From an uncultured Lachnospiraceae bacterium (GTDB lineage Bacteria > Bacillota_A > Clostridia > Lachnospirales > Lachnospiraceae): 38,477 nt of DNA. Below are positions 1 through 38,477 of this stretch, one piece after another. The DNA lies in the NCBI GenBank assembly GCA_905207905.1, contig CAJLNC010000018.1, forward strand, positions 1 to 38,477. Direction: 5' to 3'. A program made the position numbers and the translations under genes. A model generated the notes under the pieces. That model saw only the letters and a list, made by a program, of their open reading frames with translations. It did not search any database and was not told the DNA's origin. Within the stretch, counting starts at the first letter, position 1; every line of letters begins with the position of its first letter.

Positions 1-1149
1 TCCAACTTTAACCTGGTCATGGGGGAGGGAAAACGGGAAAAAGCCCCTTATTTCATTGGGAATGCCGCATCTATGCTGCTGGCAAGCGGAACGGTATTGT
101 TCCTGGCGTCAGAGGTATTTTTGCATCCTATGCTTCAGCTTTTTGGTTCGCCGGCAGATGTGCTGCCTTATGCGGAGGAATATGTAAAGATCACAGCCCT
201 TGGTTTTCCTTTTTTGATCGTCACTACAGGCGGAGGGCATCTGATGCGGGCAGATGGAAGCCCTAAAATGGCAATGATCTGCAACCTGTCCGGTGCGGTA
301 ATCAATACGTTTCTCGATGCGCTGTTTGTAATGGGATTTGGCTGGGGAATGGCCGGAGCAGCGGCAGCTACGGTGATGGGACAGGTTTTTTCCGGAATCC
401 TGGTGATCCGGTATCTGATGCGCTATAAGACGGTGGCACTGGAGAAGAAGCACTTTCTTCCTCAGTGGAGGTATCTGGGGAAAATCATGGCGTTGGGAGC
501 AGCCAACAGCTTTAACCAGATTGACATGATGGTGGTGCAGATTTCCCTGAATAATCTGCTGAAGTTTTACGGGGCGCAGTCCGTGTACGGGGAGTCTGTG
601 CCCATTGCCTGCGCGGGGATCGTGATGAAGGTGAATCAGGTGTTCTTTTCCATCATCATTGGCATCTCTCAGGGAACCCAGCCCATAGAAGGGTATAATT
701 ACGGGGCCGGGCAGTATGCCAGAGTGAGAAAAACCTATGGACTGGCAGTGAAAGCCGGAATGGCGCTGTCCGCCTGTGCGTTTTTGATTTTCCAACTGTT
801 TCCCAGGCAGCTTTTAAGTCTGTTCGGAGACGGAAGCGAAGCGTACTATCAGTTTGGCATCAGCTATTTTCGGATTTTTCTGGCAGGGACGCTGATCAAC
901 TTTTTGCAGCCTCTGTCCTCCTCTTTTTTTACTTCCATTGGAAAGGCTTACAAGGGAATGTTTTTGTCCCTTACCAGACAGATTCTGTTTTTGCTGCCCT
1001 TGCTGTTTTTCTTCCCAAGAGTGATGGGAATTGAGGGAATCCTCTATGCCGGACCGGTGGCAGACGGCTTAGCTTTTGCGGCGGCAATTCTTATGGTACG
1101 GCTGGAGTTTCGTAAGATGGAGAAACTGGAGCGGAAAGAAGAACAATAA
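1..1149 (+). CDS. MATE family efflux transporter, 5' end missing
   Basis: The reading frame is open from base 1, so this is the C-terminal part (about 382 residues) of a multidrug and toxin extrusion transporter, which exports drugs or metabolites in exchange for Na+ or H+. An internal ATG at 19 exists, but the frame upstream of it (SNFNLV) reads as protein, so I treat the gene as cut by the window edge. The segment NLVMGEGKREKAPYFIGNA resembles the MATE inter-helix region between TM2 and TM3. Alternating hydrophobic helices follow, then the second-half motif GISQGTQPIEGYNYGAG, which is characteristic of the family (IGISQGxQPIxGYNYGA). The substrate cannot be told. No clear terminator follows in the 200 bases before the next gene. 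Confidence 0.9.
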   Translation, partial: SNFNLVMGEGKREKAPYFIGNAASMLLASGTVLFLASEVFLHPMLQLFGSPADVLPYAEEYVKITALGFPFLIVTTGGGHLMRADGSPKMAMICNLSGAVINTFLDALFVMGFGWGMAGAAAATVMGQVFSGILVIRYLMRYKTVALEKKHFLPQWRYLGKIMALGAANSFNQIDMMVVQISLNNLLKFYGAQSVYGESVPIACAGIVMKVNQVFFSIIIGISQGTQPIEGYNYGAGQYARVRKTYGLAVKAGMALSACAFLIFQLFPRQLLSLFGDGSEAYYQFGISYFRIFLAGTLINFLQPLSSSFFTSIGKAYKGMFLSLTRQILFLLPLLFFFPRVMGIEGILYAGPVADGLAFAAAILMVRLEFRKMEKLERKEEQ

Positions 1150-1290
1150 GGTTTGGATGATTAGAGACAGAGCCGGAAGTGGATCATAAACGGGATGGGA
1201 AGCAGGAGCCTGAAAACGGAAGGGAAAAATCCGAAGTGCCTGGTCAGAAAAACTGTAAATGGACAGAAATTTTAAATTTGTCCGAAAGCA

Positions 1291-1323
1291 GGAGAAATTC
1301 CTTGCATATCAAGATATTTCTCC
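1291..1323. promoter_or_regulatory. 33-bp palindrome covering the -35 of the uracil permease promoter
   Basis: The arms GGAGAAATTCCTTG (1291-1304) and CAAGATATTTCTCC (1310-1323) are complementary at 12 of 14 positions around a CATAT centre. The palindrome covers the -35 hexamer and ends one base before the -10, the place expected for a repressor operator. The regulator is unknown. It could also fold only as DNA, since most of it lies upstream of the likely transcription start. Confidence 0.5.
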
Positions 1324-1330
1324 CTATAAT
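1302..1330 (+). promoter_or_regulatory. Promoter of the uracil/xanthine permease
   Basis: TTGCAT (1302-1307) and TATAAT (1325-1330) are separated by exactly 17 bp, giving a sigma-A type promoter that would start near 1337 and leave a short leader of about 38 bases. No riboswitch or attenuator fits in so short a leader. Confidence 0.75.
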
Positions 1331-1374
1331 GGGAAAAGAGAAAATCTAAAATGAAAACGAAAGAGGAGGAGATT

Positions 1375-2757
1375 ATGAATTATTCAAATCAAGTAATTCG
1401 GGATGCCCGGAAATTGGGGATCCCGAAAATGCTGCTTTTAGGAGTCCAGCATATGTTTGCCATGTTTGGCGCTACGATTTTGGTGCCGATCCTGGTGAAT
1501 GGGTATTTCCTGGAGGCCTGTGGGGAGGGCCTTACGGCCGGTCTGACCGTCTCTGTCACACTGTTCTGCGCCGGGGTTGGAACCTTGCTGTTTCATGTAT
1601 GCTCGAAGTTTAAGGTTCCTGCGTTTTTAGGTTCTTCCTTTGCATTTCTGGGAGGATTTGCCACAGTGGCCAGCCTGGATACCGGGATGTATGCGGCTAT
1701 GAGCGCCAACGAGAAAGCATCCTATGCCTGCGGCGGCGTGGTGGTGGCCGGACTTTTGTATCTGGCGCTGGCTTTGGTGATCCGTATTGTAGGCGTAAAG
1801 CGGGTGATGCGTTTCCTGCCTCCGGTGGTGACAGGACCGGTGATCATCTGTATCGGTTTAAGCCTGGCAGGTTCTGCCATCAACAATGCCTCTACCAACT
1901 GGTTTTTGGCTCTGGTGGCTCTGGCTGTGATCATTGTGTTTAATATTTGGGGGAAAGGAATGTTTAAGATCATCCCCATTCTCATGGGAGTGGTGATTTC
2001 TTATGGAGCAGCCCTGATCATGAATGCCTGCGGTATGGTGAATCCAGATGGCTCTGCGATTCTGGATTTTGCATCTGTGGCTTCCGCTGGCTGGGTGGGG
2101 ATTCCTACCTTTAAGATTTGCCAGTTTGATGTGACTGCCATTCTGGTGATGGCGCCCATTGCGATTGCAACCATGATGGAGCATGTGGGAGATATGTCTG
2201 CCATCTCTGCCACTGTGGGGGAAAATTATCTGGCGAATCCCGGGCTTCACAGAACGCTGCTGGGTGACGGACTGGCAACTTCCCTGGCAGGCTTGATCGG
2301 AGGTCCGGCCAATACTACTTATGGAGAGAATACCGGTGTTCTGGAGCTGAGTAAGGTACATGATCCGAGAGTAATCCGTCTGGCGGCAGTGTTTGCGATT
2401 ATCATCAGCTTCATTCCCAAGGTTTCCTCTATCATCAGCACTATGCCAGCATCCATCATTGGCGGGGTGAGTTTCATGCTCTACGGTATGATCTCTGCCA
2501 TCGGTGTGCGCAATGTGGTGGAAAATAAGGTAGATCTCACCAAATCCAGAAACCTGATCATCGTGGGCGTGATTTTCGTCTGCGGATTGGGCTTCTCCGA
2601 TGGCATTACCTTTACTGTGGCAGGAACTTCTATCACGCTGACGGCTCTGGCCATTGCGGCCATTGCAGGTATTCTGCTGAACATTCTTCTGCCTGGCAAT
2701 GATTATGAATTTGGAGTGAATACTTCCGGAGATCAGAATCGGGGGATTCATCAGTAA
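1375..2757 (+). CDS. Uracil/xanthine permease, NCS2 family
   Basis: A 460-residue integral membrane transporter of the nucleobase:cation symporter-2 family, importing uracil or a purine such as xanthine. I chose the ATG at 1375, not the in-frame ATG at 1351, because AGAGGAGG lies just upstream of 1375 and 1351 has no ribosome site. The N-terminal GVQHMFAMFGATILVP is the family's TM1 signature with the conserved QH. The C-terminal half has the substrate-site region (MMEHVGDMSAIS, with the conserved Glu) and GGPANTTYGENTGVLELSKV, also typical. About 14 hydrophobic segments can be seen. Uracil is favoured over xanthine by the overall UraA-like motifs, but specificity is inference. It stands alone behind its own promoter. 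Confidence 0.92.
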   Translation: MNYSNQVIRDARKLGIPKMLLLGVQHMFAMFGATILVPILVNGYFLEACGEGLTAGLTVSVTLFCAGVGTLLFHVCSKFKVPAFLGSSFAFLGGFATVASLDTGMYAAMSANEKASYACGGVVVAGLLYLALALVIRIVGVKRVMRFLPPVVTGPVIICIGLSLAGSAINNASTNWFLALVALAVIIVFNIWGKGMFKIIPILMGVVISYGAALIMNACGMVNPDGSAILDFASVASAGWVGIPTFKICQFDVTAILVMAPIAIATMMEHVGDMSAISATVGENYLANPGLHRTLLGDGLATSLAGLIGGPANTTYGENTGVLELSKVHDPRVIRLAAVFAIIISFIPKVSSIISTMPASIIGGVSFMLYGMISAIGVRNVVENKVDLTKSRNLIIVGVIFVCGLGFSDGITFTVAGTSITLTALAIAAIAGILLNILLPGNDYEFGVNTSGDQNRGIHQ

Positions 2758-2820
2758 GCGTAAGACAGACAGCTAAAAAGATCCAGATCGGAAGGTGCGG
2801 AATAAAAAGCACACGAAGGA

Positions 2821-3405
2821 TCAGGAATAGGTTTTGATAATATCTTCGGCCATGGAACGCTTGGAACAGCAGCGGTCCATGGCCTGTTTTTCTATATAGC
2901 GGTGGGCCTCCGGCTCACTCATGTGGAGCTCACTGATCAGCAGCCATTTGGCCCGGTTGACGGTCCGGATCTCAGCCATTTTTTCCTCAATGGATAAAGT
3001 TTTTTTCTCAAACTGGCGCAGCCGTTCCCTGGCGGTCTCCATCCAGCTTAGAGCCATTAAAAGGGTGGGTTTTGCAAGGGGCTTCGGCAGAGCGAAGGCG
3101 CCATGCAAACGGAGTTTTTCCTGAATTTCCAGGTAAAAGTCGCTCTTTGCCAGAAGCAGGACGATGGTTTCTCTGGAAGCACAGGTGTCAATGGCAAAGC
3201 GAATTCCTGGATCATCGGGAAGAGGGGCATTGATAATGACAAAATCAAAGGTGCGTTCCGCAGCGGCTCTTCTCGCGGCGCTGATACTAGAGACCGTACA
3301 CAGGTTGTAGCGGGAAGGCTCCGGAAGAAGTCCGAAGAAGGCAGAGGAAAAGTGTTCGGAGCCGGAGACCAGTAAAATACTGTAGCTTTGTTCCTGCAGA
3401 CTCAT
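2821..3405 (-). CDS. ANTAR-domain antitermination regulator with degenerate receiver
   Basis: A 194-residue protein, last gene of the glutamate synthase/glutamine synthetase operon. ANTAR proteins bind small RNA hairpins with six-base loops in nascent mRNA and stop a terminator from forming. Residues about 1-120 have a receiver-like alpha/beta pattern, followed by a helix or coiled coil (about 122-145). The ANTAR domain is about 140-194, with the conserved pattern RAKWLLISELHMSEPEAH and the KQAMD segment. The receiver is unusual: the N-terminal acidic pair is replaced by Ser-Gly-Ser (14-16) and the phospho-acceptor position is Asn59 (FVIIN), although the Lys of LPKP remains. It is therefore probably not controlled by phosphorylation, resembling AmiR in this respect. 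No kinase gene lies nearby. AAGGGAGGAC supports the start. Its likely targets are the two leader hairpins at 8445-8462 and 8549-8568. Confidence 0.85.
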   Translation of the reverse strand: MSLQEQSYSILLVSGSEHFSSAFFGLLPEPSRYNLCTVSSISAARRAAAERTFDFVIINAPLPDDPGIRFAIDTCASRETIVLLLAKSDFYLEIQEKLRLHGAFALPKPLAKPTLLMALSWMETARERLRQFEKKTLSIEEKMAEIRTVNRAKWLLISELHMSEPEAHRYIEKQAMDRCCSKRSMAEDIIKTYS

Positions 3406-3439
3406 GGAAGGTCCTCCCTTCTGTTTTTGGATATCGGTG

Positions 3440-3469
3440 GCATCCGCGTTGTTCCAGGTACACGGATGC
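3440..3469 (-). other. RNA hairpin between glnA and the ANTAR gene
   Basis: On the minus strand GCATCCGTGT and ACGCGGATGC form a 10-bp stem (one G-U) with a 10-base loop. No U-run follows, so it is not an ordinary terminator. It could be a processing or stability element that sets the level of the regulator relative to glutamine synthetase. Confidence 0.5.
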
Positions 3470-3498
3470 GAAAGTTTCCGAAGACAGCTGCAACAGGA

Positions 3499-4794
3499 TC
3501 AATAAGGAATGGAGGAATCGGATACGCAGGGATCTGTCCCGGCAGGTTCCTCTGTGGTGTACAGCTTTAGAATCGCTTCCGGCAGACAGCTCCGAATAAA
3601 GCTGCTGTTCGCTGCCAGTTTTCTGGCGGCTGTCAGATTCGCCGGAAGTTTTTGAAAGGGCGCCAGGATGCGCTCATCTGCCTGAAACAGATTGAAATCC
3701 GCAGGGGCAGGAGGTTTCAGCTGTTTTTGAATCCCATAAAGCCCGGCGTAGATCATCAGGGCGAAGGACAGATAAGGATTGGCGGAGGGATCCGGGGAAC
3801 GCAGTTCTGCCCGACGGTATTCCCCCGCAGCAGCAGGAATCCGAATCAACTGGGAGCGGTTTTCATGGGACCAGGAGACGTAGGCTGGGGCCTTATTTTG
3901 TCCAAAACGCAGGTAGGAGCTTTGGGAAGGATTGAAAAACAGAGTCATCTCCCTAACTTTTTCCAGGATTCCTGCAACCATAGGGGGAAGTAGAGTTTCA
4001 TCGCTCTGAAGGCTGCCTGGGAGAACGCCTGGCTCCTTCCGGAGACTTTTCACAGAGAGGTTGATGTGAAAGCCGTTGCCGGGCTGCTCCTTTAGCGGCT
4101 TCGGCCCAAAATCAGCGGCCAGTCCGTTGCGCAGAGCCACAGCCTTTACCACGGTCTGAAAGGTCATGGCATTGTCTGCCGCTGCCAGGGGATCGGAATA
4201 GCGAAAATCTATTTCGTTTTGTCCGGGGCCCTCCTCATGGTGGGAACTTTCCGGCAGAATTCCCATCTGTTCCAGGGTAAGACAGATCTCTCTGCGGATG
4301 TTTTCCCCTCTGTCTTCCGGTGCAATATCCATGTAGCCGGCATGGTCATAGGGAATTTTAGTAGGCTCCCCCATCTCGTCCAGCTTAAACAGGTAGAATT
4401 CCTGTTCTGCTCCAAAGAAAAATTGATATCCGGCTTCTTGGGCTGTTTCCACAGCCCTTGCTAAAATAGCCCTGGAGTCGCATGCAAAGCGGCGGCCGTC
4501 GGGATAAAAAATATTGCAGAACATGCGTACTACCCGGCCATGTTCCGGCCGCCAAGGCAGGGGCATCAGTGTGTTCGTATCCGGGTACAGCAGAAGATCG
4601 GAGTGGGTTTCATCCCCAAAGCCTGCAATGGCAGAAGCGTCAATGGCAATTCCGCTGGAAAAGGCTCGCGGCAGTTCCTGGGGCATAATGGAGATGTTTT
4701 TCTGTCGTCCGAACACATCGCAGAAGGCAAGGCGGATGAATTTCACGTCTTCCTCTTCCAGATACTGCAGTACCTCCTGTCTAGAATATTTCAT
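3499..4794 (-). CDS. glnA: Glutamine synthetase, type I
   Basis: A 431-residue cytoplasmic enzyme that makes glutamine from glutamate, ammonia and ATP. It is slightly shorter than the usual 440-470. The N-terminal beta-grasp segment reads FIRLAFCDVFGRQKNISI. Catalytic-domain motifs in order are FFGAEQEFYLF (metal ligands), GPGQNEIDFRY, NGFHINLSV (the metal/ATP His region) and ENRSQLIRIP plus RAELRSPDPSANPYLS (substrate/ATP Arg and the family signature). It lies 23 bp after the GXGXG glutamate synthase piece and is transcribed with it. A second, unrelated-type glutamine synthetase (type III) is encoded on the other strand from the shared promoter region. A weak GCAGG ribosome site precedes the ATG. 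Confidence 0.93.
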   Translation of the reverse strand: MKYSRQEVLQYLEEEDVKFIRLAFCDVFGRQKNISIMPQELPRAFSSGIAIDASAIAGFGDETHSDLLLYPDTNTLMPLPWRPEHGRVVRMFCNIFYPDGRRFACDSRAILARAVETAQEAGYQFFFGAEQEFYLFKLDEMGEPTKIPYDHAGYMDIAPEDRGENIRREICLTLEQMGILPESSHHEEGPGQNEIDFRYSDPLAAADNAMTFQTVVKAVALRNGLAADFGPKPLKEQPGNGFHINLSVKSLRKEPGVLPGSLQSDETLLPPMVAGILEKVREMTLFFNPSQSSYLRFGQNKAPAYVSWSHENRSQLIRIPAAAGEYRRAELRSPDPSANPYLSFALMIYAGLYGIQKQLKPPAPADFNLFQADERILAPFQKLPANLTAARKLAANSSFIRSCLPEAILKLYTTEEPAGTDPCVSDSSIPY

Positions 4795-4817
4795 ATGATT
4801 ACCTGCTTTCTCTTATC

Positions 4818-5540
4818 TTAATTGGCAACGTACATCTGTTTATAAGGATTCTGAGTGTTGGGGGTCACCAGAGTAAAGGGGGAATGGAAAATCTCTTTTT
4901 CATCCAAGCCAAAGATCTGACAGTATTCTGTAAGGAAGGCAGAAATCTGCATCAGGTCTTCCTGACTGGCCGGTGCTGCAGTCACCTGATCCGGAAAGCG
5001 GATCCCCTGGCAGCTTCCTCTCAGGAACAATTTCCCACCGTGCATGCCAGTACAGGGAAAATTTCCGGTGAGAGCTTTGCCATCCGTCTCCAGGCCCAGA
5101 ACGATAATTATGCCGCCGGCCTGGTATTCCCCAAGAAAGCTGCCTGCCCGCCCTCCAATGATGATCACAGGAACTTTGTCCTGGTAAGCTTTCATGTGGA
5201 TGCCGGTCCGGTATCCCGCATTTCCTCTTACATAGAGCTTTCCGCCCCTCATGGCATATCCGGCCGCGTCCCCCACGCTGCCATGGATCACAATCTTTCC
5301 CGCATTCATGGTATCTCCCACTGCATCCTGGGCGTTGCCTTTCACCGTCAAAAGAGAATCATTCAAGTAGGCACCCAGGGCATTTCCGGTGATTCCAAGA
5401 AGTGTAATCTGCTTTCCCGACATACCGGCTGCGAGGAACCGCTGGCCTTGGCAGCCGGTGACGGTACAGGTGCCGCCGGACTGGCGAAGCTGTTGATTTA
5501 ACGTTTTGGAATCCAAATTGGCAGCATGAATTATTTTCAT
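4818..5540 (-). CDS. Glutamate synthase GXGXG-domain subunit (GltB C-terminal domain-like)
   Basis: A 240-residue protein matching the C-terminal right-handed beta-helix domain of the glutamate synthase large subunit, here a separate polypeptide. The repeating Gly-rich segments (GNALGAYLNDSLLTVKGNAQD, then GKIVIHGSVGDAAGYAM, then GGKLYVRGNAGYRTG) give the typical coils. Later coils contain GGRAGSFLGEY and GMHGGKLFLRG. In full-length GltB this domain is structural, bridging the amidotransferase and FMN domains. With the two upstream genes it reconstitutes a split GltB. A gap of 113 bp separates it from the FMN-domain gene. AAGGATGTG precedes the ATG. Confidence 0.88.
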   Translation of the reverse strand: MKIIHAANLDSKTLNQQLRQSGGTCTVTGCQGQRFLAAGMSGKQITLLGITGNALGAYLNDSLLTVKGNAQDAVGDTMNAGKIVIHGSVGDAAGYAMRGGKLYVRGNAGYRTGIHMKAYQDKVPVIIIGGRAGSFLGEYQAGGIIIVLGLETDGKALTGNFPCTGMHGGKLFLRGSCQGIRFPDQVTAAPASQEDLMQISAFLTEYCQIFGLDEKEIFHSPFTLVTPNTQNPYKQMYVAN

Positions 5541-5653
5541 ATTATATCACATCCTTCTGAATTTTTAATGTTTTTTCTCTTTTTCTCGAAAAAATAAATA
5601 ATATCTGCCGGAAAGACTCCAGAGGAATGGCAGTTGTTTTTTGGCGCAGCATA

Positions 5654-7159
5654 TTACTCTCCTGCATGGGCGATCCCAAGAATCTTCAGTTCTTTTTCCG
5701 TAAGACCAATTCCCCGCAGCATCAGCCGGTTGCCCCGGAGGGATTCAATGGAGTTGATCCCCATGCCCCCCATCATCTCTTTAATTTCCCGATTCCAGGC
5801 AGTCATGAGATTCACCAGATGTTCCTGGCCCTGCTGAGGATCCAGACGTTTCACCAGCTCCGGGCGCTGGGTAGCGATTCCCCAGTTGCAGATACCGCTC
5901 TGACAGGTGCGGCACAGATGACAGCCGAGAGCCAGAAGGGCGGCAGTGGCTACATAGCAGGCATCTGCACCCAGAGCAATGGCCTTTACTACATCGGAGG
6001 AGCTGCGGATGCTTCCGCCGGCGATCAGGGACACCTGATTGCGGATGCCTTCCTCCCGCAGCCGCTGGTCAACCGCAGCCAAAGCCAGTTCAAGAGGGAT
6101 TCCCACATTGTCCCGAATCCTGGTGGGAGCAGCACCGGTGCCACCCCGAAAACCGTCCAGGGCAATGATATCCGCGCCGCTTCTGGCAATGCCGCTGGCG
6201 ATGGCGGCAATATTGTGGACAGCAGCCACCTTGACAATTACCGGCTTTTTATATTCAGTTGCTTCCTTAAGGGAGAAGACCAGCTGCCTTAAGTCTTCAA
6301 TGGAATAGATATCGTGGTGGGGGGCCGGGGAGATGGCATCTGCGCCCTCCGGGATCATTCTTGTGCGGGATACGTCTCCCACAATCTTGGATCCTGGGAG
6401 GTGGCCGCCGATCCCCGGTTTGGCTCCCTGGCCCATCTTAATCTCAATGGCCGCGCCTGCCTCTAAATAGGCCGGATGGACACCAAAACGGCCGGAGGCC
6501 ACCTGAACAATGGTGTTGTCTCCATAGCAGTAAAAATCTTCATGAAGCCCTCCTTCTCCGGTATTGTAGAAGGTGCCAAGCTGACTGGCAGCGGACGCCA
6601 GGGCTTTGTGGGCATTGTAACTGATGGATCCGTAGCTCATGGCGGAGAAAAGTATGGGCATGGAGAGCTCCAGCTGAGGAGGAAGCTGGCAGTCCAGTGT
6701 TCCATCTGCCTTTCTTTGGATGCGTTCCGGCTTTTTGCCAAGATAGACTCTGGTCTCCATAGGCTCCCTTAATGGGTCAATGGGGGGATTGGTGACCTGG
6801 GAGGCATTGATCAGGATGTGATCCCAGTAAACAGGCAGAGGATTGGGATTGCCCATGGAGGATAAAAGGATTCCTCCGCTGGCAGCCTGTTTGTAGATCT
6901 CCCGCACCGTATCGTTGGACCAGTTTTGATTTTCCCGTATGGTACAGCTGCTCTTTACAATTTTCAGAGCCCGTGAAGGACAAAAAGCCACGCAGCGCTG
7001 ACAGTTGACACATTTTGCCTCATCGCTGACCAACACCTTCTTTTCTTTCTGATAGAGATGCACTCCATTGGCGCACTGCCTTTCACAGGTACCGCAGCCA
7101 ATGCAGCGGTCAGCGTTCCAGATCACTTCAAATTCAGGATAAAATAGTTCCATGGACAT
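5654..7159 (-). CDS. Glutamate synthase FMN domain with N-terminal 4Fe-4S clusters
   Basis: A 501-residue protein holding the central catalytic domain of glutamate synthase, which uses FMN to reduce the 2-iminoglutarate made from ammonia and 2-oxoglutarate. Residues about 10-70 carry two ferredoxin-type motifs, CIGCGTCERQC and CVNCQRCVAFC. The (beta/alpha)8 FMN domain follows, with PILFSAMSYGSIS, the GEGGL loop, KPGIGGHLPGSKI, ALDGFRGGTGAAP and IAGGSIRSSSDV. Near the C terminus CHLCRTCQSGIC matches the family's 3Fe-4S cluster site. This is the archaeal/clostridial arrangement. Its ATG overlaps the stop of the amidotransferase gene (TAATG), so the two are translationally coupled. No NAD(P)H-oxidising GltD subunit lies in the window, so ferredoxin is a plausible electron donor. 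Confidence 0.92.
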   Translation of the reverse strand: MSMELFYPEFEVIWNADRCIGCGTCERQCANGVHLYQKEKKVLVSDEAKCVNCQRCVAFCPSRALKIVKSSCTIRENQNWSNDTVREIYKQAASGGILLSSMGNPNPLPVYWDHILINASQVTNPPIDPLREPMETRVYLGKKPERIQRKADGTLDCQLPPQLELSMPILFSAMSYGSISYNAHKALASAASQLGTFYNTGEGGLHEDFYCYGDNTIVQVASGRFGVHPAYLEAGAAIEIKMGQGAKPGIGGHLPGSKIVGDVSRTRMIPEGADAISPAPHHDIYSIEDLRQLVFSLKEATEYKKPVIVKVAAVHNIAAIASGIARSGADIIALDGFRGGTGAAPTRIRDNVGIPLELALAAVDQRLREEGIRNQVSLIAGGSIRSSSDVVKAIALGADACYVATAALLALGCHLCRTCQSGICNWGIATQRPELVKRLDPQQGQEHLVNLMTAWNREIKEMMGGMGINSIESLRGNRLMLRGIGLTEKELKILGIAHAGE

Positions 7160-8253
7160 TAGTATGCTCCTTCCTTTACGCGAATGATGACCGGTTCCCC
7201 TCCGGAGGGCGCCCAGATATTTTCTGCATCAGGCTCCAGGGCCCGGATGGCGGCCTCTTCACTGCCAATGAAGACCCGGTCTTCTTTTTCTCCGATTACC
7301 ATCGACCGCAGTTTCAGACGATCATTCAACGCCATCAAACCTCCGTCGAATCCCAGAACAATGGAGAAGGGGCCTGTAATCAGCAGGCTGGGGAAAAGGG
7401 TGCGCAGATAGGTGGCAGTCTGGCTGCCCTTGGGATCCTTCATAGCTTCAATGGTGCTCCAGAAGGGGGCTGCCACTACCGTGGCTGCCTCGGTCAGAGA
7501 CAGGCCCTGGATCCGCAGCAGATAGTCCATAATATAGGTGATCACTTCTGTATCTGTCTGCAGGGTGCATTTGTAGCCGAACATTTCCATGAAGCGGCGG
7601 TTTGCATCGTAGGAAGAGATTTCTCCGTTATGTACAATAGAATAATCCAGCAGTGTAAAGGGATGGGCACCACCCCACCAGCCCGGTGTGTTGGTGGGAT
7701 ACCGCCCATGGGCAGTCCAGGAGTATCCGCTGTACTCTTCCAGCCGATAGAACTGCCCCACATCCTCCGGGTAGCCCACTGCTTTAAAGGTTCCCATATT
7801 TTTTCCGCTGGAAAAAACGTAGGCTCCCTTCATTTTTGCATTGATCTGGATCACCGTTTTTACTACAAACTCTTTTTCATCCACATGCATTTCCCGACAG
7901 ACAGATTTCAGGGGAGAAACAAAGTATCTCCAGATAATGGGTTCTCCTGTGATGGAGGGAAGCTTTCGGGTGGGAATGATCTCAGACTGGACAATCTCAA
8001 ACCGTTCTTTTAAAAAGGCTTCGCAGTCCTTTCTGGTGCTGCGGGTATCAAAAAAAAGATGCAGCGCATAAAAATCTTTATAATCCGGATAGATTCCGTA
8101 TCCGGCAAATCCTCCTCCCAGCCCGTTGGAACGCTCATGCATCGGTTTCATAGCTGCGGCAATGCGATCTCCCGGCATTCGTTTTCCCTCCCTGGAGATC
8201 ACGGCGGCAATGGCGCAGCCGGAAGGGATTCGTATTTGACCTTCCATTTTCAT
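7159..8253 (-). CDS. Glutamate synthase class II glutamine amidotransferase subunit
   Basis: A 364-residue protein matching the N-terminal glutaminase domain of glutamate synthase, which frees ammonia from glutamine for the FMN subunit. I place the start at 8253 because GGAGGA (8261-8266) sits seven bases upstream. A longer in-frame ATG at 8364 has no ribosome site and would read an Arg-rich stretch created by leader hairpins. The catalytic Cys is internal (Cys13, in IPSGCAIAAV), so a short propeptide must be removed to expose it, as is known for GltB. Other class II features are the HERSNGLGGGFAGYGIYP segment, the AHGRYPTNTPGW motif and HNGEISSYDANRRF. First gene of the leftward operon. Confidence 0.9.
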   Translation of the reverse strand: MKMEGQIRIPSGCAIAAVISREGKRMPGDRIAAAMKPMHERSNGLGGGFAGYGIYPDYKDFYALHLFFDTRSTRKDCEAFLKERFEIVQSEIIPTRKLPSITGEPIIWRYFVSPLKSVCREMHVDEKEFVVKTVIQINAKMKGAYVFSSGKNMGTFKAVGYPEDVGQFYRLEEYSGYSWTAHGRYPTNTPGWWGGAHPFTLLDYSIVHNGEISSYDANRRFMEMFGYKCTLQTDTEVITYIMDYLLRIQGLSLTEAATVVAAPFWSTIEAMKDPKGSQTATYLRTLFPSLLITGPFSIVLGFDGGLMALNDRLKLRSMVIGEKEDRVFIGSEEAAIRALEPDAENIWAPSGGEPVIIRVKEGAY

Positions 8254-8283
8254 AAAAAGCTCCTCCTTTTCCGGTAAATCAAA

Positions 8284-8331
8284 GAAGTCTGCGGACGGAC
8301 TTCTCCGCCTGCGGCGGGTCGCTTCAGCGAC
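8284..8331 (-). other. Three back-to-back hairpins in the glutamate synthase leader
   Basis: In transcript order these are GTCGC-TGAA-GCGAC (8331-8318), CCGCC-GCA-GGCGG (8317-8305) and GAAGTC-(8)-GACTTC (8303-8284). All stems are perfect and there is at most one base between hairpins. They lie downstream of the attenuator and end 17 bases before the ribosome site. No U-run follows. Their tight packing suggests a selected RNA structure, possibly controlling translation or RNA stability. The function is unknown. Confidence 0.55.
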
Positions 8332-8380
8332 ATATTTCCTTTCCAGCGCAATGCGGTTCTGCAAAATATTTTTGTTTCAT
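8324..8380 (-). other. Possible 18-codon upstream ORF in the glutamate synthase leader
   Basis: An ATG at 8380 opens a short frame (MKQKYFAEPHCAGKEICR) ending inside the first of the three leader hairpins. It is preceded by CAGGAGC at a rather long distance (about 11 bases). It could be a leader peptide whose translation opens the hairpins, or chance. Confidence 0.2.
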
Positions 8381-8402
8381 AGAAAGAAAGCTCCTGTGAA
8401 AC

Positions 8403-8456
8403 AAAAAAGACGTCCAAATTAAGGACAGTTTTCCTGCTCTTAAAATGAACGCCTTT
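8403..8456 (-). terminator. Leader terminator (attenuator) of the glutamate synthase operon
   Basis: Minus strand 8456 to 8406 folds into a stem of 23 positions, 20 of them paired, with a GAAAA loop, and is followed by six T (8408-8403). It lies between the promoter and the first gene, so it must be overcome for expression. This makes it an attenuator. Its left arm overlaps the ANTAR-type hairpin at 8445-8462, and the two cannot form together. Confidence 0.8.
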
Positions 8457-8462
8457 GCTCAT
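8445..8462 (-). promoter_or_regulatory. Candidate ANTAR-binding hairpin, leftward leader
   Basis: On the minus strand AUGAGC and GUUCAU pair (6 bp, one G-U) around the six-base loop AAAGGC. The loop has A at position 1 and G at position 4, the known ANTAR recognition pattern. The hairpin begins almost at the predicted transcript start. The rightward leader holds a matching hairpin with loop AAUGGC and different but still paired stem bases. Only one such hairpin is seen here, whereas characterised ANTAR targets have two. Confidence 0.6.
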
Positions 8463-8469
8463 GCCTTCT

Positions 8470-8498
8470 TTTATACATCCAGGCGGGGCATTTGTCAA
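8470..8498 (-). promoter_or_regulatory. Promoter of the leftward glutamate synthase operon
   Basis: On the minus strand TTGACA (8498-8493) and TATAAA (8475-8470) are 17 bp apart. Its -35 lies 14 bp from the -35 of the divergent promoter, and the two -35 boxes form a perfect 9-bp inverted repeat. Transcripts would begin near 8463. Confidence 0.85.
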
Positions 8499-8512
8499 CT
8501 GAAAAAAAGGGG

Positions 8513-8540
8513 TTGACAAAAAAAATGTCAGGTGTATAAT
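8513..8540 (+). promoter_or_regulatory. Promoter of the rightward glnN-carB operon
   Basis: TTGACA (8513-8518) and TATAAT (8535-8540) are 16 bp apart, a near-perfect sigma-A promoter. Transcripts would begin near 8547, directly before the leader hairpin. Confidence 0.88.
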
Positions 8541-8548
8541 ATCGGGCA

Positions 8549-8568
8549 TGAAGGCAATGGCGTCTTTA
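8549..8568 (+). promoter_or_regulatory. Candidate ANTAR-binding hairpin, rightward leader
   Basis: UGAAGGC and GUCUUUA form a 7-bp stem (two G-U) closing the six-base loop AAUGGC (8556-8561), with A1 and G4 as in ANTAR targets. It uses the left arm of the terminator at 8551-8603, so the two structures exclude each other. The sequence GCAA(U/A)GGCGU is shared with the leftward leader, and the outer stem pairs differ but remain complementary. Confidence 0.6.
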
Positions 8569-8603
8569 ATGTGTTACAACGTTAAAGGCGCCGTTGCCTT
8601 TTT
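8551..8603 (+). terminator. Leader terminator (attenuator) of the glnN-carB operon
   Basis: Bases 8551-8572 and 8579-8600 pair without interruption: 22 bp including three G-U pairs, closed by the loop GUUACA and followed by TTTTT (8599-8603). It stands 83 bases before glnN and just after the promoter, so it acts as an attenuator for the five-gene operon. Confidence 0.85.
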
Positions 8604-8685
8604 GCGTACAGGAAGCTCCTTCTTTGAGGGATACCGAAAGCGCAGTACCTGATTGTTTCATTTTTCAGGAAGAGGAGAGGATATT

Positions 8686-10782
8686 ATGAAAAAGGTTTCA
8701 GATTATTTTGGATGTCTGGTGTTTGATGACCGGGTGATGAAGGGGAATCTTCCGGAGGAAGTTTACCGCTCCTTAAGAAAGACCATCGACGAGGGAGCCA
8801 AGCTGGATCTTGGAGTAGCCAATGCGGTGGCATCCGCTATGCGGGACTGGGCAGTCTCTAAAGGAGCGACCCACTATACCCACTGGTTTCAGCCCCTTAC
8901 CGGGGTGACGGCAGAAAAGCATGACAGTTTTATCTCACCCTCCCCGGACGGGGGCGTGATCATGGAGTTTTCCGGGAAGGAACTAATCAAGGGGGAGCCG
9001 GATGCGTCATCCTTCCCTTCCGGAGGGCTGCGGGCTACCTTTGAGGCCAGAGGCTACACAGCCTGGGATCCCACCTCTTATGCATTTATCAAGGGAAAGA
9101 CATTGTGCATTCCCACTGCCTTCTGTTCCTATGGCGGAGAGGCTCTGGATAAAAAGACGCCTCTGCTGCGCTCCATGGAGGCGCTGAATAAGCAGGCGCT
9201 GCGGATCCTGGCCCTGTTTGGCAATGATCAGGTGAAATATGTGAGAACCTCAGTGGGGCCGGAGCAGGAATACTTCCTTATTACAAAGGAGATGTATGAC
9301 CAGAGAAGGGATCTTCGCTTCACGGGAAGAACTTTGTTTGGAGCCAAGCCTCCCAAAGGGCAGGAGATGGATGACCATTATTTCGGAGTGATCAAGCCCA
9401 GGGTGGCAGCCTATATGGAGGATTTGAACGAGGAACTGTGGAAGTTGGGAATTCTGGCAAAAACAGAGCACAACGAGGTGGCTCCTGCTCAGCATGAGCT
9501 GGCGCCTATCTATACTACTACCAACATTGCAACCGATCAAAATCAGCTTACCATGGAGGTGATGCAGAAGGTGGCTGCCAGACATGGGTTGGTGTGCCTG
9601 CTCCATGAAAAACCCTTTGCCGGAGTTAATGGAAGCGGAAAGCACAACAACTGGTCGCTCTCCACTGATACAGGGGTGAACCTGCTCTCACCGGGAGAAA
9701 CGCCCTATGAGAACGCGCAGTTTCTTCTGTTTCTCTGTGCGGTGATCAAGGCTGTGGATGATTATCAGGATCTTCTCCGTCTGTCCGTAGCGACTGCGGG
9801 AAATGACCATCGGCTGGGAGCCAATGAGGCGCCGCCTGCTGTGGTATCGGTGTTCCTGGGAGATGAACTGAATGCAGTGTTGGAGGCAATAGAGAAGGAT
9901 ACGCCCTATGCGGGGACGGAGAAGATGCAGATGAAACTGGGAGTCAATGTGCTGCCGAAGTTTAACCGGGATGCTACGGACCGAAACCGCACCTCGCCCT
10001 TTGCTTTCACAGGAAATAAGTTTGAATTTCGGATGCTGGGGTCTTCCAACAGCATTGCCTGCGCCAATATGATGCTGAACAGTGCAGTGGCAGAGAGCTT
10101 GAAAATCTATGCAGACCGTCTGGAGCAGGCGGAAGATTTTGAGGAGACTCTGCATGAAATGATCCAGAAGACGATCCGGGATCATAAACGGATCATTTTT
10201 AACGGAAACGGTTACGACGAAAGCTGGATCAGGGAGGCCACGGAGCAGAGAGGGCTTTTAAACTACCGAACTACACCGGACTGCATGCCGCATCTGCTGG
10301 ATGAAAAAAATGTGAGGATGCTTACCTCCCACAAGGTGTTCTCTGAGGCAGAGCTGAAATCCAGGTGTGAGATCATGCTGGATAATTACTGCAAGACGGT
10401 GGTGATCGAGGCCAATACCATGGTGGAGATGGCCAGAACCCAGATTGCTCCGGCAGTGGAGTCCTATGTCCTGGAATTGGCAAAGACAGCGGCAGCCAAA
10501 AAGGCCGTGGATGCTTTTTATGCCTGCGGCTACGAGACCGGGCTGATCAAGCGGCTGTCTGTGCTGACAGAACAGATCGGAGTAAGGAGCGACGAACTGG
10601 AGAAGGCTGTGCTGAAGCTTGGGGACGTGATGGATATCCTCTCCCAGGCCAATGCAATCCGGGATACGGTCCTTGGAAAGATGGGAGAGCTGCGGCTTGC
10701 CTGTGATGAGGCGGAGACCCTCACAGCTAAGAAATACTGGCCCTTCCCCACTTACGGAGATCTGCTGTTTAGTGTGAGATAA
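8686..10782 (+). CDS. glnN: Glutamine synthetase, type III
   Basis: A 698-residue glutamine synthetase of the long type III class found in Bacteroides, cyanobacteria and clostridia. The ATG at 8686 follows AGGAGAGG (8673-8680). The upstream ATG at 8653 has no ribosome site. Recognisable segments are the type III N-terminal [16 protein letters not shown], then [20 protein letters not shown], the ATP-grasp-like core [10 protein letters not shown] (metal Glu), [27 protein letters not shown] (family signature with His and Asn) and [20 protein letters not shown] (substrate/ATP Arg). It heads an operon of glutamine-using enzymes. Together with glnA on the other strand, the locus encodes two non-homologous-size glutamine synthetases under one control region. 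Confidence 0.95.
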
Positions 10783-10825
10783 GAAGAACCAAACTGATTC
10801 GACAGGATAGACGGAGGAAAACACG

Positions 10826-15140
<4,315 letters not shown>

Positions 15141-15163
<23 letters not shown>

Positions 15164-18100
15164 AAAGATCTTAGTCATTGGCTCCGGGCCTATCGTTATT
15201 GGACAGGCTGCGGAGTTTGATTATGCAGGCACTCAGGCCTGTCTGGCCTTGAAGGAGGAGGGCTATGAGGTGATCCTGTGTAATTCCAATCCGGCAACGA
15301 TTATGACAGACCCCTCTGTGGCAGATAAGGTGTATATGGAGCCTTTGACTCTGGAATATATGGCAAAGGTGATCCGCTATGAACGTCCGGATGCCCTTCT
15401 TCCAGGAATCGGAGGTCAGACCGGATTGAATCTGGCGATGGAACTGGAGAAAAAGGGCGTTCTGAAGGAATGCCGGACAGAGCTTCTTGGTACCAGGAGC
15501 AGCAGCATTGAGCGGGCGGAGGATCGCCGGCTTTTCAAAGAGCTGTGTGAAAAATTAGGGGAACCGGTGCTGCCCTCACGAATTGCAGGAACTCTGCAGG
15601 AGGGGATGGAGGCAGCAGGGGAAATCGGTTATCCAGTGGTAGTGCGTCCTGCCTACACGTTGGGAGGAACCGGAGGAGGATTTGCAGATCGGGAGGAAGA
15701 ATTGCTGCCTTTGATCAAAAATGGCCTCGCTCTGTCACCGGTAAGCCAGGTGCTGATCGAGAAGAGCATTAAAGGGTATAAAGAAATTGAATATGAGGTG
15801 ATGCGGGATAGAAATGACACGGCCATCACGATCTGCAATATGGAGAATCTGGATCCGGTAGGCATTCACACCGGAGACTCTATCGTAGTGTGCCCGTCCC
15901 AGACGCTCACCAACAAGGAATATCAGATGCTTCGGGACAGCGCTCTGAAAATCATACGTGCGCTGGAGATCGAAGGGGGCTGCAATGTGCAGTTTGCCCT
16001 GGATCCCGGCTCTTTTCAGTACTACGTGATTGAGGTGAATCCAAGAGTGTCCCGTTCTTCCGCCCTGGCCTCCAAGGCCAGCGGCTATCCCATTGCGCGG
16101 GTATCGGCCAAGATCGGCATCGGCATGACGCTGGATGAGATACCGTTAGCCAACACTCCGGCCTGCTTTGAGCCGGCACTGGACTATGTGGTGACCAAGA
16201 TGCCCCGGTTCCCCTTTGATAAATTTACAGAGGCCAGCCGGAGACTGGGTACACAGATGAAAGCTACGGGAGAGGTAATGGGCATCGGCCGGACCTTTGA
16301 GGAGAGCCTGGAAAAATCCATCCGCTCTCTGGAGACTGGGTACTATCATCTGCACAGCTCCAAATTTGACGGAATGGAAACCAAAGAACTGTCAGCGTAC
16401 CTTCAGGAGGGAACAGATGACCGCATTTACGGAGCGGCAGAGCTGCTGCGGAGGGGCTGCAGCGTGGAAGAGATCTGGAAGATTACAGCCATCGACCGTT
16501 TTTTTCTGCGGAAACTGAAGAACATTACAGAAGAGGAGCAAAGGCTGAAAGAGCATCCCGGAAGCCCAGAACATTTGCTGGAAGCAAAAAGGATGGGATT
16601 TTCTGACCGGGCGGTGGCAGACTGCTGGAACTGGAACGAAGAGCAGGTATTCTTGCTCAGATGCCGGAAAAAAATAGTTCCTGTCTATAAGATGATTGAT
16701 TCCTGCGCCTCTGAGTTTGACAGCTACATTCCTTATTTTTACAGCACCTATGAGGAAGAGAATGAATCCCGGATTTCCTCAAGAAAAAAAGTGGTGGTTC
16801 TGGGGTCAGGGCCGATTCGCATCGGCCAGGGAGTGGAGTTTGACTATTCTACCGTCCATGCGGTAAAGACCATCCGGGAGGCAGGGTATGAGGCGATTAT
16901 CATTAACAATAATCCGGAGACTGTGTCCACTGACTATACCTGTGCGGACAAGCTGTATTTTGAACCTCTCTGTGTGGAAGATGTGATGAATGTGATCCGC
17001 ATGGAAAATCCTGTGGGGGTTATGGTTACTCTGGGAGGCCAGACTGCGATCAATCTGGCGGAACCCTTAAGCCGTCTGGGTGTAAACCTGATGGGTACAG
17101 ACTGTGAGGCCATTGAGCGGGCTGAAAACAGGGAGGCTTTCGAAACGCTGCTTTTGTCCCTTGGCATTCCACAGCCCAGAGGACGGGCGGTGACTACCCT
17201 GGAGGAAGGGCTGAAGGCAGCAGAAGAGATCGGCTATCCGGTGCTGGTGCGTCCCAGTTTTGTGTTGGGAGGCAGAGCCATGGAAATTGTGGCCAGGGAG
17301 GAGCATCTGCGCCACTACCTGAAGACAGCAGTGGAGATTTCAGAGGAGAAGCCGGTGCTGGTGGATCAATACATCCGGGGAAGGGAAGTGGAGGTGGACG
17401 CCATCTGCGATGGAACCCAGGTGTTTGTCCCGGGGATCATGGAGCTGGTAGAGCGGACCGGAATCCATTCCGGAGATTCCATCAGCGTCTATCCGCCTTA
17501 TGATCTTTCTCAAAAGGTAAAGGAGAAGATTCTCTCCTACACAAAGCGTCTGGGACTGGGAATTGGCATTGTGGGACTTTTTAATATTCAGTTTATTGTG
17601 GATGATAAGGATCAGGTCTCCGTCATTGAGGTGAATCCCAGATCCTCCCGGACGGTGCCTTTCCTCTCCAAAGCCACAGGCTGCAGCCTGGCAGACATTG
17701 CCGCAAGAGTAATGCTGGGGATACCTCTGAAGGAACAGGGGATTTTGGAAGAATGCCTGCCAGAAACTTCCCGGTATTATGTAAAAGCGCCTGCCTTTTC
17801 TTTCTCCAAGCTAAAGGGAATGGATGCCTACCTGTCTCCGGAAATGAAGTCCACCGGGGAAGCCATCGGATATGATGAAAAGCTGCATCGGGCGATGTAT
17901 AAGGCCATGATTGCCTCTGGCATGAAGCTTCAGAATTACGGAACTGTGGTGGTGACGCTGGCAGATGAGGATAAAGAAGAAGCGCTGCCCCTGATCCGGC
18001 GATTCTATCAGATGGGCTTTAACATTGAGGCAACCATAGGAACCGCTCAGTTTCTCAAGAAAAATGGGATTCGTACAAGACTGCTTCATAAGCTCAGCCA

Positions 18101-18359
18101 GGGAAGTCAGGAAATCTTAGATTCCATCCGCGCCGGATACGTGAGCTATGTGATTAATACCAGGGCCATTCTTTCCGGCATCCATTACGGGGATGGAGCC
18201 GCCATCCGCCGTACGGCCAGCCAGAACAATGTGACCATGTTCACTTCTCTGGATACCGTGCGGGTATTGCTGGAGGTGCTGGAGGAAGTGACTATCGGCG
18301 TATCTCCCCTGGACACTTTTCAGACAAATACAGCACTATCTGAAAGATTTACCGCATAA
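15141..18359 (+). CDS. carB: Carbamoyl-phosphate synthase large subunit
   Basis: A 1072-residue synthetase producing carbamoyl phosphate for pyrimidines and arginine. It has the expected internal duplication. The first half opens with [22 protein letters not shown] and carries the carboxyphosphate ATP-grasp ([20 protein letters not shown]). The second half repeats this with [20 protein letters not shown] and [20 protein letters not shown]. The C-terminal MGS-like allosteric domain covers about the last 130 residues. GGAGGA (15126-15131), inside the end of carA, supports the start. It is the last gene of the glnN operon, and no terminator follows before the alanine symporter. Confidence 0.96.
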
Positions 18360-18435
18360 AATTGGATGTTTCTTTCAGATTATGCGTGATATACTGGAAA
18401 AAAGGTTCATATACTGTTTGAAAGGGGAAGAGGAT

Positions 18436-19998
18436 ATGATTATGGAATCTGTGTTTGAAGCAATCAATGGAGTGTTTCGGTTTGTGGGGCCGCTGTCTGA
18501 TTTTCTGTGGGATTTTCCCACGAATTTTGCCTGGTATCAAAATATCCCGGTGCTGGGAAATTTTTCTCTGGCAGTCATTCTTCTTCTGGGTTCCGGCATT
18601 TTTTTCAGTTTCCGGCTGGGATTTATGCAGGTGACTCACTTTAAGAAGGGAATCAAGATCCTTACAAAGAAGAAAGCGGTGGAGACCGGAATTTCGCCCC
18701 TGGCTGCTTTTCTGCTAAGCTCTGCCATGCGGGTAGGGCCGGGCAACATTATTGGCGTGACAGGAGCAATTGCTGTGGGAGGCCCAGGCGCCCTGTTCTG
18801 GATGTGGGTATCCGCCTTTTTTGGTATGTCTGTGGCCTACATGGAGGGCGTGCTGGCCCAGATTTTTAAGGAGAAAAAGGGAGATGAGTTTGTAGGAGGC
18901 CTTCCTTTTTATGGGAGAAAGCTGCTGGGAAATAAAGCGTGGATCGGCATTTTCTTATCCATTCTCTATATCCTCTATGCGTTGTGCTGTCTGCCTGCCC
19001 AGGGCTTTAATGTGGTTTCTTCCGTTGGGCGTATGGCGGAGATCGTAACCGGAACATCCATTGCTTCGGACTCTGTTTTTTATTATATTGTGGGAATTGT
19101 TATTGTAGCGTTGACTGCGGTGATTGCCTTTGGAGGCATCAAGAAGGTGACCAAGTGGACGGATCGGATGGTTCCTGTAATGGCAGTGCTGTACATTGGC
19201 GTGGCGCTTCTTCTGATCTTAATGAATTTTGGCAGGATCCCTTATTTCTTTCAGGCAGTGTTTGGAGGGGCCTTCCGTTCGGAAGCCTTTTTCGGAGGAG
19301 TGTTTGGAACCGTTTTGGCCCAGGGTGTAAAGAGAGGGTTAATGTCCAACGAGGCTGGGCAGGGAACCATCACTATGTCCGCTGCAGCAGCGGACGCGGA
19401 TCATCCCTGTGAGCAGGGAGTGCTGGCTTCTATCGGTGTATTTTTGGATACCATTGTGATCTGTACGCTCACCGGATTTGTGGTGGTGATGGCTCACTGC
19501 TGGAGCGGGGCAGAAGGGCAGGCTTGGGCAGCCCTGGATCAGCTTCCGAAATTTACGGCGTCTGCGGCAGAGCTGACTCCCGGCACTGCGCTGAATGGGG
19601 TTATCATGCTGTTGATTACGGTGTGTTTCGGTCTTTTCGCCTACACCACCCTTCTTGGGATGATCAGTTTTTCCGAGATCGCAGCCAACCGGATCCGGCA
19701 GGATTCGTCCTGCATCAATTTTGTCCGGGGAGCGGCTCTGTTTGTGGCAGCCTTTGGTATTGTGTGCAATATCGCAGGCCTGGAGCTGGGCAATCTGTGG
19801 GCCTTCTCGGATCTTGGAAACATTCTGATTGTATTTTTCAACGTGCCTATTGTGTATGCGGGAGCCAAGTATGTGTTTAAAGCCACAGATCATTACAAGA
19901 AAAATGACGGCACGAAGTTTACTTCCCAGGTCATCGGCAGAGATGACTGTACTTACTGGGATGAGAGGGCGGCCGGGCTTCCTAAGAACAGCAGATGA
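18436..19998 (+). CDS. Sodium:alanine symporter (AGCS family)
   Basis: A roughly 520-residue membrane protein of the alanine-or-glycine:cation symporter family, importing alanine or glycine with Na+. The family motif around GPGNIIGVTGAIAVGGPGA (TM2-3) and the later SNEAGQGTITMSAAAADADHP are both present, with about ten or eleven hydrophobic helices. The start is either ATG 18436 or ATG 18442. GGGGAAGAGG lies just upstream and its spacing slightly favours 18442. A further ATG at 18382 has no ribosome site. It follows carB by 76 bp without a clear promoter or terminator, so it may be partly cotranscribed with the amidotransferase operon. Its last 46 bp overlap the convergent methyltransferase gene. 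Confidence 0.92.
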   Translation: MIMESVFEAINGVFRFVGPLSDFLWDFPTNFAWYQNIPVLGNFSLAVILLLGSGIFFSFRLGFMQVTHFKKGIKILTKKKAVETGISPLAAFLLSSAMRVGPGNIIGVTGAIAVGGPGALFWMWVSAFFGMSVAYMEGVLAQIFKEKKGDEFVGGLPFYGRKLLGNKAWIGIFLSILYILYALCCLPAQGFNVVSSVGRMAEIVTGTSIASDSVFYYIVGIVIVALTAVIAFGGIKKVTKWTDRMVPVMAVLYIGVALLLILMNFGRIPYFFQAVFGGAFRSEAFFGGVFGTVLAQGVKRGLMSNEAGQGTITMSAAAADADHPCEQGVLASIGVFLDTIVICTLTGFVVVMAHCWSGAEGQAWAALDQLPKFTASAAELTPGTALNGVIMLLITVCFGLFAYTTLLGMISFSEIAANRIRQDSSCINFVRGAALFVAAFGIVCNIAGLELGNLWAFSDLGNILIVFFNVPIVYAGAKYVFKATDHYKKNDGTKFTSQVIGRDDCTYWDERAAGLPKNSR

Positions 19999-20777
19999 TT
20001 GCTGCATCCAAGCAGCTCCGGCTTTTCACAGCTGTAATAGTGATAGCGCAGATACTGGGAGTAGCTGTAATCGTCCATTGCGTTGATCTTATTTTCCAGC
20101 AGTTCGCTCATGCCGTCGGAGGCAACCTGGTGAAGCAGGCGGATGCCCTGCTTTGCCAGCATACTCCGGCATTCCTCTACCGTAAAAAATACGAAGGGAA
20201 AGTCTTCCAGACGAAAGGTGTCATGGTCATAGGTGTTTTCCCGGAAAAAGTTTGGATTATAGGCAAACTCGGTAAGAATTACCATGTCATGAGAAATGAA
20301 GGCAAACAGGATCAGTCCGTCCTTTTTGCACACCCGTTTTGCCTCCTGAATACATTGCTTCCGATCCTTCTCCTGATGCAGATGGTAGAGAGGACCCAGG
20401 AGCAAAACCACATCAAAGGTCTCATCCGGATAACAGGAAAGATCCAGGGCATTGCCCTGGCGAAGCTGTATCCTGTGATGAGGCCTTATTTTTTTGCGAA
20501 AGGCTTCTATATTGGCGGGAGACAATTCCAAGGCATCCACCGAATAGCCCTGATCGGCCAGATACAGGCTGTATTCTCCGGCGCCGGCGCCAACATCCAA
20601 AATGCGGTCCTGCGGTTTTAAATATTTTTCCAGATAACGGATGGTAGTGAGAAATTCCACCCGGGCTGCTTTGGAGTGCTTCAGGCGCCTGTCCTCGCAA
20701 AACAGTTCATAGAGACGTTTTACCTGCTCCGCGTCTTCCTTTATTGCTCTGATTTTTTCAACTTCCTGCACATCCAT
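19953..20777 (-). CDS. Class I SAM-dependent methyltransferase
   Basis: A 274-residue cytoplasmic protein with a Rossmann methyltransferase fold. The SAM-binding motif I is ILDVGAGAGEYSLYLA (residues about 59-74), followed by the acidic motif II ALELSPANIE, then GNALDLSCYPDETFDVVLLLGPLYHL (motifs III/IV). The substrate is not evident. Clostridia carry many such proteins, annotated only as methyltransferases. AAAGGAGGATC precedes the ATG. The 3' end overlaps the alanine symporter gene in the convergent direction by 46 bp, including the residues after the conserved GCSNHLLFLG, so the C-terminal tail may be a recent extension. Confidence 0.88.
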   Translation of the reverse strand: MDVQEVEKIRAIKEDAEQVKRLYELFCEDRRLKHSKAARVEFLTTIRYLEKYLKPQDRILDVGAGAGEYSLYLADQGYSVDALELSPANIEAFRKKIRPHHRIQLRQGNALDLSCYPDETFDVVLLLGPLYHLHQEKDRKQCIQEAKRVCKKDGLILFAFISHDMVILTEFAYNPNFFRENTYDHDTFRLEDFPFVFFTVEECRSMLAKQGIRLLHQVASDGMSELLENKINAMDDYSYSQYLRYHYYSCEKPELLGCSNHLLFLGSPAALSSQ

Positions 20778-20809
20778 AGAAAGATCCTCCTTTCGATTAT
20801 TTGAGGCTC

Positions 20810-20838
20810 ATTGTATCATGGGAATCTGCTTTGCGCAA
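20810..20838 (-). promoter_or_regulatory. Promoter of the methyltransferase gene
   Basis: On the minus strand TTGCGC (20838-20833) and TACAAT (20815-20810) are 17 bp apart, 33 bp before the ATG. The -35 is only moderately good. Confidence 0.55.
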
Positions 20839-20847
20839 TAAAAATGG

Positions 20848-20916
20848 TAACAGTTCAGCCATAACAGCCCATTTTTGCCATCGCAGCTAAAATTCTCGTT
20901 TATGGCTGAACTGTTA
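20848..20916. repeat. Perfect 17-bp inverted repeat with 35-base spacer
   Basis: TAACAGTTCAGCCATAA (20848-20864) recurs inverted at 20900-20916. The motif TAACAG also recurs directly at the inner edge of the left arm. It sits between the divergent promoters of the methyltransferase and the GntR/ABC operon. No U-run follows either side. It could be a dispersed palindromic element, the remnant of a small mobile element, or a shared operator. Confidence 0.6.
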
Positions 20917-20935
20917 TGAAAAATGAAAAATAAGG

Positions 20936-20964
20936 TTGACATCAAACCTTGTTGATGCTATAGT
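20936..20964 (+). promoter_or_regulatory. Promoter of the GntR/ABC transporter operon
   Basis: TTGACA (20936-20941) and TATAGT (20959-20964) are 17 bp apart. The predicted start near 20971 falls in the middle of the operator palindrome. Confidence 0.85.
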
Positions 20965-20984
20965 TAATTACACAAGTAATTAAC
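20963..20984. promoter_or_regulatory. Operator palindrome, probably for the GntR regulator
   Basis: GTTAATTAC (20963-20971), ACAA, GTAATTAAC (20976-20984) is a perfect 9-4-9 inverted repeat overlapping the end of the -10 and the start site. This is the usual place and form of a GntR/YtrA autoregulatory operator. That this regulator binds it is inferred. Confidence 0.7.
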
Positions 20985-21023
20985 CAATGAGGTGATGAAG
21001 GGGAGGGGGAGGAAAGAAGAAAC

Positions 21024-21071
21024 ATGGGAGTGAAAAAAGAAGAACTGGAAGGAAGTGAACCACGTGAATGA
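21024..21071 (+). other. Possible 15-codon ORF overlapping the GntR start
   Basis: An ATG at 21024 behind a very strong purine-rich ribosome site (GGGAGGGGGAGG) opens a frame of 15 codons (MGVKKEELEGSEPRE). It ends in TGA at 21069-21071, just inside the regulator gene. The regulator itself starts with GTG, so translational coupling through this short ORF is plausible. Confidence 0.3.
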
Positions 21072-21447
21072 AATCCTGACACAGGAGAAATCCATTTATA
21101 TTCAGATCAAGGAAATGATTGAAAACGATATTCTCCGGGATATCCTGCTGGAGGAGGAACGGGTTCCCAGCACCAATGAGCTGGCGAAGCTGTACGCCAT
21201 CAATCCTGCCACGGCAGCAAAGGGGGTGAATCTTCTGGTGGATGAGGAGATTCTATATAAGAAACGGGGAATTGGCATGTTTGTAGCCACGGGAGCGAAG
21301 AAGAAGATTATGGAGAAACGGAAAAAACATTTTTATGATGATTATGTGAAACGGCTTATGGCGGAGGCAGTGAGCCTTGGCATTACCAAGCGGGAATTGA
21401 TCAATATGATTGCGGAGTCAGAAGAAGGAGGGGAAGCAGATGAGTAA
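21064..21447 (+). CDS. GntR-family transcriptional regulator, YtrA type
   Basis: A repressor-like protein of about 127 residues: a winged helix-turn-helix of the GntR class followed by only a short tail, which defines the YtrA subfamily that controls ABC transporter operons. The HTH region reads IYIQIKEMIENDIL, then VPSTNELAKLYAINPATAAKGVNLLVDEEI. The start is GTG: 21064 has GGAAGGA at a good distance, while the in-frame GTG at 21055 directly abuts it. The short C-terminal stretch is helical and probably dimerises. Its stop overlaps the ATG of the ATPase gene by 8 bp. The operator at 20963-20984 suggests it represses its own operon. Confidence 0.88.
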   Translation: MNEILTQEKSIYIQIKEMIENDILRDILLEEERVPSTNELAKLYAINPATAAKGVNLLVDEEILYKKRGIGMFVATGAKKKIMEKRKKHFYDDYVKRLMAEAVSLGITKRELINMIAESEEGGEADE

Positions 21448-22318
21448 GCTGGTTTGCAAGGGATTGGAAAAAAGTTACGGGAAAAAGGAGGTACTCCACA
21501 ACCTGGATCTGGAGCTGGAGAGCGGAAAGATCTATGGCCTGATCGGGAGGAACGGAGCTGGAAAGACCACGCTGCTTTCTGTGCTTACTGCCCAGAGTCC
21601 GGCCACTGCAGGCACTGTTGTTTTTGACGGAAAACCAGTGTGGGAAAATCGGGAGGTGCTGGAGCATATCTGCTTTTCCAGGGAATTAAATCAGATGATG
21701 GGGAACAGCGGCAATCCTTTGAAGGTGAAGGAGTATCTGCGGATTGCAGCCACCTATTTTGTTCATTGGGACAAAGAGATGGCAAAGAGGCTGATTGAAA
21801 AGTTTCATCTGGATGTGAATAAGCGCATCAGCAAGATGTCCAAGGGAATGACCTCCATGGTGACCATCATTGTAGCCCTTGCCAGCAAGGCGGAGTTTAC
21901 TTTTCTGGATGAACCGGTAGCAGGTCTGGATGTGGTGGCCAGGGAGCAGTTTTATAGAATCCTTCTGGAGGAATATACGCAGACCGGGCGCACCTTTGTG
22001 ATCTCCACCCACATCATTGAGGAGGCTGCTGACGTGCTGGAGGAAGTGATCATTTTGGATCAGGGCAAGATCCTCCTAAAGGAAAATACCCAGGAGCTTC
22101 TGGAGCGGAGTTATCACATCAGCGGCCACGAGGAGGAAGTGGATCAGGCGGCTGCAGGCCTTGAGCTGCATCATCAGGAGCGGCTTGGGCGGAGCAAGGG
22201 TGTGACGGTGCTGTTAAAACCGGGACAGACCATTCCGGCAGGCTATGACGTGAGCGTTCAGAAGCTGAATTTGCAGAAGGTATTTGTGGCGCTTTGCGGA
22301 GAGGAGGATGCAGAATGA
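21440..22318 (+). CDS. ABC transporter ATP-binding protein
   Basis: A 292-residue ATPase that would energise the two membrane proteins encoded next to it. Walker A is GRNGAGKTT, Walker B is TFLDEP and the H-loop is ISTHIIEEA. The signature, usually LSGGQ or LSKGM, reads MSKGMTSM, as in many YtrB/BcrA-like exporters. The ATG at 21440 follows AAGGAGGGG (21425-21433) and overlaps the regulator stop. The stop (ATGA) overlaps the next gene. By subfamily this is most likely an exporter ATPase. The substrate is unknown; in related clusters it is an antibiotic peptide or a cell-wall precursor stress signal. Confidence 0.92.
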   Translation: MSKLVCKGLEKSYGKKEVLHNLDLELESGKIYGLIGRNGAGKTTLLSVLTAQSPATAGTVVFDGKPVWENREVLEHICFSRELNQMMGNSGNPLKVKEYLRIAATYFVHWDKEMAKRLIEKFHLDVNKRISKMSKGMTSMVTIIVALASKAEFTFLDEPVAGLDVVAREQFYRILLEEYTQTGRTFVISTHIIEEAADVLEEVIILDQGKILLKENTQELLERSYHISGHEEEVDQAAAGLELHHQERLGRSKGVTVLLKPGQTIPAGYDVSVQKLNLQKVFVALCGEEDAE

Positions 22319-23067
22319 CGAAGGATGGATATGCAAAAGCTTCCGGTCTGAGAAAAGAAAGCGGCAGACAAAAGGAAAAGGGCAGCCTTGGCAGTCATGT
22401 GAGAATGTGGGGCAGATACGCAGGGGAGAGCCTGGCAGCCTCTCTGGGGGCGTCGCTTGTCCTTCTGCTCTTCTACGGAGTGCTGGGAAGCAGTTTTTCC
22501 GCAAAGTCTCTGGGGGGAGGAATCTTAACCTCGCTGGCGCTCTACCCCTACTATCTGACTTTAGCAGCGGTGTTTGTGCAGGCCATTGTATCAGCCAATG
22601 CTTTTCAGCTATATTTTCCGGTGCTGGTATCTATGAATGCCAGCAGAAGGTCTGTGGTGTTGGGAGCAGCAGCCAGCCAAGGGGGGTGCACCCTTTTGGT
22701 GGCGTGCATCAGCATTCTGATCTGGAGATGGAATCCCAGCGATATCGCGGTAGATGGAATAAAACTGATCCCTCTTTTGGCAGGGCTCCTTCTTTTTACT
22801 ACCGGATTTACCATTGTTTTAGGAGCAGTATCCCTTCGATGGGGAAAGATCGGAACCCTCATTCTGGTGCTGTTCTTTATGTTCTGGGGAGCAGGGGCAG
22901 GAATCCTTTATGCCGTGAACGGTGCGGACGCAGGGAGGATGCTGGCGCAGGTTCGGGACATTGACCAGATCGTTCAGGCAGCAGTACTGGGAGCCGGACT
23001 TGTTATGTTTCTTCTCGGAACCTGCTTTTCAGCGGCTGTTGTGAGGAAACTGGAGATACGAAGATAG
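22315..23067 (+). CDS. ABC transporter membrane protein (first of two)
   Basis: A 250-residue protein with about six hydrophobic segments after a basic N terminus of about 30 residues (KASGLRKESGRQKEKG). The start at 22315 gives the ATGA overlap with the ATPase gene and has GAGAGGAGG at 22300-22308. No specific family is recognised by eye. It is taken to be a permease subunit because it lies between the ATPase and another membrane protein in a YtrA-type operon. Confidence 0.8.
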   Translation: MTKDGYAKASGLRKESGRQKEKGSLGSHVRMWGRYAGESLAASLGASLVLLLFYGVLGSSFSAKSLGGGILTSLALYPYYLTLAAVFVQAIVSANAFQLYFPVLVSMNASRRSVVLGAAASQGGCTLLVACISILIWRWNPSDIAVDGIKLIPLLAGLLLFTTGFTIVLGAVSLRWGKIGTLILVLFFMFWGAGAGILYAVNGADAGRMLAQVRDIDQIVQAAVLGAGLVMFLLGTCFSAAVVRKLEIRR

Positions 23068-23078
23068 GAGGGATTTGT

Positions 23079-23798
23079 ATGCTGCAGGCAGTAAAAAGAC
23101 AGTTGTCTGTTCGGAAGGATGACTGGTTGTTAGGAAGTTTTATTGCGGTGATAGCCTATCTGGCAGGAGGAATTCTGCTGGCAGTGCTGATGTTTTTGAA
23201 CAAGTCAGCTGATTTTTATATCAATCTTGGCAGTATTCTGGCAATGGCGGTGGGAGGCATTTATTTTTTGATCACTGTGGTGGGAAGCACGATCAGCTAT
23301 TTTAATCTGGAAATTTCCTTTGGAAGCACCAGAAAAGAATTTCTGATATCCCACTATGCAGTCTGTTTCCTTCACGGGATGTCTTATGTGGTTCTGATCG
23401 TTGTCCTGGCGTTTTTGGAGCAGATTCTGGCAAAGTTTTTTTGGGCAGACAAGGCCCTGGTGATGGATATTCTGCCCTGGATTCCCAAAGTGGGAGGACT
23501 GCTTGTGACAGGCATCATGATTCTGTCCACATTGGCGGCGGCGCTGATCATGCGCTTCGGCCGTCTTGCCGGTTGGACTCTGTGGGGTGTTTGGATGGTG
23601 TTTTTCATCGGGGCTCCCCAGGTGATGGATGCGGTGGAGGAGGCTCCGGATTCGGTGTTTGGTAAGATCGGAAGATGGTTTCTCTGGCTGGCGGGTCAGC
23701 TTCCCTGGTACGGCTGGCTGGCGCTGGGGGGCGGGGCAGCACTGCTCTGCTTGCTTGGAACTGTATGGATACTAAAAAAACAGCAGGTGACGGCCTGA
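23079..23798 (+). CDS. ABC transporter membrane protein (second of two)
   Basis: A 239-residue protein with six hydrophobic segments, resembling ABC-2 type permeases in layout. The segment FGSTRKEFLISHY, in a cytoplasmic loop after TM2, resembles the coupling helix of such permeases (GxSRKxF type). TAGGAGGGATTTGT precedes the ATG. It lies 11 bp after the first permease gene and closes the operon before a strong terminator. Confidence 0.8.
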   Translation: MLQAVKRQLSVRKDDWLLGSFIAVIAYLAGGILLAVLMFLNKSADFYINLGSILAMAVGGIYFLITVVGSTISYFNLEISFGSTRKEFLISHYAVCFLHGMSYVVLIVVLAFLEQILAKFFWADKALVMDILPWIPKVGGLLVTGIMILSTLAAALIMRFGRLAGWTLWGVWMVFFIGAPQVMDAVEEAPDSVFGKIGRWFLWLAGQLPWYGWLALGGGAALLCLLGTVWILKKQQVTA

Positions 23799-23807
23799 AA
23801 AATAAAG

Positions 23808-23853
23808 AAAGCCTCCGGGTACACGCTTGAAGCGGTACTCTGAGGCTTTTGTG
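23808..23853 (+). terminator. Terminator of the GntR/ABC operon
   Basis: AAAGCCTC (23808-23815) pairs with GAGGCTTT (23842-23849). Inside it GGGTAC pairs with GTACTC and CGC with GCG, giving a long segmented hairpin that ends in TTTT. It is 10 bases after the stop codon. Confidence 0.75.
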
Positions 23854-24039
23854 CAGTGCGAGGGGGAGAAGAATTTTGCAGTTTTGAAACCGGATGTTCA
23901 CAGGGAATGGGATCAGGCTTGACAGAAAGAAACATAAGATGAATCAGGCTGAAAAAGATATATTCCCACGGAATTTTGGAGATTTTCCCAGAATAATTCC
24001 CCTATTTTTTTGAAAAGCAGTATAATAATGGAAAAAACA

Positions 24040-24048
24040 TGCTATAAT
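24040..24048 (+). promoter_or_regulatory. Extended -10 promoter of the FadR-type regulator gene
   Basis: TGC-TATAAT (24040-24048) is an extended -10 element, for which a good -35 is not needed. A second TATAAT at 24021-24026 is a weaker alternative. The rest of the gap 23854-24039 shows an isolated TTGACA at 23919 with no matching -10, and nothing else I can support. Confidence 0.5.
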
Positions 24049-24119
24049 GAAAGAAATCAAAAGAGATAGGGGCGGGAAAAACAGGAAATAGTCAGATGTC
24101 CTGCCCTGCGGGAGAAAAT

Positions 24120-24851
24120 ATGTATCAGTTTGAAAAGGTGAACAAAAAGCTGCTGGGTTCCCAGGTGGAAGATGCCCTGATGGATTTTATATTGAAGAAA
24201 CCGTTGCAGATTGGGGAAAAACTGCCCAATGAATTTGAACTGGCAGAACAGTTTGGCGTAGGGCGAAGTACGGTGAGGGAGGCAGTAAAGAGTCTGGTAT
24301 CCAAGGGAGTGCTGGAGGTTCGCAGAGGATCCGGAACCTATGTGATCAGCACCTGTACATCCGAGGAGGATCCTTTGGGGCTGTCCAGGTTTGAGGATCG
24401 CTACAAGCTGGCGCTGGAGCTTCTGGAGGTGCGTCTGATGCTGGAGCCGGAGATTGCAGCCCTGGCTGCAGAGTATGCCACGGAGGAGGAGATGGAGCAG
24501 TTGGAAAAACTCTGCGACGAGGTGGAGCAGCTTTACCAGGCAGGAATCAATCACATTTCAAAAGATATTGAATTTCATACCTGCATTGCAAAGTGCAGCA
24601 ACAATCGGGTGGTGGAGATTCTGGTGCCAATCATTAATTCGGCAGTATCCACCTTTGCCAATCTGACCCACAGGGAACTGATGCGGGAGACGATTGAGAC
24701 TCACCGGGCAGTGACAGAAGCCATCCTGCGCAGAGACAGCGTGGGTGCCAGATGCGCCATGATGATGCATCTGACTTACAACCGTCAGAAGCTTATGAGC
24801 AAGTATCAGGAGCAGGAGATGAGGAAGGAAAAATCTGAGCAGTTTTTATGA
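24120..24851 (+). CDS. GntR-family transcriptional regulator, FadR type
   Basis: A 243-residue (or 251 if started at ATG 24096) metabolite-responsive regulator. The N-terminal winged helix (about residues 10-75) has GEKLPNEFELAEQFGVGRSTVREAVKSL, then LEVRRGSGTYV in the wing. The C-terminal all-helical FCD ligand domain begins near residue 95 (LLEVRLMLEPEIAALAA) and shows the metal/ligand pattern with FHTCIAKCSNN and RETIETHRAVTEAI (His residues). GCGGGAG precedes 24120 and AGGAAA precedes 24096, so the start is uncertain. It lies upstream of a gluconate-type permease and a dehydratase, so it probably senses a sugar acid and acts at the palindromes by the permease promoter. Confidence 0.9.
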   Translation: MYQFEKVNKKLLGSQVEDALMDFILKKPLQIGEKLPNEFELAEQFGVGRSTVREAVKSLVSKGVLEVRRGSGTYVISTCTSEEDPLGLSRFEDRYKLALELLEVRLMLEPEIAALAAEYATEEEMEQLEKLCDEVEQLYQAGINHISKDIEFHTCIAKCSNNRVVEILVPIINSAVSTFANLTHRELMRETIETHRAVTEAILRRDSVGARCAMMMHLTYNRQKLMSKYQEQEMRKEKSEQFL

Positions 24852-24904
24852 AACAGTCCTGAAAACCGGTCCGTTCTATTTCTACAGAAGAAAACCATAA
24901 AAAT

Positions 24905-24950
24905 ACACAAAAGAAGCGCGTTTTTTGCAGGAAAACAGCGCTTCTTTTGT
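24905..24950. terminator. Terminator after the FadR-type regulator
   Basis: CACAAAAGAAGCGC (24905-24918) and GCGCTTCTTTTGTG (24937-24950) pair perfectly over 14 bp, with the T-run inside the stem. It would work in either direction and isolates the regulator from the permease gene. Confidence 0.75.
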
Positions 24951-24975
24951 GCAAGATATAGAAAAAACTCTTGAG

Positions 24976-24986
24976 ACATCAGATGT
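24976..24986. promoter_or_regulatory. Operator-like palindrome upstream of the permease promoter
   Basis: ACATC-A-GATGT is a perfect palindrome ending two bases before the -35. It shares the half-site ACATCAGA with the larger palindrome at 25029-25046, about 56 bp downstream centre to centre. Confidence 0.5.
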
Positions 24987-24987
24987 A

Positions 24988-25016
24988 TTGACAGAAATAA
25001 CGGAAATTGATAGAAT
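24988..25016 (+). promoter_or_regulatory. Promoter of the gluconate-type permease operon
   Basis: TTGACA (24988-24993) and TAGAAT (25011-25016) are 17 bp apart. The start would be near 25023, between the two operator-like sites. Confidence 0.8.
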
Positions 25017-25028
25017 ATACGCATGACG

Positions 25029-25046
25029 ACATAAGACGTCTGATGT
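25029..25046. promoter_or_regulatory. 18-bp operator-like palindrome just after the start site
   Basis: ACATAAGAC-GTCTGATGT is an 18-bp palindrome with 8 of 9 positions paired. Its position right after the transcription start is typical for repression. The regulator encoded at 24120 is the obvious candidate, by inference. Confidence 0.6.
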
Positions 25047-25087
25047 AAAGAGAAGAGAAAAAATTTAATATTAAAGGAGGACATTTT

Positions 25088-26446
25088 ATGAGTGAAGCAG
25101 CAGCTGCACTGAATCCTACCAGGCTGGTGATCGCAGCCCTTATCGGCCTGATCATTCTTCTGGTACTGATCATTAAATTTAAGTTTCATGCCATGGTTTC
25201 CATTCTGGTGGGAGCTCTGGCTATCGGCCTGATTGCCGGTATGCCTTTTGAGGACATTATTAATGCGGTGAATGATGGTATCGGGAATACTCTAAAAGGC
25301 ATTGCTCTTTTGGTGGGCTTAGGATCCATGTTCGGAGCAATCCTGGAAGTATCGGGAGGCGCCCAGTCCCTGGCAGTCACTATGGTAAAGCGTTTTGGAG
25401 ACAAGAAGGCAGCATGGGCTTTGGGAATTACAGGTCTGGTGATCGCCATGCCGGTATTTTTTGATGCCGGTTTGATTATTCTGATTCCGCTGGCTTTTTC
25501 TCTTGCTAAGAGAACCAAACGATCCTCCCTGTTTTACGTGATCCCTCTTCTGGCAGGATTGGCAGTAGGACATGCTTTTATCCCTCCCACTCCTGGCCCG
25601 GTGCTGGTGGCTACCATGTTGAATGTGGAGCTTGGATGGGTGATTGTGGTAGGCATTTTCTGCGGTATTTTTGCCATGATCGTGGCTGGCCCGGTTTGGG
25701 GTGCTATCTGCGGTAAGAAGCATTATGTTCCGGTTCCGGAGCATGTAGCCAGCCAGGCAGATTTTGATGAGTCCAAGCTGCCAAAGTTTGGAACGATTGT
25801 TGGCATCATCCTGATTCCTCTGGTATTGATCATCCTGGATTCTGTGGCAGGAATTGTGCCGGCGATGGCTCCGGTACAGCCTATTTTAGGGTTTTTGGGT
25901 GAACCTTTTGTAGCGTTGCTGATTGCTACCATTGTAGCCATGTTCCTGCTGGGAACGAAACACGGCTACAGCCTGGAAGAGCTGGAAAAGGTGATGACCA
26001 AATCCTTAGAGCCTACCGGATTGATTTTGCTGGTAACAGCCTGCGGCGGTGTGCTGCGCTATATGCTTCAGTATTCCGGTCTGGGGGATGTGATCGGAAA
26101 TGCAGTTTCGGCAGCGAACCTTCCGATTGTAGTGATCGCTTTTATTGTGGCAGCTCTGGTCCGTATCTGCGTGGGTTCTGCCACCGTTGCCATGACTATG
26201 GCAGCAGGAATTGTGGCGGCGATGCCCGGAATTGCAGATCTGTCTCCCTTGTATCTGGCCTGCACCACAGCAGCAGTGGCCGGAGGGGCTACCGTTTGCT
26301 CCCATTTTAATGACTCCGGTTTCTGGCTGGTGAAGTCCCTGGTGGGAATGGATGAAAAAACTACTTTAAAAACCTGGACGATCATGGAGACACTGGTGGG
26401 AGGCACCGGTTTTCTGGTGGCTTTGATCATTTCCTTCTTTGCATAG
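25088..26446 (+). CDS. Gluconate:H+ symporter family permease (GntP family)
   Basis: A 452-residue membrane protein with about 12 helices, importing gluconate or a related sugar acid with protons. Family segments are GLGSMFGAILEVSGGAQSLA, PVFFDAGLIILIPLAFSLAK, HAFIPPTPGPV and the C-terminal VGSATVAMTMAAGIVA, followed by CSHFNDSGFWLVKS. All are hallmark GntP stretches. AAAGGAGGAC precedes the ATG. Its neighbour is a dehydratase of the IlvD/Edd family, which suggests uptake followed by dehydration of an aldonic acid. The stop codon lies in a perfect 9-bp hairpin (26442-26469). Confidence 0.93.
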   Translation: MSEAAAALNPTRLVIAALIGLIILLVLIIKFKFHAMVSILVGALAIGLIAGMPFEDIINAVNDGIGNTLKGIALLVGLGSMFGAILEVSGGAQSLAVTMVKRFGDKKAAWALGITGLVIAMPVFFDAGLIILIPLAFSLAKRTKRSSLFYVIPLLAGLAVGHAFIPPTPGPVLVATMLNVELGWVIVVGIFCGIFAMIVAGPVWGAICGKKHYVPVPEHVASQADFDESKLPKFGTIVGIILIPLVLIILDSVAGIVPAMAPVQPILGFLGEPFVALLIATIVAMFLLGTKHGYSLEELEKVMTKSLEPTGLILLVTACGGVLRYMLQYSGLGDVIGNAVSAANLPIVVIAFIVAALVRICVGSATVAMTMAAGIVAAMPGIADLSPLYLACTTAAVAGGATVCSHFNDSGFWLVKSLVGMDEKTTLKTWTIMETLVGGTGFLVALIISFFA

Positions 26447-26483
26447 GGCAGCATCCGTGTTGCCCTATGTACAAGGATGCTGC
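26442..26483 (+). other. Two mutually exclusive perfect hairpins at the permease stop codon
   Basis: CATAGGGCA (26442-26450) pairs perfectly with TGCCCTATG (26461-26469). GCAGCATCC (26448-26456) pairs perfectly with GGATGCTGC (26475-26483). The two share bases, so they compete, or form a pseudoknot if only GCATCC/GGATGC of the second is used. No U-run follows. It may be an mRNA processing or stability element between permease and dehydratase. Confidence 0.55.
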
Positions 26484-26672
26484 GGAAGAAGATAATACAG
26501 AGACGGAAATATAAAAAAAGCAAAGCCTGTATCAAAATCGGTAAGGAAGTCAAATCGCACAGGCGTATGGACAGCAGCCGGGCGAATAGAAATGGCAAGA
26601 ACCGTTTTTGCTGTCGATTGCATAACAGAGAACAGAAGGAACTGTTTAATCAGGGAAAAGGAGTGAATTACT

Positions 26673-28418
26673 ATGAAATTAAAGAGTCAGGAAATGCGCA
26701 CATTGGCACCGGAATTAGATCCGCTTCGCATTGGCACCGGATGGAAACCGGAGGATCTGTCCAAGCCTCAGGTCATGATTGAGAGTACCTTTGGGGACAG
26801 CCATCCCGGCAGCGGACATCTGGATATCCTGGTGGAAGAAGTGAGAAAAGGGATAGTGTCTGCGGGAGGTTACGGCGCCAGATACTTCTGTACGGATATC
26901 TGCGACGGAGAGAGCCAGGGGACGGATGGAATCAATTTCAGTCTGGCCAGCCGGGAAATGATCGCGAATATGATCGAGATCCATGCCAACGCTACTCCCT
27001 TTGATGCCGGGGTGTATCTGGCAAGCTGCGACAAGGGGCTTCCGGCTAATCTGATGGGACTGGCCAGAGTGGATATTCCAGCAGTGGTAGTGCCCGGAGG
27101 AACGATGAATGCAGGCCCAAAGATGCTGACTTTAGAGCAGCTTGGCATGTACAGTGCTAAGTTCCAGAGAGGGGAAATCGATGAGGAAAAGTTAAACTGG
27201 GCGAAATGCAACGCCTGTCCAAGCTGCGGAGCCTGCTCCTTTATCGGAACCGCTTCCACCATGCAGATCATGGCAGAGGCTCTTGGGCTGGCACTTCCGG
27301 GCAGCGCCCTGATGCCGGCTACCAGCCCGGACCTTCTTACCTACGCAAGACAGGCGGGAGAGCGGGCCGTTGCCATGGCTGGCGATCCGGATATGTGTCC
27401 CACCAAGATCGTGACCATGGACAGCTTTGAAAATGCCATTTTGGTTCACGCGGCAATTTCCGGCAGCACCAACTGTCTGCTGCACATTCCGGCCATTGCC
27501 CATGAATTTGGCCTGGAAGTGACGGGAGATACCTTTGATAAGCTGCATCGCAATGCCAGATATCTTCTGGATGTGCGTCCTGCGGGCCGCTGGCCGGCAG
27601 AGTGCTTCTATTATGCTGGCGGTGTTCCGGCTATTATGGAGGAGATTAAAGAGCATCTGCATCTGGATGTGATGACTGTGACAGGAAAGACGCTCGGAGA
27701 GAATTTGAAAGACCTTCGGGAGAATGGGTTCTATGAGCGGTGTGAGAAATGGCTTCAGGAATTTAATGAGAGAAACGGAGTATCCCTTACCCGTGAGGAT
27801 ATTATCCGTCCTTACGATAAGGCCATTGGAACGGAAGGCAGTATTGCCATCCTGAGAGGAAATCTGGCTCCGGAGGGAGCAGTGATCAAGCACACTGCCT
27901 GCCCGAAAGAAATGTTTAAGGCAGTGCTCAATGCCCGTCCCTTTGACAGTGAGGAGGAGTGTCTGGACGCAGTGCTTCATCATAAGGTTCAGAAAGGGGA
28001 TGCAGTCTTTATCCGTTATGAGGGGCCCAAGGGCAGCGGAATGCCGGAGATGTTCTACACCTCTGAGGCCATCAGCAGCGATAAGGAGCTGGGACGCAGC
28101 ATTGCGCTGATCACAGACGGACGGTTCTCCGGCGCTTCCACTGGTCCGGTGATCGGCCACTGCAGCCCGGAGGCTGTGGACGGAGGCCCTATCGCGCTGG
28201 TAGAAGAGGGAGATCTGATCGAGATCGATGTGATGGCAAGAAAGCTGGAGATCATCGGGATCCATGGGGAGCGAAAGACTCCGGAGGAAATTGATGCAGT
28301 GCTGGCGGAACGTCGGAAAAACTGGAAGCCGAGAGAGCCGAAGTATAAAAAAGGCGTGCTGAGACTGTTCAGTGAACATGCAGTGAGCCCCATGAAAGGC
28401 GCCTATCTGGATTTTTGA
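26673..28418 (+). CDS. Dihydroxy-acid/sugar-acid dehydratase, IlvD/Edd family
   Basis: A 581-residue Fe-S dehydratase. Likely cluster ligands are in CTDICDGESQG (Cys73, Cys77), SCDKGLP (Cys119) and CPSCGACSFIGTASTMQIM (about 182-200). The C-terminal LITDGRFSGASTGPVIGHCSPEA is a family signature. It could be biosynthetic dihydroxy-acid dehydratase, but no other branched-chain gene is near. The context of a GntP permease and a FadR-type regulator points instead to a sugar-acid dehydratase such as those acting on xylonate or gluconate. AAAGGAGTGAATT precedes the ATG. The 226-bp gap before it contains the hairpin pair and no clear promoter, so it is probably in the permease operon. Confidence 0.9.
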   Translation: MKLKSQEMRTLAPELDPLRIGTGWKPEDLSKPQVMIESTFGDSHPGSGHLDILVEEVRKGIVSAGGYGARYFCTDICDGESQGTDGINFSLASREMIANMIEIHANATPFDAGVYLASCDKGLPANLMGLARVDIPAVVVPGGTMNAGPKMLTLEQLGMYSAKFQRGEIDEEKLNWAKCNACPSCGACSFIGTASTMQIMAEALGLALPGSALMPATSPDLLTYARQAGERAVAMAGDPDMCPTKIVTMDSFENAILVHAAISGSTNCLLHIPAIAHEFGLEVTGDTFDKLHRNARYLLDVRPAGRWPAECFYYAGGVPAIMEEIKEHLHLDVMTVTGKTLGENLKDLRENGFYERCEKWLQEFNERNGVSLTREDIIRPYDKAIGTEGSIAILRGNLAPEGAVIKHTACPKEMFKAVLNARPFDSEEECLDAVLHHKVQKGDAVFIRYEGPKGSGMPEMFYTSEAISSDKELGRSIALITDGRFSGASTGPVIGHCSPEAVDGGPIALVEEGDLIEIDVMARKLEIIGIHGERKTPEEIDAVLAERRKNWKPREPKYKKGVLRLFSEHAVSPMKGAYLDF

Positions 28419-28555
28419 GAGAGCATTGGAAAAGAAAGAGCAATGCAGCTTATTTTCGATATCTTATCTGTTTATTTGACGGGGATATCCGTTTGTCGGT
28501 ACAAGAGCGGCATAGCATTAAAAAGGCGGGAAAGGCCAGGTTCATAGAAAAGTAT

Positions 28556-28589
28556 GGAAAAGCAAGTCTGAAAAGGGCTTGCTTTTTCC
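28556..28589 (+). terminator. Terminator of the permease-dehydratase operon
   Basis: AAAAGCAAG (28558-28566) and CTTGCTTTT (28578-28586) form a stem that ends in TTTTT, about 140 bases after the dehydratase stop. The following stretch to 28771 shows no gene or structure I can support. Confidence 0.75.
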
Positions 28590-28771
28590 TTTTGGGATTT
28601 TATCATGGAATATTTGCGGACAAAGATCTGTGATTTTTCTATACAGGAGAATGGGAGAACCTTTCGCAATAATGGAAAGAATAGGAAAGGCTGTTGCGCT
28701 ATGGGGAACCTATTTTAGCTGGCGGTGGAACAAAAAGTTAAAAACAGTGTTTTGAATAAGACTCTTATTGA

Positions 28772-28800
28772 TTGACAAATAGATAAAAACGGAGTATATT
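28772..28800 (+). promoter_or_regulatory. Promoter of the two-component system operon
   Basis: TTGACA (28772-28777) and TATATT (28795-28800) are 17 bp apart. The start near 28807 leaves a 5' leader of about 245 bases before the regulator gene. Confidence 0.82.
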
Positions 28801-28822
28801 ATAAACAGTTACATTTCTGAGC

Positions 28823-28934
28823 TTCTGGCGTTTCGCTGAATTTTCAAACAAAGATGGAAAAATAACAAAAAGGGAATGAGACGCCGGAAAATGCAGGGAA
28901 GCGGTTCCAGCAGTTTCAGCGCCTTTTGAGGAGG
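28823..28934 (+). other. Structured 5' leader of the two-component operon
   Basis: TTCTGGCGTTTC (28823-28834) pairs along all 12 bases (two G-U) with GAGACGCCGGAA (28878-28889), with an A-rich 43-base loop. A GGAA/TTCC hairpin follows near 28897-28908. GAGGAGGA (28927-28934) resembles a ribosome site but has no start codon in range. No known riboswitch was recognised. Confidence 0.4.
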
Positions 28935-29050
28935 ATACTCAGAGGCTGCTGAGGGGAAAGGATTGATCTAAAATACAGAAAAACTTCTTGCCAGAGAGCC
29001 GTTTTCTGTATATGATGAAGCGGAGAAGGAACTATGTGGGGGAGTGTGCA

Positions 29051-29758
29051 GTGATACAGATTGCGATTGTAGAAGATGAGGAGCTATATGCAAATCAGTT
29101 AAAGGAATTTTTACATCAGTATGAAACCGAAAAAGGGATAGGTTTCGAAATTTCGTATTTTTCAGACGGAGATGGGATTGTTTATAATTATAGATCTCAG
29201 TATGATATTATTCTGATGGATGTGCAGATGAAATTTATGGATGGGATGTCTGCAGCGGAGGAGATTCGGAAGGTAGATTCTCAGGTGATTATTATTTTTA
29301 TCACGAATATGCGTCAGTATGCGATCCGTGGATATGCAGTGGAGGCATTGGACTATGTGGTAAAGCCGATTACCTATTTTGCATTTTCAGAACGTTTGGG
29401 AAGGGCGATAGAAAAGGTAAAGCGGCGGGAGCAGCAGAATTTGTTTGTGAATATCAGGGGAGGAGTATTGCGGGTTGCAGTCAGTGATATCTTTTACGTT
29501 GAGAGCCAGGGGCATACATTGGTTTACCATACTGCTTCCGGAGTGTTTGAAGGGTCTGGCGCTATGAAGGAAGTGGAGGAGAAGCTGGGAAAATATAGTT
29601 TTTTCCGGGGCAATAAAGGATATCTGATTAATCTTGCTCATGTGGACGGGATTCAGGATGGATGCGCCGTAGTCCGGGGAGAGAAACTGGGATTGAGCCG
29701 ATCCAGGAAAAATCAGTTTATGGAGGCATTGACCAATTACTGGAGCGAGGTGAAATAA
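29051..29758 (+). CDS. LytTR-family response regulator (AgrA-like)
   Basis: A 235-residue response regulator. The start is GTG at 29051 after GGGGGAG, giving an N terminus reading M-IQIAIVEDEELYAN. The upstream in-frame extension from 28988 is not protein-like. The receiver has the acidic pocket (VEDEE), the phospho-acceptor Asp in IILMDVQM and the Lys in VVKPI. The C-terminal LytTR DNA-binding domain (about 135-235) has FVNIRGGVLRVAVSDIFYVES and the SFFRGNKGYLINLAHV pattern. LytTR proteins bind paired direct repeats near -35 regions. The stop overlaps the kinase ATG by one base (TAATG). Confidence 0.93.
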   Translation: MIQIAIVEDEELYANQLKEFLHQYETEKGIGFEISYFSDGDGIVYNYRSQYDIILMDVQMKFMDGMSAAEEIRKVDSQVIIIFITNMRQYAIRGYAVEALDYVVKPITYFAFSERLGRAIEKVKRREQQNLFVNIRGGVLRVAVSDIFYVESQGHTLVYHTASGVFEGSGAMKEVEEKLGKYSFFRGNKGYLINLAHVDGIQDGCAVVRGEKLGLSRSRKNQFMEALTNYWSEVK

Positions 29759-31074
29759 TGGTAAACGAACTTCCGGACATTCCCCGGCTTTATACAGCGA
29801 TTGCAGAGTGGGCAGGATGTATGATGTTTATACTACTATTAAAGCCCAGATACAAAGCCTGGAAGATGGCAGGAATTTCTGCAATAGCTTTGATACTGCA
29901 GGCATTGTTTCTGATTTTGACAGGAGATCTTCCTTTGCAGATGTGGGTTCCCTGCATGATGACTGCCATAGGGATGATGGTGCTGTTTATTCGCATCAGC
30001 ATTGTGGGCAGTTGGAGTGATGCTGTCTACTGCGGACTGCAGGCGTTTATTATAGCAGAATTTGCTGCGGCTGTTCAGTGGCAGTGTTATTGCTATTATT
30101 ATTACGGAAATACTTCCCTTCTTCGGAAGTATTGGGTGCTGCTGTGGATGTATGGGCTGATCTATGGCGTTTTCTGGAAGCTTTGGACTTTGCCGAAGCT
30201 TTCCGATCGGATGCTGCACGTGAGACCCGGAGAGCTGGCTGCAGTTATTATCATTGCGATATCAGTTTTTGCGATCAGCAATATTAATTTTTTGCCGGTT
30301 CAGACATTGCTGACCAGCACAGATGGACCGGCAGCGGCCAGTATTCGGACGATCACAGATTTTGGGGGCGTGGCCATGGTGTATGCGTACTTTGTGCAGC
30401 GGTGTGAGATCCGGGCGCGCCGGGAGCTGGATGTGATGCAGAGCGTTCTTCAAAATCAGTATCTGCAGTACCAGCAGTCCAAGGAGAGTATCGCGCTGAT
30501 CAATTATAAATATCATGACCTGAAGCATCAGATTGCCGTTCTCCGGGCTGAGGATGATCCGCAAAAACGCCGGGCGTTTCTGGATCAGATGGAGGAGGAG
30601 ATCCGCCAATATGAAATGCAGAACAAGACAGGAAATAAGGTAGTGGATACGATCCTTACAAGCAAGAGTGTGATCTGTGAGAAGGCTGGGATTACCATGA
30701 ATTGCGTGGTGGATGGCAGCTTGCTGGATTTTATGGATACCATGGATATCTGCAGCATCTTAGGGAATGCGCTGGATAATGCCATAGAATATGAAAAAAA
30801 GATGGAAGACCCGGAGAAACGGCTGATTCATATGGCTGTTTTTTCTCAAAAGAACTTTGTGATCCTGCGATTTGAGAATTATTTTGAGGGGATTTTGGAT
30901 ATGCAGGATGGTATTCCGGTTACTACAAAGAGCAAGAAGAAAGAGTTCCATGGTTTTGGCATCCGAAGTATCCGGTATACGGTGAATAAATATGGGGGAG
31001 CTGTGAGTATTACCCAGAAAGACAACTGGTTTGAGCTGAAAGTGCTGATTCCCAGAAACACTATAAAAAATTAA
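29758..31074 (+). CDS. Sensor histidine kinase, AgrC-like (GHKL type)
   Basis: A 438-residue kinase, partner of the preceding LytTR regulator. The first 215 residues carry six hydrophobic segments with very short loops, as in peptide-sensing AgrC-like kinases. The phospho-acceptor helix has YKYHDLKHQIAVLR with the catalytic His. The ATPase domain has the N-box NALDNAIEYEKK and the G-box FHGFGIRSIRYTVNKYGG. No autoinducer peptide gene or AgrB protease was found nearby, so the signal is unknown. It starts at ATG 29758. The longer frame from 29662 overlaps the regulator and is not used. Confidence 0.92.
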   Translation: MVNELPDIPRLYTAIAEWAGCMMFILLLKPRYKAWKMAGISAIALILQALFLILTGDLPLQMWVPCMMTAIGMMVLFIRISIVGSWSDAVYCGLQAFIIAEFAAAVQWQCYCYYYYGNTSLLRKYWVLLWMYGLIYGVFWKLWTLPKLSDRMLHVRPGELAAVIIIAISVFAISNINFLPVQTLLTSTDGPAAASIRTITDFGGVAMVYAYFVQRCEIRARRELDVMQSVLQNQYLQYQQSKESIALINYKYHDLKHQIAVLRAEDDPQKRRAFLDQMEEEIRQYEMQNKTGNKVVDTILTSKSVICEKAGITMNCVVDGSLLDFMDTMDICSILGNALDNAIEYEKKMEDPEKRLIHMAVFSQKNFVILRFENYFEGILDMQDGIPVTTKSKKKEFHGFGIRSIRYTVNKYGGAVSITQKDNWFELKVLIPRNTIKN

Positions 31075-31104
31075 AATGATCTAATTTAATAGGAGACATT
31101 ATAG

Positions 31105-31178
31105 ATACGGTAAATTCATTCGTTGAAGCCTGAAAGGAAAATGCGGGCATACGGATTTGAAATTTTACCGTATTTTTT
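31105..31178 (+). terminator. Terminator of the two-component operon
   Basis: ATACGGTAAATT (31105-31116) pairs with AATTTTACCGTAT (31161-31173) apart from one bulge, and TTTTT follows directly. The loop is unusually long (44 bases). The rest of the gap, 31180-31490, holds several short palindromes and the direct repeats listed below, but no convincing promoter. Confidence 0.65.
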
Positions 31179-31339
31179 ATTTCACAGGAAATTCTTTCTT
31201 ATGAAACAAAATTACTTTGCAGGATCTCACTGCCACATCCCCTTTTAATGGGATCCGTTAGACGAAATAGGGATCTTCGAAATTTCTTTCGGATTCCTTT
31301 TTGGATTTCCGGAACTAGTAAAAATGCACAAAAAATAAG

Positions 31340-31371
31340 GAGATAAAATGTAAAAAATGACGAGATAAAAT
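31340..31371 (+). promoter_or_regulatory. Direct repeats with 22-bp spacing, candidate LytTR operator
   Basis: GAGATAAAAT occurs at 31340-31349 and 31362-31371, separated by 12 bases. A third GATAAAAT lies at 31430-31437, which is 66 bp (three times 22) after the second. LytTR regulators bind two 9-bp direct repeats separated by about 12 bp. The sequence itself does not match the AgrA consensus, and the region is A-rich, so this is only a candidate. Confidence 0.35.
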
Positions 31372-31490
31372 ACCATTTGTGAAAATATTGTACTGTTTAT
31401 GTAAAAAATGGCACAAGGGCAAAGCGGATGATAAAATGTGGCTAACAAAAAAGCAGAACCAAAGGGGAAGCGAAAAAGGAGGAAAATCAC

Positions 31491-34454
31491 ATGAAGAAAC
31501 GCAACCTAGTGAGAAAAGTTTCCAGCATGGCAGTGTCTGCGGCAATGATCATGTCATTGTTGGGTACTGGATCTGTTCCGGTGATGGCAGCAGCTATGAC
31601 AGCAGATGACTGTTACGCAGAAGGCTATGATGTAAACGTACAGTTGGAAGCAGAGGGAGCTGTGCTGCTTAAGAACAGTGAGAACTGTTTGCCGTTGGCA
31701 GAGGGAACAAAGGTAACGCTGCTGGGGGCCATGTCCTACAACTATGTGGAAGGAGGAACCGGATCGGCAGGAGGAAAAGACGATGAGAATACCGTTATGA
31801 TGAATGACGCACTGGTGGAGGCTGGACTGGATGTAAACCAGGAAGGCTGGGCCTGGCTGGAAGAGCAGTGCGGCGGTGTGAGAAATGACGGAGCATCCGA
31901 TCCAGGTGCAGCAGCAGGAAGCGGAGATGACATATTTGGAGGCGCTTCCGGAGGAGGAGACTGGACAAGCTATACCACGGTTCATGAGTTTGGCTCAGAT
32001 GTCTACGAGAGCGGAAAAGATGTTCTGACAGCAGACGGATATACGGACTATGCCATTGTTACATTTTCACGATCCGGTGCAGAGGGAGCTTCTCCTTCCA
32101 TGGATTATGATGGAGATGGAAGTACGCTTACCGGAAGCACTTATCTGGAGCTGACACAGGAGGAGAAGGATCTGCTGGCATTCTGTAAAGAGAATTATGC
32201 CCATACCGTTGTACTGGTGAATTCCGCGGCTGCGATGGAGCTGGGTTTTGTGGACTCTGAAGAATACAATGTAGATGCCTGTCTGTGGATCGGACATCCC
32301 GGAGAGGCTGGCGTGGTAGGCGTTGGAACGATCTTGACAGGACGGACCAATCCTTCCGGACGTTTGGTAGACACATACGCGTATGATGTAACCACCAATC
32401 CCACCTATTATAATACAGATGACAACCGCTACGTAAATGCGGAAAACCAGACGTTCTATCAGTATGAAGAAGGAATTTATGTGGGATACCGTTACTTTGA
32501 GACCGCAGATTCCGTTGGCTATTTTGACTCTGAAGAGTTTACGAGCCATGAATTTAAAAACGGAGCCGCCACAGGCTATGAAGAAGTTGTTCAGTATCCA
32601 TTTGGATACGGCCTTTCCTATACAGACTTTACGGAGGAGATCACAGCTTCTGATATTAATCTGGAGGCTCATGGAACCAACAGTGTGACGGTAAAAGTAA
32701 CCAATACCGGCGATGTGGCTGGTAAAAATGTAGTTCAGCTCTACATGGAGGCTCCCTACCAGTCTGATACGGAAAATTTCGGTATCAAAGGCGTAGGCTT
32801 GGAAAAGTCTAAGGTAGTTCTGGTGGGCTTTGATAAAACAGAGACACTGGAGCCAGGAGCTTCCCAGGAAGTAACCATTGAATTCGATACCGATGATCTT
32901 GCTTCTTTTGATAACTTTGGCCAGGGCTGCTATGTTCTGGAGAAAGGAGATTACAAATTTAACGTGCAGAAGGATGCTCACCAGTGGGGTGAGGAGGGAA
33001 GCGACAATGCTGCCAGCGCTACTGCACAGGTCAGTCTGGAAACCTCTATCATTTATGACGAGAGCGGAGAGGTGGCTGAAGCAGAATATGCAGGGGCAAG
33101 AGATTCGGATGCAGTAGTAGCGAAAAATGCTATGGATGATGTGACTGCCGGTGACGGCAATATGCTGGAGGGCTATCTGTCCAGAAGTGATATTGCAGGC
33201 GGCATGGAGACAATTATGCAGCATACTTCTGATGAGGAGCCTAATGAGAAGGTGACAGAGGGAATTGAGGCAGTTCTGGCGCTTACTGGAACGGATACTT
33301 ATGAGTATACTTTTGAGACCTATCTGAAAGGGGAAAAGACTTCTGTAACAGAGACCCTGTATGCGCACGGAAATAATATGATGCCTTTCTCAGCAACAAC
33401 TCCGGATGGTGCGGATGCAGCTGCAGTGGAAGATTCGTTGTGGAATCAGGTGTACTATGTAGTAGAGGGAGAGACCACGGAGAGCGGACTCCCGGTAGTG
33501 GTGGCAGAAGAGCCTGCAGAGGGAACTTACCATCAGCTTGGTGTGGCAGATATGGTGAATGTACCCATTGACACAGAAGAAGGTCTGGCAATCTGGGATA
33601 TGCTGACGAATCAGACTTCTATGGAAGAAGCCATCGAGCTTCAGGGCAATGCAGGATGGAAAGTGGCAGCAGTCAACAGTGTAGGAAAAGCAGAGGAAAT
33701 CGCAGTAGACGGCCCCGGCGAGCCCGGAAACGGACAGTACAGCGGCGGAACCTGGTTTACCTGTGCAGTTACGATTGCAGCAACCTGGAACAGAGATCTG
33801 GCTTATGCAGAGGGCGTTTCCTATGGTAATCAGTGCGTACTGTACGGCATTGGCAATGCTTATGCACCGGCTATGAATTTGCATCGTTCTCCCTTTGGCG
33901 GACGAAACTTTGAGTATTATTCTGAGGATGGTCTGCTGTCCGGACAGATCGGCGGCAATGCAGTATCAGGTATTATGTCTACCGGAACCAATGTATTTAT
34001 CAAACACTGTGCGTTAAATGACGGAGATACCAACCGCGGCGGAAATACCACCTGGGCAAATGAGCAGGCGATCCGTGAGCTGTATATGGTTCCCTTTGAG
34101 ATCAGTATTAAAGAATACGGCGCAGATGGCGTGATGGGTTCCCTGAACCGCATCGGTATGAGCTGGTTCCACTATGGAATGTATAAAACCATGATGAGAG
34201 ACGAGTGGGGATGGCATGGCATGCTGATCACTGACGGTGATGGACAGAGTGGTGATGTGTACAATACTCCTCAGGCAATGCTCTGCATCCAGGGAAGTAT
34301 GCTTGGAATCAGCAACTACATTAATGCGGCAGCCACTGTGGAGGTCTTTGGGGATCCTACAGAGTATGCATATGCAAGAATGATGCTACACAATATTATG
34401 CGGGATGCTTTGTACCAGTACTGCGGATCTTCCGATGCAGCGGCAGAGGCATAG
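31491..34454 (+). CDS. Secreted glycoside hydrolase family 3 enzyme with reversed domain order
   Basis: A 987-residue extracellular beta-glycosidase, probably a beta-glucosidase. The signal peptide is residues 1 to about 34 (KKRNLVRKV, a hydrophobic core, then PVMAAA). Unlike most GH3 enzymes the alpha/beta sandwich domain comes first (EGAVLLKNSENCLPL to SGRLVDTYAYD, about 55-310). A fibronectin III-like domain follows (about 395-500), and the (alpha/beta)8-like catalytic domain lies last (about 715-960). The candidate acid/base is Glu198 (SRSGAEGAS) and the nucleophile is Asp915 (GMLITDGDG). The conserved KHF of the family is KHC here. This order is known from Ruminococcus albus and Butyrivibrio enzymes. 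AAAGGAGGAAAATCAC precedes the ATG. No cell-wall anchor was seen. Confidence 0.88.
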   Translation: MKKRNLVRKVSSMAVSAAMIMSLLGTGSVPVMAAAMTADDCYAEGYDVNVQLEAEGAVLLKNSENCLPLAEGTKVTLLGAMSYNYVEGGTGSAGGKDDENTVMMNDALVEAGLDVNQEGWAWLEEQCGGVRNDGASDPGAAAGSGDDIFGGASGGGDWTSYTTVHEFGSDVYESGKDVLTADGYTDYAIVTFSRSGAEGASPSMDYDGDGSTLTGSTYLELTQEEKDLLAFCKENYAHTVVLVNSAAAMELGFVDSEEYNVDACLWIGHPGEAGVVGVGTILTGRTNPSGRLVDTYAYDVTTNPTYYNTDDNRYVNAENQTFYQYEEGIYVGYRYFETADSVGYFDSEEFTSHEFKNGAATGYEEVVQYPFGYGLSYTDFTEEITASDINLEAHGTNSVTVKVTNTGDVAGKNVVQLYMEAPYQSDTENFGIKGVGLEKSKVVLVGFDKTETLEPGASQEVTIEFDTDDLASFDNFGQGCYVLEKGDYKFNVQKDAHQWGEEGSDNAASATAQVSLETSIIYDESGEVAEAEYAGARDSDAVVAKNAMDDVTAGDGNMLEGYLSRSDIAGGMETIMQHTSDEEPNEKVTEGIEAVLALTGTDTYEYTFETYLKGEKTSVTETLYAHGNNMMPFSATTPDGADAAAVEDSLWNQVYYVVEGETTESGLPVVVAEEPAEGTYHQLGVADMVNVPIDTEEGLAIWDMLTNQTSMEEAIELQGNAGWKVAAVNSVGKAEEIAVDGPGEPGNGQYSGGTWFTCAVTIAATWNRDLAYAEGVSYGNQCVLYGIGNAYAPAMNLHRSPFGGRNFEYYSEDGLLSGQIGGNAVSGIMSTGTNVFIKHCALNDGDTNRGGNTTWANEQAIRELYMVPFEISIKEYGADGVMGSLNRIGMSWFHYGMYKTMMRDEWGWHGMLITDGDGQSGDVYNTPQAMLCIQGSMLGISNYINAAATVEVFGDPTEYAYARMMLHNIMRDALYQYCGSSDAAAEA

Positions 34455-34490
34455 ATAGAAAGAAATTTATCAGCCAATTACTAATCATAG

Positions 34491-34523
34491 GTCTGCCGGA
34501 GGCAAGTACAGCCGCCGGCAGGC
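34491..34523 (+). other. Hairpin between the GH3 gene and first paralogue
   Basis: GTCTGCCGG (34491-34499) pairs over 9 bp (one G-U) with CCGGCAGGC (34515-34523). No U-run follows, so read-through into the paralogue gene is expected. It may protect the upstream mRNA from 3' decay. Confidence 0.5.
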
Positions 34524-34553
34524 ATTCTCCCAACAGAGAGAAGGGAAATAGTT

Positions 34554-35651
34554 ATGAATAGAAAAAAAATAGGAGCGTTTTGTTTGATCGCGGGGCTTAC
34601 CATGGCATTCCCGACAGCGGGTTATAGCGAAGAAGCAGATGCGCAGGAGACAGAAGCCGTAACAGAGGCTGTAACAGAGGCCGTAACAGAGGTTGCAGCA
34701 GAGACCGCCGAGGGCGCCCAAGACGGGCAGGATCTGCAGCTGAAGGCGCCGAGCAATTTTCAGTTTGATCCCAATACGGGAGAATATTCGTTTGTGTCCA
34801 ATGATGACAGGATCGGATACTATTTTATCCGGATATACAGAACGGATGATGCAGGAAATGAAGTAGGAGAGTATGTGGCCAGCTCCAAGCGGATTAAGGG
34901 AGGAACGACAGGGGAGCAGACAGGTACGCTGGATGTATCTGCCATGCCCTGGGGCGGATACCATATTAATCTGGTTTCTTTTGCACCGGCAGGAACCGAT
35001 TATGTGAGTCCGGAAGCGGTGACGCTAGAGGCCCAATACGGTATTGGAAAGACACTGGAACGCCCGGAGATGCTGATTATGACCAGCGGAACCCAGGTGG
35101 AAGCAGTGGTGGACTGGTATTCGCTGTCCAATTATTTAGCGTATGAATATTTGCCCTTTGTGGAATTTAAATTTTATTCGGATGCAGAATGTACCCAGGA
35201 AGTACGGGCGGAGAAGGAAGATTTGTCTTTGCTGCCGGAGGGGGACGGATACGAGTATATTGCTCCGGCCCAGGCTTATGTATGGGGTTTCCAGATGCAT
35301 ACGGGCGAACATCTCTATAAAGTAACAACGGAGAGTGAACAGGGGGTTACAGAATCTGAGTTCTCTTTCCGCAATAATATTTACACCTATGAGCTGGAGC
35401 CGGGAACCTACTATGTAACCTGTCAGGCGCTGTCACGAGACGAATACTGTCTGGATTCTGCTGTGAGCGGACCGGTGGAGATTGTGGTGACGGAGGGAGA
35501 AAGTACAGAGGAATATGAGGCAGTAACAACGGAACTGTGGAAGGATCCTGTTTTTGGATTTGACCGAATGTATGCAGGCAGCGGCTCCCAGGAAGATCGT
35601 GTGGACTTTGCCGGAAATCAGGAAGTGTATGGTGAGATTTTAAGCGAGTAG
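34554..35651 (+). CDS. Secreted protein of unknown function, paralogue A
   Basis: A 365-residue protein of no family I recognise. It has a signal peptide (residues 1 to about 25, ending near GYS-EEA, no lipobox), then a Thr/Glu/Ala-rich linker made of VTEA repeats (about 31-50), then a body rich in beta-type sequence that looks like two sandwich domains. Conserved blocks shared with paralogue B are PNTGEYSF, DDRIGYYFIR, the EYVASSKRIKGG stretch, SFAPAGTDY, TLERPEM, FYSDAECTQEV, LEPGTYYVT and TELWKDP. There is no transmembrane anchor and no obvious catalytic motif, so a binding or surface role is more likely than catalysis. GAAGGGAAA precedes the ATG. Confidence 0.8.
   Translation: MNRKKIGAFCLIAGLTMAFPTAGYSEEADAQETEAVTEAVTEAVTEVAAETAEGAQDGQDLQLKAPSNFQFDPNTGEYSFVSNDDRIGYYFIRIYRTDDAGNEVGEYVASSKRIKGGTTGEQTGTLDVSAMPWGGYHINLVSFAPAGTDYVSPEAVTLEAQYGIGKTLERPEMLIMTSGTQVEAVVDWYSLSNYLAYEYLPFVEFKFYSDAECTQEVRAEKEDLSLLPEGDGYEYIAPAQAYVWGFQMHTGEHLYKVTTESEQGVTESEFSFRNNIYTYELEPGTYYVTCQALSRDEYCLDSAVSGPVEIVVTEGESTEEYEAVTTELWKDPVFGFDRMYAGSGSQEDRVDFAGNQEVYGEILSE
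34650..34694 (+). repeat. 12-base tandem repeat coding VTEA
   Basis: GTAACAGAGGCY units at 34659, 34671 and 34683, plus a partial unit before, encode the linker of paralogue A. Such repeats can change in copy number. Confidence 0.75.
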
Positions 35652-35673
35652 ATCTGGGAGAGAAAAGGAAAAA

Positions 35674-35746
35674 GGGCAGTCGTGGGAGAAATCAGAGATG
35701 AATAAGAAAAAGACAGATCGGTATCAGGCCGCTCCCGTAAATGCCC
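35674..35746 (+). other. Long-range hairpin between the two paralogue genes
   Basis: GGGCA (35674-35678) pairs with TGCCC (35742-35746) and GGGAG (35684-35688) with CTCCC (35732-35736), separated by a symmetric five-base internal loop. No U-run follows. The right side ends 19 bases before the start of paralogue B. Confidence 0.35.
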
Positions 35747-35769
35747 AGAAATGGGGGATAGAATTATGA
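35698..35769 (+). other. Possible 23-codon ORF overlapping paralogue B
   Basis: An ATG at 35698 with GGGAG nine bases upstream opens a frame of 23 codons (beginning MNKKKTDRYQ, ending QKWGIEL). It stops in the ATGA that starts paralogue B, an arrangement typical of translational coupling. It may also be chance. Confidence 0.25.
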
Positions 35770-36860
35770 AGAGAAAAAAAGCAGCAGCTTTGTGTTTGTG
35801 CGCCGGGTTGGCTGTGGGAATGCCGTTTTCCTCGCTGGCAGAGGAAGCAGTGACAGAGACAGTGACAGAGGCAGCGACAGAGGCAGTGACAGAGGCAGCA
35901 GAGACAGAGGCTGCGGAGGAAGGGGCGGAAGCATCGGACAAACAGTTGGGAGCACCCACAGATTTTGTGATGGATCCCAATACTGGAGAATACTCTTTTA
36001 CTGCCACCGACGATCGGGTGGGCTACTATTTTGTCCGCTTTTACGCACTGGATGAAAATGGAAATGAGGATGGAGAGTATATTACCAGCTCCAAGCGGAT
36101 CAATGGAGGAAAAACAGGAGAGATTACAGGAACTCTGGATTTGTCAGGAGCAGCCTGGGGCACGTATCATGTCAATCTGACTTCCTTTGCTCCGGCGGGA
36201 ACCGATTATGAAAGTCCGGCTCCGGAAACTCTGACCATCCAGTACGGAGTAGACCAGACACTGGAACGCCCGGAAATGATGGCCATGACCAGCGGAAATC
36301 AGGCAGAACTGATCGTAGACTGGTGGAGTCTGAGTGATTATGCCTTTACCCAGTATATGCCGAATATGAAATTTACTTTCTACTCAGATGCGGAATGCAC
36401 ACAGGAAGTATTATCAGACACGGTGGATCTGGAACCGTTGATGGATACGCTGCGGAAGAATCCTCCGGGAATGATCTATATCTGGGGCTGGAGTACAGTG
36501 GAAGGACCTCGTTTTTACACGGCAGTGAACGAGGAGGCAGAGGAGGACAGTATGTTTGCAGCCAGTGAGATGACCTTTGCCTTCAAGAATGATATCTATG
36601 CCTATACGCTGGATCCGGGCACCTATTATGTGACAGCCCAGGCACTGTCCAAGGACGAATACACCAAGGATTCGCAGGTGAGCACACCGATCGAGATTAC
36701 CCTGACAGAGGATGAACCATCAGAAGCTTTTGAAACGGCAAAGACAGAGCTTTGGAAGGATCCGCAGCTTATGGATATGCCTGGAACCAATCCGGGACAG
36801 CAGCCGGATCGTGTGGATACTGCTGCAGCCCAGGGAATCTCCGGTCTTTTGTTGGAGTGA
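35766..36860 (+). CDS. Secreted protein of unknown function, paralogue B
   Basis: A 364-residue tandem paralogue of the preceding protein, matching it along the whole length at roughly half of positions by eye. It has a signal peptide of about 25 residues ending SSLA-EE, an acidic T/E/A linker (about 26-58), then PNTGEYSF, the DDRVGYYFVR block, ITSSKRINGG, SFAPAGTDY, TLERPEM, FYSDAECTQEV, LDPGTYYVTAQALS and TELWKDP. The middle segment (about 215-260) differs most from paralogue A. The start is ATG 35766, behind GGGGGAT. The in-frame ATG at 35751 has no ribosome site. Function is unknown. Extracellular location is inferred from the signal peptide and lack of an anchor. Confidence 0.8.
   Translation: MKRKKAAALCLCAGLAVGMPFSSLAEEAVTETVTEAATEAVTEAAETEAAEEGAEASDKQLGAPTDFVMDPNTGEYSFTATDDRVGYYFVRFYALDENGNEDGEYITSSKRINGGKTGEITGTLDLSGAAWGTYHVNLTSFAPAGTDYESPAPETLTIQYGVDQTLERPEMMAMTSGNQAELIVDWWSLSDYAFTQYMPNMKFTFYSDAECTQEVLSDTVDLEPLMDTLRKNPPGMIYIWGWSTVEGPRFYTAVNEEAEEDSMFAASEMTFAFKNDIYAYTLDPGTYYVTAQALSKDEYTKDSQVSTPIEITLTEDEPSEAFETAKTELWKDPQLMDMPGTNPGQQPDRVDTAAAQGISGLLLE
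35847..35909 (+). repeat. 12-base tandem repeat in paralogue B linker
   Basis: GCAGTGACAGAG-like units begin at 35847, 35859, 35871 and 35883, followed by a 15-base variant. They encode the T/E/A/V linker. The unit is related in meaning, but not in exact bases, to the repeat of paralogue A. Confidence 0.7.
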
Positions 36861-36885
36861 TGCTGAGAGGATGAAGGAATGACCG

Positions 36886-36922
36886 CCTTTGCCGGAGTAC
36901 CCAAAAGGCAGGCCGGCAAAGG
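36886..36922 (+). other. Perfect 10-bp hairpin before the AzgA-like permease gene
   Basis: CCTTTGCCGG (36886-36895) and CCGGCAAAGG (36913-36922) pair perfectly around a 17-base loop. No T-run follows on either strand. It lies 25 bases after paralogue B and 31 before the permease. Confidence 0.55.
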
Positions 36923-36953
36923 TAAGATTAATTGAAATGGATAGGTGGAGAGT

Positions 36954-38477
36954 ATGATGAACAGATTTTTTCATTACAAAGACCGTGGAGGAACCTTGGG
37001 AGGGGAAATATCCGCTGGCCTGGGAATGCTTTTTCTGGCAGTGTGCGGGCTATTTGTGAATATGCAGCTCATTGCCAAGCTGAGTATTTCCGGAGCCTAT
37101 GAGGCTGCCAATACTCAGCAGATTGCTGTGAATGGTGAATATTATGCCCAGACCTGGTTTCTGTCCATGATCATCGCTTTTGCAGGAAGTTTACTGATCG
37201 GCCTGGTGGCCAGGCTTCCTTTGATTCAAGTGTCGGGACTGGGAGTTTCCACTGTGCTGGTTTCTATGATCGGCATTGAGACTGGCTTGAATTATTACAA
37301 TCTTTTGTTTGTATGCTTCGTCAGCTCCATCGTTTACACGTTCCTGATGGTGCTTCCGGGAGTGAGGCAGTTTCTTTTTCAGGCACTCCCGAAACCGGTG
37401 AGAAAAGCGCTTCCGGCTGCGTCAGGTCTGCTAATGGCCTGGATTGCCATTCAGCTTACAGGGATTGTGAACCTGTCAGGCAGCAATATCAGTATTTATG
37501 GGGCAGGAACCAATGGTCTGGTGAGCAGCGAGAGCGTGCTGCTGTCTGGCGGTGTGGCGCTGAACCAGTATTCTTACACCACTGACAAATACCATCCGCT
37601 GCTTTTGATCGGAACCATCTCTGTGGTGGCAACGATCATCCTGTTTTTGCTGGTGCGTCAGAGACTGAAACATCCCTGTTTTGTATCCCTTATGGGAGGA
37701 ACCGGATTTTTTCTGGCAGTGAGTATTTTTAATGTCTGCTTTGACCTGAATACGAAAAAGTTTACATTGGATTCTCTTTGGGGCCGGCTTTGGATGGTGG
37801 GCAGTGAGGATGCCATGCAGACGCACCTTTCGGCAATGCTTCGAAGCTTTTCTTTCACCAGAGTGCTGACAAAAGGATCAAATTTCAGCGCTTATACCGA
37901 GGCCGGAGGCAATGTGATCCTGCTCTTTGCAGTAGGGATTCTTACCTTCCTCCTGCTGAATATGTATGAATCCCAGGCAGTACTCCAGGTGGTGTCGAAG
38001 GATACCGGTGTTTTTGATGCAGGAGAAGATAAGGATATCCAGAAGGCGATGATCTGCAATGCGGTGGTGAATATAGCTGCCCCCCTGATCGGAACCACAC
38101 CGGTGACTATCGGGAAGGCTTCTGTGGCGGCAGGAAAGGATGGGGCAAAATCGGGGCTGGCTTCTGTGGTGGCATCCGTAGGTTTTTTTGTATCTATTTT
38201 TGTTTGGATCATCCCCTTCCTTTTTGCTACAGCATTTTCCTACAATATCACCTTCAATCTTTATGGACATTACGGTACGGTCATGCAGCTTATGTCAGAA
38301 ACCGGATTTGTGGTGGCAGATGCGATGATGGCTATAATCGGAGTGTCCATGGCAGCCAGCTGCATGGAGAAGGGCTGGGATAGTTTTTCTGATGCAGCAT
38401 CCTTTGCAGTGACAGTGGCAGGAACCTTCTTCCTTTCCAACCTGGCAGCGGGGGCAGCTCTTGGAACTGCGGCCTAC
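36954..38477 (+). CDS. AzgA-like (NCS2) purine/nucleobase permease, 3' end missing
   Basis: The frame is open from the ATG pair at 36954/36957 to the end of the window (508 residues) without a stop. TGGAG just upstream slightly favours 36957. It is an integral membrane protein with more than ten hydrophobic helices. The N terminus NRFFHYKDRGGTLGGEISAG, then PLIQVSGLGVSTVLVSMIG and LPKPVRKALPAASGLLMAWIAIQ, follow the AzgA-type pattern (RFFxLxxxGTTxxxEIxAG; PGMGLNAFFA; IPxxLKxAIxAGIGLFLAFIGL). Several usually conserved substrate residues are replaced, for example the PGMGLN equivalent is VSGLGVS, so the substrate may not be a purine. It lies 93 bp after paralogue B in the same direction. Confidence 0.78.
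   Translation, partial: MMNRFFHYKDRGGTLGGEISAGLGMLFLAVCGLFVNMQLIAKLSISGAYEAANTQQIAVNGEYYAQTWFLSMIIAFAGSLLIGLVARLPLIQVSGLGVSTVLVSMIGIETGLNYYNLLFVCFVSSIVYTFLMVLPGVRQFLFQALPKPVRKALPAASGLLMAWIAIQLTGIVNLSGSNISIYGAGTNGLVSSESVLLSGGVALNQYSYTTDKYHPLLLIGTISVVATIILFLLVRQRLKHPCFVSLMGGTGFFLAVSIFNVCFDLNTKKFTLDSLWGRLWMVGSEDAMQTHLSAMLRSFSFTRVLTKGSNFSAYTEAGGNVILLFAVGILTFLLLNMYESQAVLQVVSKDTGVFDAGEDKDIQKAMICNAVVNIAAPLIGTTPVTIGKASVAAGKDGAKSGLASVVASVGFFVSIFVWIIPFLFATAFSYNITFNLYGHYGTVMQLMSETGFVVADAMMAIIGVSMAASCMEKGWDSFSDAASFAVTVAGTFFLSNLAAGAALGTAAY

Follow-up and report, generated by a model that had tools for sequence, protein, structure and literature searches.

Single-hexaloop transcription attenuators as candidate ANTAR targets at two divergent glutamine operons of a Lachnospiraceae bacterium

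Control of nitrogen genes by ANTAR proteins, glutamate synthase genes included, was predicted in 2012 from searches for dual hairpins (PMC3369931), and the published searches for ANTAR-binding RNAs required two stem-loops (PMC3369931, PMC8164766), joined in one case by a linker of 2–25 nt (PMC8164766). The paper on EutV and its RNA redefined the minimal ANTAR motif as one hexaloop and called for bioinformatic work (PMC8934654). An intergenic region of an uncultured Lachnospiraceae bacterium raises the question of whether one hexaloop can serve in place of two. The 38,477-nt stretch analysed here (contig CAJLNC010000018.1 of assembly GCA_905207905.1), hereafter the window, holds two divergent glutamine-related operons, one of which ends with a gene for an ANTAR protein. 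A first-pass annotation made from the sequence alone had placed a "bidirectional" ANTAR-type attenuator between them, with one hexaloop hairpin per leader, and had suspected a single-hairpin variant of the ANTAR target.

The two leaders and their operons

The two promoters stand back to back and diverge, and each lies a few bases ahead of a hexaloop hairpin whose sequence can instead pair as the left arm in a long intrinsic terminator (Table 1). This arrangement, already proposed in the annotation, was borne out by folding: the plus-strand terminator has 23 pairs in its main stem (about −42.6 kcal/mol, z −8.8) and the minus-strand terminator 20 pairs (about −25.9 kcal/mol, z −4.5), with 0 of 200 shuffles as good in either case. 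The hairpins with the six-base loops AAAGGC and AAUGGC also folded as described, with A and G at loop positions 1 and 4 (the A1/G4 rule of ANTAR targets). The energy of the lone hexaloop was unremarkable against shuffles (z −1.2 and −1.65) and was not used as evidence. In the predicted folds, the minus leader reached −25.1 kcal/mol when free and −16.7 with the hexaloop forced, and the plus leader −42.7 and −16.6, the terminator being favoured over the hexaloop state by about 8 and 26 kcal/mol, respectively. By these predictions the hexaloop and the terminator are mutually exclusive, and the energies favour the terminator as the final form; given the large stability gap, the hexaloop would win only when formed first and held. 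The exclusion of an intrinsic terminator by the hairpin, a property of ANTAR target RNAs, is thus found in both the predicted folds and the covariation described below. The region 8403..8603 is not the one bidirectional element that had been suggested; it consists of two separate attenuators behind two promoters.

The leftward operon encodes the subunits of a split glutamate synthase, a GlnA-like protein of class I and the ANTAR protein, and the rightward operon encodes GSIII, AsnB, PyrG, CarA and CarB, with a Na:alanine-type symporter gene next; the gene contents agree with those given in the annotation. The open frame of CarA shares about 120 nt with the end of PyrG (within 13946–14070), and the true start is probably near 14070, because the Pfam CPSase domain starts only at residue 45. 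About 150 nt (8250–8402, minus strand) separate the glt terminator from the likely glt start codon, and this segment contains strong additional predicted hairpins and an open frame of 18 codons preceded by a separate AGGAG. The distance from the hexaloop to the matched glt start is mostly 26–117 nt in relatives, and given this shorter spacing the segment may be an insertion; 20-mers sampled from it had no second copy anywhere in the window.

Table 1. Features of the two leaders and operons, with positions in the window
Feature	Position	Strand	Remarks
ANTAR protein, pseudo-receiver domain (Asn at phospho-acceptor position)	2824..3405	-	PF03861, E 6.6e-16
GlnA-like protein (class I GS), catalytic flap Glu to Lys; proposed glutamine sensor	3502..4794	-	
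GXGXG-domain subunit, split glutamate synthase	4821..5540	-	
Glutamate synthase central subunit with ferredoxin domains	5657..7159	-	
Glutamate synthase class-II amidotransferase subunit	7162..8250	-	likely start ATG 8250 behind AGGAGG
Intrinsic terminator of glt leader, overlaps hexaloop	8403..8458	-	folding, covariation
Hexaloop (antiterminator) hairpin AUGAGC-AAAGGC-GUUCAU	8445..8462	-	loop 8456-8451; at predicted transcription start
Promoter, leftward (glt-glnA-ANTAR) operon	8470..8498	-	TTGACA-17-TATAAA; -35 8498-8493, -10 8475-8470
Promoter, rightward (GSIII-asnB-pyrG-carAB) operon	8513..8540	+	TTGACA-16-TATAAT; -35 8513-8518, -10 8535-8540
Hexaloop hairpin GAAGGC-AAUGGC-GUCUUU	8550..8567	+	loop AATGGC 8556-8561
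Intrinsic terminator of GSIII leader, overlaps hexaloop	8551..8603	+	folding, covariation
Type III glutamine synthetase (GSIII)	8686..10779	+	
Asparagine synthase (AsnB)	10826..12403	+	
CTP synthase (PyrG)	12445..14067	+	
CarA, carbamoyl-phosphate synthase small subunit	13946..15160	+	open frame; true start probably further in
CarB, carbamoyl-phosphate synthase large subunit	15141..18356	+	

The hexaloop in related loci

Contigs of GTDB genomes were searched with an alignment of 15 ANTAR homologs, and 375 relatives were confirmed; the best 80 loci were kept with at most 10 kb on each side, giving 81 sequences together with the window. A loop-blind scan of these, which took no account of the letters in the loop, called every hairpin with a stem of 6 bp or more, six loop bases and an overlapping terminator. 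A1/G4 appeared in 67 of the 74 hexaloops found, a count over related loci whose hits are not independent, and A1/G4 hexaloops were present in 48 of the 81 sequences. The control on reversed sequences gave 10 matches, with A1/G4 in none of the 8 shown. Loops of five, seven and eight bases gave 25, 1 and 5 matches, the A1/G4 class being absent among those listed. Of 40 matches with four-base loops, 13 began with A and ended with G, chiefly as AAGG or ATGG; these may be the hexaloop motif read in an inner register. Lack of the hexaloops in related genomes had been named in the annotation as an outcome that would speak against its proposal. The hairpins proved to be conserved: among operon starts with enough upstream sequence, an attenuator lay within 450 nt upstream of 47 of 56 for glt/glnA and 44 of 50 for GSIII.

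The spacing between promoter and hairpin, measured with a relaxed scan that required C-A..G..-G, bears on whether a leader carries one loop or two. The hairpin started 4–9 nt past the -10 box in 41 of 41 glt leaders, one per leader, and 7–10 nt past it in 30 of 65 GSIII units, the other 35 comprising 29 without a promoter call and 6 with a promoter further away. With the hairpin at the predicted transcription start there is no transcribed room for an upstream P1 hairpin, and instead of P1 and P2 joined by a short linker a single hairpin was found in all 41 glt leaders, in line with the variant that had been suspected. This spacing argues against the leaders being conventional dual-hairpin ANTAR targets in which the second hairpin has been missed, either behind an upstream start or as a weak hairpin inside the terminator, as might be expected from published searches that defined the targets by dual hairpins (PMC3369931, PMC8164766). 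A further downstream A1/G4 hairpin of at least 4 bp did occur in 18 of 114 attenuators versus 3.1 expected: six were the second attenuator of a tandem, five belonged to related glt/glnA leaders and seven were scattered. In the glt/glnA leaders of L005, L008, L012, L018 and L027, a weak 4-bp AGAGCA or AGAGTA hairpin with A1/G4 follows just after the first hexaloop. Over the 114 attenuators the second loop had no conserved shared form, and both window leaders stand outside the 18; an overlooked second hairpin is unlikely. We class the RNA as a naturally occurring variant of the ANTAR target with one hexaloop in place of two, and not as a member of the dual-hairpin family.

At least two complete attenuators stood within 600 nt in 20 of 44 GSIII leaders, at spacings of 63–204 nt that stayed within 98 nt in 17 of the 20, and the last copy lacked a promoter call in 16 of the 20. 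Loci with tandem attenuators ahead of GSIII include L026, L029, L030, L034, L039, L046, L069 and L070. Such tandems would suit a reading in which paired attenuators in series are the functional form and a leader with a single copy, like both of those in the window, is a reduced version. The in vivo action of EutV requires both hairpins (PMC3369931, PMC8934654); by analogy one loop might not suffice, and the multiple attenuators could act as a pair. Against this stand all 41 glt leaders and the 24 of 44 GSIII leaders, the window's included, that carry one attenuator within 600 nt, some of the 24 having another further upstream, ahead of a GDH-type gene. EutV antitermination, moreover, was abolished when 20 nt were added to the hairpin spacing (PMC8934654), and a functional pair in series is considered quite improbable.

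The conservation figures were taken from the 50 distinct leaders of the loop-blind set; in alignment A2, which holds 80 of 105 selected leaders (25 were omitted to thin near-copies), invariance is partly by construction, the relaxed scan having required C-A..G..-G and the leader selection loops starting AA. In the 50 leaders, the left-arm C, the A at loop positions 1 and 2, G4 and the following G and U were each present in 49–50, with A1 and G4 together in 49 and the single exception being an alternative register; all four letters occur at loop position 3, and positions 5 and 6 are variable. Opposite the fixed letters, the right arm is free to vary, with an entropy of 0.5–1.7 bits versus 0–0.14 on the left. 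A plain terminator would not fix just one arm. A count of the fixed core GCAAWGGCGT was set aside, as it also picks up probable chance matches in coding sequence and antisense readings of palindromic terminators.

In alignment A2, 89% of the cells of the hexaloop stem were paired (shuffled mean 73%) and stem covariation was 0.514, versus 0.248 in shuffled alignments and at most 0.162 with slid partners; each value was reached by 0 of 500 shuffles. Two of the five measures failed to stand out: 6 of 8 stem pairs were altered on both sides, a count equalled in 58 of 500 shuffles, and the number of further pair types was reached by 149 of 500. The covariation largely reflects a division into two kinds of stem, glt-type (UGAGC/GUUCA) and GSIII-type (AAGGC/GUCUU), and with the compensations mostly in two subfamilies the independent events are therefore few. 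Both sides had changed in 11 of the 14 pairs predicted for the terminator. The G-U wobble beside the closing pair was kept in 79 of 80 stems, with A-U in the remaining one, and its retention fits RNA and not a DNA palindrome or operator. An operator at +1 for a DNA-binding regulator, with the terminators incidental, would likewise put the motif at the start site and let its arms covary. It would not explain the wobble, the promoterless occurrence of the motif as a second attenuator, or its position inside a terminator with only the left arm conserved, and is very unlikely.

The ANTAR protein and the spread of the RNA

The gene at the end of the leftward operon, identified as an ANTAR gene in the annotation, indeed encodes the ANTAR domain, with 58.3 bits against a Pfam cut-off of 27.3. 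The receiver match stays under its Pfam cut-off (20.4 versus 30.2). Asn59 aligns with the phospho-acceptor Asp of EutV, and Asn59 and Ser14 were present in 120 of the 120 best homologs listed; the position of Ser14 is normally acidic in receivers, as part of the acidic pair at the domain start. Lacking the phospho-acceptor Asp, the protein falls outside the kinase-phosphorylated REC-ANTAR type of EutV, and judged by these residues it carries a pseudo-receiver, as reported for AmiR (PMC8934654). His168, Met176 and Arg147 align with EutV Tyr164, Met172 and Lys143, which contact RNA (PMC8934654), and are invariant across the 120 best homologs; AmiR likewise has His at the Tyr164 position. The position of EutV Lys147 holds Lys or Arg in 119 of these 120, and for EutV Arg142, which contacts RNA too, the aligned ANTAR protein offers no clear equivalent. 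The predicted structure is of low confidence (pLDDT 67.1, pTM 0.49), and its best Foldseek matches (Rv1626, EutV and AmiR, TM about 0.3) serve only as agreement with the sequence match.

A covariance-model search had been proposed in the annotation. At E ≤ 0.01 the model of the hexaloop attenuator, R1, gave 3–6 matches in each of 11 genomes, numbers that overstate the sites, some matches being both strands of one palindromic terminator. The downstream genes identified encode GSIII, glutamate synthase, PyrG, AsnB, an ammonium transporter (amtB), PurF-type and PurC-type proteins and a dehydrogenase of the Glu/Leu/Phe/Val type that is probably GDH; genes for PurA and a class-I amidotransferase were seen downstream at contig edges. 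The identified targets are nitrogen or purine/pyrimidine genes, mostly glutamine-linked.

In an order sample of 294 genomes (R1 at E ≤ 1e-4, ANTAR ortholog at E ≤ 1e-60), R1 matched in 10 of 13 genomes with an ANTAR ortholog and in 7 of 281 others (Fisher p 4.6e-12; this and the following p-values treat the genomes, which are related, as independent). A laxer scan gave matches in 13 of 13 ortholog genomes, the added three at 1.1e-4 to 2.9e-4. A class sample of 291 genomes (R1 at E ≤ 5e-4) gave 12 of 18 ANTAR-ortholog genomes versus 10 of 273 others (Fisher p 1.6e-11), and five of the six missing genomes had weak matches in a laxer scan (E 5.8e-4 to 0.022), four of them with a readable hexaloop. 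Seeds of the model overlapped with the order sample in G001, G003 and G194 (3 of 13) and with the class sample in G001, G006, G011, G538 and G566 (5 of 18). With the identified seed genomes removed, the counts were 7 of 10 versus 7 of 281 (p 1.2e-8) and 7 of 13 versus 10 of 273 (p 9.5e-7), a removal that covers identified source genomes, further overlap being possible via loci not fetched. In both samples, the single-hexaloop motif thus occurred preferentially in genomes with the cognate ANTAR protein.

An R1 match without a 1e-60 ortholog was found in 16 distinct genomes, 14 of which hold some ANTAR protein, a count confined to these 16 genomes; in one of these 14, G508, the ANTAR ortholog is split over two contigs. 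In G087 and G345 the RNA matched with no ANTAR domain detectable, the GlnA-like gene of G087 running into the contig end, and G456 has an ANTAR ortholog with no RNA match, laxer scan included; these three genomes are counterpoints to recognition of the RNA by the ANTAR protein. The A1 profile matched 73 of 294 order genomes at 1e-25. Of two matches in G232, L119 resembles coding sequence and is probably due to chance, and L125 has both promoter and hexaloop. In L142 (G318) and L144 (G314) a hexaloop motif lies directly 3' of the ANTAR gene, apparently ahead of the next gene. G081 (L151 on G081:C5, and G081:C7) carries GSIII and glt hexaloops together with a different ANTAR protein, whose domain lies on another contig about 0.5 kb past the end of a GlnA match; pairing of GlnA with ANTAR thus seems not to be confined to the close clade.

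Constitutive leader terminators or a protein-free small-molecule (glutamine) riboswitch would accord with energies that favour the terminator and with the existence of glutamine-responsive RNAs elsewhere, but can hardly be reconciled with fixed letters that are the ANTAR signature plus closing pairs, with an RNA that tracks the ANTAR gene across genomes, or with Rfam, where no family matched the window at the gathering threshold and the eight permissive matches in this region were all far below cut-offs and none relevant.

On the basis of the observed RNA, its conservation, its two exclusive predicted folds and its co-occurrence with the ANTAR gene, we consider it probable, at roughly 85%, that both operons are under transcription attenuators recognised by the ANTAR protein of the leftward operon, one hexaloop sufficing without an upstream P1. 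RNA polymerase would start at the hairpin, and its first product would be a stem of about 6–8 bp with a hexaloop of consensus C-AANGNN-G and then U. An active ANTAR protein holding the hexaloop would lock away the left arm of the terminator and transcription would continue; with the hexaloop unheld, the far more stable terminator would form and transcription would end. Antitermination would take place under nitrogen limitation, as is reported for NitR, and the signal would enter through a partner protein, for which the GlnA-like protein is a candidate, and not through phosphorylation. One ANTAR protein would serve both operons and, in relatives, further nitrogen or glutamine-using genes, forming a single nitrogen regulon with positive feedback on ANTAR.

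The candidate GlnA-like partner and known ANTAR systems

A GlnA-like gene precedes the ANTAR gene in 70 of 70 loci with room for it, with a median of 40 nt between matched ends. The flap glutamate of glutamine synthetase, the catalytic Glu327 in the Salmonella enzyme, is replaced by Lys in all 73 GlnA-like proteins read and also in the best 120 of 7998 database relatives, and the other active-site positions checked are kept in those 73 (Glu220 in 70 of 73). With 331.4 bits against the curated cut-off of 429.15 for TIGR00653, and with the flap Glu lost, the protein lies outside type I glutamine synthetase as delimited by these two features. In the order sample, the flap position of the 30 best matches is Lys in 19 (56–72% identity), Arg in 1, Glu in 8 (53–56%) and unreadable in 2, the Glu-type proteins being the more distant ones; ANTAR adjoins GlnA in 29, and in the remaining one the contig ends there. 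Upstream of GlnA, an AAAGGC hexaloop was present in 3 of 18 loci inspected (L194, Lys-type; L202 and L204, Glu-type with promoter); many of the remaining loci have a different gene immediately ahead of GlnA. The pair of GlnA and ANTAR, joined in some genomes by the RNA, occurs with and without the flap glutamate and has persisted after its loss.

Retention of the substrate and metal residues together with loss of the flap glutamate suggests a sensor. In the simplest reading, the GlnA-like protein would be a partner that reads glutamine for ANTAR, its main role in this clade; the obvious alternative is an amine ligase with another substrate. More specifically, a retired glutamine synthetase may act as a direct-contact glutamine sensor that switches the pseudo-receiver ANTAR protein on and off, with the single hexaloop executing the response of the regulon and the Glu-flap pairs representing an ancestral enzyme-and-sensor state, a proposal that we put forward tentatively, at somewhat less than even odds.

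In Bacillus, feedback-inhibited glutamine synthetase controls TnrA and GlnR and thereby serves as a glutamine sensor. The output there is DNA binding, whereas here it would be RNA antitermination, and the homolog here is without the catalytic residue; GS, TnrA and GlnK are touched on in PMC6316151. Regulation of an ANTAR protein by a partner sensor is described for AmiC-AmiR (PMC8934654), where AmiR is also a pseudo-receiver protein, and for NasS-NasT (PMC3795266), whereas the candidate for this role in the window is homologous to glutamine synthetase. The link of an ANTAR protein to GS/GOGAT genes is shared with NitR of Clostridium saccharobutylicum, which is reported to induce GS/GOGAT by antitermination on nitrogen limitation (Stutz et al. 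2007, as cited in PMC6316151), and in C. thermocellum an ANTAR gene lies in the GS-GOGAT cluster and its expression follows the cluster (PMC4676874). In contrast to NitR, whose RNA target is absent from the cited descriptions, the window has GSIII as a divergent target and a GlnA-like protein with a changed flap.

With the dual-hairpin targets of EutV (eut), NasR (nasF) and AmiR (amiE), as presented in PMC3369931, the leaders share an A1/G4 hexaloop overlapping an intrinsic terminator, an ANTAR protein in the genome and nitrogen-metabolism targets including glutamate synthase. They differ from those targets in having one hexaloop, placed at the predicted transcription start, in the additional fixation of A at loop position 2, the C-G closing pair and the next U, and in sometimes having two full attenuators in series. 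One hexaloop, as here, was proposed on structural grounds as the ANTAR site of EutX and some mycobacterial RNAs (PMC8934654); the discussion of that paper presents no single-loop terminator attenuators, which it leaves as future work, and holds both hairpins to be required for eut antitermination. A literature search covering mostly open-access papers found no report of single-hexaloop attenuators at these genes (some of the leaders may be among the hits of PMC3369931) and none of a glutamine synthetase homolog as an ANTAR partner. ANTAR control of GS/GOGAT is already known from NitR; this RNA architecture and the sensor idea were not found in print. The pseudo-receiver, the altered GlnA beside ANTAR, the tandem GSIII attenuators in relatives and the GDH-type, amtB and purine targets go beyond the first-pass annotation.

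How far single-hexaloop action extends and why eut needs both hairpins are left open in PMC8934654, and searches requiring two stem-loops (PMC3369931, PMC8164766) would tend to miss such RNAs. The leaders described here form a natural set of more than 100 single-loop attenuators (105 selected) at core nitrogen genes, tied to one ANTAR clade and hosted by Lachnospiraceae and other Clostridia, many from gut samples. With this set the single-hexaloop question becomes directly testable, and the attenuators provide a probable explanation for the control of glutamine supply in their hosts. The GlnA-like protein is a candidate for evolution from enzyme to regulator; if the sensor reading is true, an enzyme homolog would read glutamine and one RNA hexaloop would act across the nitrogen regulon.
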